The notes: generated by a model not told the origin, from the letters alone. A stretch of DNA of 64,000 bases from an uncultured Bacteroidia bacterium (GCA_902786745.1 CADADR010000001.1:186001-250000), one strand, 5' to 3'. Counted from the stretch's first letter, positions 1-64,000 are shown. Program-made: numbers and translations.

Positions 1-478
1 TTTTGGCTTTCTCGAAACACCATTCATGTCCATCCAGCATTTTCTCGAAGTCATTGGGTAACTTGAACTGCCCCGTAAGGTCAAGAGCAGTTTCGTATAC
101 GGTGAAGTCGTAGATGCCGCGTTTCAAGAGTTTGGTCTTCACGTCGCCTTTCACATCCAGTTGCTCGGGCAACACAATCTTGGCGTAGGTTTCTTTTTTA
201 TATTTTTTCTCTTCAGAATAATAGATCTTGATTACTGGTCCTATGACCGTTTGAGGTCCAGCCCATTTCTCGAAGACCTCGTTTTCGGCGAGGCTTTCCG
301 TGCTTTTGCGCTCCGAAACCAGATTCTTCAAAAGGAGTTGTGGGATGAGAAACGCGACGCACATGCCTGCGATGAGCAAAAGTTTCAAACCCGGACGGGC
401 TTTCTTTTCGTTTTGTCTCTTGTTCTGGGTTTCCTCTTTTTGGGCTCCCAAAACTTCCATGTTTTCTTCTGTTGTCAT
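1..478 (-). CDS. creD: CreD family inner-membrane protein (N-terminal part, truncated by window edge)
   Basis: The first 159 residues are visible; the family is usually about 450 residues, so the C-terminal membrane half lies outside the window. After a charged, Lys/Arg-rich N-terminus comes one membrane segment (about residues 29-48), followed by the family-typical stretch with KWAGPQTVIGPVIKIYY and then VLPEQLDVKGDVKT. CreD proteins are inner-membrane proteins linked to envelope stress and beta-lactam response, but their biochemistry is unknown. The winged-helix regulator and small membrane protein directly upstream on the same strand form the usual Bacteroidota gene neighbourhood for creD. 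The start ATG follows a -7 box by about 50 bases. Family assignment is fairly sure; function is not. Confidence 0.8.
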   Translation of the reverse strand, partial: MTTEENMEVLGAQKEETQNKRQNEKKARPGLKLLLIAGMCVAFLIPQLLLKNLVSERKSTESLAENEVFEKWAGPQTVIGPVIKIYYSEEKKYKKETYAKIVLPEQLDVKGDVKTKLLKRGIYDFTVYETALDLTGQFKLPNDFEKMLDGHEWCFEKAK

Positions 479-526
479 GATGTTAAGTTTTAATGGTTCG
501 TTTATCTTATAAAGTACTTTGAATTT

Positions 527-534
527 CAAAGTTA
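527..534 (-). promoter_or_regulatory. Bacteroidota -7 box for creD
   Basis: Reads TAACTTTG on the minus strand, matching TAnnTTTG, 49 bases upstream of the creD start and downstream of the regulator stop. It suggests creD can be transcribed separately from the two upstream genes. Confidence 0.5.
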
Positions 535-558
535 ATATATCAAAAAAAATAGAGTCTG

Positions 559-858
559 TTATTGTTGGCTATTGACAAATGAGGCAAGTGCTTGAATATG
601 TGCCGAAAACGCAGCCCTTCCCAAATCCGTTATGGCATAACTCGTGTTGGGTTTGCGTCCGATGAATTTCTTTTCGCAGCGGATGTAGCCCAACTCCTCA
701 AGGCTGCGGGCGTGGCTGGCCAGGTTGCCGTCGGTGAGTTCGAGCAGCGACTTCATCGTGGTGAAGTCGACCGACTCGTTGGCCATCAGCACCGACATGA
801 TACCGAGCCGTATCTTGCTCTCAAAGGCCTTGTTCAAACCGTCCAAATTGGCAATCAT
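559..858 (-). CDS. Winged-helix transcriptional regulator
   Basis: A 99-residue protein built almost entirely of one winged-helix DNA-binding domain: an N-terminal helix (AFESKIRLGIMSVLM), a recognition region around TDGNLASHARSLEELGYI, and a wing with KKFIGRKPNTSYAIT. This is the short MarR/ArsR-like type that often sits next to CreD in Bacteroidota. It is co-directional with the membrane protein upstream (3-base gap) and creD downstream, so it probably controls this small operon. The ligand or stress signal cannot be read from sequence. Confidence 0.8.
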   Translation of the reverse strand: MIANLDGLNKAFESKIRLGIMSVLMANESVDFTTMKSLLELTDGNLASHARSLEELGYIRCEKKFIGRKPNTSYAITDLGRAAFSAHIQALASFVNSQQ

Positions 859-861
859 GGC

Positions 862-1464
862 TCACTTGCTCCTTTCATATTTCAGCATAAAGACGATTCC
901 GAAAACGATGTGCAGCACCCCGAAACCGAGGAACCAAGTCAGCAGGGCGTAATCGACCAGGAAGCAATCAATAAGGCCCAAGGCCAACTCGGCATAACCC
1001 AAATAGCGCAAAGCGGGATAACTGAAATGGCTGGCGCTAATGAGTGCCAAGCCATAGAATATCAGCGTTATTGACGAGACGAGGCCATAGTGTTGCTGCA
1101 GCAACAAGGCTGTGCAAAGCAACCCGCCAGCAAGCATCGGCACAAAGAAATTGACCAGCAGGCGACGCATCGTCACGTCCATGGTGAAGCGAAGCTGATG
1201 ACGCTTGGCCTTCAAATAGGCCATGAGGAACACCGTCAAGAAGGCCACAACCAAAAGTACAAGAGCTACAATAATAGTGGTGCGCCACTTGGAAGGGGTA
1301 TTGATGTGATAATCGCCCAAGAAGAAATAGATGTAGGCCGACACCAGTGAGGCCAGAATCCCTACAATGACGATTGATAATCCACTGATAGCCTTGAATT
1401 TGGATGAACGCTCCATCATATCCTTGATGTCGTTCAGCGTATTGAGAGCTTCCTTGTTTTCCAT
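862..1464 (-). CDS. Multi-pass membrane protein of the creD locus
   Basis: A 200-residue protein with a short soluble N-terminus (about 25 residues, acidic/basic mix) followed by about six hydrophobic segments arranged in pairs (roughly residues 27-48, 63-85, 103-122, 127-148, 156-176, 178-193). No enzymatic motif is visible. It lies 3 bases upstream of the winged-helix regulator and starts about 24 bases below a -7 box. Pairing of a small polytopic membrane protein with this type of regulator and creD recurs in Bacteroidota, so it may sense membrane state for the regulator; that role is inference. Confidence 0.65.
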   Translation of the reverse strand: MENKEALNTLNDIKDMMERSSKFKAISGLSIVIVGILASLVSAYIYFFLGDYHINTPSKWRTTIIVALVLLVVAFLTVFLMAYLKAKRHQLRFTMDVTMRRLLVNFFVPMLAGGLLCTALLLQQHYGLVSSITLIFYGLALISASHFSYPALRYLGYAELALGLIDCFLVDYALLTWFLGFGVLHIVFGIVFMLKYERSK

Positions 1465-1487
1465 GGTTTTTAAAGTACTTTGCGCTG

Positions 1488-1495
1488 CAAAGTTA
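1488..1495 (-). promoter_or_regulatory. -7 box for the membrane protein-regulator pair
   Basis: TAACTTTG followed by C on the minus strand, 24 bases before the ATG at 1464. It is divergent from the plus-strand box at 1536. Confidence 0.55.
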
Positions 1496-1535
1496 CAACT
1501 TTTGTTTTACATGGCAAGCGTTTTTAGAAAAAAAT

Positions 1536-1543
1536 TAATTTTG
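1536..1543 (+). promoter_or_regulatory. -7 box directly in front of the DUF3109 gene (possible leaderless mRNA)
   Basis: TAATTTTG ends only 4 bases before the ATG at 1548. With the usual spacing between this box and the transcript start, the mRNA would begin at or very near the start codon. Confidence 0.5.
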
Positions 1544-1547
1544 CAGC

Positions 1548-2111
1548 ATGATTATCCTCGACAATGTAGTCGTCACCGACGAATTCCTGAATGCACAGTT
1601 CTGTTGCTGCCTGCCCCGCTGCAAGGGCTGGTGCTGTGTGGCTGGCGATGCTGGCGCACCTCTCGAAGCCTCTGAAATAGAACAAATTGAAGACAACCTC
1701 GAAGCCATCAAACCGTATATGCGCCCCGAAGGCATCAAAGTCGTAGAAGACAATGACGTTTACGATTACGACGAAATGGGTGAGCTCGTCACGCCTTTGG
1801 TAAACGGCGAGGAATGCGCTTTCGTCTATTTTCACGAGAACGGCACCGCGCTCTGCGCCATAGAAAAAGCGTACTTGGAGGGCAAATGCGACTTCTGGAA
1901 ACCCATCTCATGCCACCTCTACCCTATCCGATTGGTCGAAAAAGACGGTTTCACCCATATCCTTTATCACGAATGGAGCGTCTGCGTGCCCGCCAAGCGC
2001 AAAGGCGAGCACGAGGGCATTCCGCTCTGGAAATTCCTTAAAGGCCCGATGGTGCGCAAGTTTGGAGAGGAATGGTACGCGCGCTTGGAAAAAATGATTC
2101 AGAAGGAATAA
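1548..2111 (+). CDS. DUF3109 family cysteine-rich protein
   Basis: A 187-residue cytoplasmic protein with the family's N-terminal cysteine cluster (FCCCLPRCKGWCCVAGDAGAPL, quoted here only as key spacing: Cys at about residues 18-20, 24, 28-29) and later Cys positions near TALCAIEKAYLEGKCDFWKP, SCHLYPIR and WSVCVPAK. DUF3109 belongs to the broader group of proteins that coordinate a metal or Fe-S centre through CxxxCC-type motifs, but no reaction is established. Length is normal for the family. A strong -7 box lies directly upstream and no ribosome-binding-site-like sequence can fit between, so translation may be leaderless. Confidence 0.85.
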   Translation: MIILDNVVVTDEFLNAQFCCCLPRCKGWCCVAGDAGAPLEASEIEQIEDNLEAIKPYMRPEGIKVVEDNDVYDYDEMGELVTPLVNGEECAFVYFHENGTALCAIEKAYLEGKCDFWKPISCHLYPIRLVEKDGFTHILYHEWSVCVPAKRKGEHEGIPLWKFLKGPMVRKFGEEWYARLEKMIQKE

Positions 2112-2171
2112 ACTAATTTGAGCATTCCGACGTTATATTGTCATAAATTAGCTATCCCAAAACCGCAAGGA

Positions 2172-2915
2172 TTGAAACAACTATTACTCATATTATCCCT
2201 GATGTTATGCTGCCTCGTCGCCGTTGCACAAAACGTTGACGAGCCTCAACACAAACGGATGGATTTCTACGGCTACGTGGTCACCGCCGACAGCCTACGC
2301 CCCATACGCAACACCCATATCATCAGCAAGATGGCGCATTGCGGCACCATCACCAACCAGCAAGGTAAGTTCCATATACAAGCCCGTAGGGTCGACACGC
2401 TTTGGGTGAGTTGCGTCGGATATACACGACGCCTTATAGCCATCGACTCAACGCTCACCAGCGCCGACACCCTCGTCATCCGCTTGCTTCCTGAGACCAT
2501 CACGCTCCGCGAAGTGACCGTGCTCCCCTTTACCAACTACGAATCCTTTAAGGAGATGCTCGTCACCATGCCCAGCATCGAGACCCCTGACGAGATCAAA
2601 CGTTTGAACGAAGACCTTAACGACCTATGGCTAAGCCGTGCGCCATCGGGCAACGGCATGGTCACCATCACAGCCAGTCCGATTCAATACCTCTACGACA
2701 AATACAACAAATCGGCACGACGCCAAGCCACACTGCGACGCAACCGCCGCATGTATAACGAAGTGCTGCGTGAGCAAGGCCGCACCGACGAGCTCCTCCC
2801 CGACTCACTCGATTTCTCTGTCGATTACAAGACGTATGAACTCGACGAAGCCGCCGAAACGGGCAAGCCCAAGGCGATGGTACCCCGAAAGAAATACATC
2901 CGCATAGGGCAATAA
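2172..2915 (+). CDS. Exported carboxypeptidase-regulatory-like domain protein
   Basis: An open frame starts with TTG at 2118, but I prefer the in-frame TTG at 2172 because it begins a clean signal peptide (KQLLLILSLMLCCLVAVAQ) cut after the Ala-Gln pair. The mature protein opens with a CarboxypepD_reg-like beta-sandwich domain (DFYGYVVTADSLRPI... ITNQQGKF... VSCVGYTRR), the module that precedes many TonB-dependent receptors, here without any receptor barrel. The C-terminal 110 residues are charged and helix-rich with no recognised domain. It is probably periplasmic or outer-membrane associated. It sits between DUF3109 and the ComF gene with short gaps, as if in one transcript. Confidence 0.65.
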   Translation: MKQLLLILSLMLCCLVAVAQNVDEPQHKRMDFYGYVVTADSLRPIRNTHIISKMAHCGTITNQQGKFHIQARRVDTLWVSCVGYTRRLIAIDSTLTSADTLVIRLLPETITLREVTVLPFTNYESFKEMLVTMPSIETPDEIKRLNEDLNDLWLSRAPSGNGMVTITASPIQYLYDKYNKSARRQATLRRNRRMYNEVLREQGRTDELLPDSLDFSVDYKTYELDEAAETGKPKAMVPRKKYIRIGQ

Positions 2916-2924
2916 GACAAAACC

Positions 2925-3623
2925 ATGACCTTCCGCGATTGGCTCGATAGCATCATCAACCTATTTTATCCTCGCGTCTGCGCCGCCTGTGGCGAAGCCT
3001 TACTCAAAGACGAAAAGACGGTTTGCCTGAAATGCCGCTATCTGCTTCCTAAGACGGGTTATGAACTGAACCCTGACAATCCCTTGGCACAAACCTTTTA
3101 TGGGCGGGTTAGATTTCACGCTGTCACTGCAGCTTTCTTTTTCGCAAAGTCTGGCAAAGTACAGCACCTCATCCACGAACTGAAATACAAAGGCAACAAG
3201 GATGCGGGCATTTTCCTTGGGCAACAATTAGGGGAAACCATCAAAAGCGCGCCTCTCTTTCAAGGTATCGACTATCTCATTCCCGTACCGCTGCATCCCA
3301 AGCGCGAGCGTCAGCGCGGCTACAACCAAAGCCTGATGATCGCCCAAGGCATCCACGAGGTCACCGGGATCGCCATCGGCGACAAATACCTCATCCGTGC
3401 CGTCAACACGGCCACACAGACCAAGAAATCGGCCGAGGAACGCTATCAAAACGTGAAGGACATCTTCGAAGTGCGTTTCGCCGACGAACTAAAAGGAAAG
3501 CACGTCCTCCTGATCGACGACGTGCTTACCACAGGTGCCACACTTGAATCGTGTGCGCATCAATTGGAAAATATCCCAGTTATTACCATTAGTGCGGCTA
3601 CCGCCGCCTGCGCCGGGAATTAG
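2925..3623 (+). CDS. ComF family phosphoribosyltransferase-like protein
   Basis: A 232-residue protein with an N-terminal zinc-finger-like cysteine pair set (CAACGE ... CLKCR, residues 18-38) and a C-terminal type I phosphoribosyltransferase fold carrying the PRPP-binding signature VLLIDDVLTTGATL (about residues 193-206), plus the ComF-typical LIPVPLHPKRERQRGYNQS. ComF is required for DNA uptake in naturally competent bacteria, probably acting at the inner membrane with single-stranded DNA; in Bacteroidota the role is untested. Its stop codon overlaps the stop of the convergent buk gene by three bases, so the two genes end against each other with no terminator between. Confidence 0.9.
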   Translation: MTFRDWLDSIINLFYPRVCAACGEALLKDEKTVCLKCRYLLPKTGYELNPDNPLAQTFYGRVRFHAVTAAFFFAKSGKVQHLIHELKYKGNKDAGIFLGQQLGETIKSAPLFQGIDYLIPVPLHPKRERQRGYNQSLMIAQGIHEVTGIAIGDKYLIRAVNTATQTKKSAEERYQNVKDIFEVRFADELKGKHVLLIDDVLTTGATLESCAHQLENIPVITISAATAACAGN

Positions 3624-4696
3624 GCTTGGTAGACCTTCGGTGTATCCTCGCCGTTGAGGACACGCAGGCCATTCAATGCCAAGGCCTTCATCTCGTCTTC
3701 GCCAGGATAGACGTAAACGGGAGCGATCTTCTCCACATGGCTCTTCACCAAAGCGCAGAAACCCTTGTCGTAGGCCATACCGCCCGTGAGGAAGATGGCA
3801 TCCACATCCATGCTGAAAGCCGACGCTGCAAGGCCACCGACTTCCTTGGCCACTTGATAGGCCATGGCTTTGTAGACCTTCTCCCATTCCTTGTTGCCAG
3901 CCTTCACGGCGTTCTCCACTTCGAGGGCGTCGTTGGTGCCGAGGTAAGCGACAAAGCCGCCTTTGCCTTTCAGCATCTGGCCGATTTCCTTCTTGGTGTA
4001 TTTGCCACTGAAGCAAGCGTCGACAAGGAAGCCTGCCGGCAACGAGCCAGCGCGTTCGGGGGTGAAGGGGCCGTCGCCGTTCAAGGCGTTGTTGGTGTCG
4101 ACCACGCGACCTTTCTTGTGGGCACTGACCGAGATACCACCACCGAGGTGGATGGCAATGATGTTCATGTCCTCATACTTACGACCGAGGTCTTTGGCCA
4201 GCTGACGGGCGATGATCTTCTGGTTCAAGGCATGGAAGATGGAGATGCGCGGGAACAACGGGTGACCCGAGTAGCGTGCCACTTCGTCCATTTCATCGAC
4301 CACAACGGGGTCGGCAATATAAGCCTTCACACCGATTTCCTTGGCGATGTCGTTGGCAATCAAGCCGCCGAGGTTAGAGGCATGCTCGCCGCTATAACCA
4401 TCGGTAAGGTCCTTGATCATGAGGTCGTTCACCTCGTAAACACCCGAGACGAGCGGACGGAGCAAACCACCACGACCCACGATGCAATCCATTTGCTTGA
4501 CATCAATGCCAGCCTCTTTCAGCTCGCGCATGATGGCTTCGGTGCGGAAGGGCTTCTGGTCGGAGATGTGCTCAAATTTTGCGACTTCCTCAGCGCTGTG
4601 CTTGAGGTTCTTCTTGAAGACTTGTTCCTCACCTTCGAACACAGCAATCTTAGTCGAGGTGGAACCTGGGTTTATCGTTAAGATTTTGTATGCCAT
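3620..4696 (-). CDS. buk: Butyrate kinase
   Basis: A 358-residue acetate/butyrate-kinase family enzyme (ASKHA fold). The N-terminal phosphate-binding loop ILTINPGSTSTKIAVFE is characteristic, followed by IAIHLGGGISVSAHKKGRVVDTNNAL and, near the C-terminus, AIFLTGGMAYD. It converts butyryl-phosphate plus ADP to butyrate plus ATP in the cytoplasm; related enzymes also use branched-chain acyl phosphates. It lies 22 bases downstream of ptb in the same orientation, and the pair together gives substrate-level phosphorylation from acyl-CoA. Length is normal. Whether the true substrate is butyrate or a branched acid cannot be decided from sequence. Confidence 0.95.
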   Translation of the reverse strand: MAYKILTINPGSTSTKIAVFEGEEQVFKKNLKHSAEEVAKFEHISDQKPFRTEAIMRELKEAGIDVKQMDCIVGRGGLLRPLVSGVYEVNDLMIKDLTDGYSGEHASNLGGLIANDIAKEIGVKAYIADPVVVDEMDEVARYSGHPLFPRISIFHALNQKIIARQLAKDLGRKYEDMNIIAIHLGGGISVSAHKKGRVVDTNNALNGDGPFTPERAGSLPAGFLVDACFSGKYTKKEIGQMLKGKGGFVAYLGTNDALEVENAVKAGNKEWEKVYKAMAYQVAKEVGGLAASAFSMDVDAIFLTGGMAYDKGFCALVKSHVEKIAPVYVYPGEDEMKALALNGLRVLNGEDTPKVYQA

Positions 4697-4718
4697 AATA
4701 TTATGTTTTTTGGTTTGT

Positions 4719-5621
4719 TTATGCCATCATAGCGGCCAGAGCGATGGAATACAACTTCGTCTTCGAAGTGTCGCCGCGCGAACTCAGCACACATGGCACT
4801 TTGGCGCCCATGAGCATGGCACCCACTTCGCTCTTGTCGAACTTGGTGCAGCACTTATAGAACACGTTAGAGGCTTCGAGGTTGGGGAACACGAGGCAGT
4901 CGGCATCGCCAGCAACAGGGCTCTTCATGCCCTTGATGGCAGCCGTCTCGGCGTCGGTGGCGAGGTCGAGGCTGATGGGGCCTTCAACGATGCAACCCTT
5001 AATCTGGCCACGCTCGTTCATCTTTGAGATGATGGCGGCATCGACGCAAGCAGGGATGCCAGCGCTCATCTGCTCGGTGGCGGTCACCATGGCAACCTTC
5101 GGGCAGCTGACACCCAGCTTGGTGGCTACGGAGGTCACATATTTGAGCAGCTGTTGTTTCTGTTTGATGTCGGGCAGCGGGATGATGGCGCAGTCGGAGG
5201 CGACCATGAGCTTATGATAGTTGGGGTTTTCGATGACGGCGACATGAGCCAAGGTCACATTGGGCGGGCAGAGGCCGCGTTCCTTGTTGAGGATGGCGCG
5301 CATGTACTTATCGGTGGGCAACAAGCCCTTCATCAGGATGTCGGCTTCGCCGGCGTTGATGAGGTCGCAAGCCATGGCAGCGGCTTTCACGTCAACGGGC
5401 TCGTTGATGATTTTGAAATTGTTGGGGTCGATGTTCTCGGCTTTGCACACTTCTTTGATGACGTTTTCATCACCAAGCAGGGTGGCTTCGATGAGACCTT
5501 CCTTAACGGCAGCGTTCACTGCACAGATGGTGTGGTCGTCGTTGGCATAGGCAGCCACAAGGCGTTTCTTGGGTTTGCTGCGCAAAACCTCAAACATTTG
5601 CTCTAATTTTCTGATTTCCAT
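4719..5621 (-). CDS. ptb: Phosphate butyryltransferase
   Basis: A 300-residue phosphotransacylase of the PTA_PTB family. Diagnostic stretches are GEADILMKGLLPTDKYMRAILNKE (central phosphate/CoA region, positions roughly 91-115), SAGIPACVDAAIISKMNERGQI and VFPNLEASNVFYKCCTKFDKSEVGAMLMGAKVPCVLSSRGDT near the C-terminus. It transfers the acyl group of butyryl-CoA to phosphate, making the substrate for butyrate kinase encoded next. A -7 box sits about 55 bases upstream. The two genes form a two-gene operon for acyl-phosphate ATP generation, suggesting a fermentative lifestyle. Confidence 0.95.
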   Translation of the reverse strand: MEIRKLEQMFEVLRSKPKKRLVAAYANDDHTICAVNAAVKEGLIEATLLGDENVIKEVCKAENIDPNNFKIINEPVDVKAAAMACDLINAGEADILMKGLLPTDKYMRAILNKERGLCPPNVTLAHVAVIENPNYHKLMVASDCAIIPLPDIKQKQQLLKYVTSVATKLGVSCPKVAMVTATEQMSAGIPACVDAAIISKMNERGQIKGCIVEGPISLDLATDAETAAIKGMKSPVAGDADCLVFPNLEASNVFYKCCTKFDKSEVGAMLMGAKVPCVLSSRGDTSKTKLYSIALAAMMA

Positions 5622-5675
5622 AACGTTGTGTTTTATGATTCGAATTTAAATAATCAAAATTATACCTAGATTTTG

Positions 5676-5683
5676 CAAAGATA
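5676..5683 (-). promoter_or_regulatory. -7 box for ptb-buk
   Basis: TATCTTTG followed by C on the minus strand, 55 bases upstream of the ptb start and just beyond the terminator of the preceding operon. Confidence 0.55.
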
Positions 5684-5713
5684 TAAAATAAAAGCGTTCC
5701 CTAAGAAACGCTT
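5684..5713 (-). terminator. Rho-independent terminator of the exported LRR operon
   Basis: On the minus strand a 7-bp stem (AAGCGTT / AACGCTT at 5692-5698 and 5707-5713) with an 8-base loop is followed by TTATTTTAT. It lies 26 bases beyond the stop of the 825-residue LRR gene. Confidence 0.65.
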
Positions 5714-5738
5714 CTAAAAAGATTTCAAATATTTATCA

Positions 5739-8216
5739 TCAATAAAAGATGATATTCAAATCCAGACGTTTTTGCTGCACCGACTCGACGGCACGTTTCT
5801 TCACCTTGGTATTGTAAACCTTCAGCTGTTTCAACGAAGGAATGTTTTCGACGGGCGAGATGCTGCGTACGTTGGTATTGTTGACAAAGAGGTTTTCCAA
5901 ACGCATCAGTCCCGACAAAGGCTTCAACGACTTTACCGGAGTGCCACTGGCGTTGAGCGTGATGAGGTTGTTCATCTTCGAGAGCGGGGCCAAATCGTCG
6001 ACTTGGGTGTTCTCGATGTTGAGCAACTCCAACAGTGTGCTTTCCTCGATAGGTTTCAAGCTGCTGACGGGGTTGTTCTGTGCGTTGAGTTCAATCAGGT
6101 GTTCCTTGTGGGCCAATGGCGTCAGGTCGTGAACGCCCTGGTTGTTGATGGTGAGTCTTTCAAGCCACATGAGGTCGGTGAGCGGGTCCAAAGAAACAAT
6201 GGGGAATTCCGTGCCGATCTCCAACTCCCTCAAGTCGATGACACGCTGCAGCCCAAGGGCATCGGGCATATCCGTTTGCAGCGAGGCGGCATTGCGGAAG
6301 ATGGCTTGCCAAATGGGGTCGAGCCCAGCCCACCAGGTACGCAAAGCCTCTGTCTGATAGACCACATTCACCTGACGCTGACGCTCCTTGAGGGCGACCA
6401 CCTGCGAGCGACCGATGATGGTGCTGTCGGCCAAAATTACCTCAATACTATTATCGTTGGCCAAAGGCGAGAGGTTGTTGACAGGTGTGCTGCTGATATT
6501 CAGCTGCTTCAGGTTGGTCATTTCCTGCAAGGGCTTAAGGTCGTTGATGTAGGTATGTGAGATGTTCAACGACTCGAGGTTGGCCAACCCTTGGATGGCA
6601 AATAGGTTGGGAATCTCGGTATAGGCGATGTTGAGCGACTTCAGGTTGGTCAAACGGCTCACGGGTATCAGGCTCTGCAGGAAGGTGTTGCCTGAGAGGT
6701 CGAGTTCCTGAAGGTTGATGATCTGGTGCAGTTGCTCAGTGGTCGGTTCCTGTCCGACTTTGATCTGCTTCGAGAAGACCGCTTTCCAATAGATGGGGAG
6801 GTCGTTCCACCAGTTTTTCAACGCCTCGGTATCGAAGATGACCAGCGTGAAGGGATTGTCCTTGGTGAAGGCACTGGCTTCAGCGTCATGGATGCCTGAG
6901 TGGTCACAGTAGATCTTGCTCAAGCGACGGTGGCTCTTCAAGGGACTGAGGTCGTAGATGGAGGTGTTGCTGCAGTAGAGTTCACGCAGGTTGTCCATCT
7001 CGCTCAACGCATTCAAATTACTGACAGCAGAACCCGAGATATTGAGGCTTTGGAGGTCTTTCAGGTTGGATATGGGACCAAGGTCACGGACCGAAGTGTT
7101 GCTGATGTCGATGTTTTTCAATTTGGTCAGATCCTGCAAAATGCCAATGCTTGAGACCCGCGTACCACCCAAGTTAACCAGGGTCAGGTCGGGGCAGCTC
7201 TTCAGGTTGGATATCTTGCTGACTTGTGTGTTGGCCACGTTGAGTTTCTCAAGACGACGCAAGGTGGTGAGTGCCGAAAGGTCTTCAACACCCGTATTGG
7301 CCACTTCAAGCTCCTTCAGCATGAGGTTGTATTTCAAAGCCGAGAGATCGTTGATTAACGTGGAGTTGGCACGCAGCACCTCGAGTTTGTTGAGGTTACG
7401 CACGGGCGAAAGGTCTTCGATAGAGGTCTCGGAGACATCCAACCAGGTGAGGTCGGAGAGCTCGCTGAGGGGTTCAAGGGTGATGATTTCACGGATGCCC
7501 GAGATGTCGAGACGCTGCTTCTGGCTGACTTGCTTCAACTTGGCATCAAGAGCATTGTAATCGGTGAGGCCTTCCGTGTTGAATTCCGACAAAGGCGTGC
7601 CGTCGTCAAACAAGACGTCGCTACCCAGACGGTTCTTCCAGTTTTGCGAGAGGCTGTTCCACCAATTGCGGAGGGCCTCTTTTTCGTTGATCTTACTGGT
7701 ATAGATGCTCGCTATCTTGATGCTGTTCTTCTGTCGGTCGAGGTTGATTTCAACGTAACGGTTCTTAGCATTGTCGATGGCTTCGTCGTTGATGGTCTTG
7801 GCCGTCAGATGGCGGGTCAGCGTGGCCTTGAAAAAAATGCTGCCGTCGTCGCGGGTGCTGTTGGCTATGCTTTGCAAATCGAATTTAAAGACGGCCCATT
7901 TGAAGAAGAAGTCGATGTCTTTCAGGTAAGCCTGCACGTCCTTGTTGATGGGAGAAGTGCGGTTCACATCAAGGTCGTCCTCGATCTGTACCTTGTCGTC
8001 AATGAAGATCTTGCTCCAGCTCTCGGTGAATACGATTTCTTTCTCTGCGGCGCTGGCAGTGCTGTCACCAAGGAAATTCATTGTCTCCTCCAAATAGGTG
8101 AGCATGGCCTTAATTTCGTTTTCATATTTGGCGACTTCGTCTTTCGACAGTTTCTGTGCCTGACTACCCATAGCCAGGCCAAACAAGAATATAGCGAGTA
8201 CAGCTATTTTTTTCAT
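5739..8216 (-). CDS. Exported leucine-rich-repeat protein with three EALR-WW modules
   Basis: 825 residues with a signal peptide (KKIAVLAIFLFGLAMGSQAQ). Residues about 20-180 form an N-terminal domain that reads like an NTF2-type alpha/beta fold. Then come three blocks, each opened by the same module (EALRNWWNSLSQNWKNRL near 180, EALKNWWNDLPIYWKAVF near 480, EALRTWWAGLDPIWQAIF near 625) and followed by internalin-like 21-22-residue LRRs (L..L..L..L.V..T.V.DLSPL). It is the last gene of a four-gene cluster with 4-base ATGA overlaps and is followed by a terminator. LRR ectodomains usually bind proteins; a periplasmic or surface scaffold role is likely but unproved. No sorting domain or lipobox is visible. 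Confidence 0.8.
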   Translation of the reverse strand: MKKIAVLAIFLFGLAMGSQAQKLSKDEVAKYENEIKAMLTYLEETMNFLGDSTASAAEKEIVFTESWSKIFIDDKVQIEDDLDVNRTSPINKDVQAYLKDIDFFFKWAVFKFDLQSIANSTRDDGSIFFKATLTRHLTAKTINDEAIDNAKNRYVEINLDRQKNSIKIASIYTSKINEKEALRNWWNSLSQNWKNRLGSDVLFDDGTPLSEFNTEGLTDYNALDAKLKQVSQKQRLDISGIREIITLEPLSELSDLTWLDVSETSIEDLSPVRNLNKLEVLRANSTLINDLSALKYNLMLKELEVANTGVEDLSALTTLRRLEKLNVANTQVSKISNLKSCPDLTLVNLGGTRVSSIGILQDLTKLKNIDISNTSVRDLGPISNLKDLQSLNISGSAVSNLNALSEMDNLRELYCSNTSIYDLSPLKSHRRLSKIYCDHSGIHDAEASAFTKDNPFTLVIFDTEALKNWWNDLPIYWKAVFSKQIKVGQEPTTEQLHQIINLQELDLSGNTFLQSLIPVSRLTNLKSLNIAYTEIPNLFAIQGLANLESLNISHTYINDLKPLQEMTNLKQLNISSTPVNNLSPLANDNSIEVILADSTIIGRSQVVALKERQRQVNVVYQTEALRTWWAGLDPIWQAIFRNAASLQTDMPDALGLQRVIDLRELEIGTEFPIVSLDPLTDLMWLERLTINNQGVHDLTPLAHKEHLIELNAQNNPVSSLKPIEESTLLELLNIENTQVDDLAPLSKMNNLITLNASGTPVKSLKPLSGLMRLENLFVNNTNVRSISPVENIPSLKQLKVYNTKVKKRAVESVQQKRLDLNIIFY

Positions 8217-9046
8217 GGTTGATAGAATTTAATCAAATTAACTTTTTCCTTTTCCGGCATGTAGATGACATTCGACATGAGCCAACCGGAATTGAGGCCC
8301 GAGCGGTTGAACCACGACACCTCGAAATACCAATCCTTGATCTGCAGGACGTGGAACTTCACCGAATCGACATGCTGGAACACAAGCCGACCTTTCTTGA
8401 TCTCGTAGAAAAACAGGGTCAGATAATCGGGCTGGAATTCTTTTGAGGCATAGTATTCGATGACATTGGGGTCTTGGAAGGCCTTGTAGATGTTCATGAA
8501 GTCGAGTTCGTGGCTCATGGGATGCAGGAAGTGCTTTTCTTTTTCGGCCATCTCACCACTAGGGAAGAGCTTGTTGAACTCTGAGAAATAGACGTTGGTG
8601 AGCACCCATTTTGATCCCAAGCCTTCCTTCTCAACGGCCAAAAAGAGCATCACATTGACGTCTTTTCCGTTGTATTTGAAGGTGGTGGAGACCTCCGAAT
8701 ACCAGCGGCCGCCGAGGAAAGTCATATACGACGAGTCGCTCTTGGTGACGTCCTCGATGAAATAGCGCTGCAATTCGGTCTGTGTGCCATATTTCTCCTG
8801 GTCGAAGAGGATGGGCAGCGACTTGCGACGCATCTCGTTGTTGCGGTATTTGGGGTCTTTGGGGTTGAGTTTGTAGCCAAACTGGTCTTCCTCGTAGTTG
8901 AACCTACGCATGAACTGACCCATCTGTTTGGTCATGGCATAGAGCTCGGTCTCATCCATCTTAAAATCGCCAATCGTCTGACCTGCAACAGGCCAGACGA
9001 AGGCGATAGTAAGTGCCAATAGGACAATATTTCTTACAATTCTCAT
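8213..9046 (-). CDS. Exported hypothetical protein
   Basis: 277 residues with an N-terminal signal peptide (RNIVLLALTIAFVWPVAGQ). The mature part has no motif I recognise. It contains alternating beta-rich stretches (for example WYSEVSTTFKYNGKDVNVMLFLAVEKE and WYFEVSWFNRSGLNSGWLMSNVIYMP) and ends in VNLIKFYQP. Its stop overlaps the start of the LRR gene by 4 bases and its start overlaps the upstream gene by 4 bases, so translation is probably coupled and the product probably works with the other three exported proteins. Confidence 0.7.
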   Translation of the reverse strand: MRIVRNIVLLALTIAFVWPVAGQTIGDFKMDETELYAMTKQMGQFMRRFNYEEDQFGYKLNPKDPKYRNNEMRRKSLPILFDQEKYGTQTELQRYFIEDVTKSDSSYMTFLGGRWYSEVSTTFKYNGKDVNVMLFLAVEKEGLGSKWVLTNVYFSEFNKLFPSGEMAEKEKHFLHPMSHELDFMNIYKAFQDPNVIEYYASKEFQPDYLTLFFYEIKKGRLVFQHVDSVKFHVLQIKDWYFEVSWFNRSGLNSGWLMSNVIYMPEKEKVNLIKFYQP

Positions 9047-9618
9047 CTATTCGTCGTTTCCTTGACGCGCATGTCGCCGAGCAACACGTCCCAGAAACCG
9101 ATGGTGCGGCCACCAATCTGGGTCTCTTTGCGCTTCACATAGACGGTGATGTCTTTCTTGGTGGTGTCTTTGTAAGCCAGGTTACCTTCCTTGTCATAGC
9201 CTCTGAAGGTCTGGAAGATGGTGATGACGCCCACATAGGTGCCGTCGGGCTGACGCTGAAGGTCGCTGACATACTCGATGTTGTACCACTCGATCTCGAC
9301 GCGGTCGTAGTTGAGGCGCATCAGGTGTTCCATGTACTTGCGGACACGGTAGTAGGTGATCTTGTTGGAACCCAGCGAAGAAACGCCAATCTCGGCATCG
9401 TTCATAAAGAGTTCCTCGGCGCGGTCGATGACGCGGTTGGCCTCGCTGAAAGGCGTTTCCTTCGATCCGACGATTTTGATGTATTTGCTCAGGTCTCTCA
9501 CCTTCTCCAAGGCAAGGCTATCGATGGCCTGCTTACGTTCGAAACTCAGTTCGTCCTGTGCCATGGCGCTACCCACAACGCACAAGGCAATCACTAATGT
9601 GGCAATGATCTTTTTCAT
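9043..9618 (-). CDS. Exported hypothetical protein, possibly NTF2-like
   Basis: 191 residues with signal peptide (KKIIATLVIALCVVGSAMAQ). The mature protein reads as helices followed by a curved sheet (AEELFMNDAEIGVSS ... RVEIEWYNIEYVSDL ... YVGVITIFQTFRGYDKEGN ... KKDITVYVKRKE), the order seen in NTF2/SnoaL-like folds, and it resembles in layout the N-terminal domain of the LRR protein two genes downstream. That resemblance is my reading, not an alignment score. Overlaps both neighbours by 4 bases. Confidence 0.65.
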   Translation of the reverse strand: MKKIIATLVIALCVVGSAMAQDELSFERKQAIDSLALEKVRDLSKYIKIVGSKETPFSEANRVIDRAEELFMNDAEIGVSSLGSNKITYYRVRKYMEHLMRLNYDRVEIEWYNIEYVSDLQRQPDGTYVGVITIFQTFRGYDKEGNLAYKDTTKKDITVYVKRKETQIGGRTIGFWDVLLGDMRVKETTNR

Positions 9619-10250
9619 CTCTTTATCAGTTCTATTTCGTTAATCTTTCCGCTGTTGTTGTATTTGATTTCGTGCACCTTCTCCGTGGCCTTCTTTTGGT
9701 CCTTCACATAGTTGAGGTACTGCTCGATGGTGGTCGGACGATCGTAGTCGTTGAAGCCCGCGTTCTGCTTGATGATGATGAGCACAGGCACATTGGGCGA
9801 CTCAAACATATCCAGGGTCTCGTTGATGATGCGGTTGGCCTGAGAGACGCTGCTGGCATGGGCTATGTTGTTGAAATTACGTCCAAGTACAACATCGGCG
9901 GCATTGGCTTTTTCGCGTTCTTCGGCGGCGCGACGCTCCTCTTCGTCTTTCTGGGCGCGCTCACGGGCGAGTTTCTTCTCCACCTGGAAGAGCAGGTCGT
10001 CGACTTCGGCGTTCTGCAAGTTCCAGTCCTTGATGGTCTGTACACGGGCTTCCTTCTCTTCGAGGCTCCAAAGGGTCTCGTCGTCGAGGATGGCGTTCAG
10101 GTCCTTCACGGCTTGTTCAACTCTTGATTTGTACTCGGCCTCAGCGGCTTCACGGGCAAGTCTCTTCTTGCTCTTGCAACTGGTGGTACCTCCCAGCGTG
10201 ATGAAAGCGGCCAGAAGAACCATCATGACGGTTGTGATTTTACTTTTCAT
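9615..10250 (-). CDS. Putative lipoprotein with coiled-coil segment
   Basis: 211 residues. The N-terminus is a lipoprotein signal with the acylated Cys in GGTTSCKSKK. A long charged helix follows (about residues 28-120, rich in Glu, Lys, Arg and Ala, with EEERRAAEEREKANA), likely a coiled coil, then a C-terminal globular part containing VPVLIIIKQNAGFNDYDRPTTIEQYLNYVKD. First gene of the four-gene exported cluster, with a -7 box about 50 bases upstream. A membrane-anchored periplasmic organiser is plausible; the function is unknown. Confidence 0.7.
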   Translation of the reverse strand: MKSKITTVMMVLLAAFITLGGTTSCKSKKRLAREAAEAEYKSRVEQAVKDLNAILDDETLWSLEEKEARVQTIKDWNLQNAEVDDLLFQVEKKLARERAQKDEEERRAAEEREKANAADVVLGRNFNNIAHASSVSQANRIINETLDMFESPNVPVLIIIKQNAGFNDYDRPTTIEQYLNYVKDQKKATEKVHEIKYNNSGKINEIELIKR

Positions 10251-10297
10251 TTTTTATCGAATTTTTCTCTATAACTCCAGATAATGCAAATAAATTG

Positions 10298-10305
10298 CAA
10301 AAGTA
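10298..10305 (-). promoter_or_regulatory. -7 box for the exported four-gene operon
   Basis: TACTTTTG followed by C on the minus strand, 48 bases before the start of the lipoprotein gene. Confidence 0.55.
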
Positions 10306-10354
10306 GTGCTTTTTTTCGTTGCACAGGGCGTTTTACGGCAAATTTAGTGCCAAA

Positions 10355-10924
10355 TCATCCCAGCGGTATCTTGTTGAGAACCTTATAAAAAGGTCCCGTG
10401 GGCTGCAGAAAACTCTGGAAATAGATCAGTTCCTTCACATCGGCATGGAGATAAGGCTTCTGCTCGATGCTGTTATAAATCTGCATAAAGAACTGTTTGT
10501 CAACAAGTTGTTTGATGCGGCACACGGTGAGATGCGGTACAAAGTTCTGTCGGTCGCGAAGATAGCCCAAGTCGTCGAAAGCATCCAAAAGGTCGGCCTC
10601 AAGGTCGAACAAAGCCTTGGGTTGGTCATTCATGCCAAGCCAAAGCACACGCGGCACATGGTTGCTACCGAAGAGTCCCGTGCGGTCGAAGTCCATCGTA
10701 AAAGGCTTGTGGTTTTTGGCCACTTTCTTGCAGGCCTCGACAATGGCAGGAATGTCGTCTTCGGGGGTCTCGCCCAAGAACTTCAACGTCAGGTGGATCT
10801 GATTGGTCTTCACATAGTTGATATAATGCTCATGCTGAAGGTTTTTCTTCAGTCTTTCCACCAATGCAGGAAATTCTGTGCCACAGGGGATGGAAATGGC
10901 AAGGAAGGTTCGTTTGGTTTTCAT
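10355..10924 (-). CDS. thpR: RNA 2',3'-cyclic phosphodiesterase (2H family)
   Basis: 189 residues, normal for the ThpR/LigT branch of the 2H phosphoesterases. Both catalytic tetrapeptides are present: HLTL at residues 44-47 and HLTV at 131-134. The opening KRTFLAISIP and WLGMND are also family-typical. The enzyme opens 2',3'-cyclic phosphate ends of RNA and acts in the cytoplasm, probably in RNA repair or turnover. It lies 40 bases below the M14 carboxypeptidase gene, with no obvious functional link. Confidence 0.92.
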   Translation of the reverse strand: MKTKRTFLAISIPCGTEFPALVERLKKNLQHEHYINYVKTNQIHLTLKFLGETPEDDIPAIVEACKKVAKNHKPFTMDFDRTGLFGSNHVPRVLWLGMNDQPKALFDLEADLLDAFDDLGYLRDRQNFVPHLTVCRIKQLVDKQFFMQIYNSIEQKPYLHADVKELIYFQSFLQPTGPFYKVLNKIPLG

Positions 10925-10964
10925 CGATTTGTATTTTGCTTCAAAACAGGTTTTTCGCCACTTT

Positions 10965-12710
10965 TTATCTCACCATTCCTATAGGATAGACCAGATAATT
11001 CTTATCGCAATAGGGCGAGCGTTCATAGAACCAGTTCATGACCTCGTATTGCGAGGGCTGCTGGCCTTTCGGGAAGGAGGCTTTCCAAGCGTTGAACTGC
11101 TCTTCGAGGAAGGGATCGGCGGCGAGCATGGCCTTGGCCATAGGCTCCATCTTATAGATTTCGAAATACTCCACGCGTTGCAACACATGGCTGAAGAAAC
11201 CCCACTCAAACAACGAGCCTTGCATCTCGGGTTCCAACAGGTTCATCAGCAGACGGACACCGTTTTGCGAGGTCTTCACCACAGCTGAGCCTTTTGGGAA
11301 GGTGACTTCCTTGGTGATCTCCTCGGCGTCGGCATGGGCCACACGGCAACGTCCTTCGGAGGGACGGGGCATAAACGACACGTTGCTGAAACGGTAGGTG
11401 TTGACGGTCAAGGTCTTTTCGCTCTTCAACAGATTCATTTCAAAACCATGTGCCTTGACGATGTCTATGACCTCACTATACTGCGCTGGGATAATGTATT
11501 CCTTGGGCACCGACAGGGTCTTCTCGGGTCGCGTGGAAAGCACCCGACGGACTTTGCGTGTTTCAGGGCGCGTCGTATCGTAGGCATAATACCAACTGCC
11601 GGTAAGGTCGCTCTGCACCGTATCGAAATGATAACCCATGAAGTTTTCCCAAATCGTGTCGTTCAACTCGGGTTGCATGTTGATGGGTATCTCCTTGAGG
11701 GTCAAGTCGTTTTTCTTGGCTTGGGTCAATGCTTTGTTGAAACCATCCTTATCGTCACGAATGATTCTCAGCGTCTCCACAATCATGTTGTAAGTCGACA
11801 GCACGCGGTCTCTGTAGGGTTTCAGCATGTGCGTCTCCAGCAAGATGCCGGGGCAGTTTCGCGCTGTGGTATAAGCCTCTGAGAACATAGCCGAAAAGCT
11901 CTCGTCATAAAGCGATGCCGTAGGGTCGCCCCAGGGTTGGAACTCGATATAGCGTGTGATAGGCATGCCATAGCGCATCATGGCAGGACCGATCTTGGGT
12001 TCCCATACCTCGCTCAGCCAAGCGGTTATCGAAGGATCGTAGTTGCCGAAATTCTCTACAGAATAAGTGGTTACGTATTGGTAATCGGCGCCATCGGTGG
12101 CATGGGTGTCGAAAAACAGGTCGGGCTGCCACTTGTTGAACAAAGCAGTAAAGGCCCTCAGCTCGGGCGAGTCGAGTTTGGTAAAATCGCGGTTGAGGTT
12201 CAGGCCTTGGCTATTCACGCGCCAGCCCATCTGCTTCGGACCGTTCTGGTTGATGCGGTTGTAAGGCGAGAAGTTGGCCAGTCCGTCAGGACTCAACACC
12301 GGGAGGAAGATGAAAGAGAAATCGTCCAAAAGGTCACGATGTTCTCTACCGTTCAACATATTGCGGACAAGGAGAAACATGGCATCCTTGCCATTGGGCT
12401 CACCGGGATGTATGCACGATTCCACCAAAATGATGTTCTTTCCGCTCCGACGGATCTTCTTCGGGTTAGTGTATCCTTTTTCATCTACTATCAACAGGGG
12501 TATGTCACGTCCTTGGGCGGTCTGCCCAATGGTTTGGTAATGCACTTCGTCAAATTGCTTGGCCAGCTGTTTGGCGAAACTAATCGTGCCTTCGTAACTG
12601 TCTGTCTCTAAAAAGCCTGACTTCTCGAAAGTGGTGGTCAGGTCGGCTTCTTTCTTCTGGCAAGCGGCCAGCAACAACAAAGCCATCAGGAAGGGAAAAC
12701 ATCTTTTCAT
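10965..12710 (-). CDS. M14 family zinc carboxypeptidase lipoprotein
   Basis: The frame is open from 12818, but the ATG at 12710 starts a lipoprotein signal (KRCFPFLMALLLLAACQ) and lies just below a -7 box, so I take it as the start (581 residues). Zinc ligands of the M14 fold are visible: HPGE in LVESCIHPGEPNGKDAMF, and a downstream His in LFFDTHATDGADYQY. The region GILLETHMLKPYRDR resembles the catalytic Glu segment. It should be an outer-membrane-anchored peptidase facing the periplasm or outside, cleaving peptides or peptidoglycan-derived peptides; the substrate is unknown. A long C-terminal beta-rich region follows the peptidase domain. Confidence 0.85.
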   Translation of the reverse strand: MKRCFPFLMALLLLAACQKKEADLTTTFEKSGFLETDSYEGTISFAKQLAKQFDEVHYQTIGQTAQGRDIPLLIVDEKGYTNPKKIRRSGKNIILVESCIHPGEPNGKDAMFLLVRNMLNGREHRDLLDDFSFIFLPVLSPDGLANFSPYNRINQNGPKQMGWRVNSQGLNLNRDFTKLDSPELRAFTALFNKWQPDLFFDTHATDGADYQYVTTYSVENFGNYDPSITAWLSEVWEPKIGPAMMRYGMPITRYIEFQPWGDPTASLYDESFSAMFSEAYTTARNCPGILLETHMLKPYRDRVLSTYNMIVETLRIIRDDKDGFNKALTQAKKNDLTLKEIPINMQPELNDTIWENFMGYHFDTVQSDLTGSWYYAYDTTRPETRKVRRVLSTRPEKTLSVPKEYIIPAQYSEVIDIVKAHGFEMNLLKSEKTLTVNTYRFSNVSFMPRPSEGRCRVAHADAEEITKEVTFPKGSAVVKTSQNGVRLLMNLLEPEMQGSLFEWGFFSHVLQRVEYFEIYKMEPMAKAMLAADPFLEEQFNAWKASFPKGQQPSQYEVMNWFYERSPYCDKNYLVYPIGMVR

Positions 12711-12730
12711 GCGTATAGGTTTTTGACCTA

Positions 12731-12738
12731 CAAAAGTA
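12731..12738 (-). promoter_or_regulatory. -7 box for the M14 peptidase
   Basis: TACTTTTG on the minus strand, 21 bases before the ATG at 12710. It supports that start over the longer frame beginning at 12818. Confidence 0.55.
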
Positions 12739-12832
12739 GCATTTTTATGCCGATTTTTTTCTCTTGTTTTCATTTTTTCTGGAAGGTAAAACAAAAAACC
12801 GTATTTTAGCCACTTCAAAAACCGACCTTATC

Positions 12833-13780
12833 ATGAACACTTACTCCATAGGAATCGACATTGGCGGCACCAACACCGACATTGGGCTGGTGCGCGACGA
12901 CGGCCATGTGATGGCCAAAAAGAACATCCCAACCAACAAGTATTTCGATGCCGACATCTACGTGTCCGACTTCTGCGAACAGATCAAACTACTGATGCAG
13001 GAAAACAACATCGAAGCCATCGACGGCATCGGCATTGCCGCACCCGTGGGCAACTACTATACGGGTTGCATCGAGAACGCCTCCAACCTGAATTTCAAGG
13101 GCGTGATTGACTTGGTGCGTATGACCAAATCGTACATCGACGTGCCGGTAGTGGTTTCCAACGACGCCAACGCTGCAGCCTATGGCGAGCTCGTTTACGG
13201 CGGTGCCAAAGACATGAAGCATTTCATCATGTTCACTCTCGGCACGGGCGTAGGCAGTGGCGTGGTGGTCGACGGCAAACTGGTGTTGGGCAAGACTGGC
13301 GGTGCAGGCGAGTTGGGCCACGCCATACTGATCCCCGAAGGACGTCAATGCGGCTGCGGCAACAAGGGTTGTTTGGAGACTTACTGCTCAGCCTCTGGCA
13401 TCTGCCGCACGGCTTTGGAGATGATGGAAAACATGCCTGAATATGACGGTGCACTCCGCAAGGTCGCTCCCGAGGAGCTCACCAGCAAGATGGTGGGCGA
13501 CGCCGCCAAATACGGTGATCCCTTAGCCATCAAGGTGTTTGAGAAGACAGGCTATCTGTTGGGCATCGCCATGGCCAACGCCGTCACTTTCAGTGGTCCT
13601 GAGGCCATCTTCCTGTTTGGTGGCCCGGTGAAGGCAGGCGACGTATTGCTCGAACCCGCTCGCAAGTCGTTCGAAGAGCATCTCTGCTTTATCTTCAAGG
13701 ACACTGTGGATATTCGTGTCTCTGAACTGCCCGACAACGACGCGGCCATCCTTGGCGCTGCGGCCTTGACGAAAGCATAA
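12833..13780 (+). CDS. ROK family sugar kinase (glucokinase-like)
   Basis: The longer frame from 12764 lacks a sensible N-terminus; the ATG at 12833 starts directly at the ATP-binding loop (SIGIDIGGTNTDIGLV). 315 residues, typical for ROK kinases. The ROK zinc motif CGCGNKGCLE is complete and preceded by GELGHAILIPEGRQ, and the catalytic Asp lies in VSNDANAAAYGE. It should phosphorylate glucose or a related hexose (ManNAc or allose are alternatives) in the cytoplasm. It is divergent from the M14 peptidase and ends at a strong bidirectional terminator. Confidence 0.9.
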   Translation: MNTYSIGIDIGGTNTDIGLVRDDGHVMAKKNIPTNKYFDADIYVSDFCEQIKLLMQENNIEAIDGIGIAAPVGNYYTGCIENASNLNFKGVIDLVRMTKSYIDVPVVVSNDANAAAYGELVYGGAKDMKHFIMFTLGTGVGSGVVVDGKLVLGKTGGAGELGHAILIPEGRQCGCGNKGCLETYCSASGICRTALEMMENMPEYDGALRKVAPEELTSKMVGDAAKYGDPLAIKVFEKTGYLLGIAMANAVTFSGPEAIFLFGGPVKAGDVLLEPARKSFEEHLCFIFKDTVDIRVSELPDNDAAILGAAALTKA

Positions 13781-13800
13781 TGGCAACTCGATTAAAACGA

Positions 13801-13832
13801 AGAAAGCCGCAAGTTTGCGGCTTTCTTTTTTA
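13801..13832. terminator. Bidirectional terminator between ROK kinase and Sel1 lipoprotein
   Basis: A perfect 12-bp inverted repeat (AGAAAGCCGCAA / TTGCGGCTTTCT, 13801-13812 and 13815-13826) followed by TTTTTT. It lies between two convergent stop codons (13780 and 13830), so it can end transcripts from both sides. Confidence 0.9.
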
Positions 13833-14738
13833 TTTATTGAAGTTTTTCTCCAAGAAATCCTTGGCCTCGGTCATGCCGCCGTCGCGGGCTTTTTGCATGA
13901 GCAGCTTGGCATAGGTTTGGTCTTGCTTCACGCCGTTACCAGAGTAATACAACAGGCCGAGACGGTATTGTGCATTGGCGATGTTATGGTCGGCGGCTTG
14001 GGTGTAATACTCCACGGCCTTGGCCATGTCTTTCTCTGTTCCCACACCGAAATAGTAACAGTCGCCCATCTGTGAGATGGCATAAATGTTGCCAGCATCA
14101 GCGGCGTCTTTCCACCACTTCAAGGCCTCCTTTTCGTCTTTCTCCACGCCCATGCCGTAGAAATAGCAGTTGCCGAGGTTGAGCATAGCCTGGTCGTCCT
14201 TGACCTGAGCGCCTTTTTGATACCACTCTAAAGCCTGTTGGGGATCGGCGGCCACGACGGTGCCCATACGATAGTAGTTGCCTATGAAGTTGTAGGCAGG
14301 ACCGTACTCCTGAGCCGCGGCTTTTCTATACCAAGCCAAAGCCTCTTTTGCATCTTGCTCCACACCCCAACCTTTTTCGTAACACACACCATATACATAT
14401 TGGAACTTGGCGTTGCCCTGCTCAGCCCTGTAGCGGATGCTGTCGATCTGCGAAGCCACCTGGTCACCAACCGACATCTTTTCGCCTTGAAGCTGGCTGA
14501 AATCGAGCGGCATGCCTTCTTCCAGTTTCAGGACAGGACCGTTTGGATCACCCAAAACGTTAGGATTAGCCCCACCCTTTTCTTGTACTTGGATTTGTTG
14601 CATGGGAGCAACGGGGACGCCCATCGGTACGTCCTTGTTCGCTTGCTCGGGCTGGGTTTGTGCTTGTTCCTTGTTGTCATTCTGGCCGCATGAAGCCATG
14701 ATCAGTGCGGCGGCAAATATCAAAAGGGTTTTCTTCAT
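13830..14738 (-). CDS. Sel1-repeat lipoprotein
   Basis: The ATG at 14738 (not the frame start at 14807) begins a lipoprotein signal, KKTLLIFAAALIMASCGQ. 302 residues: a Gln/Pro-rich linker (residues about 20-100) and then five consecutive Sel1-like repeats of 36 residues (pattern A..LG..Y..G.GV..D...A..WY.KAA). Sel1 repeats form an alpha-solenoid that mediates protein contacts. Expected to be anchored in the outer membrane, facing the periplasm. It is the downstream neighbour of the TonB-dependent receptor region but has its own -7 box. Confidence 0.85.
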   Translation of the reverse strand: MKKTLLIFAAALIMASCGQNDNKEQAQTQPEQANKDVPMGVPVAPMQQIQVQEKGGANPNVLGDPNGPVLKLEEGMPLDFSQLQGEKMSVGDQVASQIDSIRYRAEQGNAKFQYVYGVCYEKGWGVEQDAKEALAWYRKAAAQEYGPAYNFIGNYYRMGTVVAADPQQALEWYQKGAQVKDDQAMLNLGNCYFYGMGVEKDEKEALKWWKDAADAGNIYAISQMGDCYYFGVGTEKDMAKAVEYYTQAADHNIANAQYRLGLLYYSGNGVKQDQTYAKLLMQKARDGGMTEAKDFLEKNFNK

Positions 14739-14758
14739 TGTCATCATATTTAGAACTG

Positions 14759-14766
14759 CAAAAATA
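14759..14766 (-). promoter_or_regulatory. -7 box for the Sel1 lipoprotein
   Basis: TATTTTTG followed by C on the minus strand, 21 bases before the ATG at 14738. Confidence 0.5.
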
Positions 14767-14772
14767 CAGTTT

Positions 14773-17010
14773 TTATTTGATTTGGAAGCGAACGCCCAAA
14801 TAAGCACGGATACCAGAAAGCGGTCCCCAGACCATCGAAGCGTCGAAGTCTTCGCTGTTCGGATTGTCGGCCGAGATGATGGGATGGTCTTGTTTGTAGT
14901 TGGTCAGGTTCTCGCCACCGACATAGAGTTCCCAGCATTTGCCCAACTTCTTTGTGACCTGCGCATTCATGATGACATAGAAAGGCGAGCGCTCTATGTT
15001 CTGACCGTTGGCCACGGCAGTGGCGTTGCCACTCAAGTCGGGCACGCGGCTGTCGCCGTTGAATTGCGTCGTGAAGTCGAATTGCCAAGTGCCGGGGGCG
15101 TACGACATCGAAACCAAGCCCTTGTAGCGGTTGACGAAAGGCTTCTCGCGCAGTGTGTCGTTGATGGTCATCTTCACGTCGTTGTAGCGGAAGGCCAAGG
15201 TCAGGTCGAAGTCCTTGAAGATCTCGCAGTTGGCCTCGATTTGGGCGCTGTTGGAATACGACTTGCCGTTGAGGTTGTAGATGCGTATCTGGTGGGCGTC
15301 GGCATCGCGGTCGAGGACGATTTGGTTGACGAAGTCGGTGCGGTAGAAGTCGGCTTGGAGGACAATCTCACGCCAGCCGATGTCGATGCCTTTGGTAAGG
15401 TTGATGCCATAGTTCCAGGCCTCTTCCATCTTGGGCGTGTCAATGAAACGAATCATCCTCGATGAAGCCAACATGGTGGAGTTTTCAGCCAAGATGTTGG
15501 GGGAACGATAACCCTTTCCTGCTGAAAGGCGGACGGCAAATTCATCGTGAGTTTTGAACCTCACATGCAGACGGGGCGTGTAAAGCATCTTTTGGTAATA
15601 GGTGTTATAGTCGGCACGGAAGCCAGCGATGATGTTCCAATGGTGGTCGTCAGTGAAATTGTATTCCACAAAGGCTCCCGGGACTTGTTCGACACGTTGG
15701 AAAGTGCTGTCGTTTAAATGTTCATCATATTTGTCGTAGGTATAACTGGCACCTATGGAATAAGCGTGATGGTCATTCACGAGGTAGGAGTCAAACAACA
15801 GATTGCCATAGTAAGAGAGTTGGTTGGCATTGTAGTCGGTCAGACCATAGTAGGAGTCCATCTTGTGGTAAGTCACCTGATGCTGCGTGCCGAGACTGGT
15901 GTCTTTGCGATTGAAGTGGTAGCCCCCTTTGGCAAAAGCCTCATAACGCTCCGTATTGATGCCAATGCCATACAGATTGTAGCCTTCGTCAAGGCGATGC
16001 TCCGGATCGAAGTCCATTTGTCCGCCAAGTCGGGTTTCTTTCAAAGCCTTGAGGCCTAACTTACAACCGAAACGTCCCGTATGGGGGTGACTATAACGTA
16101 GGAAGACATTGTATTGTGTGGTCATCGGATCGTCAAGAAACGAGTCAGCGTTTTCATCCATTTTCATGTGGCTGTGACTCACATGGCCGAATAACATAAT
16201 GCCATCGTTCTTTCCCACTTTTACGCGACCGTTGAAGTTCAAGTCCGTCATCAACATCGAGTTGCCATAGAGGTTGACAAACACTTTCTCGCTCTTGTCG
16301 GGCATTGGCTCTTTGTAGTCCACATTGATTTGTCCCGTAATGGATTCGTAACCGTTTCTTACAGAAGATGTTCCTTTGGAGATCTGTATGCCATTCATCC
16401 AGTTACCAGGCACATAATTCAAGCCGAATGTCGAGGCCAATCCACGGAAATTGGGGATGATTTCGGTCATCATCTGAGTGTAAATGCCGCTCAATCCAAG
16501 CAATTGGATCTGTTTGGCGCCCGTGACGGCGTCACTATAGGCAACATCCACCGAGGCATTGTTCTCGAAACTGCCTGCAAGAGTACAACAGGCGGCACGC
16601 TTCAGGTTTTCGGAAGTGATTTCCTGCACAGCGATGGCTTTGATTGGGTTGATGAAAGAGGCTTTTTGTCGAGCTGCAATCTCCACCTCGTTCAGCATAT
16701 GGACGGCCTTGAATACATGGTCATAGTGCACTGGCTCCATCATGTGGTGGATGGTGTCGTTCTCATAACTGACACAACTGAACACAAGGCAGCCGATGCG
16801 CTCATGTAGCGGGATCTTGTAGTGTCCGTTAGCGTCGGTCACCGTGCCTTCGTTGACGATTTTCCAATACACATTCACGCCTGGCAGTGGCGTGCGTTGA
16901 CCGTTTTCGGCCTCTTCATATACCGTGCCTTCGATAAAGCCTTGGGCGAAAGTACTTGTGGCAAAGGCGAATAATAATAAGGTTATTAGGGTGAGTTGTT
17001 TGGTTTTCAT
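14773..17010 (-). CDS. TonB-dependent outer-membrane receptor
   Basis: 745 residues with signal peptide (KQLTLITLLLFAFATSTFAQ). An N-terminal carboxypeptidase-like domain (GFIEGTVYEE ... LPGVNVYWKIVNEGTVTDANGHYKI) is followed by a plug (about residues 110-230) and a 22-strand-type barrel ending in LGVRFQIK. There is no adjacent SusD-like gene, so it is not a typical glycan receptor. The gene directly upstream on the same strand encodes a small exported Cys/His-rich protein, a combination that points to uptake of a metal, with copper the most likely guess. The 180-bp gap between them holds a 129-bp palindromic element. Confidence 0.88.
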   Translation of the reverse strand: MKTKQLTLITLLLFAFATSTFAQGFIEGTVYEEAENGQRTPLPGVNVYWKIVNEGTVTDANGHYKIPLHERIGCLVFSCVSYENDTIHHMMEPVHYDHVFKAVHMLNEVEIAARQKASFINPIKAIAVQEITSENLKRAACCTLAGSFENNASVDVAYSDAVTGAKQIQLLGLSGIYTQMMTEIIPNFRGLASTFGLNYVPGNWMNGIQISKGTSSVRNGYESITGQINVDYKEPMPDKSEKVFVNLYGNSMLMTDLNFNGRVKVGKNDGIMLFGHVSHSHMKMDENADSFLDDPMTTQYNVFLRYSHPHTGRFGCKLGLKALKETRLGGQMDFDPEHRLDEGYNLYGIGINTERYEAFAKGGYHFNRKDTSLGTQHQVTYHKMDSYYGLTDYNANQLSYYGNLLFDSYLVNDHHAYSIGASYTYDKYDEHLNDSTFQRVEQVPGAFVEYNFTDDHHWNIIAGFRADYNTYYQKMLYTPRLHVRFKTHDEFAVRLSAGKGYRSPNILAENSTMLASSRMIRFIDTPKMEEAWNYGINLTKGIDIGWREIVLQADFYRTDFVNQIVLDRDADAHQIRIYNLNGKSYSNSAQIEANCEIFKDFDLTLAFRYNDVKMTINDTLREKPFVNRYKGLVSMSYAPGTWQFDFTTQFNGDSRVPDLSGNATAVANGQNIERSPFYVIMNAQVTKKLGKCWELYVGGENLTNYKQDHPIISADNPNSEDFDASMVWGPLSGIRAYLGVRFQIK

Positions 17011-17049
17011 TGGATTATAAAATTATGTTTTATGATTTGGTGTGTTGTT

Positions 17050-17178
17050 GAGATTCCCTGCGGGAATGGAGTAGTGTTTGATTTGTTAACCGCGGCGGAA
17101 AAACTTGTTACCTATTGGTTACATTATCAACCGCCGCAGTATACATAATGCATAACTCCATTCCCCAAGGGGAATCTC
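17050..17178. repeat. 128-bp palindromic element, copy 1
   Basis: Starts GAGATTCCC..GGGAATGGAG and ends CTCCATTCCCC..GGGGAATCTC, so the ends pair with each other, and each end is also a small hairpin. An inner pair GCGGCGG (17093-17099) / CCGCCGC (17131-17137) sits in AT-rich sequence. The same layout recurs at 48825 and 49975. Here it separates two co-directional genes. Confidence 0.85.
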
Positions 17179-17189
17179 ATCGGGTCTTA

Positions 17190-17654
17190 TCAGAAAACCA
17201 AAGGATTAAGCTTCAGCGAAGAAATAAACACAATCCGCTCTCGACCAGAAAGAAACTTGAGTGTCTTCCTCTGAAATAATGGGTTGAAAACCACTTGAAC
17301 CTGATGACACAAATCGGTTAAGTCGAGATGAGGCAGGATGATGGATTGCAGGTTGACAATCAAGTGTTTGTCAGGCGAAAAAACGAAGTTGTCGGTGAAT
17401 TGTACCTTACTGTCGAAGTCGTCACAGCAACATTTGGCATTGAAATGCACAACATCGAGCGGCAAAGAGGCTTCCATTTCATGTTCATGATCGTGTCCCA
17501 AACAATGCACACAATCCGCGGCAGCATCGCCGAAACTGCCCATCATGTAATGGTCTTCGGTGCAATAGTGGAACTTCACATCCCATCCTACAGAGATGAA
17601 CAGTACCACAAGGGCCATTAAAAGGGAGCCGATTTGCAACAATCGCTTTTTCAT
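17190..17654 (-). CDS. Small exported Cys/His-rich protein upstream of the TonB receptor
   Basis: 154 residues with a signal peptide or N-terminal anchor (LLQIGSLLMALVVLFISVGW). Metal-binding-looking clusters follow: KFHYCTEDHY, DCVHCLGHDHEHEME and NAKCCCDDFD. The HYC and CC pair match a small family found beside TonB-dependent receptors in Bacteroidota (called HYC_CC_PP after its motifs); the third motif, a Pro-Pro near the C-terminus, is not evident here. A periplasmic metal-binding accessory to the receptor is the natural reading. A -7 box ends only 4 bases from the start codon. Confidence 0.7.
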   Translation of the reverse strand: MKKRLLQIGSLLMALVVLFISVGWDVKFHYCTEDHYMMGSFGDAAADCVHCLGHDHEHEMEASLPLDVVHFNAKCCCDDFDSKVQFTDNFVFSPDKHLIVNLQSIILPHLDLTDLCHQVQVVFNPLFQRKTLKFLSGRERIVFISSLKLNPLVF

Positions 17655-17658
17655 GCCG

Positions 17659-17666
17659 CAAAATTA
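17659..17666 (-). promoter_or_regulatory. -7 box directly before the Cys/His-rich protein (possible leaderless mRNA)
   Basis: TAATTTTG on the minus strand, 4 bases before the ATG at 17654, the same tight geometry as at 1536-1548. Confidence 0.5.
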
Positions 17667-17697
17667 CAAAAAGTAGTTGAATTTCATTCTATTTTTG

Positions 17698-17705
17698 TAC
17701 TTTTG
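17698..17705 (+). promoter_or_regulatory. -7 box for the cytidylate-kinase-like gene
   Basis: TACTTTTG, 20 bases before the ATG at 17726. A second match, TATTTTTG, lies 8 bases upstream at 17690-17697. Confidence 0.5.
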
Positions 17706-17725
17706 TACCTTCAATACCTACAACG

Positions 17726-18376
17726 ATGGAAAATCCGAAATTTGTTATCGCCATCAACCGAGAATTCGGTTCGGGTGGCAAGGAAATCGCCTACAAGCTC
17801 GGCGAGTTGCTTGGCATCAATGTTTACGACAAGGCTATTCTCGATACCTTGACCTCAAAATTCAACCTGACCGTTGAGGAGATGCAGCGTATCAAAGCCA
17901 CAAAGACCAGCTGGTGGAGCGATTTCTGCAGGTTCTACCAACAATTTGGTGCGGTTGGTCGGGGTGGATACACCGCTCAGGAAGACAAAGAAGTGACCTC
18001 GCAACAGATTTATCTTGCCGAAACACAAATTCTTCGCGACTTAGCGGAGCAGGAGTCATGTATCATTATTGGCCGTTCAGGATTCCACATCTTCAAAGAC
18101 CACCCAAATGCCATAAAGATTTTCTTCATTGCCGACAAGAAGACCCGTGTGAAACGCGTGATGGAGAACTATGCTTTAGACGAAGAAACTGCCAGCAAGC
18201 GTATCGATAAAATCGACGATGCTCGTGAAAACTATACAAAAACCGTCACCCACGTGTCGCGTTATGATGCCCGCAATTACGACTTTGTGTTCAACGTCTC
18301 CCAGCTCTCCACCGATCTCGTGGCGCAGTTCCTGGCCGAAAACATCAGGAAAAAGTATCCATACCTTGCGAAATAA
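17726..18376 (+). CDS. Cytidylate kinase-like family protein
   Basis: 216 residues, P-loop kinase of the cytidylate-kinase-like (AAA_26) family. The glycine-rich loop is NREFGSGGKEIAYKLGELLGI (residues 10-30), with Ser-Gly-Gly-Lys replacing the classic GKS/T, as is usual in this family. Other features are the lid-like region ADKKTRVKRVMENYALDEETASKRI and ARNYDFVFNVSQLSTD. These proteins are related to Cmk but a nucleotide substrate is not proven for most of them. It is followed 29 bases later by a nitroreductase gene in the same direction. Confidence 0.85.
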   Translation: MENPKFVIAINREFGSGGKEIAYKLGELLGINVYDKAILDTLTSKFNLTVEEMQRIKATKTSWWSDFCRFYQQFGAVGRGGYTAQEDKEVTSQQIYLAETQILRDLAEQESCIIIGRSGFHIFKDHPNAIKIFFIADKKTRVKRVMENYALDEETASKRIDKIDDARENYTKTVTHVSRYDARNYDFVFNVSQLSTDLVAQFLAENIRKKYPYLAK

Positions 18377-18405
18377 CCCGAGACTAGTGAAATATACACA
18401 AAACC

Positions 18406-19047
18406 ATGGCCGACGGATATTTGGAAAAACGCTATGAAGAGGTCTTTGGCAAGGGTGCCAAGAAGACTGTGGTAAAGCACACCTCGATTGAAACCCTCAT
18501 GGAGAAAAACCGCAGTTATCGCGGTTATGACCAAAGCTTTGAGGTGAAGCGCGACATGCTGGAACGCATCGTGGCAGTGAACACAAAGATTGCCTCGGCG
18601 AAAAACCAACAAGTGCTTCGCTTCAAGTTGGTGACCAAAGAAAAGGGGGCCGAAATCATCGTGCAAAACATGAAACTCGGCGGATTGCTGCCCGAACTGC
18701 ACCTTCCCTTCCCCGGCACGGAACCTGAAGCTTTCATCATCATTTGCAGCACCATTCCTGAAAACAAGTTTGTGGACATCGACCTGGGTATTGCAGCACA
18801 AAGCATGTTGCTGAAAGCCACTGAAATGGGCCTTAATGGCATCATGATAGGTGCCTTCAACAAAGCAAAGATTACCGAGGCCTTCAATCTACCCTACGAG
18901 CCGCTTTTGATTTTGGCTATCGGCAAAGGCAACGAGAAGATTAAACTACAAAGTGTGGATGCCAACGAAAAACTGGCCTATTACCGCGATGAAAACGGCG
19001 TTCAGTTTGTGCCTAAGATTCGCTGGGAACAGTTGATGATCGAATAG
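18406..19047 (+). CDS. Nitroreductase family protein
   Basis: 213 residues with the FMN-dependent nitroreductase fold: an N-terminal RSYRGYDQ in place of the common RRSxRxF, the central segment VDIDLGIAAQSMLLKATEMGLNGIMIGAFN and the C-terminal PYEPLLILAIGKGNE. Such enzymes reduce nitro groups, quinones or flavins with NAD(P)H in the cytoplasm. The N-terminal 30 residues (YLEKRYEEVFGKGAKK) extend beyond the minimal fold, which is common in Bacteroidota members. It probably shares a transcript with the kinase-like gene. Confidence 0.88.
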   Translation: MADGYLEKRYEEVFGKGAKKTVVKHTSIETLMEKNRSYRGYDQSFEVKRDMLERIVAVNTKIASAKNQQVLRFKLVTKEKGAEIIVQNMKLGGLLPELHLPFPGTEPEAFIIICSTIPENKFVDIDLGIAAQSMLLKATEMGLNGIMIGAFNKAKITEAFNLPYEPLLILAIGKGNEKIKLQSVDANEKLAYYRDENGVQFVPKIRWEQLMIE

Positions 19048-19058
19048 GTATAAGCCCT

Positions 19059-20573
19059 TTAGTTCTTGATCACTTTCTCAAAATAAGTGGTCCCGTTTTT
19101 CATGGTGACGCTCAGCATATAGACGCCTGAAGGCAGCGCACTCATGTCGTAGCTTTCCAATTTGCTGTGTTTGGTGCCTACCATTCCGCCCTCAAGGTCG
19201 AAAAGGTCCAACCTTGCCGGCTTGGCATTTTCATCAAAAACGAGGTTGACCTGGTCTTTCACAGGATTGGGGTTGAGAGTGAAAGGCTTCTTACCACCCA
19301 TCATTTCCTGGGTGTTGTCGTAACTGTCGTGGATGATGTATAAGTGGAAGTTGTCGCCACTGTTCCCATAACTAGTAAAGAAGGCTATGGCAATATCACC
19401 GTTTTGCAATGACTTTAGACATTGACCATAGGCATAGTTGGATTGTCCACCAGACAGTGTGATGCCCCATAAGTTGTTTAAACCGTTGTCTAAACGAACC
19501 AAACCGACAGAAGTGTTGTAGTATCCTTGATGTATTTGATAGGCATGGTATACGGTATTTTCGTCAATTACGAGGGTCTTGATGGGGCTTCCCGTGGTGG
19601 TCGAAGTCTCGACACTTTTGATAATCAGCGGATTGTTTTCTGTGTCGTATTTGACCATAGAAGCCTTATAAACACCGTCGGGGTGATGAATTTGGGCGGC
19701 CATGAGATAGGTCTTGGATGTATTCTTTTCGAAAGGAACAAAGTGTTCGTGGCCTACCCAATCAAAATAGGTGCTTTCGTCCAAGTATTTGTATAGAATG
19801 GTATCGGTCAGGACGAGATTCTCATCGAAGGAATAGGCAATGAGAGGCCAGGGGTGATTGCTGTTGGTTCCAATGTAACCGCCTATTTTATAATAAACAC
19901 GGGGTGATTCTTCGAGGATCCCGAAACCTTGGCTATAATAAGTCAGGGAACTATCGGTGGGGTGTCCGTTGCTCCAGTTAGGAGAAAGCATTCGGTCGGT
20001 TTCGCTTTCGGCGACTATGGTGCCATCAAGACGAATGCGCATCATGTGGAACACCCCGGCTTTTGTCCAATAGCTATGATTCACAAGGTCTGTCCAATAG
20101 GAAACGATGAAGTCATCTTCTGGGGTGAGGATCAGCTCGTCGATAGCGAGCCGTTGTGGGTCAACGCCGCTGAAGATGGGGATGCTGACTGTTTCGGTGA
20201 TGTTGAGGTTAGCATCCAAAAAAGTCATCTGGAAAAACTCCGTGCTGTCGGCATCTTCCAAACGGAAACTAGAAATGACAAAGCGGTCTGTGGCTCCATT
20301 GATGCTGAAAAGGGTTCCATAGTCGAAGGCCATGGAATCAATCAGTTGGTCTTCTGGTGATGTTTTGCACACAAGTAATCCATTTTCATTGTAATCGTTA
20401 CTATAATAAGCAATACCTGTCAGGAGTGTGCCGTCTGAACACTCCATAATGTCGGTGTTTGAATACAATTTTCCGTTTTGGAGACTGAACTCGCTGACAA
20501 TCTCCTGTCCAAAACTAGTGGCACATACTGACAACAGCAGGCCGGTGATAAAGAAATAAAACTTAGTTCTCAT
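19059..20573 (-). CDS. Secreted protein with T9SS type A sorting domain
   Basis: The ATG at 20573 starts a signal peptide (RTKFYFFITGLLLSVCATSFGQ), better than the longer frame from 20651. 504 residues. The body is beta-rich, without a recognised enzymatic motif, and reads like a propeller-type protein of repeated short strands. The last 75 residues are a type A sorting domain: LNPNPVKDQVNLVFDE, LDLFDLEGG and SALPSGVYMLSV, ending KVIKN. The protein should be secreted through the type IX system and attached to or released from the cell surface. Ligand or activity unknown. Confidence 0.85.
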   Translation of the reverse strand: MRTKFYFFITGLLLSVCATSFGQEIVSEFSLQNGKLYSNTDIMECSDGTLLTGIAYYSNDYNENGLLVCKTSPEDQLIDSMAFDYGTLFSINGATDRFVISSFRLEDADSTEFFQMTFLDANLNITETVSIPIFSGVDPQRLAIDELILTPEDDFIVSYWTDLVNHSYWTKAGVFHMMRIRLDGTIVAESETDRMLSPNWSNGHPTDSSLTYYSQGFGILEESPRVYYKIGGYIGTNSNHPWPLIAYSFDENLVLTDTILYKYLDESTYFDWVGHEHFVPFEKNTSKTYLMAAQIHHPDGVYKASMVKYDTENNPLIIKSVETSTTTGSPIKTLVIDENTVYHAYQIHQGYYNTSVGLVRLDNGLNNLWGITLSGGQSNYAYGQCLKSLQNGDIAIAFFTSYGNSGDNFHLYIIHDSYDNTQEMMGGKKPFTLNPNPVKDQVNLVFDENAKPARLDLFDLEGGMVGTKHSKLESYDMSALPSGVYMLSVTMKNGTTYFEKVIKN

Positions 20574-20629
20574 GTTGTTGTTTTTAACCTTAGTGATTTT
20601 GTTTAAAAATAGATTGTTTATAGCGGCTG

Positions 20630-20637
20630 CAAAACTA
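20630..20637 (-). promoter_or_regulatory. -7 box for the T9SS cargo gene
   Basis: TAGTTTTG followed by C on the minus strand, 57 bases before the ATG at 20573. Confidence 0.45.
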
Positions 20638-20709
20638 CACATCTGAAGCAAACATTATCTATAATTCTGCTACTTTTTTGTTACACGATACGAAACATCG
20701 CAGGATACC

Positions 20710-20752
20710 AAAAACGGCAGCCGCATCGGGGATTCCCATTATGCGGCTGCCG
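20710..20752 (-). terminator. Terminator of the LRR-blaI-blaR1 operon
   Basis: A perfect 12-bp stem (CGGCAGCCGCAT / ATGCGGCTGCCG, 20715-20726 and 20741-20752) followed on the minus strand by TTTTT. It lies 30 bases beyond the stop of the M56/TonB gene. The 14-base loop contains GGGATTCCC-like sequence, recalling the ends of the 128-bp elements. Confidence 0.8.
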
Positions 20753-20782
20753 TAGTACGATAGTCTATAAACCGACAATTGT

Positions 20783-22747
20783 TTATTGCAGTTTAAAAAC
20801 GATTGGCATCATGTAACTCACACGAACGGGCTTGCCATCTTGTTTGCCAGGCTTCCATTTCGGCATGGCTTTGATGACGCGGACAGCCTCGTCGTCACAA
20901 CCTCCTCCAATGCCTTTCATAACCTTGACTTCATTAACGCTGCCGTCTTTCTCAATCACAAAACTCACATATACACGGCCTGAGATTTCCTTGTCCATGG
21001 CCTCTTGCGGATACACAACGTTTTTGGCTACAAAGTCCATCAAAGCTTCGACGCCGCCGGGAAACTCGGGCATTTGTTCACAAATCTGATAGACACCGTT
21101 TTTGTCGGGCTTCATATTTGGTTTGTTTGCGTCAGTTTGTTGGGCAGGCTTCGTAGGTTGGTCATCCGATAACTTAAAGTTGAGGGGCATCATGTAACTC
21201 ACGCGGACTGGCTTGCCCTTTTGTATGCCAGGCTTCCATTTCGGCATGCCTTTGATGACACGGACAGCCTCCTCGTCGCAGCCACCACCAATACCACGCA
21301 TCACTTTCACTTCATTGACGCTACCGTCTTTCTCGATGACGAAGCTGACAAACACGCGGCCTCCTATATTCTTATCCTTTGCTGCTTGGGGATATTTGAT
21401 ATTTTCTGCCACATACTTCATCATGGCTTCCTCACCCCCTGTATATTGAGGCATTTGTTCAACAATTTGATAGACAGTGTCTTCTTCGTATGTGGCTAAG
21501 TCAAACAGTTGTTCAAAAAGATGTACGGAGAGGGTGAACGGCTCGATGGTATAGGTAGACGTATCGCCTCTTCTTTCCGTTTCCGTGATGAAGAAATTGT
21601 TTCGCTGGTTTCCGTCAGCATCGTAAGAGGTGACGGTCAGTTTTTTGCATGGCTCACCGGTCTCAGGTTGGAAACCATCCGAAGTCTCGAACTTGACATA
21701 GGAACCGTCATCGGAATAAATGAGTGTGTCTTTCAATTGCATTGGAGTGCCGTCATCATCAAAGATTTCGAACTGACCCATTTCAACAGTAATGGGCTTG
21801 TCGACGGCTTGGTTGCTGAGTTTTGTCGAAGCATCCTGTGCCGTCACTTTCGTGTTGGCAATCATTAGGATAGCTAACACCGGCAATGTGGCCAAGAGCC
21901 TCCACCAGAGGCCCTTGGCCTTTTCATTCTTTGTAATCATCTTGATTCTTTTTTTGGTAAGGATTAAACTGAAGTTATTGCTCATTCCGCTGAAGTCGAC
22001 AGCCGTGCACTGCTGCAGGATCAGCATCATGTAGTTCTTTTTGTCAACGCCGGTGGCCACCACGTCGCGGTCGGCTTGGTATTCGTGAAGGCTCTGCAAC
22101 TCCTTTTTGTACAGATAGATGAAGGGGTTAAACCATTGCAGGATCATCATCACCTCAGCGAAAAGGATGTCCCACGAATGGTGGTGCTCTATGTGGCTCA
22201 TTTCGTGCCGCATGATGTCGGGGTCCACGTTTTCGTTGGGAAAGAAGGCATAACGGAAGAAGGAGAACGAGCCTTGTTCCTTGCCTGTGAACACTGCCGT
22301 ACAACCATCCATTTTGCGTTTCGGCGAACGGATGATAAGCACCACAAGTCTCCCCAACTTGATGAGGAACAACAGCGTCATCACACTGACACCTAATAGA
22401 TAAATGCCGCCAATAACTTGCCACACACTGAAACGCGAAGGCGTGGCATTGGTGGTCACCGTCACTTCAGGCAAGACGGGCTGGCCATCGGGCGTGACGA
22501 TGACCTCATTGAGCATGATGCCGTTAAAAAGCTGTTGTTTCAAGGTCGCCATTTGTGGCACTTCAATTCCAGAGAGCAGACCGAGCAACGGCATGGCTAA
22601 GGCCAACAACATACTCGTCAGCAGAAAGAAGCGGTTGAAATGCAGGCGGTTGCTGTTGCGGAACAAAAAGCGATACACCAACCAAAGCACCGCAACGGTG
22701 GCCGCGATAGGCAGCAGATGACCGATGATTAATTCTTGAGTTTTCAT
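20783..22747 (-). CDS. BlaR1/M56-type membrane peptidase with two TonB C-terminal domains
   Basis: 654 residues. Four membrane segments in the first 310 residues surround an M56 zinc peptidase site, HEMSHIEHHHSWD (about residues 205-217). After the last membrane segment come a periplasmic stretch and two tandem TonB_C domains (about residues 425-525 and 550-654), each with a YP.....KNIGGRV.VSFVIEKDGSVNEVKV pattern and a PVRVSYMMP ending. The two domains are nearly identical, so the duplication is recent. M56 proteins sense a signal and cleave the partner BlaI-type repressor encoded 3 bases upstream; TonB_C domains are a common Bacteroidota addition. The signal is unknown; no beta-lactamase gene is nearby. 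Confidence 0.85.
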   Translation of the reverse strand: MKTQELIIGHLLPIAATVAVLWLVYRFLFRNSNRLHFNRFFLLTSMLLALAMPLLGLLSGIEVPQMATLKQQLFNGIMLNEVIVTPDGQPVLPEVTVTTNATPSRFSVWQVIGGIYLLGVSVMTLLFLIKLGRLVVLIIRSPKRKMDGCTAVFTGKEQGSFSFFRYAFFPNENVDPDIMRHEMSHIEHHHSWDILFAEVMMILQWFNPFIYLYKKELQSLHEYQADRDVVATGVDKKNYMMLILQQCTAVDFSGMSNNFSLILTKKRIKMITKNEKAKGLWWRLLATLPVLAILMIANTKVTAQDASTKLSNQAVDKPITVEMGQFEIFDDDGTPMQLKDTLIYSDDGSYVKFETSDGFQPETGEPCKKLTVTSYDADGNQRNNFFITETERRGDTSTYTIEPFTLSVHLFEQLFDLATYEEDTVYQIVEQMPQYTGGEEAMMKYVAENIKYPQAAKDKNIGGRVFVSFVIEKDGSVNEVKVMRGIGGGCDEEAVRVIKGMPKWKPGIQKGKPVRVSYMMPLNFKLSDDQPTKPAQQTDANKPNMKPDKNGVYQICEQMPEFPGGVEALMDFVAKNVVYPQEAMDKEISGRVYVSFVIEKDGSVNEVKVMKGIGGGCDDEAVRVIKAMPKWKPGKQDGKPVRVSYMMPIVFKLQ

Positions 22748-22750
22748 GGC

Positions 22751-23131
22751 TTATTTCTTTTCTTCGGTTATGGCTTCGTCGATTACTTTTTTCAGGGCTT
22801 CCAGCTCTTCGAGGCTGAAGTTCTCCTTTTTGGCGAAGGCCGAAACGAGGTCTAGATAAGAATTGTTGAAATAGCGTTCCACCACGCTGCCGAGATAGCG
22901 CTGTGAGTATTCCTCCTTGCTGATGGCCGCTGAGTAGCGGTTGGCGCGACAAAAGGTCTCGTGCTTCACGAAGCCTTTGTTTTCCAAGATCTTGATGACG
23001 GTCAGCACGGTGTTGTAGGCCGGCTTGGGTTCGGGGAAGGCCGCCATAATCTCGTTGGCGAAGCCCTGACCGATACTCCAGATGACTTGCATCACTTGTT
23101 CCTCTCCTTTGGTTAATTCTTTCATTTTCAA
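22751..23131 (-). CDS. BlaI/MecI family repressor
   Basis: 126 residues with the BlaI winged-helix (LTKGEEQVMQVIWSIGQGFANEIMAAF...PAYNTVLTVIKILENKGFVKHE) and the C-terminal dimerisation helices (SFAKKENFSLEELEALKKVI). It binds operators as a dimer and is released when its M56 partner, encoded immediately downstream, is activated. Its start lies 13 bases after the stop of the LRR lipoprotein gene, so the three genes probably form one transcript. I did not find a clear operator palindrome. Confidence 0.92.
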   Translation of the reverse strand: MKMKELTKGEEQVMQVIWSIGQGFANEIMAAFPEPKPAYNTVLTVIKILENKGFVKHETFCRANRYSAAISKEEYSQRYLGSVVERYFNNSYLDLVSAFAKKENFSLEELEALKKVIDEAITEEKK

Positions 23132-23144
23132 TATCTTTTATTAA

Positions 23145-24158
23145 TTAGTATACAAGGTTTATTTGTTTTTTCTTTTTCTCTAATCTCATTATTTCTTGAT
23201 CAGTAAGTATGAAATCATTGTCACGTAAGATAAGGGTTCCCATCTCTGGTTTTTCCACAAGTTCCCACGGGAAGCGCTCCAATAGGTTATGTTCGGCGTC
23301 GAACTCGTAAAGTGCTTTCATCTTCGACAAATCGGGCAACTCCAGCAGGTGATTGAATCCCACACCAAAGCGTTCGATGGAATCCATCTCCGTGATCCAC
23401 TCTGGAATGAAATGCAACTCGTTGTGGTGAATATAGAAATACTTCAAGCGTTTCAGGTTGCGCAATGTGTCGGGAATCTCCTCAATTTTGTTGAACGAAA
23501 GGAAGAGTTGCTGCAGGTTGTCCATGTCGCCAATGAAATCAGGGATTTCAGTAATCTTATTCTTATAGAAATCCAAATGTTTCAGGTCGTTGAAACCCGC
23601 CAGGACCTCTGGAATAGCTTCAAACTTGTTCTCATAGAAAATCAAGTATCTGGCTTGTTTCATCTCGGCAAACGACTTGGGTAAGGCGCTGAGTTGGTTC
23701 TTTGACAGGTTCAGGCTTTCGCAACGCAGCACACCCATATTGTCAGGGAGCTTCTTGATGCCATTGCCCGCCATCAAGACGTCTTCGACTTTCGACAGGC
23801 GGCGTATATCCCGCCTTTTCAAGTTCAGTTTGTTGAAATTCAAGTTGATTTCTTCGAGACTATCAAGCGAACTGAGCCATCTGGGAATGTGTTTGATATG
23901 GTTGCCCTCCAGATTCAGTCTTTGCAGATGCTTGCAATGCTTGATGCTCGATGGAATACGATCAAGACCGCAGTTGGTCAGCGAGAGCACCTCGATCTTA
24001 TTGTCTTTGGGAATGTCAAGATCGTATACTTCGGCCCTAACGACTTCAAACACAGTCACCGAATCAGGAACATAAGTCACATACTTGACTCGTTGGGTCG
24101 CGCACGAGGTGAATATTCCCATCACCATTAATAATACTATGTGTCGTTTGATAGCCAT
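23145..24158 (-). CDS. Leucine-rich-repeat lipoprotein
   Basis: 337 residues with a lipobox Cys in IVLLMVMGIFTSCATQ. After about 60 residues the protein is a run of roughly ten 22-23-residue LRRs of the plant/Shoc2-like bacterial type (L..L.L..N.I..IP..L..L), ending LEKKKKQINLVY. It should be lipid-anchored in the outer membrane and bind another protein. As first gene of an operon with blaI and blaR1/TonB it could be a target or sensor part of that signalling pair, a combination I do not recognise as standard. Confidence 0.8.
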   Translation of the reverse strand: MAIKRHIVLLMVMGIFTSCATQRVKYVTYVPDSVTVFEVVRAEVYDLDIPKDNKIEVLSLTNCGLDRIPSSIKHCKHLQRLNLEGNHIKHIPRWLSSLDSLEEINLNFNKLNLKRRDIRRLSKVEDVLMAGNGIKKLPDNMGVLRCESLNLSKNQLSALPKSFAEMKQARYLIFYENKFEAIPEVLAGFNDLKHLDFYKNKITEIPDFIGDMDNLQQLFLSFNKIEEIPDTLRNLKRLKYFYIHHNELHFIPEWITEMDSIERFGVGFNHLLELPDLSKMKALYEFDAEHNLLERFPWELVEKPEMGTLILRDNDFILTDQEIMRLEKKKKQINLVY

Positions 24159-24178
24159 CTTTGTTGGTCTTGACGCTG

Positions 24179-24186
24179 CAAATATA
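24179..24186 (-). promoter_or_regulatory. -7 box for the LRR-blaI-blaR1 operon
   Basis: TATATTTG followed by C on the minus strand, 21 bases before the LRR lipoprotein start. The rest of the 24187-24364 interval is AT-rich and shows nothing I can name. Confidence 0.45.
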
Positions 24187-24364
24187 GATAACTTTTTGAA
24201 TATACAACTAAAAAATTAGTTTAATTATTGTGTTTTTCGGTAAATATTTTCTATATTATTGATTTTCAACAGTTTTTTACATAGATGTTTTTTGATTTCT
24301 TGCGAAGCAATCCGATAAAACCACATTTTTTTCAAAAAATGCGTTTCGTTTCGTGAATTATTCC

Positions 24365-24372
24365 TATTTTTG
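24365..24372 (+). promoter_or_regulatory. -7 box for tRNA-Thr
   Basis: TATTTTTG followed by C, 16 bases before the first base of the tRNA. Confidence 0.55.
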
Positions 24373-24388
24373 CACCCGCTTATGTGAG

Positions 24389-24464
<76 letters not shown>

Positions 24465-24466
24465 GC

Positions 24467-24496
24467 AAAAGAGTTTCGTTCAGAAACTCTTTTTTT
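24467..24496 (+). terminator. Terminator after tRNA-Thr
   Basis: Stem GAGTTTC / GAAACTC with loop GTTCA, extended by AAAA/TTTT pairing, followed by a T run. Confidence 0.85.
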
Positions 24497-24542
24497 ATTG
24501 CCCAAAAGCGACTATAATTCCTTCTCTTTCGCGGAAATTCCC

Positions 24543-24550
24543 TATCTTTG
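24543..24550 (+). promoter_or_regulatory. -7 box for the DUF4175 gene
   Basis: TATCTTTG followed by C, 20 bases before the ATG at 24571. Confidence 0.55.
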
Positions 24551-24570
24551 CAAGTTATTCTATTTTGGAT

Positions 24571-27500
24571 ATGTCTGCACCAAACAAATTGATAGAGAAA
24601 ATTGAGGGCTTCACGCGGAAGTACTACCTCAACCGCCTGATACAAGGCGTGTTGGTGGGTGCCGTGTTGTGGATTGTCTTCTATCTGCTCATCAATGGGT
24701 TGGAATATTTCTCTTGGTTTCCACCCAAAGGCCGCTTTGTGCTCTTCCTGTTTTTGCTGGCAGGTAGCGCTTTTGTTTTGGTGTACCATTTCCTCATCCC
24801 ACTCGTCAACCTCATCCGTTTCCGAAAGAAGATGTCGGTGGAACAAGCCTCGGTGATGATCGGCAAGTTCTTCCCTGAAATCAAGGATAAGCTACTGAAT
24901 ACCATACAGTTGAGCAACCAAGCGGCCTCCGATGCCGACAATGCCCTCTTGGCAGCCACCATCGAGCAGCGTAGTGCCCGCCTCTCCCCTATCCGGTTCT
25001 CCGATGCTGTCGACCTGCGTGGCAACTTGAAATATCTTGGCATCTTTTTCGGTTCGCTCCTTTTATTAATCGCCTTGATGGTGTTTTTGCCGTCGTTTGC
25101 CGTGCAACCCACACAGCGCATCGTCAACTACGAGCAACATTTCGAGAAGCCCCTACCCTACCAAGTGGAAATTGAACAGGACGACATTGAGACCACACAA
25201 GGTAAGGAGGTGAAGTTCAACATACACGTCACGGGCGATCGCATCCCCGATGCTTTTTATGTGAAAAGTGAATTGGGGCAACAACTGATGACCAAAGGCT
25301 CGGCCAACGATTTCAGTTACACGTTCAAGAACCTGTTCAACGATTTGACCTTTAATGTCATTGGTGGCGAGTACACCAGCCGTCCCCTGCATATCACTGT
25401 ACACCCCAACCCTACCCTACTCTCCTACCGTTGCGAGTTACGTTATCCTTCCTATATCCACCGCACCAACGAGACCCTGGATGCCAAGACACGACTCATC
25501 GTCCCGCAAGGCACCAGCCTCACCTTCAGCTTTACCACACGCGACACCGAGCAGATGTCCGTCACCCGCGACTCTCTCACTACTGACCTGACGGCCAATG
25601 ACGATGTTTTTGCCTATCAGTTTGTCGCGGCACAAAACACCAAGTTCGAGGTACAAGTGCAGAACACCTGGAACCAAAACATAGAGCCCCTACCCTTCTC
25701 TGTTGACGTCATTCCCGATGCTTATCCTGATATCCGTGTGGAGTCGTTCGACGAACAGCTCTCTGACGATGTTTATTTCTCAGGCCTCGTCACCGACGAC
25801 TATGGCTTCAGCAAGCTCACCTTCAACTGCATCGTCAAGGAACCCATAGAAAAGAACATTGTCAAGACGGTGCCTTTGGATACCAAGCAGACCCGCAGTT
25901 CATTCTTCTATCAGTTCAACATGGACGATCTTGGCATCATGCCAGGACAAAACATGGAAGTCTATTTTGTGGTGTGGGACAACGACGGATTCCACGGACC
26001 CAAGTCGAAGCGGTCGGAGACCTTCTCCTATTACAAGCCTTCGGAAGCGGCTTTGGACAGCATCGCCGACCAGCAGTCGGAAGACATCATGGAACGCCTG
26101 CAAGAGAAGTCGCAAGAGGCTGACAAACTGCAAGACGAAATCGAAAAGATGCTGCAAGACCTCATCCAGAAGAAAGACTTGGATTGGTCGGACAAGGAGA
26201 AGATGAAAGACCTGCTTGAAAAACAGCAAAAGATCCAAGATGAATGGAACAAATTGCAAGAGGAGCAGGAAAAACTTGAGGACTTCATGAAAGAGCACGA
26301 CTTGGGCAATGAAGACCTCATCAAGAAACAGGAGCAGATCAACAAACTCTTCGACGAGGTAATCCCCGAAGAGCTGAAGAAGATGATGGAGCAAATCGAC
26401 AAGTTGCTTGAAGAGATGCCGCGCGAGCAGATGCAGCAGATGATGAAGGACATCAAGAAAAACAACCAGTCGATGCAGGAGCTCCTCGACCGCAACCTCT
26501 CGCTTTTGGAGCAACTGAAGATGGAAAAAGACCTCAACGACTTGGCCAATAAACTGGACAAACTTGGCGAGGAATTGCAGAAGCAAGAGGCTGAAAACCA
26601 GAATAAAGCAGGGGAGGAGAACGAGCAAAAATCGGCCGAGGAAGCCAAGGAGCAATTCGACAAGATGATGGACGAACTCGACCAACTCCTGGAAAAGAAC
26701 CAAGAGCTGCAGCAGCCCTTCGACATGCAAAAGGACGAGGAGATGCAGGAGAGCATCGACCAAGACCTGCAAGATGCCATGCAGAACGAGCAAAACAGCC
26801 AGCAGCAACAGTCGCAGCAGAAGAAACAGAATGCCGGCCAAAAGATGCAGCAGATGGCCAACAACATGATGATGCAAATGCAGATGCAAGGCATGCAACA
26901 GATGGCCGAAGACGCCCACCTGATGCGCGTTTTGCTCGAAAACGTGGTACACGCTTCACATGAGCAGGAAGACCTAATGACTGAGATTGGTAGTATGCGC
27001 ACTGACGACCCCTCGTTGGTCGAAAAGATCATCCATCAGAAGGAAGTGGCCGACAACTTCAATATGGTCCGTGACTCCTTGCGCAGCATGGCTATGCGTC
27101 AGCCTATGGTACAGAATTTCGTCTTCGATGAGCTGCATACCATCGAAACACAGACAGAAAACGCCATGAAATACCTCAACGACTTGAAGCTATCGCAGGC
27201 TATTCGTCATCAACAGACCGCCATGATGTCGATGAACAACCTGGCATTAATGCTGGCTGAGTCGTTGGAAAACATGGAGAATAGCATGGAATCCATGGGC
27301 ATGCCAATGGCCTGTCCCATGCCCAAACAAGGCCAAGGCCAACAAAGCATGCAAAGGATGCAGCAGCTGCAACAACAACTCAGCGAGCAACTGAAGCAAA
27401 TGCAGCAACAGATGGAACAGGGGCAACAAACACCGAATTCCATGAGTGAAGAGTTTGCCCGCATGGCCGCCGAACAGGAGATGCTGCGCCAAGGCATGCA

Positions 27501-27870
27501 GCAGATGCTCAACGAAATGAAGGAAAACGGACAAATCGGCGACGACGGACTCAACGAAATCATCAAGGACATGGAGAAGTTGGAAGAGGAGTTGGTGAAC
27601 AAGAAGATCAACCGGCAGATGATTGAACGCAGCCAGCGCATCGAATCACGCATGCTGGAGTCGCAAAAGGCACAGGAGAAACGTGAACAAGAGGAGAAAC
27701 GCAAGTCGAACGAGTACAAAGGCTCGCAGTTCGAACGTAAGATCGACGAGTATCTCTATGAGCAGTCACTCAAGAAAAACCAAGAGTTCCTGCGCAGCAA
27801 CCCCATCGAATACGCACCTTATTACAAAGATAAGATCAACGAATATTACCTGAAGAAAAACACGCATTGA
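24571..27870 (+). CDS. DUF4175-like large membrane-anchored coiled-coil protein
   Basis: The frame is open from 24454 inside the tRNA, but the ATG at 24571 follows a -7 box and starts a sensible N-terminus (SAPNKLIEKIEGFTRKYYLNRL). 1099 residues. Two N-terminal membrane segments (about 25-47 and 58-80) and a third near 155-175 are followed by beta-sandwich-like periplasmic domains (about 190-480). A very long Gln/Glu/Lys/Met-rich coiled-coil region runs from about 520 to the end, with runs such as QQQQSQQKKQ and many MQQM. DUF4175 proteins are found widely in Bacteroidota and alphaproteobacteria without known function. The skewed composition of the coiled coil produces long false frames on the opposite strand. 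Confidence 0.82.
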   Translation: MSAPNKLIEKIEGFTRKYYLNRLIQGVLVGAVLWIVFYLLINGLEYFSWFPPKGRFVLFLFLLAGSAFVLVYHFLIPLVNLIRFRKKMSVEQASVMIGKFFPEIKDKLLNTIQLSNQAASDADNALLAATIEQRSARLSPIRFSDAVDLRGNLKYLGIFFGSLLLLIALMVFLPSFAVQPTQRIVNYEQHFEKPLPYQVEIEQDDIETTQGKEVKFNIHVTGDRIPDAFYVKSELGQQLMTKGSANDFSYTFKNLFNDLTFNVIGGEYTSRPLHITVHPNPTLLSYRCELRYPSYIHRTNETLDAKTRLIVPQGTSLTFSFTTRDTEQMSVTRDSLTTDLTANDDVFAYQFVAAQNTKFEVQVQNTWNQNIEPLPFSVDVIPDAYPDIRVESFDEQLSDDVYFSGLVTDDYGFSKLTFNCIVKEPIEKNIVKTVPLDTKQTRSSFFYQFNMDDLGIMPGQNMEVYFVVWDNDGFHGPKSKRSETFSYYKPSEAALDSIADQQSEDIMERLQEKSQEADKLQDEIEKMLQDLIQKKDLDWSDKEKMKDLLEKQQKIQDEWNKLQEEQEKLEDFMKEHDLGNEDLIKKQEQINKLFDEVIPEELKKMMEQIDKLLEEMPREQMQQMMKDIKKNNQSMQELLDRNLSLLEQLKMEKDLNDLANKLDKLGEELQKQEAENQNKAGEENEQKSAEEAKEQFDKMMDELDQLLEKNQELQQPFDMQKDEEMQESIDQDLQDAMQNEQNSQQQQSQQKKQNAGQKMQQMANNMMMQMQMQGMQQMAEDAHLMRVLLENVVHASHEQEDLMTEIGSMRTDDPSLVEKIIHQKEVADNFNMVRDSLRSMAMRQPMVQNFVFDELHTIETQTENAMKYLNDLKLSQAIRHQQTAMMSMNNLALMLAESLENMENSMESMGMPMACPMPKQGQGQQSMQRMQQLQQQLSEQLKQMQQQMEQGQQTPNSMSEEFARMAAEQEMLRQGMQQMLNEMKENGQIGDDGLNEIIKDMEKLEEELVNKKINRQMIERSQRIESRMLESQKAQEKREQEEKRKSNEYKGSQFERKIDEYLYEQSLKKNQEFLRSNPIEYAPYYKDKINEYYLKKNTH

Positions 27871-27871
27871 G

Positions 27872-28291
27872 ATGATCAGATTCAGCACATTGGACGTGGA
27901 TATGCCGCCCGTTGAACCCCAACGCGACAAGGCTTGGATAAGCCAGGTGGTGGAAAGCTACGGCAAGACGGTAGGGGAGTTGTATTATTATTTCTGCAGC
28001 GACGAGAAACTGCTGGAGATCAACAGGGAGCGCCTTGGCCACGACTTCTATACCGACATCGTCACCTTCCCACTGACCGATTGTGAAAGCGTGTTATCGA
28101 GCGAGTTCTGCATCAGCATCGACCGCATCAAGGAGAACGCCGTGACCTTTGGTCGCAGCTATGAGAGCGAATTACATCGTGTCATCATTCACGGTGTGTT
28201 GCATCTTATAGGTTTCGATGACCTAACGGATGAAGAGGAGAAAGAAATGCGTGAAAAAGAGGAAGAAGCACTGAAATTGTTATTTAGTTAA
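27872..28291 (+). CDS. ybeY: Endoribonuclease YbeY (rRNA maturation)
   Basis: 139 residues, normal for YbeY. The metal motif HGVLHLIGFDD occupies residues 110-120: the first two His are present but the third ligand of the E. coli type (His) is Asp here, a variation I believe is common in Bacteroidota. Other family marks are DFYTDIVTFPL and EFCISIDRIKENA. The enzyme acts on 16S rRNA 3' ends and in ribosome quality control. It begins one base after the DUF4175 stop, so the two are translationally close. Confidence 0.88.
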   Translation: MIRFSTLDVDMPPVEPQRDKAWISQVVESYGKTVGELYYYFCSDEKLLEINRERLGHDFYTDIVTFPLTDCESVLSSEFCISIDRIKENAVTFGRSYESELHRVIIHGVLHLIGFDDLTDEEEKEMREKEEEALKLLFS

Positions 28292-28316
28292 TTGATTATC
28301 AAATACTTATATGGAT

Positions 28317-28332
28317 TGTTTCCCGTGAAACA
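28317..28332. promoter_or_regulatory. parS-like site upstream of mnmG
   Basis: TGTTTCCCGTGAAACA matches the bacterial parS consensus TGTTNCACGTGAAACA at all but one position (C for A at position 7). It lies 12 bases before the mnmG start. A second one-mismatch site follows the gene. parS is the binding site of ParB, usually placed near the origin. Confidence 0.55.
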
Positions 28333-28344
28333 CTGACAAAGAGC

Positions 28345-30216
28345 ATGTATTTTGAACCATATGATATCATCGTTGTAGGCGCCGGTCACGCCGGATGCGA
28401 AGCGGCAGCGGCGGCGGCCAATATGGGCAGTAAGGTCCTGCTCGTTACCATGGACCTGCGGCTGTTTGCCTCCATGTCGTGCAACCCCGCCATGGGCGGT
28501 ATCGCCAAAGGACAAATCGTCCGCGAAATCGACGCCATGGGCGGCTATTCTGGCATTGTCAGCGACCGCACCATGATCCAATTCAGGATGCTCAACAAAT
28601 CGAAAGGACCCGCCATGTGGAGTCCACGGTGCCAAAGCGACAAGATGATGTTCTCTGCCGAGTGGCGCAGCCTACTGGAAAAGACACCCAACCTCGACTT
28701 CTGGCAGGACACCGTAACGGGTCTATTGATCGAAGGCGACCAAGTGAAAGGCGTAAAAACCATGATGGGAGGGGAGATCCAGAGTAAAGCCGTTATCCTG
28801 ACCAATGGCACCTTCTTGAACGGTTTAATACATATCGGCGAACAGCATTTTCCGGGTGGCAGAATGGGTGAGGTGGCCAGTCATGGCATCACCGAGCAGC
28901 TCAAAGAGTATGGCTTTGAAGCCAAGCGGTTGAAGACCGGCACTCCAGTTCGTATCGACGGCCGCACCATCGATTTCAGCAAACTCATCGAGCAAAAGGG
29001 AGATGAAGAAGTGGTCGGATTCTCCTACACAGAACCGTTTAAGAACAGCAAGCAAAGGAGTTGTTGGATCGCACACACATCGTTAAAGGTTCATGAAACG
29101 CTGCGCAAAGGGTTCAAATACTCACCCATGTTTAACGGCAGAATACAAGGTGTAGGACCCAGATATTGCCCCAGCATTGAAGATAAAATTGAACGATTCG
29201 CAGGGAAAGACAGCCATCAACTCTTTGTGGAGCCCGAAGGCTGGACCACCGAGGAATACTACCTCAACGGTTTTAGTTCTTCCTTGCCGGATTATATCCA
29301 ATATGAAGCCTTACGACAAATAGAAGGCTTCGAAAATGCAAAGATCTTCCGACCTGGATATGCCATCGAATACGATTATTTCCCACCTGAGCAGCTACAC
29401 CATTCCTTGGAAACAAGACTCGTGCATGGCTTATACTTTGCCGGGCAAATCAACGGAACAACGGGTTATGAGGAAGCCGCTTGTCAAGGCATGATGGCGG
29501 GTATCAATGCGACACTGTCATTGAAAGATGAACAGCCACTGGTTCTTTCGAGAACACAAGCTTATATAGGTGTACTAATCGACGATCTCGTCACAAAAGG
29601 CGTTGATGAACCCTATAGGATGTTCACGAGTAGGGCAGAGTATAGAATCCTACTCAGACAAGACAACGCCGATGCACGTCTCACAGAACTATCATATAAG
29701 TTAGGGTTGGCCAAGGAAGAACGGTACCAAAAATACCTGGAAAAACTGCGGAAAGTAGAAGAGATAAAACAATTCTTGAACGATACTTACGTTTATCCTA
29801 AAGAGATTAATGGTCTACTAGACCAAAAAGAAAGCTCCAGAATAGACCAAAAGATGAGGCTTTCTTATTTACTCCTGAGGCCACAACTCGAGCTAGCGGA
29901 TATAATTGAAACGGTTCCTGCATTGGAACAATACAAAACACAAGATAGATTTACAAAAGAATGTCTCGAAGAGACAGAAATACAAATCAAATACGACAGT
30001 TACATACAAAAAGAATATGAATTAGCAGATAAACTAAACCGACTAGAGAACATAAAACTCCCCATCGATTTTGACTACCATACTATTCAATCACTATCAT
30101 ACGAATGCCGCGAGAAACTGAACCGCTACAAACCGGAAACACTAGGTCAAGCGTCAAGAATTAGCGGTATTTCGCCAGCTGATATAAACGTATTAGCCAT
30201 ATTTTTAGGTAGATAG
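28345..30216 (+). CDS. mnmG: tRNA uridine-5-carboxymethylaminomethyl modification enzyme MnmG (GidA)
   Basis: 623 residues, normal length. The FAD-binding loop IIVVGAGHAGCEAAAAAANMG is at residues 8-28, the conserved SCNPAMGGIAKGQIVREIDAMGG at about 46-68, and the C-terminal half has TSRAEYRILLRQDNADARLT and ASRISGISPADINVLAIFL. With MnmE it makes the cmnm5 modification at the wobble uridine of several tRNAs. The gene is flanked on both sides by parS-like 16-mers; in many bacteria gidA lies close to the origin. Codon use drifts from GC-rich in the first quarter to AT-rich in the rest. Confidence 0.97.
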   Translation: MYFEPYDIIVVGAGHAGCEAAAAAANMGSKVLLVTMDLRLFASMSCNPAMGGIAKGQIVREIDAMGGYSGIVSDRTMIQFRMLNKSKGPAMWSPRCQSDKMMFSAEWRSLLEKTPNLDFWQDTVTGLLIEGDQVKGVKTMMGGEIQSKAVILTNGTFLNGLIHIGEQHFPGGRMGEVASHGITEQLKEYGFEAKRLKTGTPVRIDGRTIDFSKLIEQKGDEEVVGFSYTEPFKNSKQRSCWIAHTSLKVHETLRKGFKYSPMFNGRIQGVGPRYCPSIEDKIERFAGKDSHQLFVEPEGWTTEEYYLNGFSSSLPDYIQYEALRQIEGFENAKIFRPGYAIEYDYFPPEQLHHSLETRLVHGLYFAGQINGTTGYEEAACQGMMAGINATLSLKDEQPLVLSRTQAYIGVLIDDLVTKGVDEPYRMFTSRAEYRILLRQDNADARLTELSYKLGLAKEERYQKYLEKLRKVEEIKQFLNDTYVYPKEINGLLDQKESSRIDQKMRLSYLLLRPQLELADIIETVPALEQYKTQDRFTKECLEETEIQIKYDSYIQKEYELADKLNRLENIKLPIDFDYHTIQSLSYECREKLNRYKPETLGQASRISGISPADINVLAIFLGR

Positions 30217-30222
30217 CACAAT

Positions 30223-30238
30223 TGTTCCACATGAAACA
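30223..30238. promoter_or_regulatory. parS-like site downstream of mnmG
   Basis: TGTTCCACATGAAACA matches TGTTNCACGTGAAACA at all but one position (A for G at position 9). It lies in the 31-base gap between mnmG and the methyltransferase gene. Confidence 0.55.
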
Positions 30239-30247
30239 CAAAAAGAA

Positions 30248-31123
30248 ATGAACTACAAATGCCCATGGTGCGGATCAGAAAAAGCACAAATACACTTATG
30301 GTTAAAGGATGAATTCCTGACCCAAGAGGACTTCCAAATCTACGAATGTAAATCATGCGGTTTATTGTATACCGAACCTAGACCTAACAAAGAAGAAATC
30401 GGCAAATACTATAAATCAGAAGCATATTATAGCCACCAAGAGAATAAGAAAGGGTTGATTCCAAGGCTTTATGAGGCGGTAAAAAGCATCAACCTGAAAA
30501 CTAAATACAATCTGGCAACTAAAGGAATGCAAAAAGGAAAGGTGTTAGATATTGGCTGCGGGGTAGGAGATTTTCTATGTATTATGGATAAACAAGGTTG
30601 GGAAACAATCGGCATAGAACCATCAAAAGAGGCAAAAGAGATTGCAGAAAAGAGACTGAACCATAAAGTATTAAAGCCAGAGGACCTACAAAATCTGGAA
30701 ACGCAATCCCAAGATTTAATCACAATGTGGCATGTCTTGGAACATGTAGATGACCTAAAAGAAGAAATCCATCAAATCGAGCGCATACTAAAGCCTAAAG
30801 GTAGACTCGTTCTGGCACTTCCGAATTTTAAGTCATACGATTCACAATTCTATAACATTCACTGGGCTGCCTACGATGTACCACGACATCTGAACCATTT
30901 TTGCAAGGAATCAATAGTTAAAATATTCAAAAACAGCGAATTAGAATTAGTTAACACAGATAAACTGGGATGGGATGCCTACTACATCTCCTATATGAGC
31001 GAAACATTCAAACACCATAGATTACCCCTGTTAAGAGGCGCGTTCAGAGGGATGATTTCAAACTGCAAAGCAAGGAAGTCAAATGAATGGTCAAGTAGGG
31101 TGTATATTTTTGAGAGAAAATAA
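30248..31123 (+). CDS. Class I SAM-dependent methyltransferase with zinc-ribbon N-terminus
   Basis: 291 residues. The first 35 residues contain two Cys pairs (CPWCGSEKA ... CKSCGLLY) that look like a small zinc ribbon. The methyltransferase domain follows, with motif I KVLDIGCGVGDFLCIM (about residues 98-113), acidic loop GIEPSKEA and motif IV TMWHVLEHVDDL. This layout is that of Methyltransf_23-type enzymes often involved in modifying sugars or small molecules; the substrate is unknown. It is not RsmG, although it follows mnmG. The gene is strikingly AT-rich compared with most of the window. Confidence 0.85.
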   Translation: MNYKCPWCGSEKAQIHLWLKDEFLTQEDFQIYECKSCGLLYTEPRPNKEEIGKYYKSEAYYSHQENKKGLIPRLYEAVKSINLKTKYNLATKGMQKGKVLDIGCGVGDFLCIMDKQGWETIGIEPSKEAKEIAEKRLNHKVLKPEDLQNLETQSQDLITMWHVLEHVDDLKEEIHQIERILKPKGRLVLALPNFKSYDSQFYNIHWAAYDVPRHLNHFCKESIVKIFKNSELELVNTDKLGWDAYYISYMSETFKHHRLPLLRGAFRGMISNCKARKSNEWSSRVYIFERK

Positions 31124-31280
31124 AAAATTGAAATAAAGGCCGTTTTTAGGTCATTAGAACGATTTTTGATCAAAATAAGAAAGAACTAAGAGAAACGCTT
31201 AAAAAGAGGCTTAAAACGAAGGATTTGTAAAACACAGGGTATCAAAAGATTATAAGGTTTATCGCTAAATCGGTGGAAAA

Positions 31281-34259
31281 ATGAATACGAAAAGGAAAAC
31301 ATGGGGCTGGATTATCTTGGGGTTTGCACTCCTCGTGCTTCTTGTTACAGGAGCAGGGGCGTATTTTCTTTCTCAACCCAGAATTACAGCCAGCCTAGTG
31401 CAACACTCGGTCAAAAAGGCACAAAACGAGATCGAGTCCGTAATGGCCACCGCCACCGATTTCACGGAATATGAAAATCACAATGTCGGCATCTATGCTT
31501 TCATTAATGACTCTCTCGTTTTCTGGAACAACAATGCAGTAGGTCCCAAACTCATCAAACGAAAGGTGAAAGCCGATTGCGATACCATTTGCAATTTGCT
31601 TACAGGCGATTATTATGTAAAATCGTTTGAAAAAGGTCCCTTCCAATGCTACGCATTCAAAATCCTCAATACAACTTATAAACTTGAAAACAAATACCTT
31701 AGAAACAGATTTGTGGCTAACGAGTTGGTCGTAAACAACAAAATTGTTTTCGGCGAAAACGAAGGTTATGACATAAAATCTAAACAAGGCCATCTGCTAG
31801 CAAAAGCTAAGATAGAGCAACGAAAAGGAATAGATCCATTATATAAGAATGGATTGATCATTTTCGAATGCATTTTAGTGCTCATCGGTTTGGCATTATT
31901 GCTAACGAAAAGATCGGAGAAAAGCATCGAAAAGCATGGGGTCGAAAAAGGACTTGCACTTATTATCATCCTCGCCATAGGATTAACCTACCTATATAAC
32001 GCCATCCAAACAAAACGGGAGAACCAAGAGATGGTAAAAATGGCGCAATCACTACTTGAGAAAAGAGACATACAATTTGAAACGTCGTACTGCCAATTTG
32101 AAAAACAGCTGAAGGCCGATACCAACCTACGCGACATGGTGTTTGACCAAAGCAACGTCCTCAACGATGTCATCTTGGGCTACTGCAAGGAACTACTCTT
32201 CGACGACAACATGAAAGAGTACAACACCACAGTGACGGTATGCAAACCAAACGAAGAGATCACGATTCAACCCGAAGGCTACGTGACAGAATGCGAGACC
32301 TACTTCAACGAAAAGATAAGCAACGAAAAACAAACCCGGGTAGCAAGTGAACTCTATGTAATGGATTATTACACCTTGGATCCAAGTTATCTGGCCAAGA
32401 TAAAAATAAATTCAAGAGACACCTTACAGCAACGAACGCTCTATTTCGAGTTCTACAAGCCCATAGCACCCGAAGGATTCGGCTTCCCGCAACTCCTCAA
32501 AGAGGACAACTCACAAAAACCCTACGACTATTCGGTGGCAAACTACCGCGACAATATCCTGACCTACAAATATGGTCGCTACATCTATCCCAACTTCCTC
32601 AATAGCATGAAAGTAGGGGATAAAGAAATCAGCACAGAAGGCGGATACAAACACTACGCCATTCATAAGGACAGCAACAGCGCCTTGCTCATCAGCAAAC
32701 CCAAAAAGGAGAAATCAGCCATCATAGCGCCATTCGCATTATTCTTCTTGGGATTGCTACTACCGCTCCTTTTCATCTTATGGCTGATTAGACCCAATAA
32801 ACACAACAAATGGAAAGATAGAAGCTTCAGCCAACGCCTGCGAACCTTAGTACTCCTAACCTTAGGCATATCATTTTTAGCGGTTGGCCCAGTGACCGTG
32901 CTCTATATGCGAAGCGTCTACAACCAAAAGACAGCAGCGGCGCAATATGAGACCACCAGAACGGTATGCCAGGAAATGACGAACGATTTGGATCTGGCAA
33001 CCCTTGTTGACAAAGGCACAAGAAATACATGGAATGAAATTCTGCAGCATTATGCAGCAACGTTTTTCACCGACCTCAACTTGTACGACTTGACCGGAAA
33101 ACTAATTGCCACCACACGACAGGAAGTCTACGAACTCACGCTGCAAGCACCCATCATTAATGCGGAGGCTTTCCAAAACATGGCGCGTAACAAGAACCTG
33201 TACTACACACACAAGGAATACCTCGGAAAAGGACAATACGAGTCGGCCTACATTCCATTAACCGATGACCATGGCAACACGTTAGCCTATCTCAATACGC
33301 CATATTTCACCAGCGCCATCGACCTCCACAACGAAATCAAGAATTTCATTCTGACTTATATCAACATCATCCTCATTCTCTTAGGCGTCGCCCTGTTTTT
33401 CATATTAAGGATAACGAGACGCTTGACCCAACCCTTAGCTCTGATACAAAACAAAATGGGCGACATCAAAATCGACCAACGAAACGAACCTATCGAATGG
33501 AAAGGCGACGACGAGATAGGCGCCTTGGTCAAGCAATACAACCAACTTATCGTAGAGCTTGAAAAAAGCGCGGCTGAATTGAAACGCACCACGGCCGAGT
33601 CGGCATGGCGTGGAGTGGCACGGCAGGTAGCCCACGAAATCAAGAACTCGCTGACGCCAATGAGACTTAGCGTACAACTGTTGCAACACAACATTGAAAA
33701 CGGCAAGGCGACACCCGAACAGATACAACGCACCACCAACACATTAATCGAACAAATCGACGCCTTGTCGGACATCGCCTCGTCGTTCTCGAGCTATGCC
33801 AAGATGCCCGAAAACCATCCCGCGCCCCTCGACTTGGCAGAGCTGGTCGGCAACGTAGTGAACCTCTACGACAACGCCGAGAACATCACGTTCCACTACG
33901 ACTACGACCCCTCGCAAGACCACACCTTCAACGGCGACAAGACCAACCTCAACAGTGCGGTCAGCAACCTCGTGAAAAACGCGGTGCAGGCCATCGGCAC
34001 AAAGCCCGACGGAAAGATTGTAGTTTCGCTACAATCGACAGACACAACTTTCCTTATCAGCGTGAAAGACAATGGCAAAGGCATCAAGGAAGAAGACAAG
34101 GAGAAGATCTTCCTGCCCAACTTCACTACCAAGACCGGTGGTTCGGGCGTGGGCCTCTCGTTAACCTACAACATCGTGCAGTCGGCCGGAGGCACTATCT
34201 CGTTTGAAAGCCAGGAAGGGGAGGGGGCAACGTTTATTATAAAACTACCAAAACAATAA
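31281..34259 (+). CDS. Large membrane sensor histidine kinase (NtrY-like)
   Basis: 992 residues. There are membrane segments near residues 10-30, 193-209, 217-235, 477-498, 520-541 and 693-711, with large extracytoplasmic regions between some of them. A HAMP-like linker (RRLTQPLALIQNKMGDI) leads to the histidine box VAHEIKNSLTPMRLSVQLL (His near 785), typical of the NtrY group. The ATPase domain has the N box (LVKNAVQAIG), G1 (VKDNGKGIKEEDKEKIFLPNFTTK) and G2 (GGSGVGLSL). It should autophosphorylate in response to an envelope signal. No response regulator gene is adjacent, so its partner is elsewhere. The 157 bases upstream are AT-rich without a clear -7 box. Confidence 0.88.
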   Translation: MNTKRKTWGWIILGFALLVLLVTGAGAYFLSQPRITASLVQHSVKKAQNEIESVMATATDFTEYENHNVGIYAFINDSLVFWNNNAVGPKLIKRKVKADCDTICNLLTGDYYVKSFEKGPFQCYAFKILNTTYKLENKYLRNRFVANELVVNNKIVFGENEGYDIKSKQGHLLAKAKIEQRKGIDPLYKNGLIIFECILVLIGLALLLTKRSEKSIEKHGVEKGLALIIILAIGLTYLYNAIQTKRENQEMVKMAQSLLEKRDIQFETSYCQFEKQLKADTNLRDMVFDQSNVLNDVILGYCKELLFDDNMKEYNTTVTVCKPNEEITIQPEGYVTECETYFNEKISNEKQTRVASELYVMDYYTLDPSYLAKIKINSRDTLQQRTLYFEFYKPIAPEGFGFPQLLKEDNSQKPYDYSVANYRDNILTYKYGRYIYPNFLNSMKVGDKEISTEGGYKHYAIHKDSNSALLISKPKKEKSAIIAPFALFFLGLLLPLLFILWLIRPNKHNKWKDRSFSQRLRTLVLLTLGISFLAVGPVTVLYMRSVYNQKTAAAQYETTRTVCQEMTNDLDLATLVDKGTRNTWNEILQHYAATFFTDLNLYDLTGKLIATTRQEVYELTLQAPIINAEAFQNMARNKNLYYTHKEYLGKGQYESAYIPLTDDHGNTLAYLNTPYFTSAIDLHNEIKNFILTYINIILILLGVALFFILRITRRLTQPLALIQNKMGDIKIDQRNEPIEWKGDDEIGALVKQYNQLIVELEKSAAELKRTTAESAWRGVARQVAHEIKNSLTPMRLSVQLLQHNIENGKATPEQIQRTTNTLIEQIDALSDIASSFSSYAKMPENHPAPLDLAELVGNVVNLYDNAENITFHYDYDPSQDHTFNGDKTNLNSAVSNLVKNAVQAIGTKPDGKIVVSLQSTDTTFLISVKDNGKGIKEEDKEKIFLPNFTTKTGGSGVGLSLTYNIVQSAGGTISFESQEGEGATFIIKLPKQ

Positions 34260-34270
34260 GAACAAAATAC

Positions 34271-34762
34271 ATGAAAAAAACGCTTTACATATTGGGTTTA
34301 ACCTGTATCTTAACGTCTTGTGCAAGTCTATTCGTTGCTCCAAATCTTGAAGACACAAGAATTGACGAACAAAATGTAATGCGAGTTTATTTAGACGGAA
34401 ATAACAAAATACTCGTCAATGGTCACGAAACCGCATTAGAAGAACTAAAAGATTTGGTAAAAAACTTCATAACACCACATCCTGGCGATAATAACGCTCC
34501 AGAAGTAGAATGGAAAACTATTGATAATATAGACTCCATTTTGTATTCAAAAGGAATTGTCTATTTTGATGTAGACAGGAACGCTTTATTTGCACGCTAT
34601 TTAGACGTACAAAAAGAAATATTACAGGCTTTTAAAGAGAGGAAAGATGAGTTGTCAATAAAGATATTCAAAAAAACTTACGACCAACTTGATGAAGAAC
34701 AAACTAAAATCATCAATAATACCGTTCCAATAAGAGTCTTTGAAACTATAACCGAAATCTAA
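34271..34762 (+). CDS. Putative lipoprotein resembling the ExbD periplasmic domain
   Basis: 163 residues with a lipobox (LGLTCILTSCAS). The mature part reads like the periplasmic domain of Bacteroidota ExbD proteins: VYLDGNNKILVNGHETALEELKDLVKNFI, a VSKG-like SKGIVYFDVDRNALFARYLDVQKEI and a tail YDQLDEEQTKIINNTVPI. ExbD is normally anchored by one N-terminal transmembrane helix with a catalytic Asp that carries protons for TonB; that helix is replaced here by a lipoprotein signal. It is AT-rich compared with both neighbours, which suggests a different history. Function unknown; not a working proton channel subunit by itself. Confidence 0.6.
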   Translation: MKKTLYILGLTCILTSCASLFVAPNLEDTRIDEQNVMRVYLDGNNKILVNGHETALEELKDLVKNFITPHPGDNNAPEVEWKTIDNIDSILYSKGIVYFDVDRNALFARYLDVQKEILQAFKERKDELSIKIFKKTYDQLDEEQTKIINNTVPIRVFETITEI

Positions 34763-34769
34763 ACGACCT

Positions 34770-36275
34770 ATGGCAGAAAACAGATTAGGTTCGCTCGCGA
34801 AACAAACCGCCATTTACGGCCTCAGCAGCATCATTGGCAGGTTCTTGAACTACCTGCTCGTGCCGCTTTATACTTACAAAATTGCGGCCGAATCGGGCGG
34901 CTATGGCATAGTCACTAACCTTTACGCCTACACTGCCTTACTCCTCGTCCTCCTGACCTTCGGCATGGAAACCACCTTCTTCCGTTTCTCCAACAAGAAA
35001 GGTGTGAACCCCGACAAGGCTTTTTCCACTTCGGGTTTGGCGGTGGGTTTGGTGAGTTTGGTTTTCGTGATCTTGGTCAGCATCTTTTTGAAACCGATTT
35101 CCAATGCCTTGCATTATGCAAGCCACCCCGAGTTTGTAGAAATCATGGCCATCATCGTGGCTTTAGATGCTTTTCAAGCCATTCTGTTTGCGCGTTTGCG
35201 TTACGAGAACAAAGCCATTAAGTTTGCCTCGCTAAAACTGCTGTTCATATTCCTCAACATCGGACTGAATCTATTCATTTTCTTGGTCGCACCTGGACTG
35301 AAAGAAAGCCATCCCGCCTTGATGGGCTGGTATGAAAACAGTTACCAAGTCGGCTACATCTTCATAGTAAACTTGATTTGCACAGGACTGATTACCCTCG
35401 GTTTCATTCCAGAAATCAGAAAATTACGCTTTGGAATTGACCGCGACTTGCTCAAACAGATGCTACACTATACCTGGCCTCTACTACTGTTGGGCTTGGC
35501 CGGCATCCTTAACCAAGTGGCCGACAAGATTTGTTACCGTTTTATCGTTCCAGGCGAAGAAGGCGATGTGCAGTTGGGCATCTATGGTGCCTGTGTGAAA
35601 ATCGCTATGATTATGGCGATGATTACACAAGCCTTCCGTTATGCCTATGAGCCTTTTGTCTTTGGTGGCAAACGCGATGAAAAGGACAAAGAAGCCCAAG
35701 CCAAGGTAATGAAGTATTTTATCATCTTTACGCTGTTTGCATTTCTTGCCGTGGTGATGTACATGCCCATCCTGAAGCACATCATCAAGAGTGACTATTG
35801 GGAAGGCCTGCGTGTGGTACCCATCGTGATGATGGCCGAGATCTTCATGGGTATCTATTTCAACCTCTCATTCTGGTATAAACTCATCGACGAGACCTGG
35901 TGGGGTGCCATTTTCTCTGCCATAGGATGTGCGGTATTGCTCGCCATCAACTTCATCTTTGTGCCCAAATATGGCTACATGGCCTGTGCTTGGGGCGGTT
36001 TCGCAGGCTATGGCACCTGCATGATTCTCTCTTACTTTGTCGGGCAGAAGAAAGCCCCCATACCTTATGACTTGAAGTCGGCATTCCTCTATTTCGCCAT
36101 TGCCATCGGATTGTTCTTTGCCCAGAGATACATACAAATCGACAGCAAGGTCTGGACCTTGATCATCAATACAGGTTTGCTGCTGGTCTTCTTCGCTTTC
36201 ATCTGCTGGAAAGAAAAAGATTTAGTGAATAGCGTTATATATGTAGTGAATAGTAAAATATTGAAAAAGAAATAG
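34770..36275 (+). CDS. Polysaccharide flippase (MATE/Wzx superfamily)
   Basis: 501 residues with about 13-14 membrane segments and the N-terminal [31 protein letters not shown] typical of Wzx-type flippases. Such proteins move lipid-linked oligosaccharides across the inner membrane. It starts 7 bases after the ExbD-like gene and is followed 2 bases later by dut. In Bacteroidota the order flippase-dut-TPR-DUF4292-EnvC-like is recurrent, so this may serve a conserved envelope task rather than one particular capsule. Confidence 0.88.
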
Positions 36276-36277
36276 AT

Positions 36278-36715
36278 ATGAAACTCAACATCGTCAACAC
36301 TTCAAATAACCCTATGCCTGCCTACGAGACCAAGAACTCGGCTGGCATGGACCTTCGCGCTTATCTGCCCGAAGGTCCCATCACCCTCGAACCCATGCAG
36401 CGCGGCCTCGTGCCGACGGGTCTTTACATGGAGATCCCCGAAGGCTACGAAGGACAGGTGCGTCCCCGCAGCGGTCTGGCCCTCAAGAGTGGCATCACCG
36501 TGCTCAACTCACCTGGTACTATTGACGCTGACTATCGCGGACAGATCTGCGTCATCCTCATCAATCTCTCCGACAAGGCGTTTGTCATCAACAGCGGCGA
36601 CCGCATCGCTCAGATGGTCATCGCCAAATGCGAACAGGCCGAGCCCGTACAGGTGGAGACGCTTTCGGAAACCGAGCGCGGTGCAGGCGGTTTCGGTCAC
36701 ACTGGAAAAAACTAA
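36278..36715 (+). CDS. dut: dUTP diphosphatase
   Basis: 145 residues, trimeric dUTPase family. All five motifs are recognisable: AGMDLRA (motif 1, about 23-29), [11 protein letters not shown] (motif 2, 62-72), [11 protein letters not shown] (motif 3, 81-91), DRIAQMVI (motif 4) and [10 protein letters not shown] (motif 5, C-terminal arm). It hydrolyses dUTP to dUMP and keeps uracil out of DNA. It is embedded in an envelope gene cluster with 2- and 6-base gaps, so it is probably expressed with the flippase and TPR protein. Confidence 0.97.
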
Positions 36716-36721
36716 GCACAA

Positions 36722-38416
36722 ATGAAAAGAGTATTATTATTGTTGTTGTTGGGTGGTTGTATCACCATGGGCTTCGCTCAAACCATGTCACCGGAATATG
36801 AAGGCAAGCCCGACAAGAAAAAGAACGCCACTTATTTCTCGAACGGCTTGCAAAGCAAATACCGCGAAGACACCGAAGGCGCCATCCGCAACTTCGAGCA
36901 GGCCTTGCGCTTCATGCCTAACGACGATGCCAGCATGTTTGAGCTCAGTGAGCAATACTACAACGCAGGTCGCATAGAAGAGGCTTTCCAGATGATTCAA
37001 AAGGCCGTAAAAGTCGACCCCGAGAACAAATGGTATCAGATGCGTCTAGGTATGTTTTACCGCAACTTGGACCAATATGACGACTTCATCAAATTGTATG
37101 AAAAACTGACCAAGCAATATCCCGAAGACCTGGATATGCTCAGCGAACTGATTGAGGCCTATCTGGTCACGGAAAACTACGGCAAGGCATTGGAAAAGAT
37201 GGATTTGCTGGAACAGAACGTGGGAGCAAACGAAATCATCACCGAGCAACGTCTCAATGTTTACAAACGTCAAGGCAACAACAAGAAAGTGATCGCCGAA
37301 CTTGAGAAGCTGATAGCACAAAACCCCGAAAACGTTCGCTATTATGGCATGCTAGCACAGGTGTATGCCGAAATGGGCAAAGACAAGGAAGCCTTGAAAT
37401 TGTACGAGAAAATCAAGGAAGTCAACCCCAGCGAGCCTTACATCAACATCTCACTCATGGAGTTTTACGAGAAGAGCGGTGACCAAGAAAAGGCCTTCAA
37501 CGAACTGTTGGGCGCCATCCGAAACAAGAACCTCGACCTTGCTACGAAAGCCAATATATGGGAGTATTGGATGGGGAAAAACGAAAAATCCAACCAAATC
37601 GACGAGCAGGCACGGCAATGCGGTGAAGCCTTTATGGAGACCCATCCCGACAACAAATTGGGGTATCTTATCCTCGGTTCCTATTATATGACAAAACAAA
37701 ACTCGGTTAAATCAAAGGAGCTGAGCCTGAAAACATTGGCTTTGGACAGCACCGACTTCTATTCATGGCAAAACCTCATCGTCAGCGAATCGCGGCTCGA
37801 AGACAACGAAGCCGTGCGCGACCACGCCATCGCCGCCTTGAAGTATTACCCCATGCAACCGGTGTTCTATTGGTATGCCGGTGTGGCCAACGCCGTGCTC
37901 GACAACAACGAAGACGCCGTCACCTATCTCGAGAAGGGTAGGAGATACACCTCCGACAAGATGCAGATGTCGGAATTCGATGCTTTCTTGGGCGACATCT
38001 ACCATCAGCAAGGTGAAGACACGAAAGCCTTTGATGCCTACGACCGCACCTTGCGCAACAACCCCGACAATGCCTTGGTGTTGAACAATTACGCCTACTA
38101 CCTCTCGCTACGCGGCGAAAGACTGGAGGAAGCCTTGGAGATGGCCATACGCGCCAACGAATTGGAGCCCGACAACGTCTACTACACTGACACCTACGCC
38201 TGGGTGCTCTACAAACTCGGCCGCTACAAGGAAGCCGAGAAGATGATGAAAAAATGCTTGGGGCTCGAGAAGGACCCTTCGGGCGCCAACTTGGAGCATT
38301 ACGGCGACATCCTCTTCAAACTCGGAAAGACTGACGAAGCCAAAACCTACTGGAACAAAGCCAAACAAGCGGGAGGCTATTCAAATGATTTGGAACGAAA
38401 ATTGAAGGAAAACTAA
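36722..38416 (+). CDS. Exported tetratricopeptide-repeat protein
   Basis: 564 residues with signal peptide (KRVLLLLLLGGCITMGFAQ). The mature protein is an almost continuous series of TPR units (about 12-14), for example GAIRNFEQALRFMPNDDASMFELSEQYYNAG and EALEMAIRANELEPDNVYYTDTYAWVLYKLGRYKEAEKMMKKCL. TPR solenoids hold multiprotein complexes together; being exported, it likely acts in the periplasm with the DUF4292 and EnvC-like proteins encoded next. The Cys in GGC could allow lipid attachment, but the signal reads better as cleaved after FAQ. Confidence 0.85.
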   Translation: MKRVLLLLLLGGCITMGFAQTMSPEYEGKPDKKKNATYFSNGLQSKYREDTEGAIRNFEQALRFMPNDDASMFELSEQYYNAGRIEEAFQMIQKAVKVDPENKWYQMRLGMFYRNLDQYDDFIKLYEKLTKQYPEDLDMLSELIEAYLVTENYGKALEKMDLLEQNVGANEIITEQRLNVYKRQGNNKKVIAELEKLIAQNPENVRYYGMLAQVYAEMGKDKEALKLYEKIKEVNPSEPYINISLMEFYEKSGDQEKAFNELLGAIRNKNLDLATKANIWEYWMGKNEKSNQIDEQARQCGEAFMETHPDNKLGYLILGSYYMTKQNSVKSKELSLKTLALDSTDFYSWQNLIVSESRLEDNEAVRDHAIAALKYYPMQPVFYWYAGVANAVLDNNEDAVTYLEKGRRYTSDKMQMSEFDAFLGDIYHQQGEDTKAFDAYDRTLRNNPDNALVLNNYAYYLSLRGERLEEALEMAIRANELEPDNVYYTDTYAWVLYKLGRYKEAEKMMKKCLGLEKDPSGANLEHYGDILFKLGKTDEAKTYWNKAKQAGGYSNDLERKLKEN

Positions 38417-38418
38417 GT

Positions 38419-38973
38419 GTGAAGGTATTAACTAAAATAGCATTCCTCGTCCTCTTGTTGGCCGCCACCTCTTGTGCCTCGCGCAAGAAAACCGTTGCGC
38501 CTGTTCAGCCGCAAACCTTCGAGTGGCTCACGGCCAACATGGACATCCAAGCCGAAGTCAACGGCATGAACTTCGACGACCTCTCAGGACAACTGCGTAT
38601 GCGTAAGGATAGCCTCATCTGGCTCAGCGTGACCGCGTCAATGGGCATCGAAGTGGCACGCGTCAAAGTCAGCACCGACTCGGTCTGGATTCTCAACCGA
38701 TTGGAGAAGACCTATCTGGCCGAACCGATGGAAAACGTAGCCCAATACCTCGGCATTCCGCTTAGCCTCACATTGTTGCAAACGTTACTCTTGGACAATA
38801 ACGAAGGCCTTCCTCCCGTTGAGAACCAAACGGTACAATTGAAGACTTTCGTTTGGGGTAACTTGGCCGCCAAAATCAAATACCACAACATCAAACTCAA
38901 TGAGACGACCACATTCCCGCTGAAGATTACAGACAAGATGGAGCGTTTTCGCCTACAAAAGAAAGGATACTAA
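38419..38973 (+). CDS. DUF4292 lipoprotein
   Basis: 184 residues from a GTG start 2 bases after the TPR stop. The N-terminus is a lipoprotein signal (KVLTKIAFLVLLLAATSCAS). The body is a single sheet-rich domain (MDIQAEVNGMNFDDLSGQLRMRKDSLIWLSVTASMGIEVARV ... KFV split by a helix with LAEPMENVAQYLGIP), which is reminiscent of the LolA/LolB half-barrel fold that carries lipids or lipoproteins. If so, it could receive lipoproteins or lipids at the outer membrane; this is inference. Always look at it with its neighbours, which recur together in the phylum. Confidence 0.8.
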   Translation: MKVLTKIAFLVLLLAATSCASRKKTVAPVQPQTFEWLTANMDIQAEVNGMNFDDLSGQLRMRKDSLIWLSVTASMGIEVARVKVSTDSVWILNRLEKTYLAEPMENVAQYLGIPLSLTLLQTLLLDNNEGLPPVENQTVQLKTFVWGNLAAKIKYHNIKLNETTTFPLKITDKMERFRLQKKGY

Positions 38974-38976
38974 TAC

Positions 38977-40287
38977 TTGAAAAAGCTACATATCATATTG
39001 GTTTTGTTGTTGCTGGCTTTGGTCAATCCGGTTTATTGCCAAAAGACAAAAGGCAAGTCGAAGAAACAGCTGCAGAGCGAGATCACCTCGTTGCAAAAGG
39101 AAATCACCACCGCTAACCAGCTGCTGAAAAAGACCAAAAAAGACAAGGAGATGACCCTCAACGAAGTCAACCTCCTCGACAAGAAAATCAAGCAGCGTGA
39201 GCAACTCATCAAGGCCTACAACGAACAAATCGCCGTCCTCGACGAGGAAATCAACGCCGGACAGAGCAACATCAAGACACTCAACGCCGACTTGGGCAAA
39301 CTCCGTAAGGAATATGCAAAGATGCTCACCTTCGCCAACAAAAACCGCAGTCATTACGACAAACTCGGTTTTGTCTTCGCTTCCCAAAACTTCAACCAAG
39401 CCTTTAGGCGCCTGCGTTATATCCGTGAGTTCAGCGATGCCCGCAAGGTGAAGATGGACCAAATCGCATCCACCGAACGCCGCATCAGCGGAGAGGTGGA
39501 AGCCAGCCAACAGGCACGCGAGGAACAAGCCGCCCTGCTGAAAGACGAAAAGGAACAGCAAGAAGCGCTGAAGAAAGAAAAAGAGGAACTCAACAGTCAG
39601 GTGGCAAAGCTGAAGAAAAAAGAAGGCAACTTGCAGCAAGACATCAAGAACAAACAACAGCAGACACAGAAGCTACAAAAAGCCATCGACGACATCATCG
39701 CCGAGGAGATACGAAAGGCCAATGCCGAAGCTGAGCGTAAACGCAAGGAAGAGGCCAAAAAGAAAGCCGCTGCCAACAAAGACAAGGGTAAGACAGCCAC
39801 CACAACGGCCCCTGTCACACCCGCTCCCAGCAAAGAAAAAGGCATGGCGCTAACACCATCGGAGCAGACCCTCTCATCGAATTTCGTCAACAATAAAGGC
39901 AAGCTACCGTGGCCCGTCGAACGTGGCGTCGTCTCCTCGTCATACGGCAAACACGCCTCGGTGGTCTCCAGCAAGGTCACCGTGACCAACAACGGCATCG
40001 ACATCGCCACCACCGAAGGCGCTAAGGCCCGTGCCGTCTTCGACGGCGAGGTGGCTAGCGTGGCTAAACTGGTGGGGTCAAACACCGTGGTCATCATCCG
40101 ACATGGTGAGTATTTCACCGTCTATTCCAACCTCGAAAACGTGACCGTGAAACGCGGCGACAAGGTGAAGACCAAGCAAAACATCGGCACGGTTCATACC
40201 AACAAAAACGAGAACAAGACTGAGATACACTTTGAGTTACTAAAAGAACAAAGCCGACAGAATCCGGCAAACTGGTTATCGAAATGA
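38977..40287 (+). CDS. EnvC-like peptidase M23 domain protein (probable amidase activator)
   Basis: 436 residues from a TTG start directly before a signal peptide (KKLHIILVLLLLALVNPVYCQ). Two coiled-coil blocks (about residues 25-110 and 150-260) precede a C-terminal LytM/M23 domain (about 310-436). The catalytic set is degenerate: the first metal His is Asn in NNGIDIATTEG, the YxHL motif is YSNL, and the final HxH keeps only one His (EIHFEL). This is the EnvC pattern, where the domain activates a cell-wall amidase during septum splitting rather than cutting itself. It overlaps the next gene by 4 bases. Confidence 0.88.
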   Translation: MKKLHIILVLLLLALVNPVYCQKTKGKSKKQLQSEITSLQKEITTANQLLKKTKKDKEMTLNEVNLLDKKIKQREQLIKAYNEQIAVLDEEINAGQSNIKTLNADLGKLRKEYAKMLTFANKNRSHYDKLGFVFASQNFNQAFRRLRYIREFSDARKVKMDQIASTERRISGEVEASQQAREEQAALLKDEKEQQEALKKEKEELNSQVAKLKKKEGNLQQDIKNKQQQTQKLQKAIDDIIAEEIRKANAEAERKRKEEAKKKAAANKDKGKTATTTAPVTPAPSKEKGMALTPSEQTLSSNFVNNKGKLPWPVERGVVSSSYGKHASVVSSKVTVTNNGIDIATTEGAKARAVFDGEVASVAKLVGSNTVVIIRHGEYFTVYSNLENVTVKRGDKVKTKQNIGTVHTNKNENKTEIHFELLKEQSRQNPANWLSK

Positions 40288-40463
40288 AAAGAAGAACACT
40301 GATATTATTGTTGTTGGGCTTAAGCCTTCTGGCTGCCTCATGCAAGACCAAGGAAGTGCCTGGTCGCCGCCGTGCGCCTCGCCACTGCAATACCTGCACC
40401 AAGTGGAGCTATGCTCCTCAGGTTGACTACGACAATCTGGTTTTAGCAAACGATGAAACCTGA
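40284..40463 (+). CDS. Small Cys-containing lipoprotein (59 residues)
   Basis: A short open frame begins at the ATG overlapping the EnvC-like stop (ATGA) and ends inside the start of the SprT gene. The peptide is a lipoprotein signal (KRRTLILLLLGLSLLAASCK) followed by an Arg-rich stretch and a CNTC pair, ending DNLVLANDET. The perfect ATGA coupling, strong signal peptide and lipobox make it a real gene. Function unknown; it would be an outer-membrane-anchored peptide with a free CxxC pair. Confidence 0.7.
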   Translation: MKRRTLILLLLGLSLLAASCKTKEVPGRRRAPRHCNTCTKWSYAPQVDYDNLVLANDET

Positions 40464-41076
40464 AGAACTGTCCCTGCTGAAGCATTATTTCCCAGAGGCC
40501 GCTGTAGCCATGGTGGGGAACATGTATGAGCAACGGCGCTTCAAACTGCATTTCAAGAGGCCTCGCAGCTCAAAACTGGGCGACTTCCGTGCCCCTCGCA
40601 CCAAAAACGGCATCTGTGCCATCACCCTCAATCTTGACCTCAACCCCTATCAGATGCTCATCACCTATGTCCACGAAGTGGCGCATTATGATGTCTATCA
40701 GCAGTATGGTTCAAGACTTGTGCAACCCCATGGACAAGAATGGCAGGATCGCTTCTCCGCCTTATTACAGCCTTTCATGACCGACACCATCTTTCCCCAA
40801 GACGTCCTCGCCCAACTCCAACACCATCTCAATCACATCAAAGCCAGTAGCACTGCCGACCTCAAGCTGCAACGCGTGTTGCAAAAATACGACAAACACC
40901 CCGAGTCGGTCAAAACGGTGGAAAGCCTCCCTGCAGGAGCCCGTTTCACACTGAAAAACGGTCTCGTCTTCCAAAAAGGGGAGAAGCAGCGCACACGTTA
41001 CAAATGCTATTGCGAGAGCAACGGACGCTGGTATTTCGTGTCGGCCTTGGCGGAAGTTCAACTGATTTTGAAATAG
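40453..41076 (+). CDS. SprT-like zinc metalloprotease domain protein
   Basis: 207 residues. The metal site HEVAH is at residues 74-78, within LITYVHEVAHYDVYQQYG, preceded by the SprT-typical LGDFRAP segment and NLDLNPYQ. The C-terminal part (RTRYKCYCESNGRWYFVSALAEVQLI) resembles the zinc-ribbon end of the family, reduced to two Cys. In eukaryotes the related SPRTN/Wss1 proteins cut DNA-protein crosslinks; bacterial SprT function is not settled. No signal peptide, so probably cytoplasmic, unlike its upstream neighbours. Confidence 0.85.
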   Translation: MKPEELSLLKHYFPEAAVAMVGNMYEQRRFKLHFKRPRSSKLGDFRAPRTKNGICAITLNLDLNPYQMLITYVHEVAHYDVYQQYGSRLVQPHGQEWQDRFSALLQPFMTDTIFPQDVLAQLQHHLNHIKASSTADLKLQRVLQKYDKHPESVKTVESLPAGARFTLKNGLVFQKGEKQRTRYKCYCESNGRWYFVSALAEVQLILK

Positions 41077-41091
41077 ATAACAAAAAATTCC

Positions 41092-41099
41092 TACTTTTG
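41092..41099 (+). promoter_or_regulatory. -7 box for the CapD-type dehydratase
   Basis: TACTTTTG followed by C, 19 bases before the ATG at 41119. Confidence 0.55.
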
Positions 41100-41118
41100 C
41101 AGCATAAAATGGAGCATT

Positions 41119-43035
41119 ATGCGCAAACTCGTCACACGTATTTGCAACTTCATCTTTGGAAAGCATAAAAACAACACCTTGCCTCGTTATTGGATCCTGG
41201 CAACGGATATGGCCATTGTTTTCATTGCCTACGTCATCGCCGTGGTGTTGGTCTACTTCAATGACATTTCCAAATTGAACCTCATCGTTGACTGGAAACG
41301 CGTCTGGCTCTTCCCCCTCGTCTACCTCATCTCCTTCCTGCTCAGCAAGACCTATGATGGCATGTTGCGCTATTCGGGCTTCAATGACATCAGGAAAATC
41401 TTTTCGGCCTGCACTTGGACGCTACTGTTCATTGTGTTCAGCAAATGGCTGTTTATCAAATTCTACCATCCTTTTGCAGTCAATTTCTATCCTCCTTTCA
41501 CCATCATTGGCTACCATTATCTCATCACGCTCGTGCTGATGATCATGCTTCGTTTTACAATCCGACGCCTTTATAACGAGGTTTATAAAAACGTAAGCAA
41601 CAAGATAAACACCATCATTTATGGCGCAGGGGATGGAGGTACTATTTTGTTCAGAACATTAGAGCAGGATACCTACTCGAAATACAAAATCAAGGCTTTT
41701 GTTGACGACGACCCGAAACGCGTGGGTTCCCAGATTAATACGATCAAAGTCTATGCACCCAACGAGGTCATGACAGAGGAGTATATCCTGAAAAACAACA
41801 TCGAAGTATTGATTATCGCCATCCCAAGTCTTGATGAAAAGCGAAGAAAGGAAATCATCGAACAAGGCTTGGCGCTTAATCTGGATGTGAAGTCAGTCCC
41901 CTCGTTCGACAAATGGGTGGATGGCAAACTCTCCACCAGCCAAATCCAGGATATCAAGATCGAAGACCTGCTTGGCCGACAGCCCATTACCTTAAGCAAC
42001 GAGAACGTGTCGCGGGAAATCTGCAACAAAGTGGTGCTGGTGACTGGCGCTGCTGGTTCCATAGGCAGCGAGATCTGCCGGCAGGCGATGCTTTACCAAC
42101 CTAAGCAGTTGATCATGCTTGACCAAGCCGAGTCGCCGCTCTACGACTTTCAGTTCGAGATGAACAACACGGTCCAATTCAAGGAGATGAAAGACCGTAT
42201 GGCTTTCGTCATCACCAACGTGAAAGACCCGGTCCGCATGAGGGAGGTCTATGAAAAGTATCATCCCCAGGTGGTGTTTCATGCCGCGGCCTACAAGCAC
42301 GTGCCCTTTATGGAGGAGAACCCCTACGAGGCTGTGTATGTCAACGTGTTCGGCACCAAGCTTGTGGCCGACTTAGCCATTGAATATGGTGTTGAGAAAT
42401 TTGTGATAATCTCGACGGATAAGGCTGTCAACCCGACCAATGTGATGGGCGCCACCAAACGCATAGCCGAGATATACACGCAAAGCCGAAAGGGACAAAC
42501 CAAATTCATCACCACGCGATTTGGCAATGTGTTGGGTTCCAACGGCTCAGTAGTACCGTTGTTCCGCAAGCAGATCGAGCAAGGCGGACCCATCACCGTC
42601 ACCGACCGCCGCATCACGCGCTATTTCATGACCATCCCCGAAGCGTGTAGCCTCGTCCTCGAAGCTGGTGCTATCGGCGAAGGCGGTGATATCTTCGTGT
42701 TCGACATGGGCGAAAAAGTCAAGATTTGGGACTTGGCAGAGAAGATGCGCAAACTGGCTCACCGACCCGATGTGGAAATCATCGAGACCGGACTACGGCC
42801 TGGCGAGAAACTCTACGAAGAAGTGCTGGCCAACGAGGAGAACACCATCAAGACCGACAACGAAAAAATCATGCACGCCGTGGTACGCAAATATGAAACA
42901 CTAGAAGTGGACGGCATGATTGAGAAACTCAAAACCGAATTAGAGACCTGCGACCCGATGAAGATAGTGGCCCAGATGAAAGCCATCGTGCCCGAATTCA
43001 AAAGCAACAACAGTATATTCAGCCAGTTAGACTAA
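41119..43035 (+). CDS. Membrane-anchored nucleotide-sugar 4,6-dehydratase (CapD/PglF/WbpM type)
   Basis: 638 residues. Four membrane helices in the first 145 residues, a first Rossmann-like domain (IIYGAGDGGTILFRTL near 170) and a second, catalytic SDR domain starting VVLVTGAAGSIGSEICRQ (about 310). The active-site segment is ISTDKAVNPTNVMGATKRIAE: the usual Tyr is Met, with Lys four residues later, the hallmark of the inverting/retaining UDP-GlcNAc 4,6-dehydratases. It makes a 4-keto-6-deoxy sugar that begins the synthesis of bacillosamine- or fucosamine-type sugars for surface glycans or glycoproteins. It has its own promoter. Confidence 0.92.
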   Translation: MRKLVTRICNFIFGKHKNNTLPRYWILATDMAIVFIAYVIAVVLVYFNDISKLNLIVDWKRVWLFPLVYLISFLLSKTYDGMLRYSGFNDIRKIFSACTWTLLFIVFSKWLFIKFYHPFAVNFYPPFTIIGYHYLITLVLMIMLRFTIRRLYNEVYKNVSNKINTIIYGAGDGGTILFRTLEQDTYSKYKIKAFVDDDPKRVGSQINTIKVYAPNEVMTEEYILKNNIEVLIIAIPSLDEKRRKEIIEQGLALNLDVKSVPSFDKWVDGKLSTSQIQDIKIEDLLGRQPITLSNENVSREICNKVVLVTGAAGSIGSEICRQAMLYQPKQLIMLDQAESPLYDFQFEMNNTVQFKEMKDRMAFVITNVKDPVRMREVYEKYHPQVVFHAAAYKHVPFMEENPYEAVYVNVFGTKLVADLAIEYGVEKFVIISTDKAVNPTNVMGATKRIAEIYTQSRKGQTKFITTRFGNVLGSNGSVVPLFRKQIEQGGPITVTDRRITRYFMTIPEACSLVLEAGAIGEGGDIFVFDMGEKVKIWDLAEKMRKLAHRPDVEIIETGLRPGEKLYEEVLANEENTIKTDNEKIMHAVVRKYETLEVDGMIEKLKTELETCDPMKIVAQMKAIVPEFKSNNSIFSQLD

Positions 43036-43044
43036 TCAACCAAG

Positions 43045-46000
43045 ATGTACACCCTACACACCGATCCGCTCCACCGCATCGCTTACGCTACCGATGCCTC
43101 CGCCTATCGTGAAGTGCCGCAAGGCGTGGCCTTCCCCGAAAACGAACAGGATATCGTCTACCTTATACAGGAAGCACAACAACGAAAGACCCATCTCATA
43201 CCGAGAGCGGGAGGCACCTCCATCGCCGGACAGGTGGTGGGCAGCGGCATCGTGGTCGACATCAGCAAGCATTTCAAGAAGATCTTGGAAGTCAACGCCG
43301 AAGAACGCTGGGCAAGGGTACAGCCCGGCGTCGTCCTCGACGAACTCAACCTCGCCTTGGAGCCTTATGGGCTCTTCTTCAGCCCTGAGACCTCCACAAG
43401 CAACCGTTGCTGCATAGGCGGTATGTTCGGCAACAACTCCTGCGGCTCCCATTCCCTTAACTATGGCAGCACACGTCATCATGTCATGGAAGCCAAAGGC
43501 GTGCTTTGCGATGGCAGCATTGAAGTGTTTAAAGAATACACTATCAAAGAATTAGAAGAACGCTTTGGTTCCCGCTTTTGGGAAACTGACCGCTTATGTC
43601 ATTCCGAGCAGGGGCTAGCGGGGATGGAATCTATAAGCGGTCAGTTTCAGCAAACCTCATTTATCCAAAGCATTTACTCGCAACTTATTAATTGGGCTTT
43701 AGACGAAAAAACCGTCCAACTCATTGAGGAAAACTATCCCGACAAGAGCTTGCGACGCCGTTCGTGTGGCTATGCCATCGACGAAGTGATAGAAGACCTC
43801 CATAATACCTCGAAGCCGTTAGAAGACCGTACCATCAACCTGTGCAAGGTTCTGGCAGGCAGCGAAGGCACCTTGGCTTTCATCACCGAAATCAAAGTCG
43901 ACCTCGACCCCTTGCCGCCCAAGGAGAAGATGGTGGTCTGCGCTCATTGCGATACCTTGCAAAAGAGTTTTCTGGGTAACTTGGTCGCACTGAAATACCA
44001 TCCTTCGGCCGTAGAGTTGATGGACCGCAACATTCTGGAACTCAGCAAACAAAATGTAGAGCAGCAGAAAAACCGCTTCTTCGTGCAAGGCGACCCTGCC
44101 GCCATCCTCATCATCGAACTACGAGGAGAGACGAAAGCCGAAATCGATGCCATTGCCGACGAACTCGAAAAGGCATTAATGGAAAACGAAGAGAAGCTGG
44201 TTTATGCCTGTTCACGCGTCTATGGCTCCGAGATCAGCAAGGTGTGGAGCCTGCGCAAGGCGGGATTGGGACTGCTCACTGGCATGAAGGGTGATGCCAA
44301 ACCCATCGGCGTCATCGAAGACACAGCCGTGGCACCCGAGAAACTGCCCGACTATATGGCCGACTTCGCACAGATGCTCGACGACCTAGGCTTGAGCTGT
44401 GTCTACCATGCCCATATCAGCACGGGCGAGCTGCACCTGCGACCCATCATCAACATCAAGGAAGCTGATGGCAAACGTAAGTTCCGCGAGGTGGCCTATC
44501 AGACCGCCCTGCTGGTCAAGAAATACAAAGGCTCGCTCAGCGGCGAACACGGCGACGGCCGTCTGCGCGGCGAGTTCATACAGCTGCTCTACGGCGACGA
44601 GGTCTACGCCTTGATGCAAGACCTCAAAAAATGCTGGGATCCCAAACAAGTCTTCAACCTGCATAAGATTGTCGACACCCTGCCCATGGACAGCATGTTG
44701 CGCTTCGATGTGGACCAACAATATGCCATTGAGAAGGAATTATGTGAAAAAAACGGCCCTTCGACGGGCTCAGGGGCCTGCAGAACTTACTATAATTGGA
44801 AGGCGGCCTTCGACGAATGCAAGGTGGAAGGCGCCACGGGAGCAAAAAACCAACTCCATGCCTTGATGTGCAGCATAGAGCAATGCAACGGTGCTGGCGA
44901 CTGCCGCAAGTCGAACCTCATCGGTGGCACACTCTGTCCCGCCTTTAAGGTGAGCGGCGACGAGACCAAGGCTACCCGCGCCCGTGCCAATGTGTTGCGC
45001 GAGATTCTTACAAGAGGGTGGGGGAGTGAGGCTTTCACCCAAGCCCTCAACAAAGACAAGAGCATTCTGAAATCGGAGGAGCTTGCCGAGGTGTTGGACA
45101 GCTGCCTGGCCTGCAAAGGCTGCCGCAGCGAATGTCCCTCCAACGTCGACATGACCCGTCTTCGCTCCGAGATCCTACAGCATAAATACGATGTCGGCGG
45201 CATGCCTTTGCGTTCTTTTGCTGTGTCATATATGGCCACAGTGGAGCAATTTGGACATCTCGTCTGGCCCATCTATAACTTCTTTGCCTCGTGGAAATTC
45301 TCTTCCAACATCATCAAGCGTATCATCAAGTTCTCCACCGAGAGAGACATCCCTACGCTCAGTCGCGTGACGATGCGCAAAGCTGTGCGACAGGAATGCA
45401 GAAAACAACACAAAAAAGGCACAAAAGGCAAGGTTTACCTCTTTGCCGATGAGTTCACCAACTTCCAGGAAGCCGAACTTGGCTTGACCTTTGCCAAGCT
45501 ACTGCTTCGATTAGGTTATGAGGTAGAGATACCAAGACACGTGGAGAGCGGTCGCGCCGCCATCTCAAAAGGCAACCTCAAGCTGGCCAAGAAGTTTGCC
45601 CTTAAGAATGTCAACTTACTGAAAGACAAGGTTTCGGAAGAGATGCCGCTCGTTGGTATTGAACCCTCATGCATCCTTAGTTTCCGCGACGAATATCCCG
45701 ACTTGGTACCCGCTGAGCTACGCACTGAAGCCCAAAGGCTAGGACGCAACGCCTTGCTTTTCGATGAGTTCATCATGCGTGAGGTGAAGGCCGGACGTAT
45801 CACTGCCGACGAATTCAAGACTGATGCCGTCGAGATTTGGCTCCACGGCCATTGCCACCAAAAAGCCCTGGTAGGCACCGAGAAGACCGTCGCCGCCTTG
45901 AAGCTGATACAAAACGCCAAGGTCCACGTCATCCCCAGTGGCTGCTGCGGTATGGCGGGATCGTTTGGTTACGAGAAGGAACACTATAAGACTTCGTTGG

Positions 46001-46173
46001 CCATTGGCGAGATGGTGCTCTTCCCCACCATTCGCAAAGCCGTCGACAAGGCCGATGGCGTCACACCTACCCTCGTAGCCGCTCCAGGCACCTCCTGCCG
46101 TCAGCAAATCCTCGACGGGACAGGCGTCCATGCCGCCCATCCTGTCGAGATTCTCTACCGATGGGTGAAATAA
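43045..46173 (+). CDS. FAD-binding and Fe-S oxidoreductase (GlcD-GlcF-like fusion, D-lactate dehydrogenase type)
   Basis: 1042 residues. An N-terminal FAD_binding_4 domain (HLIPRAGGTSIAGQVVGSGIVVDISKHF) and FAD-oxidase C-terminal domain (LSGEHGDGRLRG near 495) are fused to an Fe-S part with one cysteine set near 610-640 (CNGAGDCRKSNLIGGTLCPAFK), another near 693-704 (CLACKGCRSECPSNVD), and a CCG domain at the C-terminus (IPSGCCGMAGSFGY). It likely oxidises a 2-hydroxyacid such as D-lactate at the membrane surface and passes electrons on. Two palindromic repeat sequences lie inside the frame without breaking it, at about residues 180-202 and 571-579, where homologues have no such extra sequence as far as I recall. 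Confidence 0.88.
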   Translation: MYTLHTDPLHRIAYATDASAYREVPQGVAFPENEQDIVYLIQEAQQRKTHLIPRAGGTSIAGQVVGSGIVVDISKHFKKILEVNAEERWARVQPGVVLDELNLALEPYGLFFSPETSTSNRCCIGGMFGNNSCGSHSLNYGSTRHHVMEAKGVLCDGSIEVFKEYTIKELEERFGSRFWETDRLCHSEQGLAGMESISGQFQQTSFIQSIYSQLINWALDEKTVQLIEENYPDKSLRRRSCGYAIDEVIEDLHNTSKPLEDRTINLCKVLAGSEGTLAFITEIKVDLDPLPPKEKMVVCAHCDTLQKSFLGNLVALKYHPSAVELMDRNILELSKQNVEQQKNRFFVQGDPAAILIIELRGETKAEIDAIADELEKALMENEEKLVYACSRVYGSEISKVWSLRKAGLGLLTGMKGDAKPIGVIEDTAVAPEKLPDYMADFAQMLDDLGLSCVYHAHISTGELHLRPIINIKEADGKRKFREVAYQTALLVKKYKGSLSGEHGDGRLRGEFIQLLYGDEVYALMQDLKKCWDPKQVFNLHKIVDTLPMDSMLRFDVDQQYAIEKELCEKNGPSTGSGACRTYYNWKAAFDECKVEGATGAKNQLHALMCSIEQCNGAGDCRKSNLIGGTLCPAFKVSGDETKATRARANVLREILTRGWGSEAFTQALNKDKSILKSEELAEVLDSCLACKGCRSECPSNVDMTRLRSEILQHKYDVGGMPLRSFAVSYMATVEQFGHLVWPIYNFFASWKFSSNIIKRIIKFSTERDIPTLSRVTMRKAVRQECRKQHKKGTKGKVYLFADEFTNFQEAELGLTFAKLLLRLGYEVEIPRHVESGRAAISKGNLKLAKKFALKNVNLLKDKVSEEMPLVGIEPSCILSFRDEYPDLVPAELRTEAQRLGRNALLFDEFIMREVKAGRITADEFKTDAVEIWLHGHCHQKALVGTEKTVAALKLIQNAKVHVIPSGCCGMAGSFGYEKEHYKTSLAIGEMVLFPTIRKAVDKADGVTPTLVAAPGTSCRQQILDGTGVHAAHPVEILYRWVK
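43582..43648. repeat. 67-bp palindromic element inside the FAD/Fe-S gene (copy A)
   Basis: Perfect 16-bp arms (GAAACTGACCGCTTAT / ATAAGCGGTCAGTTTC, 43582-43597 and 43633-43648) surround GTCATTCCGAGC...GGAATCT. The same arms and core, inverted and slightly changed, recur at 54431-54504. The core resembles a very widespread intergenic palindrome of the CATTCCGAGC...GGAATC type. It is read through in frame. Confidence 0.85.
44755..44778. repeat. Short REP-like palindrome inside the FAD/Fe-S gene
   Basis: GGCCCTTCGACGGGCTCAGG then GGCC: an imperfect 24-base palindrome of the CCTTCGACaGGCTCAGG kind that turns up as an intergenic repeat in many genomes. It encodes GPSTGSGA in the host protein, between the FAD part and the first cysteine cluster. 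Confidence 0.6.
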
Positions 46174-46206
46174 ACCTTTTGTCCTTGCCGTTCCATAAAA
46201 AAGCAC

Positions 46207-46214
46207 TATTTTTG
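46207..46214 (+). promoter_or_regulatory. -7 box for the DUF3298 lipoprotein
   Basis: TATTTTTG followed by C, 29 bases before the ATG at 46244. Confidence 0.55.
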
Positions 46215-46243
46215 CGACATATTAACCGATCAATAAAACCATC

Positions 46244-46984
46244 ATGAAAAAAATCATCATCCCTATCGCATTCCTCCTCTTGGTTGCAGTAGGATGCCGT
46301 CACACTCCGGATAATGAAGTGGAAGCCAAGACGTATACCCTTGTTGACAGCATGTATTTCGAAAACGAATTCGACGCTGGCTATTCTTATTACACCATCA
46401 ACCTTGACCTGCCTGTCACCAACAACGACAGTCTGCGCATGAGCATTCTTCATTGGATGCTCTCGCCAGAAACAGAGGATTACAAGGCCTTTGTGCAAGA
46501 AGACAGAGACAGTTTCTTCGCCGAAGACGGCAACGAACCCCATTCTGCCATAGAAGAGAACTACACCCTGTCGGAGCAGACCGACCACTACGTCACCTAC
46601 ACTACCGAGGGCTATCTTTACACCGGAGGCGCCCATCCCATGCCTTGGTATTATGGCACCACTTTCAGCAAGATCGACGGCAGCATCGTGGGCTACGACA
46701 TGTTTGACGACACCATCCGCCTCAAGCATATCGTCACTGAGAACATCCACAAACAATACTTCGACAAATACAACACCGAGGAAGAGGAATACTTCTTTGA
46801 GCCCGAGGAGACCTTCGCGCTGCCCGAAAACGAGCCCTGGGTCGAAACCGACAGCGTGGTGTTTTGCTACGGTGCCTACGAAATTGCCCCTTATGCCGCC
46901 GGCATGCCGCTGTGTAAGATCTCAAAAGAAGAGCTTCAACCTTACCTGAGCCAAAAGGGCAAAAAGCTGCTTGGCGTTGAATAA
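46244..46984 (+). CDS. DUF3298 / RsiV-like lipoprotein
   Basis: 246 residues with a lipobox (KKIIIPIAFLLLVAVGCRH). The DUF3298 domain is marked by YLYTGGAHPMPWYYG (about residues 125-139) and, near the C-terminus, VVFCYGAYEIAPYAAGMP. The same fold occurs in RsiV, the lysozyme-binding anti-sigma factor, and in lysozyme inhibitor-like proteins; here there is no sigma-factor-binding N-terminus. A surface or periplasmic binding protein is likely, with ligand unknown. It is followed 9 bases later by the glycosyltransferase. Confidence 0.85.
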   Translation: MKKIIIPIAFLLLVAVGCRHTPDNEVEAKTYTLVDSMYFENEFDAGYSYYTINLDLPVTNNDSLRMSILHWMLSPETEDYKAFVQEDRDSFFAEDGNEPHSAIEENYTLSEQTDHYVTYTTEGYLYTGGAHPMPWYYGTTFSKIDGSIVGYDMFDDTIRLKHIVTENIHKQYFDKYNTEEEEYFFEPEETFALPENEPWVETDSVVFCYGAYEIAPYAAGMPLCKISKEELQPYLSQKGKKLLGVE

Positions 46985-46993
46985 CCTTTAGCC

Positions 46994-47749
46994 GTGGAAA
47001 ACCTGCCGCTCGTATCGGTCATCATGCCATGCTACAACATGGAAAACTATGTTGCCGAAAGCATCGCATCCGTGCAACGGCAAAGCTATTCCCATTGGGA
47101 GCTCCTCATCGTCGACGACGCCTCGACCGACAGGACCGTGCAGATCGTCAAAGACCTGGCCGACCAAGATGAAAGAATCCGTTTTTTTGCCAAAGACCAA
47201 CACTCAGGCATCGCCGACACGCGTAACCAGTGCATCCAGATGGCCCAAGGCCACTTTTTGGCCTTCCTCGATGCAGACGACATATGGCATCCAGAAAAAA
47301 TGGAAACGCAAATTCGGTTCATGTTGGACAAAGGCATAGGATTCACCTATACGACCTACGATTGGATCGACGAGACCGGACAAACGCTAAGCAAATCCAT
47401 CAACACCATAGGCGACCTCGATTATAAGGCCTATCTACGCAATACCATCATCGGCTGTTCCACGGTCATGGTCGACACCGCTATCGTGGGTGAGGTCGTC
47501 GTGCCCCGTTTCCGCACCAGCGAAGACGCCGCAACCTGGCTCAACATCCTCAAAAAAGGCTTTTTGGCCTATGCTTTGGAAAAGCCCTTGGTCTCTTATC
47601 GGATCAGAAGGAAATCGGCAAGTTCAAACAAACTCAAAGCGGCTGCCGACCTGTGGAAGGTATACCGCCAAAACGAAAAGCTACCCTTTTTCGAAGCCCT
47701 ATATTATTTCAGCTGCTACGCCTTTCACGCCATCAAAAAACGCTTGTGA
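46994..47749 (+). CDS. Glycosyltransferase family 2
   Basis: 251 residues from a GTG start. GT-A fold motifs: VSVIMPCYNMENYVAESIASVQRQSYSHWELLIVDDAS (nucleotide-binding start and first Asp pair), FLAFLDADDIWHPEKME (DxD, about residues 91-95) and RTSEDAATWLNILKKG (acceptor-side ED). It transfers a sugar from a nucleotide donor to a glycan or lipid acceptor at the inner membrane face. Its stop overlaps the next gene by one base (TGATG). With the CapD-type enzyme and flippase elsewhere in the window it likely belongs to surface polysaccharide synthesis. Confidence 0.92.
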   Translation: MENLPLVSVIMPCYNMENYVAESIASVQRQSYSHWELLIVDDASTDRTVQIVKDLADQDERIRFFAKDQHSGIADTRNQCIQMAQGHFLAFLDADDIWHPEKMETQIRFMLDKGIGFTYTTYDWIDETGQTLSKSINTIGDLDYKAYLRNTIIGCSTVMVDTAIVGEVVVPRFRTSEDAATWLNILKKGFLAYALEKPLVSYRIRRKSASSNKLKAAADLWKVYRQNEKLPFFEALYYFSCYAFHAIKKRL

Positions 47750-48552
47750 TGAACGAATACCACATCTATCGTAAGGCATGGCGTTTTGACGGCGCGCCCC
47801 ACAAAGAGACCCGACTGGAAAAAACGGAGTGGCAGGCTCTCTTGAAAGAAGGCGGTCTCATGGTCAGAAACACCTACGACTTTGACTGTCAAGAAGAGAC
47901 TTGTTTTTGGCATGTCATCAAAGACCAATTTGGAGGCATGGAGGAACTGACTTCAAAGACAAGAAATCGAATCGTCAAGGCTTTTGACCATCTCGAATTC
48001 AAGTTGATAGATCGCTCAATAGTGCAAAGCCAAGGCTATCCTATCCTCAAGGCCACCTACGAGGATTATGCCGTTTCGGATAGAGCTATGTCGACAGAAG
48101 TCTTCGAGGAATACTTCAACCGGTTCTACACAAAGGACTGCGACTGTTGGGGTATTTACGACAAAGCGGATGGACAACTCGTAGGATTCCAGGTCAATTG
48201 GCTTTGGGACGATGCCTGTCAGTACGACTTGATTGGAATACTTCCCAAATACAAACGCAACCAAACGTTTCCCTATTACGGCTTGTTCTATACCATGAAC
48301 CAGTACTACTTGCAGGAAAAAGGCCTCAAGTACGTAACGGATGGTTCGCGCAGTGTGAGCGAACACTCAAACATACAACCCTTTATGATAGAGAAGTTCA
48401 ACTTCCGCAAGGCCTACTGCAAACTCGAAGTCCATTACCGATGGTGGATGAAAACCGCGGTCAACCTCTTGTATCCTTTCCGCAACATCATCACGATTCC
48501 TAGCGTCAAGGCCATCCTCAACATGGAGGCTATGCAGCTGGGAAAGAAATAA
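47749..48552 (+). CDS. Hypothetical protein, possible GNAT-like acyltransferase
   Basis: The frame is open from 47653, but the ATG at 47749 overlaps the glycosyltransferase stop in the common TGATG arrangement and gives a clean N-terminus (NEYHIYRKAWRFDGAP), 267 residues. The middle part (WGIYDKADGQLVGFQVNWLWDDACQYDLIGILPKYKRN ... YGLFYTMNQYYLQEKGLKYVTDGSRS) has the strand-helix order of a GNAT acyltransferase, and the Ser-Glu-His-Ser-Asn region may be functional. Coupling with a glycosyltransferase suggests acylation of a sugar. I do not recognise a specific family. Confidence 0.65.
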   Translation: MNEYHIYRKAWRFDGAPHKETRLEKTEWQALLKEGGLMVRNTYDFDCQEETCFWHVIKDQFGGMEELTSKTRNRIVKAFDHLEFKLIDRSIVQSQGYPILKATYEDYAVSDRAMSTEVFEEYFNRFYTKDCDCWGIYDKADGQLVGFQVNWLWDDACQYDLIGILPKYKRNQTFPYYGLFYTMNQYYLQEKGLKYVTDGSRSVSEHSNIQPFMIEKFNFRKAYCKLEVHYRWWMKTAVNLLYPFRNIITIPSVKAILNMEAMQLGKK

Positions 48553-48582
48553 AAAAACCCCCTAGATTCGGGAGAATCTAGG
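48551..48582 (-). terminator. Terminator of tRNA-Asn
   Basis: Nine-bp stem CCTAGATTC / GAATCTAGG with loop TCCC, extended by G-C pairs, and followed on the minus strand by seven T. It lies 37 bases beyond the 3' end of the tRNA. Confidence 0.8.
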
Positions 48583-48618
48583 AGGCCAAAAAATTAATAA
48601 CATGAAACATAAAAATCG

Positions 48619-48692
48619 CGCCCCCTTCAGGACTTGAACCTGAGACCCCCTGATTAACAGTCAGATGCTCTAACCAACTGAGCTAAGGAGGC
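48619..48692 (-). tRNA. tRNA-Asn (anticodon GTT)
   Basis: 74 bases, CCA not encoded. On the minus strand: acceptor GCCTCCT / AGGGGGC, D-arm TAGCTCAGTTGGTTAGAGCA, anticodon loop CTGTTAA with anticodon GTT, T-loop GGTTCAAGTCC. Discriminator base G. Confidence 0.95.
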
Positions 48693-48730
48693 TGCACGAT
48701 GTCATAGAACTAATTCTCTGTTTGCGGCTG

Positions 48731-48738
48731 CAAAATTA
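48731..48738 (-). promoter_or_regulatory. -7 box for tRNA-Asn
   Basis: TAATTTTG followed by C on the minus strand, 39 bases before the tRNA. Confidence 0.5.
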
Positions 48739-48824
48739 CAGCTTTTTTCATTACTGACAATCTTTTTCGGACAAAATTTTTCAAGAATTTTATATTTAAT
48801 TGATAATCAAGTCAAAACGTAATG

Positions 48825-48951
48825 GAGATTCCCAAGGGAATGGAGGTTTTGTCTTCGTTTTCCTGTGGCGGCAGAAAGAATTGGACATAAAAAAGAGCCC
48901 TCAAGCCGCCGCATTAAATAAAACGCATCACTCCATTCCCGAAGGGAATCT
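48825..48951. repeat. 128-bp palindromic element, copy 2
   Basis: Same layout as the copy at 17050: GAGATTCCC..GGGAATGGAG at the left, GTGGCGGC (48866-) and GCCGCCGC (48905-48912) inside, CTCCATTCCC..GGGAATCT at the right. It ends 10 bases before the -7 box of the PfkB kinase gene, and with copy 3 it brackets that gene. Confidence 0.85.
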
Positions 48952-48961
48952 AGTTTTTTCT

Positions 48962-48969
48962 TACTTTTG
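48962..48969 (+). promoter_or_regulatory. -7 box for the PfkB kinase
   Basis: TACTTTTG followed by C, directly after palindromic element copy 2 and 21 bases before the ATG at 48991. Confidence 0.55.
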
Positions 48970-48990
48970 CAGCTCCAAATGCAAATCACC

Positions 48991-49971
48991 ATGACAAATA
49001 AGAAAATACTCGGCATCGGAAGCGCCTTGGTCGACATCATGACCCAGATTCCCGATGAAAACATCCTGAAAGAGCTCAACCTCCCAAAAGGAAGCATGAC
49101 TTACGTCGACGCCCAAACTTCGGTTGAAATTGGCAAGAAGCTGGCTTATCTTGGCAACCAGATGGCCTCGGGGGGCTCGGCAGCCAACACCATGAGCGGC
49201 CTCGCCCAACTCGGCATCGAAGCGGGCTTCCTCAGCAAAATCGGCGAGGACGAAGTGGGACGTTTCTTTGAGAAGCAGATGACCGAAACACACGTCAAAC
49301 CCCAGATGCTGAAGAGCACGACGCCTTCAGGTCGTGTGCAAGCGCTTGTCACCGCCGACGGTGAACGCACCTTTGCCACCTGTCTCGGTGCCGCCGCGGA
49401 GATGTGTGCTGACGACATCCGTCCCGAACTCTTCGAAGGCTGGGATGTCTTATACGTGGAGGGCTACCTCGTCGCCAATCCCACCATGCTGGATAAGGCC
49501 GTAAAGACCGCCAAAGCGGCTGGCCTGAAAATTGCCATCGACATGGCCAGCTATAACGTGGTGGAAGAAAGCCGTGACTATTTCATGCAGCTGATCGAAA
49601 ACTACGTGGATTACGTGTTCGCCAACGAGCAGGAAGCTTTCGCGCTGACGGGTATGGAATCGCTCCAAGCCCTGGACTTTCTCGCCTCGCATTGCGAAAT
49701 CGCCGTGGTGAAAGTGGGCGCCAAGGGTGCCTACGTCAAGCGTGGCAATGAAATAGTGACCATCCCACCCATGAAAGCCAATGTCATCGATACCAACGGT
49801 GCCGGTGATATGTGGGCTGCTGGATTCATGGCCGGTCTGGTCAAAGGCGAAAACCTGGCCAAATGTGGCCAAATGGGAGCCATCGTGGCCGCTAATGTCA
49901 TCGAAGTCTTAGGCACGAAGATGGATGACGAAAGATGGGGTAAAATCCATGAAGCCATAGCATCACTATGA
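48991..49971 (+). CDS. PfkB family carbohydrate/adenosine kinase
   Basis: I start at the ATG at 48991 because upstream in-frame starts (48967, 48979) overlap or crowd the promoter. 326 residues. Both PfkB signatures are visible: the sugar-binding GGSAANTMSGLAQLGIEAGFLSKIG and the catalytic DTNGAGDMWAAGFMAGL, with the Asp base in GAGD near residue 267. The family phosphorylates ribose, fructose phosphates, adenosine or related compounds; the Bacteroidota members of this form are usually called adenosine kinase. A single gene with its own promoter, bracketed by two copies of the 128-bp palindrome. Confidence 0.9.
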   Translation: MTNKKILGIGSALVDIMTQIPDENILKELNLPKGSMTYVDAQTSVEIGKKLAYLGNQMASGGSAANTMSGLAQLGIEAGFLSKIGEDEVGRFFEKQMTETHVKPQMLKSTTPSGRVQALVTADGERTFATCLGAAAEMCADDIRPELFEGWDVLYVEGYLVANPTMLDKAVKTAKAAGLKIAIDMASYNVVEESRDYFMQLIENYVDYVFANEQEAFALTGMESLQALDFLASHCEIAVVKVGAKGAYVKRGNEIVTIPPMKANVIDTNGAGDMWAAGFMAGLVKGENLAKCGQMGAIVAANVIEVLGTKMDDERWGKIHEAIASL

Positions 49972-49974
49972 TGT

Positions 49975-50102
49975 GAGATTCCCTTCGGGAATGGAGTCTA
50001 CGTTTCTGTTAAATAGCGGCGGTTTGTAGCGTTTACGGTTTGTATACGTTACATACCGCCGCATAATACATAATAACACGCTTCCATTCCCGAAGGGAAT
50101 CT
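49975..50102. repeat. 128-bp palindromic element, copy 3
   Basis: Left end AGATTCCCTTCGGGAATGGA pairs perfectly over 20 bases with the right end; each end also folds alone as ATTCCC-TTCG-type hairpins. Inner pair GCGGCGGT / ACCGCCGC. It begins 4 bases after the PfkB stop and may act as its transcript end. The remainder to 50151 is AT-rich. Confidence 0.85.
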
Positions 50103-50151
50103 TTTATTATATATTTTATTCATTCTTGTTTGAGGGTATCATTATATTTTG

Positions 50152-50159
50152 TACCTTTG
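50152..50159 (+). promoter_or_regulatory. -7 box for the EF-G-type gene
   Basis: TACCTTTG followed by C, 61 bases before the ATG at 50221. Confidence 0.55.
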
Positions 50160-50220
50160 CGCCCACTTAAGTATTTTTCGCGAAAAGTAAATATTTAATA
50201 ATTAGCTAGTTAGATAAAAA

Positions 50221-52356
50221 ATGAAGGAATTCCAGACAAAAGACATCCGTAACGTTGCCCTTATCGGTGCAGCTAAATCGGGTAAGACCACGCTTGCCGA
50301 AAACATGCTTTTCGAAGGCAAGCTCATCAACAGAAAAGGTAGCACCGACGAGAAGAACACCGTCTCCGACTACCGTGCCATCGAGATGGAGCGTCAGATT
50401 TCGGTGAACGCTTCCATGATGTACACCCTCTACAACGACAAGAAGATCAACATCCTGGACACCCCTGGTTTCAGCGACTTCTCGGGCGACATCGTCAGCT
50501 GCCTCTACGCTGCCGACATGGCCGTCTGCACCGTCAACGCCCAATCGGGTGTTGAAGCCACCACGGAGAACGCCTGGCGTCACGCTGCCAACACCAACAA
50601 GCCTGTTGTGTTCTTCATGAACCAACTCGACCACAGCAACGCCAACTTCGACAACACGGTCCGCGAGCTGAAAGAGTATTTCGGCGACAAGGTCACGCCT
50701 ATCCAATATCCCGTCAACGCCGGTGAGGACTTCAACGCCGTCATCGACCTGATCATGATGAAGATGCTGGTCTTCAAGAACGGCAACGGCGCTCCTGAGA
50801 TCCAGGACATCCCCGCCGCTGAGATGGCCAAGGCCGAAGAGCTGCACAACAACCTCATCGAGCACGCCGCCGAAGGCGAAGAGGCTCTGATGGAGAAGTT
50901 CTTCGAAGAGATGACCCTGAGCGAAGAGGATATGGAACGCGGTATCCACCTGGGTATCGTCAACCGTGAGATGTTCCCCGTGCTGTGCGGCGCTGCCAAA
51001 CGTGGCGTGGGTGTCACCCGTCTGATGGACTTCCTCATCAACGCCTGCCCGTCGCCTGCCGACATGCCGGCTATCAAAGCAAACAACGGCCAAGAGTTCC
51101 ACAACAGCGTCGACGACCCGACCGCTCTGTTCATCTTCAAGGTGACCACCGAGCAGAACCTCGGCGATGTGGCTTGGATGCGCATCTATGGTGGTACCGT
51201 GGTGAAGAGCCAAGACCTCATCAACCCGCGTACGGGCAACAAGGAGCGTCTGTCGCAGCTGCTCGTCTTCCGCGGCAAGAACCGTGAAGAGATCGAGAAA
51301 GCCAACGCTGGCGATATCATCTGCACCATCAAGCTGAAGGACGGCCGCATCGGCGATTCGCTGGTCGACGCCAAGGCCGCCGAAGCCACCTTCCCCGAGA
51401 TCCCGTTCCCGACCCCGATCTTCTCGATCGCCGTCAAGGCCGTCAATTCACAGGAAGACGAAAAGCTGGGTAGCATCCTCAACGACATCCACAAAACCGA
51501 CCCGACCGTCATCGCAGCCATGTCGCGCGAACTGCGCCAGAACATCCTGCAGTGCCAGGGCGAATATCACTTCAACACCCTGAAGTGGTACTTCGACAAT
51601 GTCTATAAGATTGCCATCGAGACGGCTTCACCCAAGATCCCGTATCGTGAGACCATCACCAAGAGCGCAAGCGCCAGCTACCGTCACAAGAAACAATCCG
51701 GTGGTAGCGGTCAGTTCGGTGAAGTGCACATGCAACTGGCTCCTTACTTCGAGGGTTACACCGACCCAAGCGAACTGCAGGTGCGCGACAAGCAAGAGTA
51801 CGAACTGCCTTGGGGCGGTAAGCTCATCTTCGCCAACTGCGTCGTCGGTGGTGCCATCGATGCCCGCTTCATGCCCGCCATCCTGAAGGGTGTCAACGAG
51901 CGCCTCGAGCAAGGCCCGCTGACCGGTTCTTATGCCCGCGACATCATCGTCTACATCTACGATGGTAAGATGCACCCGGTCGACTCCAACGAAATGGCCT
52001 TTAAGATCGCCGGACGTATGGCCTTCAGCGCCGCCTTTAAGAACGCTGGCCCGAAGATCATGGAACCCATCTACGACCTCGACGTGCGCATGCCTGCCGA
52101 CCTCATGGGTGCTGTGATGACCGACCTGCAAGGCCGTCGCGCCATCGTCATGGGTATGGACAGCGACCACAACTACCAAACCATCCACGCCAAGGTTCCG
52201 TTGGCCGAGATGGACCGCTATTCCACCTCACTGAGCTCACTGACCTCGGGCCGTGGCACCTTCACCATGAAGTATGCTGAATACCAGCAAGTGCCCACCG
52301 ATGTGCAGAACCGCCTCCTCAAGGAGTACGAAGAGAGCCAGAAGGAAGAAGAATAA
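50221..52356 (+). CDS. Elongation factor G-type translational GTPase (paralogue form)
   Basis: 711 residues with the full EF-G domain order: GTP-binding domain, EF-Tu-like domain II, domains III-V. The P-loop is GAAKSGKTTLAENML (about residues 14-28) and the second motif is DTPGFSDF. The base-specificity motif NKxD is NQLD here (in FFMNQLDHSNAN), and the P-loop AKSGKT differs from AHIDAGKT of the main EF-G. These are marks of the second EF-G class found in Bacteroidota beside the standard FusA, implicated in energy-poor translation or recycling rather than routine elongation. Codon use is strongly biased, suggesting high expression. A good terminator follows. Confidence 0.88.
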   Translation: MKEFQTKDIRNVALIGAAKSGKTTLAENMLFEGKLINRKGSTDEKNTVSDYRAIEMERQISVNASMMYTLYNDKKINILDTPGFSDFSGDIVSCLYAADMAVCTVNAQSGVEATTENAWRHAANTNKPVVFFMNQLDHSNANFDNTVRELKEYFGDKVTPIQYPVNAGEDFNAVIDLIMMKMLVFKNGNGAPEIQDIPAAEMAKAEELHNNLIEHAAEGEEALMEKFFEEMTLSEEDMERGIHLGIVNREMFPVLCGAAKRGVGVTRLMDFLINACPSPADMPAIKANNGQEFHNSVDDPTALFIFKVTTEQNLGDVAWMRIYGGTVVKSQDLINPRTGNKERLSQLLVFRGKNREEIEKANAGDIICTIKLKDGRIGDSLVDAKAAEATFPEIPFPTPIFSIAVKAVNSQEDEKLGSILNDIHKTDPTVIAAMSRELRQNILQCQGEYHFNTLKWYFDNVYKIAIETASPKIPYRETITKSASASYRHKKQSGGSGQFGEVHMQLAPYFEGYTDPSELQVRDKQEYELPWGGKLIFANCVVGGAIDARFMPAILKGVNERLEQGPLTGSYARDIIVYIYDGKMHPVDSNEMAFKIAGRMAFSAAFKNAGPKIMEPIYDLDVRMPADLMGAVMTDLQGRRAIVMGMDSDHNYQTIHAKVPLAEMDRYSTSLSSLTSGRGTFTMKYAEYQQVPTDVQNRLLKEYEESQKEEE

Positions 52357-52388
52357 AAGAGTATTTTTTCATAAGTATTGCATTTTTT

Positions 52389-52419
52389 CCCCGCTGCGGT
52401 TGCCGTGGCGGGGTTTTTT
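52389..52419 (+). terminator. Terminator after the EF-G-type gene
   Basis: Stem CCCCGC / GCGGGG (52389-52394, 52408-52413) with an inner CGG-TTG-CCG hairpin, followed by TTTTTT. Confidence 0.9.
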
Positions 52420-52465
52420 GTCTGATTTTGTTTGCAAATTAATACGCAGTTAAAGAAAAAAAACA

Positions 52466-52473
52466 TACCTTTG
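52466..52473 (+). promoter_or_regulatory. -7 box upstream of the hypothetical-ncRNA-RT unit
   Basis: TACCTTTG followed by C, 28 bases before the ATG at 52501. It is the only convincing -7 box I see before the reverse transcriptase. Confidence 0.55.
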
Positions 52474-52500
52474 CCCCACTAACCCCTAAAAAACAACACT

Positions 52501-53001
52501 ATGAGATTTCTAAAAATCGCTAAAAACATCGTTGAGACCATCGCGGAAAACGCCAAACCGCATAGCCAAACGACGCAACCATCACAGCCCTCTCAACCTC
52601 AACCCAAAGTGACGGAAGAAGAGAGAGACTGGACCGACGAACAATGGAGAGCCTATTTCAAGGAGATCCTGAACACCGAATTCCCACTCTATGGCATCAG
52701 AGAGGATGTCGCCGTGACCGACCTCGTAGGCTTCGCCAACGACGAGTTTCAACTCTATAAGACCCGTCCCACCCAAGCCTATAAGGCTGAATGGGGACAA
52801 CCCTATACCTTCCTCCTACAACAGGCAGGCATACCAAAAGGCGTAGTCATGCTCGGCAAAGGCCATAGCCACGACAGCAACGTGAAGTATCTGATTGCCC
52901 GCATGTATGCCAAGAAAATGGGCATCCCCTACATCAACTTCTACACGCAGATGCCCAACGAACGCGACTATGTCATCAGCCGCATCCGTAAATTCCTGTA
53001 A
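52501..53001 (+). CDS. Hypothetical protein upstream of the reverse transcriptase
   Basis: 166 residues, no signal peptide. An amphipathic N-terminus (RFLKIAKNIVETIAENAK), a Gln/Ser/Pro linker (residues 20-36) and a compact C-terminal domain (about 45-166) with AEWGQPYTFLLQQAGIPKGVVMLGKGHSHD and IPYINFYTQMPNERDYVISRI. The order of an acidic residue, a strand and a Lys-containing strand faintly recalls degenerate PD-(D/E)xK folds, but I would not call it a nuclease. I do not recognise the family. It ends 11 bases before the structured RNA candidate and shares its promoter with it and the reverse transcriptase. Confidence 0.7.
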   Translation: MRFLKIAKNIVETIAENAKPHSQTTQPSQPSQPQPKVTEEERDWTDEQWRAYFKEILNTEFPLYGIREDVAVTDLVGFANDEFQLYKTRPTQAYKAEWGQPYTFLLQQAGIPKGVVMLGKGHSHDSNVKYLIARMYAKKMGIPYINFYTQMPNERDYVISRIRKFL

Positions 53002-53012
53002 CCATCAAGAAT

Positions 53013-53151
53013 AGGAAAAAGGGGATGCAGCAGTGCTGCGCCTGCCGAAAGAGGCAGCCTTGCCACGAAAGGACGGTTTTGCAGGCAACCCGACAAGGTA
53101 CCCTCTCGTGATCCGCAATTTTGCGGATTCAAAATCTTTCCCCTTTTTCCT
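53013..53151 (+). ncRNA. Candidate structured RNA associated with the reverse transcriptase
   Basis: A 13-base segment (AGGAAAAAGGGGA, 53013-53025) is exactly complementary to 53139-53151. Inside this closing stem lie GCAGCA..TGCTGC (53027-53039), CTGCC-GAAAGA-GGCAG (53042-53057), an outer CCTTG/CAAGG pair (53058-53098) with TTGCC/GGCAA within it, and an 8-bp hairpin ATCCGCAA-TT-TTGCGGAT (53111-53128). The layout, a long inverted pair enclosing several hairpins 5' of a reverse transcriptase gene, is that of retron RNAs (a1/a2 stem, msr, msd) and of the RNAs of some defence reverse transcriptases. No transcript evidence is available, and it could instead be a compound intergenic repeat. Confidence 0.5.
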
Positions 53152-53169
53152 TTCATTGCTTATTATACC

Positions 53170-54450
53170 ATGAATTTGACACGAGACACGGGTTTTAATC
53201 CCCCCTGCCCCCTTAAAAGGGGGAGTTGCCCCGTGTCTCGTGTCTCTGTTATCACCCAACTGACCCAACAAGAGACCTGGGAAGAGTTTCTCGCCTACCG
53301 CCTCCAGAAAGGCCGCCTCAATTGGCATGAGTTCGACGAAGCTGATGCCTTCGTCGAACAACAGCAGTATTTGCCTCTGGCCTTGAGAATCGCACAAGGC
53401 GAAGGTCTGGGTATACCAACCAAGAAACTGGTCAACAAGATGGGCTCAGGAAAGAAACGCGTGGTGTATAGCTTTGCAGACGATGAGATGCTCGTTCTCA
53501 AACTTATCGCCTTCCTGCTCTATAAGTACGACGACCGCTTGGCTCCCAACTGCTACGCCTTCCGCCGTGGACTCAAGGCGTATGATGCCATCTTCAAACT
53601 CAACAAGGCCATACATGGTCAACAGATGTGGGCCTACAAACTCGACATTCACGACTATTTCAACTCCATCGACATCGACATACTGTTGCCCCTACTCAAG
53701 GAGATGCTCGACGACGACCCGCCACTTTATGGATTCTTCGAACAGATGCTGACCAACCCCAATGTTTCCTTCAACAAGACCATTATAGAAGAACGCCATG
53801 GCGTGATGGCAGGCACACCCACCTCGCCATTCCTTGCTGATGTGTATCTAAACGAGGTCGACCATTATTTCCATGACGCCAACGTCATTTATGCCCGTTA
53901 TTCCGACGACATCATCATGTTTGCGCCTGACTATGACACGCTCCAACAATACAAAGAGAAGATGTGCCATTTTTTGGCACAGTATCATTTGGAGGTCAAC
54001 CCCGACAAGGAAAAAGTATATTCGCCTGACGAAGCCTATGAGTTTTTGGGATTCAAATGCCATGGCCACGACATCGATATCTCGGAGGCGACCAAGCGTA
54101 AGATGAAAGGCAAAATCAAAAGGCAAGCCAATGCCCTGTTGCGTTGGAAAAACAAGAACGGCATGGAAGCCGAAAAGGCGATGAAAGCCTTAATCAATTA
54201 CTTCAACCGTAAGTTTTTCGAAAGCGACGACCCAGAGAACCTCACCTGGTCGCGGTGGTTCTTTCCTGTCATCAACCAAACGGATGGCTTGAAGGAAATC
54301 GACCGTTACCTGCAGCAGTACATCCGTTTCCTGAGCATAGGAAGACACAACAAGACGAACTACAGGGTCGATTATGCCCAACTGAAGGCACTAGGGTATA
54401 GGAGTTTGGTAAATGAATACTATAAGTTTAAAGAAATTGACCGTTTATAG
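53170..54450 (+). CDS. Reverse transcriptase (RVT_1), not group II intron type
   Basis: 426 residues from the first ATG. RT motifs in order: a template-grip region FADDEMLVLKLIAFLLYKYDDRLAPNCYAFRRG (about 102-134), motif A YKLDIHDYFNSID (first catalytic Asp at 159), GTPTSPFLADVYLNEVD (215-231), the catalytic YSDD at 244-247 and NPDKEKV followed by YEFLGFKCHG. There is no maturase X domain, HNH endonuclease or protease, so it is not a mobile-intron or retroviral enzyme; the short form and GTPTSP fit retron or unknown-group defence RTs. The classic retron VTG and NAxxH motifs are not evident. The first 25 codons are covered by a palindromic repeat (53178-53244), so the true start may be the GTG at 53233. 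The stop lies inside another palindrome. Confidence 0.88.
   Translation: MNLTRDTGFNPPCPLKRGSCPVSRVSVITQLTQQETWEEFLAYRLQKGRLNWHEFDEADAFVEQQQYLPLALRIAQGEGLGIPTKKLVNKMGSGKKRVVYSFADDEMLVLKLIAFLLYKYDDRLAPNCYAFRRGLKAYDAIFKLNKAIHGQQMWAYKLDIHDYFNSIDIDILLPLLKEMLDDDPPLYGFFEQMLTNPNVSFNKTIIEERHGVMAGTPTSPFLADVYLNEVDHYFHDANVIYARYSDDIIMFAPDYDTLQQYKEKMCHFLAQYHLEVNPDKEKVYSPDEAYEFLGFKCHGHDIDISEATKRKMKGKIKRQANALLRWKNKNGMEAEKAMKALINYFNRKFFESDDPENLTWSRWFFPVINQTDGLKEIDRYLQQYIRFLSIGRHNKTNYRVDYAQLKALGYRSLVNEYYKFKEIDRL
53178..53244. repeat. 67-bp inverted repeat over the reverse transcriptase start
   Basis: Perfect 15-bp arms (GACACGAGACACGGG / CCCGTGTCTCGTGTC, 53178-53192 and 53230-53244) enclose CCCCCTT-AA-AAGGGGG (53208-53223). 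The translated core (PPCPLKRG) is of the kind often produced when an intergenic repeat is read as protein. Confidence 0.8.
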
Positions 54451-54504
54451 ATTCCTATCCTTCGCACTTGCCCTTATAGGAATGACATAAACGGTCAATT
54501 TCTT
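54431..54504. repeat. 74-bp palindromic element between RT and lutB (copy B)
   Basis: Perfect 18-bp arms (AAGAAATTGACCGTTTAT / ATAAACGGTCAATTTCTT, 54431-54448 and 54487-54504), with core AGATTCC...GGAATGAC. Its reverse complement matches the palindrome at 43582 in arms and core. It supplies the last seven codons of the reverse transcriptase and ends one base before the stop codon of the convergent lutB. Confidence 0.88.
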
Positions 54505-54505
54505 A

Positions 54506-55870
54506 TTACAAATTGCGTTCCCTCCATTGCTGGCTGAACGACTTGGAGGCAAACTCAGGCAGAGGCCTGGAGTTGCCCCAAAGCGGACCCAACAGGCGTT
54601 TCATCTCCAGCTTCTTGAAGAATATCGGGCCATCCATCTTCTTGCGCGACTTGCAGTGCCACACCATGGTCTTCATCAAGGCATCAAAACGGGCATTGCC
54701 TTGCTTCTCGGTCGTGGCAAGATGTCGGTTCTCTATGATCAAGTCGTCCAAAGGAATCTTCACGGGACAGATGTCGACACACTTGCCACACAAGGCACAG
54801 GCAGCATTCAGATGGCTGTACTCCTCCATGCCTGCCATCAATGGTGTCATCACCACACCCATAGGACCAATATGCTTGCTGCCGTATGAATAGCCACCGA
54901 TGTTCTTATACACGGGACAAACACTCACACAGGCACCGCAGTGTATGCACGACATCACCTTGCGCTGCTTCTCATGCGAGAGCAACTCAGAGCGGTTGTT
55001 GTCCAACAGGATGACATACACCTGCTCGGGACCTTGGCCCGTTGTGGCTGGACCAAAGGTGATGCTGCTGCAGGCCGCCATGCTCTGTCCGTGCGAATGC
55101 AACGAAAGCAAAGGCAACAACACGGCCAAGTCATCCAAGGTAGGAATCACCTTGGCAATGCCTGCCACCACAATGTGAACCCTTGCCGAAGAAGTGGACT
55201 TCAAGATGTTGCCCTCGTTTTCGGTCAACACCACACCACCCACATCGGAGAGCAGGAAGTTGGCACCTGTGATACAAATAGGCACATCCTTCGACTCGAC
55301 GGCCACCTCATGCCTCACGAAGTTGACCATCTGCTTGACAGTGCTGTCGGGTTTCAGTTTGAAAGAACCCGTGAGTATGGCATTGTTTTCTTCCTTCGAC
55401 AAGTGAATGGAAGGGGCAAGAGGATGATAAGGCTTCTGTTTTCCTTCATGAAGGATAAAGCGTCCTATCTCTGTCTCCACCACACGGATGTTTTTCCGCT
55501 CCAGGAAACCGTTGAGTTCTATCTCATCGAGCACCATGGAGTTGGAACGCGTGATGGCATTGGCTTTTTCCTTGCGAATCAGGTCGAAAATCATGGTCAA
55601 GGCATCGTCGGCATTGCGGGCCCAAAGCACCTTGCCACCGTTTTCGACAAAATGCGTCTCAAAGTCGACCAGCAGCTTTTCCAATCCCAACAGCGACTTA
55701 TTCCTCAAGGTATAGGCACGCTGCTTCTCCAGGTCGAGGTTGCGGTAGTTCACCTTGCCCTTGGCAAAGCTGTTCTCAAAACAACCAGTGCTGTAGTTGA
55801 TCTTCTGCCAATGCTCCTCGTCGAAAGCCTTCTCGCAGCCTTGTTGGAATAAGGTTATCGGATCACTCAT
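54506..55870 (-). CDS. lutB: LutB/LldF-like iron-sulfur protein of lactate oxidation
   Basis: The frame is open from 55930, but the ATG at 55870 (SDPITLFQQGCEKAF) overlaps rpiB least; 454 residues. An N-terminal LUD domain is followed by two 4Fe-4S cysteine sets, CIHCGACVSVCPVYKNIGG and CALCGKCVDICPVKIPLDDLI, and a C-terminal helical tail ending FSQQWRERNL. With LutA and LutC it forms a cytoplasmic L-lactate dehydrogenase complex. Neither lutA nor lutC is visible in the window, where they are normally adjacent, so the complex may be completed from elsewhere. It overlaps rpiB by 8 bases. Confidence 0.9.
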   Translation of the reverse strand: MSDPITLFQQGCEKAFDEEHWQKINYSTGCFENSFAKGKVNYRNLDLEKQRAYTLRNKSLLGLEKLLVDFETHFVENGGKVLWARNADDALTMIFDLIRKEKANAITRSNSMVLDEIELNGFLERKNIRVVETEIGRFILHEGKQKPYHPLAPSIHLSKEENNAILTGSFKLKPDSTVKQMVNFVRHEVAVESKDVPICITGANFLLSDVGGVVLTENEGNILKSTSSARVHIVVAGIAKVIPTLDDLAVLLPLLSLHSHGQSMAACSSITFGPATTGQGPEQVYVILLDNNRSELLSHEKQRKVMSCIHCGACVSVCPVYKNIGGYSYGSKHIGPMGVVMTPLMAGMEEYSHLNAACALCGKCVDICPVKIPLDDLIIENRHLATTEKQGNARFDALMKTMVWHCKSRKKMDGPIFFKKLEMKRLLGPLWGNSRPLPEFASKSFSQQWRERNL

Positions 55871-56318
55871 CGTCATGGTTTTCATTAGGTTCAATCTTTG
55901 CAACTCTTCTCGTATGGCGACCGCCTTCAAAGTCGGTATGAAGGAAAGCCTCTACCATCTCCCAAGCCAATTCATTGGGAATGAAACGACCTGGCAAGGC
56001 AAGGATGTTGGCATCGTTGTGCTGACGCGCCAATTTGGCCAGTTCCACGTTCCAACACAAGGCAGCCCGCACATTATGGTGATGATTGGCCGTCATCTGC
56101 GCACCATTGCCACTTCCACAAAGGATGATGCCCAAAGGATATTGACCCGTCTCAATGGCATTGGCCAAAGGGTGAATCATATCGGGATAGTCGACACTCT
56201 CGCTACTGTAGGTGCCATAATCATCGACTTGATAACCGGCCTCTGTCAGTTTTTCAATCAAATATTGTTTCATTTCGAAGCCACCATGGTCGCTCGCTAT
56301 GGGGATGATTTGTTCCAT
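55863..56318 (-). CDS. rpiB: Ribose-5-phosphate isomerase B
   Basis: The ATG at 56318 begins IPIASDHGGFEMKQYLIEKL directly at the family's N-terminal strand; the longer frame from 56348 adds ten unrelated residues. 151 residues, normal for RpiB/LacB. The active-site Cys-containing loop GIILCGSGNGAQMTANHHHNVRAALCW (about residues 63-90) is complete. It interconverts ribose 5-phosphate and ribulose 5-phosphate in the pentose phosphate pathway. It overlaps lutB by 8 bases, so the two share a transcript starting near 56346. Confidence 0.96.
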   Translation of the reverse strand: MEQIIPIASDHGGFEMKQYLIEKLTEAGYQVDDYGTYSSESVDYPDMIHPLANAIETGQYPLGIILCGSGNGAQMTANHHHNVRAALCWNVELAKLARQHNDANILALPGRFIPNELAWEMVEAFLHTDFEGGRHTRRVAKIEPNENHDDE

Positions 56319-56345
56319 TTTTTCTGCTGTTGATAATTCGATTCG

Positions 56346-56353
56346 CAAAATTA
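56346..56353 (-). promoter_or_regulatory. -7 box for rpiB-lutB
   Basis: TAATTTTG followed by C on the minus strand, 27 bases before the ATG at 56318. Confidence 0.5.
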
Positions 56354-56399
56354 CATAATTTCGTCACGCGCCACCTTTCTATCCCACTATTTCTGAAAG

Positions 56400-56870
56400 A
56401 CTTACCCGCTTACAAAACCTCAACAACTATAAACTAATAAATTGATTATCAATATAATATTAAGTTATCAACACTATTTCTGTTGAAAACTTTTTCATTC
56501 TGGTCGACAAAAACAGGCATGAAATTAATCAACAATTTATCGACCCATTCAAACGAAAAAATCAACATCATTTCAAAAAAATGGGGTCGTTTTTATCCAA
56601 TTTTTCATTTTTCAACGGATATACAAAAAAGCATAAATAAGGCTGAAAAATAAAACCTTATTAATTTCAGCCATGCCTACCTCAAATCAAAAATCATTAA
56701 TCCAAGAACTATTTTGAAAAGTTTTCAACTAATTCACAAGCTTATCAACATCCGTATCATTCTTCAATTAATTTGAAATTTAAAAATTAAAAAATGAAAT
56801 ATTGATAATTGCCTTGTTGAAAACTCCGGATGTTTTTTCAGTCGAATCAGACCAGAGGTATCGCTATTCC
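56400..56870. other. Candidate replication origin: AT-rich gap with DnaA-box-like cluster
   Basis: This 590-bp gap between divergent genes contains no open frame worth calling. It has two exact TTATCAACA (56465-56473, 56742-56750), two exact TGTTGAAAA, the reverse of TTTTCAACA (56481-56489, 56815-56823), and TTTTCAACT (56722-56730). All are one or two changes from the DnaA box TTATCCACA. There is a 50-base, nearly all A/T stretch (56761-56810) and an isolated 8-bp hairpin GGCTGAAA / TTTCAGCC (56641-56672). This is what a bacterial oriC looks like, but gene orientation on the left side does not support it, and dnaA/dnaN are not nearby. Confidence 0.45.
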
Positions 56871-56882
56871 ATGAAAAATACC

Positions 56883-56890
56883 TAATTTTG
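56883..56890 (+). promoter_or_regulatory. -7 box for the MORN-repeat gene
   Basis: TAATTTTG, 19 bases before the ATG at 56910. Confidence 0.45.
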
Positions 56891-56909
56891 ACCCGAATTT
56901 TGAACGTAA

Positions 56910-58424
56910 ATGAAGCGGATAACAAGCATTATTTGGATGGTACTTTTAGGTTTGGTTTTCGGTTGTGAGGCATACTCACAGACTGAATATCAGGCGTATA
57001 CCTATCCTAATGGACAGATAGCCAGCGAAGGAACACTGCTCGACGGCAAGCCTGACGGACTTTGGAAGACCTACTACGAGAACGGTCAGCTGAAATCGAT
57101 CGGCAAGCGTACTGATTTCCTGCTCGACAGCACCTGGGTGTTCTTCTCCGAGACGGGCGACACCACTTTGGTAGTCAACTACCGAAAAGACCTGAAAAAC
57201 GGACCTCGCTTTACCTACGGTAAAGACGACATATTGATGGAGCCCTATGTGAACGACGTCAAACAAGGCGAAGGCAAACGATACGACCGAAAGGGTCATC
57301 TGATGCAAACAATCTCCTATAAAAATGGTCTGGAAGAAGGCATCTCACCTGTGTTTGACACAACGGGACTGTTGCGCGAGATTGTCACTTACCGAAAAGG
57401 TTTCATCATGACGCGCGAAGCTTTGAACCGTTATGATCGCGAAGGCAAGAAACATGGTTACTGGAAGACTTTCTATAACGATTGGAGTTTGCACACCGAG
57501 TGTTATTATCGTCATGGCTTGCGCGATGGCTTCTACAAGGAATATGACGAAAAAGGCAACCTGAAGAAGATCACCAAATATGTGAACGATGTGGAACAGG
57601 TGCTCGAAGGCGACCAGAAGCCGCTCATCGTGAAGCATGAGTATTATCCCAACGGTAAGGTGCGCCGTGAGGCATCGTTTCGCGACGGCAAACGCGAAGG
57701 CGTGTGGCGTGAGTTTGACGAAGAAGGCAATGTGATCAACTCGCAGACCTATAAGAAAGGTGCCTTGGTGGGCGAGGGCATCGTAGACACCGACGGCAAA
57801 CGTCGTGGCGAATACAAGGAGTTCTATCCCGACAGCACCTTGCGTGCCGAAGGTCTTTTCATCGACGGCGAACGCTCGGGCGTGTGGAAGTTCTACTATC
57901 ATAACGGACAGTTGCAGGAGATAGGAACCTACAAGGAAGGTCAGCCCGATGGTGCTTGGACATGGTATTACGACAACGGACAGAAACAGATTGAAGAGCA
58001 GTTCTACAAGAGTTTGCCCAACGGCCCTTACAAGGAATACGACACCAAAGGCAATGTGATCGTGACAGGCACCTATTTCGATGGTATGAAAAACGGCAAG
58101 TGGACCGAGCAGATCGGCGACATGCGCACCCAGGGCGAATACCGCAATGACAAGCAGGTGGGCGAGTGGGTGTCGTACTACGACAACGACAAGTTGGCCT
58201 TCAGAGGTTCATTCAATGCAGGTTATCCTGATGGCGAGCATTTCTTCTATTACGAAAACGGGAAACTGCGTGAAATCCAAAAATATGCCGTTGGCGTGAA
58301 GCATGGCGACTGGAAGAAATATCTTGATACGGGACAATTGTATTTCACCATCACTTACGATCATGGCAAAGAAGTGAAATACGACGGCGAGGCTTTGGAG
58401 GAAAGTGAAATCATTAAAGAATGA
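56910..58424 (+). CDS. Exported MORN/YwqK-type repeat protein
   Basis: 504 residues with an N-terminal signal (ITSIIWMVLLGLVFGCEAYSQ) that could also be read as a lipobox at the Cys. The rest is a long series of about 18 MORN-like repeats of 22-24 residues (pattern G.W..YY.NGQL..EG.Y..G..DG), the type found in YwqK antitoxin-family annotations. MORN sheets form elongated scaffolds and bind lipids or proteins; the antitoxin name is historical and no toxin gene is beside it. The stop overlaps the next gene by 4 bases (ATGA), so it is translated together with the LD-carboxypeptidase. Confidence 0.85.
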   Translation: MKRITSIIWMVLLGLVFGCEAYSQTEYQAYTYPNGQIASEGTLLDGKPDGLWKTYYENGQLKSIGKRTDFLLDSTWVFFSETGDTTLVVNYRKDLKNGPRFTYGKDDILMEPYVNDVKQGEGKRYDRKGHLMQTISYKNGLEEGISPVFDTTGLLREIVTYRKGFIMTREALNRYDREGKKHGYWKTFYNDWSLHTECYYRHGLRDGFYKEYDEKGNLKKITKYVNDVEQVLEGDQKPLIVKHEYYPNGKVRREASFRDGKREGVWREFDEEGNVINSQTYKKGALVGEGIVDTDGKRRGEYKEFYPDSTLRAEGLFIDGERSGVWKFYYHNGQLQEIGTYKEGQPDGAWTWYYDNGQKQIEEQFYKSLPNGPYKEYDTKGNVIVTGTYFDGMKNGKWTEQIGDMRTQGEYRNDKQVGEWVSYYDNDKLAFRGSFNAGYPDGEHFFYYENGKLREIQKYAVGVKHGDWKKYLDTGQLYFTITYDHGKEVKYDGEALEESEIIKE

Positions 58425-59320
58425 AAAAGATTCCCTATTTAAAACCAGGTTCAAAGGTCGCTATTGTAGCCCCGGCGCGAAAGGTCAAGCCTAACGAGAT
58501 GTTGTTTGCCATCAATTGGCTTAAAGAGCATGGTTTCGTTCCCGTTTATGACGACAGGTTGTATTCCATCGACCATATCTTTGCGGGTAGCGATGAGTTT
58601 CGTGCGGCTGTCATGCAAGAATACATGGATAACGATGACATCGATGCCATTTGGTTTGCCCGAGCTGGTTATGGATGCATCCGCATCATTGACAAACTCG
58701 ACTTCAGCCATTTTCTTTCCCATCCGAAGTGGATTATAGGCTTCAGTGATGCGACGGTATTCCATGGCAAATTGAGTCGTTTGGGCTGTCCAAGCCTTCA
58801 TGCTTCCATGCCGTTTTTCTTGGAGCACAAGACCCCAGAGGCCTTACAGTCGCTTTATGATGCCTTGACGGGCAGCACCCTATATTATGAATTTCCAACG
58901 CATCCGCTTAATCGTTTTGGTGAGGTTGAAGGCGAAATCGTTGGTGGCAATCTTTCCGTTATGTATGGCATGATGGGTTCTGATACCTTCCCTGAAACGG
59001 ATGGGAAGATACTCTTTATAGAAGATGTGGATGAATACATCTATCATATCGACCGCATGATGCATGCCTTGAAACGAGCAGGCATACTATCGCATCTGAA
59101 GGCTCTCGTTGTGGGTGGTTTGACACAAATTCACGACAACACCGATCCTTTCGGAAAGACCGTCGAAGAAGTGATTGCCGAAGCCGTCAGCGACTACGAT
59201 TACCCCTTGTGTTTCGGTTTTCCTGCAGGGCATTTTTCCGACAATAGATCGATTGTTTTCGGCCAAAAAGTAAAGTTAGTATTAGACAAGGACAATAGTC
59301 ATTTCTCCTTGGCAATTTGA
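58421..59320 (+). CDS. LD-carboxypeptidase (peptidase family S66)
   Basis: 299 residues, normal for the LdcA family. The nucleophile Ser is in WIIGFSDATVFHGKL (near residue 107), the Glu of the triad in ILFIEDVDEYIYHIDRM (about 200) and the His in CFGFPAGHFSDNRSIVFGQ (about 276). The family cuts the L-Lys/DAP-D-Ala bond of murein tetrapeptides during cell-wall recycling in the cytoplasm; microcin-resistance homologues exist. It starts within the ATGA at the end of the MORN gene. Its last 22 bases overlap the end of the convergent CARF nuclease gene. Confidence 0.92.
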   Translation: MKKIPYLKPGSKVAIVAPARKVKPNEMLFAINWLKEHGFVPVYDDRLYSIDHIFAGSDEFRAAVMQEYMDNDDIDAIWFARAGYGCIRIIDKLDFSHFLSHPKWIIGFSDATVFHGKLSRLGCPSLHASMPFFLEHKTPEALQSLYDALTGSTLYYEFPTHPLNRFGEVEGEIVGGNLSVMYGMMGSDTFPETDGKILFIEDVDEYIYHIDRMMHALKRAGILSHLKALVVGGLTQIHDNTDPFGKTVEEVIAEAVSDYDYPLCFGFPAGHFSDNRSIVFGQKVKLVLDKDNSHFSLAI

Positions 59321-60459
59321 TTCATCTCTTTCAAAATATGCTTTAAATTCTCTGGCTTGGTCAAATTAAGCCAATCGCAGAAGGTGATGCCCATGTATTT
59401 GGCGGTCTTTTTCCAAACGCCCTTGTGGTCTTTCTTCAGCGAGAAGATGTAGGAATTGCTAGTGCCAAGCAGCACCTCCTTCAGGGCACAGACCTTATAC
59501 ACGATCTCGTTGAAGAGGCTCTCACTCGTAACCCCGGTCTTACACTCGATGACAAACAGCTTGTTGGCCTTGATGAAACACACATCCAATTCGTTGTTGT
59601 GCTTGATGACGCCATTGGAGATGTGCACGCCCATGGCGATGTCATCGGGCTTGAGCACCTCCTTGATGAGCGCATACACATATTCCTCAAACCATCCTCC
59701 TGTGAGGTATTCCATCTCGTAGCTTTGGAGCGAGTCGCTTTGCTCAGGCTTGAAACCGATGTAGTTCAAGAACTTGCTGAGGGCAGGAATGGCAGTCATA
59801 TTGTCCTTGGTGGGCTTTTCTGCTTCAGCGATGCGAAGGTAGTTCCAATTGCGGTACCTCTCGCGTAAGGCAGTCATCACCTCATAGTCACCACGCCCCA
59901 ACAAGCTCTGCGAAAACATGGTGAACAGATGCTGCGAGAATGACGTTTCCTTCACCTGTTTGCGTGGCTCATCAACATCGCTCTGCAGCCCGTATAGCCC
60001 GAAGTACTCCTTCAAAGTCATCCTGTGCTTGATGGGGAAGACCTCATCGTCGTCGTCGTAGATGCTGTGGTCGAAGATGGTCTTCACGATCTGGTTCTCA
60101 CGCGTCTGAGTATAGAAAAACAGGGTGTTGAACTCCTCAAACACATGCTGCACCGAGAGGGTCATGTAACGGTTGCCTCCCGCCAGATTCAGGTAATACT
60201 GGGTCTTGCCATCCAACTCGTTTTTGATGGTACGGCAGATGTGCTCATAGAGGAAATTCTCTTGAAAACGCTTTACGATGATGCGCTGCACATGGTTTTC
60301 GTCCACCTCCAGCTGTTGGGTGAGGAGTTGGATGCAGTCGGCTTCCTCTTCGGGAGAGATGAACAGCAATCCGTCGCCTTCTTCATAGAATTCCTTGGTG
60401 AAAAGGTAAGCCGGCAACGGGTTGCTTTTGTCGATGATATTGACGATGGTTTTTGACAT
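59299..60459 (-). CDS. CARF-domain nuclease of the Card1/Can2 (DUF1887) type
   Basis: 386 residues. Residues 1-145 form a CARF domain: a strand start TIVNIID, and the ligand-loop NLAGGNRYMTLS at 91-102, equivalent to the NxTGGTKxM loop that holds cyclic tetra-adenylate. The C-terminal part begins YLTGGWFEEYVYALIKEV (251-268), almost letter for letter as in Treponema Card1, followed by the PD-(D/E)xK core NELDV (Glu290, Asp292) and VIECKTG (Glu305, Lys307). Card1/Can2 enzymes are dimers activated by cyclic oligoadenylate from type III CRISPR complexes and cut single-stranded nucleic acid or nicked DNA. There are no cas genes or repeats in this window. Nearest genes are housekeeping, so the effector is isolated here. 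Confidence 0.9.
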   Translation of the reverse strand: MSKTIVNIIDKSNPLPAYLFTKEFYEEGDGLLFISPEEEADCIQLLTQQLEVDENHVQRIIVKRFQENFLYEHICRTIKNELDGKTQYYLNLAGGNRYMTLSVQHVFEEFNTLFFYTQTRENQIVKTIFDHSIYDDDDEVFPIKHRMTLKEYFGLYGLQSDVDEPRKQVKETSFSQHLFTMFSQSLLGRGDYEVMTALRERYRNWNYLRIAEAEKPTKDNMTAIPALSKFLNYIGFKPEQSDSLQSYEMEYLTGGWFEEYVYALIKEVLKPDDIAMGVHISNGVIKHNNELDVCFIKANKLFVIECKTGVTSESLFNEIVYKVCALKEVLLGTSNSYIFSLKKDHKGVWKKTAKYMGITFCDWLNLTKPENLKHILKEMNQIAKEK

Positions 60460-60466
60460 AGCCTAA

Positions 60467-61873
60467 TTATTCAACAACGATTTTATGTGTTATTCCGTTT
60501 AAAATGACGAGATACAAACCACGTGGTAGTTCAACCGTTTCCTTGCCATCAATTTGCTTGGTGAAGACGACTTGACCAAGTGTGTTTGTGATGGTCATTC
60601 TTCCCCGACCTTCCACCATGAAACGGCCTTGAGCGGGATTGGGCGAAACTTCAAACAGGGCGGTATTCAACTCCTTGACGGCGTCATAGCCAACGAAAGG
60701 AATAAAAGTCACCAAACCCAGGTTTGGGTTGTCGTTTTGATGGAAGATATGGTCTTCAACCTCTTGTTCGCTTGTGGTGCCCCAATCGTTGCCTACGGCC
60801 ATGATGTCGCAGGTGGAGTTGTCATAAAGGTCATACACCATGCCGCTGTTGCCATTGTTATGGATTTCGTTATGCCCCCAATCGTCTTCGGTGCCCAAGT
60901 TGATGTCGAAAGCATTGATGGCGGTGATGCCCCACAAGTTGCCAGTGATGACATTGTTACGGATGACGGCCTTGTTGTTTTCGTCCATGCCATAGATGCT
61001 GATGCCGCTGCCACCGTTCATGGGGTTGTCGTCATGATAGTTGTCGATGAATTGGTTTCCAACGATTGTTGAACTCAGGTGATAGCCTTGTTGGTTGTAG
61101 CCATAGCGGTTGTTTTTGATGACGTTGTCTTTCAGCAGGATCTTCGTTTCGCCCGTACCCATAAGGTCGGCCACCGAGACGCCACCCGTGTGAAACTGGG
61201 CATAGGTGCCGTCAATGAGATTTCCGACGATATAAATGGTGTCTTCACTGCCCGGTCCCAGGTTGATTTGGGGCATGTTGGCGCCATCCACATTCGAGTC
61301 AAACTCACAGTTCATGATTTTGGGTGAGCTTTGTCCGTTGGCTGGCGAGCTAATGGCCGCACCTTCATTCAACAGGAAATAGCAATTCTCGATGATAGGG
61401 TTGCTATTGAAAATATCAATAGCGGAATGGCAATAGTCTGTGTTGAAATACACAAACTTGACATCGTCGAAGTGAACGTCCGATTCAATGAGTTTGATGC
61501 CGGCGCCATCGCTGAAGTACATCTTCTTGAGGTCACAATCCATGGCGTTTTCAAACCTCATGCTGAAAGAAGGATCGCCCATGACGGACACACGGTTGGC
61601 GTTTTCGCAGATCATGGAACCGTTGATGGTGATCAAAGCTTCTTCAACGTAGATTTTCTGAAATCCATTGTCGATTTTCAAGACATCGTTTTGCGCGATG
61701 GTCAGGTCGGCATGGATATGGTAGTTGGTGGCATCGAAGGTGACCACACCGTCAGTGACATTGACGAGTTCGCTCATGGTGTAGGTCGTGCCGTTGCCGG
61801 GGCTTGTCCATTGAGCGTTCAGCATCGACCAAAGGCCGATGCTGAACGATATCAATAATGCTATTTTTCTCAT
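60467..61873 (-). CDS. Secreted right-handed beta-helix protein with T9SS sorting domain
   Basis: 468 residues with signal peptide (RKIALLISFSIGLWSMLNAQ). The body is a parallel beta-helix of repeated short coils with many Asn and Gly (NRVSVMGDPSFSMRFENAMDCDLKKMYF ... NNKAVIRNNVITGNLWGITAINAFDI), the fold of pectate-lyase-like and adhesin proteins. The last 70 residues are a type A sorting domain (VSPNPAQGRFMVEG, ITNTLGQVV, ELPRGLYLVILNG, HKIVVE). Expected on the cell surface; carbohydrate binding or cleavage is possible, but I see no catalytic set. It follows pgk by 5 bases. Confidence 0.85.
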   Translation of the reverse strand: MRKIALLISFSIGLWSMLNAQWTSPGNGTTYTMSELVNVTDGVVTFDATNYHIHADLTIAQNDVLKIDNGFQKIYVEEALITINGSMICENANRVSVMGDPSFSMRFENAMDCDLKKMYFSDGAGIKLIESDVHFDDVKFVYFNTDYCHSAIDIFNSNPIIENCYFLLNEGAAISSPANGQSSPKIMNCEFDSNVDGANMPQINLGPGSEDTIYIVGNLIDGTYAQFHTGGVSVADLMGTGETKILLKDNVIKNNRYGYNQQGYHLSSTIVGNQFIDNYHDDNPMNGGSGISIYGMDENNKAVIRNNVITGNLWGITAINAFDINLGTEDDWGHNEIHNNGNSGMVYDLYDNSTCDIMAVGNDWGTTSEQEVEDHIFHQNDNPNLGLVTFIPFVGYDAVKELNTALFEVSPNPAQGRFMVEGRGRMTITNTLGQVVFTKQIDGKETVELPRGLYLVILNGITHKIVVE

Positions 61874-61878
61874 GACAC

Positions 61879-63129
61879 TTACTTCTTAATCGCCGCAATA
61901 CCAGGAAGTTCCTTGCCTTCGATGGCCTCAAGCAGGGCACCGCCGCCAGTGGAGACGTAGCTCACTTGGTCAGCCAAGCCGAACTTGTTGATGCATGCAA
62001 CAGAGTCGCCGCCGCCGATGAGCGAGAAAGCACCGTCTTTGGTGGCTGCAGCAATGGCCTCAGCGATGGACTTGGAGCCTTGGGCGAAGGTGTCGAACTC
62101 AAACACGCCGCAGGGACCGTTCCAAAGGATGGTCTTGGAGCCTTTGATGACATTGGCAAACAATTCGCGGGTCTTCGGGCCGATGTCCATGCCTTCCCAG
62201 CCTTCGGGAATGTTCATTGGGTCGACGACTTGCGTGTCGGCATCGTTGGCAAACTTGTTGCCCACCACGCAATCTTCGGCAAGCACCAGCTTGACGCCCT
62301 TTTCCTTGGCCTTGGCGAGGATGTCGAGAGCGAGGTCGAGCTTGTCGTCTTCGCAGATGGAGTTGCCAATTTTGCCGCCGAGAGCTTTCTTGAAGGTGTA
62401 GGTCATGCCACCGCAAAGGATGAGGTTGTCGACCTTGGTGAGCAGGTTCTCAATGATTTCGATCTTCGTGGAGACCTTCGAGCCACCCATGATGGCGGTG
62501 AAGGGATGCTGGATTTCGTTCATCACCTTGTTGACGGCTGCCACTTCCTTACCCATCAGGTAGCCGAACATCTTATGATCGGCATCGAAGTAGTCGGCAA
62601 TCAGAGCGGTAGAGGCATGGGCGCGGTGGGCGGTGCCGAAGGCGTCATTAATGTAATATTCGCCATAGCTGGCAAGCGTCTTGGTGAACTCTTTCTGCGA
62701 GGCCTTGATGGCTTTCTTGGCTTCGTCATAGCCTTCTTCACCCTTCTCGATGCCACGCGGCTTGCCTTCTTCCTCAGCATAGAAACGGAGGTTTTCGAGC
62801 ACCAGCACCTCACCGGGTTTCATGGCAGCCACTTGTTCAGCGGCTTTCATGCAGTCGTCGGCAAATTGCACAGGACGGCCCAGCAGCTCTTCCAGGTGCT
62901 TGATAATCGGCTTGATGGAGAACTTCGGGTCGGGGTTTTTCTTCGGACGGCCGAGGTGCGACATCAGCACGACCATGCCTTTGTCGTTCAAGACCTTATT
63001 AATGGTCGGCAGGGCGGCGCGCATACGGGTGTCGTCGGTGATGTTGAAGTTGTCGTCCAACGGGACGTTGAAATCGACGCGGATAACCACGCGTTTGTTT
63101 TCGAAATTGATTTGATCGATGTTTACCAT
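61879..63129 (-). CDS. pgk: Phosphoglycerate kinase
   Basis: 416 residues, full length. Substrate-binding RVDFNVPL (about 18-25) and SHLGRPK (about 58-64), hinge and nucleotide region [16 protein letters not shown], and the C-terminal [13 protein letters not shown] with [20 protein letters not shown] are all present. It makes ATP from 1,3-bisphosphoglycerate in glycolysis. It is preceded by the lipid kinase gene and followed 5 bases later by the T9SS protein; whether these are one transcript is uncertain because the encoded functions differ. Confidence 0.98.
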
Positions 63130-63152
63130 GGTATTATGTTTTTATGAGATGA

Positions 63153-64000
63153 TTATTTCTTGGCTTTTTTCTTGAAGCGGCTTTTCTTTTTCTTCTTTTG
63201 GTCAGGCTCTTTTGGGATGACCATGTTGATGGCCTTGGGCAGGATCTCGAAATCGAAAGGCGAGTTGTTGAGGTTCTCGCCCTCTGTTTCCACCATCAAC
63301 GAGTGGGGTGGGATGGAGACGATGTGGATCTTCTTGCCGCGGAAGGTCTGCACCTCCTTGATTTTGTGGATGAAAGTGCCGTCATAGATGTTCTTCACGT
63401 TGGCGGCAAACTTGAAGATAGACACTTTTCGGATGACGGTGACATCAAGAAGTCCATCGTCAGGGACGGCGTTGGGCATCATCATCATGCCACCACCGTT
63501 AAAGCGGCAGTTGCCTACGGAGAGGCTCAGTATGTTGTCGTCGAAGACCAGCTCGTCGTCAACAGAGAGTTGGACATGGGTGATCTTGTATTTGAACAGG
63601 CATTTCACCACGCTGATGAGATAACGTATGGTGCCCCCCTTGCCTTGTTGCTTCATCAGGTTGGTGGAGCTACACACCATCTCATCCAAACCCGTTCCGG
63701 CGGCGTTGAGGAAGAAACGTATCTTAGGGTCGCCATCGTTGTAGTAGGTCAGTTTGCCGATGTCGTGCGCGAAAGTGTGGCCCGCCTTGATGATCTTGAC
63801 CACTTCGTCATATTCCAAAGGGATGTCGAAAGTGCGACGCCAGTCGTTGCCCGTCCCAATAGGAAGGGCGGCCATGGTGATTTCATTGGTGGGTACGACA
63901 TCTTGGGTGAAGATGCCGTTGATCACTTCGTTGTTGGTGCCGTCGCCACCCACTGCGATGAATTTGCGATAGCCTTTCTCCACGATGGCGTTGCGTACGA
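63153..64000 (-). CDS. Diacylglycerol/sphingoid-type lipid kinase, YegS-like (5' end cut by the window)
   Basis: At least 282 codons are visible; the frame continues off the right edge, so the GTG inside it at 63983 is not the start. The nucleotide motif GGDGTNNEVING stands near the visible start, followed by ALPIGTGNDWRRTFDIP and AAGTGLDEMV, typical of the DAGK catalytic domain. The C-terminal half has the beta-sandwich of the family (VGNCRFNGGGMMMMPNA, PDDGLLDVTVIRK) and ends in a Lys-rich tail. It phosphorylates diacylglycerol or a long-chain base at the membrane surface. The gene lies 23 bases upstream of pgk. Confidence 0.9.
   Translation of the reverse strand, partial: VRNAIVEKGYRKFIAVGGDGTNNEVINGIFTQDVVPTNEITMAALPIGTGNDWRRTFDIPLEYDEVVKIIKAGHTFAHDIGKLTYYNDGDPKIRFFLNAAGTGLDEMVCSSTNLMKQQGKGGTIRYLISVVKCLFKYKITHVQLSVDDELVFDDNILSLSVGNCRFNGGGMMMMPNAVPDDGLLDVTVIRKVSIFKFAANVKNIYDGTFIHKIKEVQTFRGKKIHIVSIPPHSLMVETEGENLNNSPFDFEILPKAINMVIPKEPDQKKKKKSRFKKKAKK

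What the first reader, a model, noticed from the sequence alone, without database searches (positions are those of the whole stretch)
52466..54504. Possible uncharacterised reverse-transcriptase unit: hypothetical gene, structured RNA, RT
A single promoter box precedes a hypothetical gene (52501-53001), then a 139-base segment closed by a perfect 13-bp stem, then a reverse transcriptase with YSDD and GTPTSP motifs and no intron, endonuclease or transposition parts. This order resembles retrons and the RNA-using defence reverse transcriptases, but the RT lacks clear VTG and NAxxH motifs and the partner protein is unfamiliar. It could be a new group of RT system, possibly antiviral.
Basis: partly seen in the sequence, partly recalled or inferred. 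Interest (0 to 1): 0.8.

Follow-up and report, generated by a model that had tools for sequence, protein, structure and literature searches.

The report
Uncharacterised UG26 reverse-transcriptase cassette with ncRNA
This is a conserved three-part bacterial cassette (a small helper protein, a folded RNA and an enzyme that copies RNA into DNA) whose enzyme and RNA are each catalogued but of unknown function; showing that they belong together makes their joint function directly testable.

Summary
It is not a new RT group. The RT is PADLOC RT_UG26 (550 bits) and the segment is Rfam RT-5 RNA (81 bits; gathering 46). The unit is real. In 173 genomes of the host family, RT and RNA occur in the same 24 genomes. 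The helper gene is in 23 of those (the 24th contig ends there) and in none of the other 149. The RNA recurs beside UG26 RTs in other Bacteroidales and in the family of an Oscillospiraceae genome (68/68 loci modelled), with overwhelming covariation and a pseudoknot. The helper is present at 60 of 66 decidable loci. It is a predicted PD-(D/E)XK-like pseudo-nuclease with an N-terminal amphipathic helix. Neighbours are mostly housekeeping genes; no defence islands were seen. Most likely mechanism, inferred: a class-2 UG (DRT2/3a/9/10-like) RNP in which RT-5 RNA templates short, probably repetitive cDNA that controls the helper protein. A template A-B-A' signal (window ACG-AAAGG-ACG) is only suggestive. 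Retron membership is not supported. Antiviral role is plausible but unproven.

The parts
52466..52473 (+). -7 promoter box TAnnTTTG (TACCTTTG) of Bacteroidales type, 35 nt before the start codon
   Evidence: sequence; same box at 30-45 nt in 13 of 21 loci compared
52501..53001 (+). UP: helper protein, 166 aa; N-terminal amphipathic helix (about 1-19), P/Q-rich linker, then an alpha-beta-beta-beta-alpha-beta domain (43-166) of PD-(D/E)XK (COG2852/Vsr-like) type with the catalytic residues lost
   Evidence: dN/dS about 0.15-0.2
53013..53151 (+). RT-5 ncRNA including its closing stem
   Evidence: RF03026 at 53036-53141, 81.3 bits; covariation
53013..53025 (+). P0 closing stem, 5' strand (pairs with 53139-53151); mostly outside the Rfam match
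   Evidence: all 11 modelled pairs with both-side changes
53139..53151 (+). P0 closing stem, 3' strand, followed by a U-rich tract
53027..53039 (+). P1 hairpin GCAGC-AGT-GCTGC
   Evidence: covariation
53040..53045 (+). pseudoknot 5' strand GCCUGC, pairing with the P3 loop GCAGGC (53081-53086)
   Evidence: 97% of cells paired, 3 of 6 pairs with both-side changes
53050..53053 (+). P4b 5' strand AGAG, pairing with CUCU 53103-53106
   Evidence: 100% of cells paired in 25 sequences; covarying pair 50-106
53057..53064 (+). P4 5' strand, pairing with 53092-53099
   Evidence: 6 of 8 pairs with both-side changes
53065..53074 (+). variable internal loop ACGAAAGGAC; candidate cDNA template (A-B-A' = ACG-AAAGG-ACG, 53065-53075)
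   Evidence: only weak statistical support
53075..53090 (+). P3 hairpin GGUU-UUGCAGGC-AACC with near-invariant loop
53111..53128 (+). P5 hairpin AUCCGC-AAUUUU-GCGGAU, followed by conserved UCAAAA
   Evidence: 6 of 6 pairs with both-side changes
53178..53244 (+). palindromic insertion (15-bp perfect arms) between RNA and RT that lengthens the RT ORF at its N-terminus
   Evidence: the repeat-derived N-terminus also matches in close relatives such as L002, L020, L021
53170..54450 (+). UG26 reverse transcriptase (conserved part about 53245-54435; YSDD 53899-53910)
   Evidence: RT_UG26 E 7e-166, 549.8 bits; model pLDDT 93; dN/dS about 0.1

Best explanation
The locus is a three-part UG26 reverse-transcriptase system: helper protein UP, RT-5 ncRNA and RT. 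Shown computationally: the RT belongs to UG26; the segment is an RT-5 RNA with a closing stem, five further helices and a pseudoknot; RNA and RT always go together; UP goes with them in most lineages. Inferred: UP and the RNA are transcribed from the 52466 promoter and the RNA is released as a folded unit. The RT binds it through the pseudoknotted core and the near-invariant UUGCAGGC loop, and copies a short internal stretch into cDNA, probably iteratively as in the class-2 UG systems DRT3a, DRT9 and DRT10. The best template candidate is the only short, rapidly varying internal loop, 53065-53075, which predicts (CCTTTCGT)n cDNA. UP is probably not a nuclease. Its fold keeps the PD-(D/E)XK core but not the catalytic residues, and its N-terminus is an amphipathic helix, so it more likely acts as a membrane-associated effector or adaptor held in check or activated by the RT-RNA-cDNA complex, in the position that SLATT holds in DRT10. 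The biological role is probably anti-phage, but the genomic setting leaves room for another role. Rough confidences: unit and family identity 0.95; RNA-templated cDNA 0.6; repetitive cDNA from the named loop 0.3; antiviral role 0.5.
For: RT_UG26 550 bits, next best UG groups UG17 (=DRT10), UG27, UG4, Drt9, Drt3a, and much the same set follows for distant UG26 RTs. RF03026 81 bits. RT and RNA in the identical 24 of 173 genomes (chance about 6e-30); UP in 23 of these and 0 of 149 others. RNA found once at each of 68 loci in Bacteroidales and the Oscillospiraceae-family set, with 93.5% of cells paired against 46-50% when slid and 0/500 shuffles. RNA and RT persist together even when trkA-trkH (L066/L055) or another gene (L056) sits between them, so the RNA is not merely the RT's 5' leader. 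UP homologues with 'MGFLSKLFGG'-type N-termini in 27 of 29 decidable Oscillospiraceae-set loci. UP fold: core pLDDT mostly above 90, first PDB hits TnsA, a PD-(D/E)XK nuclease, at E 0.1 and probability 0.85. Amphipathic N-terminus: moment 0.66 in the window, 77% of 52 homologues P<0.1. RT model resembles group IIC intron RT (TM 0.78), G2L4 and DRT9 (0.62). Purifying selection. Class-2 UG RTs studied so far use ncRNA templates for tandem-repeat cDNA (PMC12632851, PMC13174585).
Against: No cDNA, expression or phage data. The A-B-A' repeat is not significant in the bare loop (P 0.15-0.57), significant with one flanking base (P 0.001), but 0.02-0.19 after thinning related sequences. Six loci lack UP, so UP cannot be essential everywhere. 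Flanking genes are mostly housekeeping (3 PADLOC family matches among 69 neighbour proteins; a few candidate-family and viperin-like matches among 54), unlike typical defence islands. No close relative in viral contigs.
Confidence: 0.6

Rival explanations
1. A resident chromosomal RT system with a housekeeping or stress role (for example making a short repeated DNA or modifying DNA ends) and not anti-phage defence. Same RNP mechanism, different purpose.
For: Neighbours are metabolic or informational genes. In 12 species of the genus the downstream gene is shared, and in the window it lies about 2 kb from a likely replication origin. No close relative in phages or plasmids (none at 60% identity or more) nor in viral contigs.
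Against: Patchy distribution: 24 of 173 genomes in the family, 37 of 395 in the Oscillospiraceae set, 1 of 396 in the phylum sample, many different integration contexts, and the nearest UG profile relatives with a known function are antiviral.
Confidence: 0.25
2. A retron: the segment is msr-msd with P0 as the a1/a2 stem, making branched msDNA; UP is the effector.
For: Order ncRNA-RT with an accessory gene and a closing inverted repeat around the RNA.
Against: Motifs NAxxH and VTG each in only 4 of 74 UG26 ORFs; retron models score far below UG26; Rfam assigns RT-5 and no retron RNA family.
Confidence: 0.05
3. The RNA is a cis-regulatory leader (attenuator or riboswitch-like) of the RT gene and is not used by the enzyme.
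For: It lies directly before the RT in most loci and ends in a U-rich stem like a terminator.
Against: RNA is conserved when other genes separate it from the RT: trkA-trkH, about 3 kb, in G773, and another ORF in L056. The conserved pseudoknot with invariant loop suggests a protein-binding RNA.
Confidence: 0.06
4. UP is an active nuclease effector and the RT-RNA complex merely restrains it.
For: PD-(D/E)XK-like topology; name and weak match COG2852.
Against: No conserved D...ExK set in 56 homologues: E is kept only in 'VELM' of many Oscillospiraceae-set members and the K is gone; the Bacteroidales forms have 'VVML' or 'IMI'.
Confidence: 0.1

Closest known systems
PADLOC RT_UG26 (DRT, unknown-group RT 26) with RTasCOG2852
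   Same: RT matches the UG26 model over its whole length; UP matches RTasCOG2852 weakly in 20 of 23 homologues
   Different: Nothing functional was found published for UG26 in the library searched; the f111 form of UP falls below the PADLOC model
Rfam RF03026 RT-5 RNA
   Same: 81.3 bits, full model, above gathering
   Different: The window and relatives have a covarying closing stem (P0) mostly outside the Rfam match, a pseudoknot GCCUGC/GCAGGC, and a fixed partner RT group
DRT10 (UG17) and telomerase-like repeat addition
   Same: Tripartite ncRNA + small accessory protein + RT; UG17 is among the nearest RT profiles; ncRNA of similar length, 137 against 139 nt (PMC12632851)
   Different: Accessory is a PD-(D/E)XK-like pseudo-nuclease and not SLATT; gene order is accessory-ncRNA-RT; the A-B-A' template pattern is only suggestive; not in defence islands
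DRT9 (UG28)
   Same: Structural similarity of the RT (TM 0.62); ncRNA partner
   Different: No conserved poly-U template tract inside the RNA; RT about 400 aa against about 490; extra protein
Retrons
   Same: ncRNA next to RT with an accessory gene
   Different: Lacks NAxxH/VTG motifs and retron profile scores

Membership tests
UG26 RT | Full-length match to the UG26 profile, best of all RT profiles | tested here: met
   E 7e-166, residues 26-422 on 2-397 of 398; next best 114 bits
Rfam RT-5 RNA | Score above gathering threshold over the full model | tested here: met
   81.3 vs 45.7 bits, 1-104/104
RTasCOG2852 (UP) | Match to the PADLOC profile over its length | tested here: inconclusive
   E 4.5e-7, two stretches; 20 of 23 homologues hit, f111 forms do not
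PD-(D/E)XK active nuclease (UP) | Catalytic D and (D/E)xK residues | tested here: not met
   not conserved in 56 homologues
Class 2 UG/DRT systems | RT groups with UG2, UG3a, UG17, UG28 | tested here: inconclusive
   nearest characterised profiles include DRT10, DRT9, Drt3a, DRT2; no tree with these families could be built here
Class 2 UG/DRT systems | cis-encoded ncRNA | tested here: met
   68 of 68 loci
Class 2 UG/DRT systems | ncRNA templates (tandem-repeat) cDNA | not testable with these tools
   needs cDNA sequencing; A-B-A' statistics suggestive only
DRT10 | SLATT partner | tested here: not met
   partner is UP, no SLATT or other Pfam match
DRT9 | conserved poly-U template | tested here: not met
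   no conserved internal U tract
Retron | NAxxH and VTG motifs in the RT | tested here: not met
   4 of 74 each
Retron | branched msDNA | not testable with these tools
   needs biochemistry
Anti-phage defence system | protection from phage | not testable with these tools
   needs plaque assays
Anti-phage defence system | location among defence genes | tested here: not met
   3 PADLOC family matches in 69 neighbour proteins of 10 loci and few in 54 of others

The most novel reading that the evidence does not exclude
UG26 is a resident chromosomal ribonucleoprotein outside defence islands that uses RT-5 RNA as a telomerase-like template to make short tandem-repeat DNA (in this species (CCTTTCGT)n), and that signals through a membrane-tethered pseudo-nuclease, so far without any described counterpart.
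Probability: 0.18. Interest if true: 0.82.

Novelty: new variant of a known kind. Interest (0 to 1): 0.55.

Why it matters
It joins two orphan entries (UG26 RT and Rfam RT-5 RNA) and a poorly described protein into one conserved machine spread across Bacteroidales and Oscillospiraceae-family gut bacteria, supplies a covariation-based RNA structure with a new closing stem and pseudoknot, and gives a specific cDNA prediction to test. If UG26 makes repeat DNA it would extend the DRT10/telomerase-like mechanism to another RT group with a different effector, in an unusual non-island setting.

Tried and rejected
New RT group: rejected, RT_UG26. Retron: rejected on motifs and profiles. Group II intron or DGR part: only RVT_1, no maturase domain. 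The stretch between P4 and P5 (UACCCUCUCGU) as template: rejected because its CUCU is paired in P4b with covariation. GUAC...GUAC repeats there: rejected by inspection, the base after each GU does not change together between clades. Enrichment of A-B-A' repeats in the variable loop: non-significant in the bare loop, suggestive with one flanking base; the post-P5 strand gave a similar P (0.03), so the signal is not specific. Solved relatives of UP by sequence: none. UG26 in phages, plasmids or viral contigs: only relatives below 60% identity, or nothing; the viral scans reach close relatives only, and one paper names UG26 in cold-seep viruses by myRT (PMC10504277), not checked. Literature for UG26/RT-5: no functional report found in the library; the paper I tried for the UG classification was not held.

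Full report
What is there. A -7 promoter box (52466) precedes a 166-aa gene (52501-53001); 11 nt after its stop begins a 139-nt segment (53013-53151) closed by a perfect 13-bp stem; then comes a reverse transcriptase ORF (53170-54450) with YSDD and GTPTSP and no other significant Pfam domain. The surrounding 163 nt fold far better than shuffles (z -4.8). The first 25 or so codons of the RT ORF derive mostly from a 67-nt palindromic insertion shared only with some close relatives; the conserved RT begins near 53245.

Identity. The RT is a full-length match to PADLOC's RT_UG26 (549.8 bits; next best 114). The segment is Rfam RF03026, RT-5 RNA (81.3 bits, gathering 45.7). The 166-aa protein (UP) has no Pfam or NCBIfam match but hits PADLOC RTasCOG2852 (E 4.5e-7), as do 20 of 23 aligned homologues. 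So this is not a new RT group; all three parts had been seen by cataloguers, the protein only weakly.

Is it a unit? In the 173 held genomes of the host family, UG26 RT occurs in 24 genomes, RT-5 RNA in the same 24 and nowhere else, UP in 23 of them and none of the other 149; in the 24th (G502) the contig ends at the RNA. The chance of the RT-RNA coincidence is about 6e-30 ignoring relatedness. Outside the family, UG26 RTs were found in 10 of 393 sampled genomes of the order (the window's own included), 10 of 18 of one Bacteroidales family, and 37 of 395 of the family of an Oscillospiraceae genome. A covariance model (R1) built here found exactly one RNA at each of 68 loci. Loci not decidable are those whose contigs start near the RT (L075, L079, L086); in L055 the RNA lies about 3 kb upstream, beyond trkA-trkH (L066). 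UP is present at 60 of 66 decidable loci (23/23 host family, 9/9 f111, 1/1 f164, 27/29 Oscillospiraceae set, 0/4 in f121 and f117). UP and RT are under purifying selection (dN/dS about 0.15-0.2 and 0.1). RNA plus RT is therefore the core and UP the usual accessory.

RNA structure. On 25 diverse sequences, a structure of closing stem P0, hairpin P1, a pseudoknot GCCUGC/GCAGGC, P4b, P4, P3 and P5 has 92% of cells paired, 36 of 44 pairs with changes on both sides and 0/500 shuffles reaching it. On the 68-row alignment (fitted to the model, without the pseudoknot) 93.5% are paired against 46-50% when slid. Near-invariant unpaired bases are the P3 loop UUGCAGGC, its partner GCCUG, GU before P5 and the UCAAA after it. 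The short loop between P4 and P3 (window 53065-53074) varies freely.

Helper protein. AlphaFold gives a confident domain (43-166, pLDDT mostly above 90) with alpha-beta-beta-beta-alpha-beta order. Foldseek's first hits are TnsA, a PD-(D/E)XK nuclease, but weakly (E 0.1, probability 0.85, low TM). In many Oscillospiraceae-set homologues the core reads 'YTFY..ALVVELM..KKLR..GIPYLRFYYDH.GWWNTRSYV', like COG2852/DUF559 nucleases without the catalytic D and K; Bacteroidales forms have lost the E as well (the comparison with COG2852 motifs is from general knowledge). The N-terminus is an amphipathic helix (moment 0.66; 77% of 52 homologues stronger than 90% of their shuffles) joined by a P/Q-rich linker. 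A pseudo-nuclease with a membrane-seeking N-terminus is the best reading; function is inferred.

RT. Nearest UG profiles after UG26 are UG17 (DRT10), UG27, UG4, Drt9, Drt3a and, lower, Drt2, in the window and in distant UG26 members. The model (pLDDT 93) is most like group IIC intron RT (TM 0.78), G2L4 and DRT9. Retron motifs are absent. Characterised class-2 UG systems (DRT2, DRT3a, DRT9, DRT10) use cis-encoded ncRNAs as templates for repetitive cDNA (PMC12632851, PMC13174585). Hence the favoured mechanism: RT-5 RNA is scaffold and template.

Template search. DRT10 templates carry A-B-A' repeats. In the variable loop the window has ACG-AAAGG-ACG, predicting (CCTTTCGT)n. Over all loops the excess of 3-mer repeats is not significant in the bare loop, P 0.001 with one flanking base, and 0.02-0.19 after thinning related loops; another region gave P 0.03. 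This is a testable guess, not a result.

Role. Neighbours at 10 Oscillospiraceae-set and 8 Bacteroidales loci plus the window are mostly metabolic and informational genes, with few PADLOC matches; no close relatives in phage, plasmid or viral collections. Distribution is patchy and contexts differ, although 12 species share one downstream neighbour. Patchiness and profile kinship favour defence; the setting does not. I leave antiviral function at about even odds.

Novelty. Parts catalogued, function unreported in the library searched. New here, as far as I could check: the fixed association of UG26 with RT-5 RNA and the pseudo-nuclease in two bacterial groups, the extended RNA structure with pseudoknot, and a concrete cDNA prediction. 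A subscription paper may already note part of the association; it could not be read.

Noticed in passing
window 56340-56900: AT-rich intergenic stretch; together with the adjoining site at 56328 it holds all three exact TTATCAACA (DnaA-box-like) 9-mers of the window, at the minimum of cumulative GC skew: likely chromosomal replication origin about 2 kb from the RT.
   Followed up: partly
window 59299-60459 (-): CARF plus PD-(D/E)XK protein, Card1/Can2-like, with no CRISPR-like direct repeats in 56.3-64 kb.
   Followed up: partly
window 53178-53244: Palindromic element with 15-bp perfect arms inserted between RNA and RT, read through in frame as an RT N-terminal extension; the repeat-derived N-terminus also matches in close relatives such as L002, L020 and L021.
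   Followed up: partly
window 54431-54504: Long inverted repeat around and after the RT stop (AAGAAATTGACCGTTTAT ... ATAAACGGTCAATTTCTT), terminator or small mobile element.
   Followed up: no
L066 / L055 (genome G773): trkA-trkH lie between the RT-5 RNA and the RT, so RNA and RT stay in one genome although about 3 kb apart.
   Followed up: yes
L056, L073, L074: A conserved putative lipoprotein ORF ('MKCKILFAFFIALMLGTVSCRDML...') sits between RT-5 RNA and RT in one Bacteroidales lineage.
   Followed up: no
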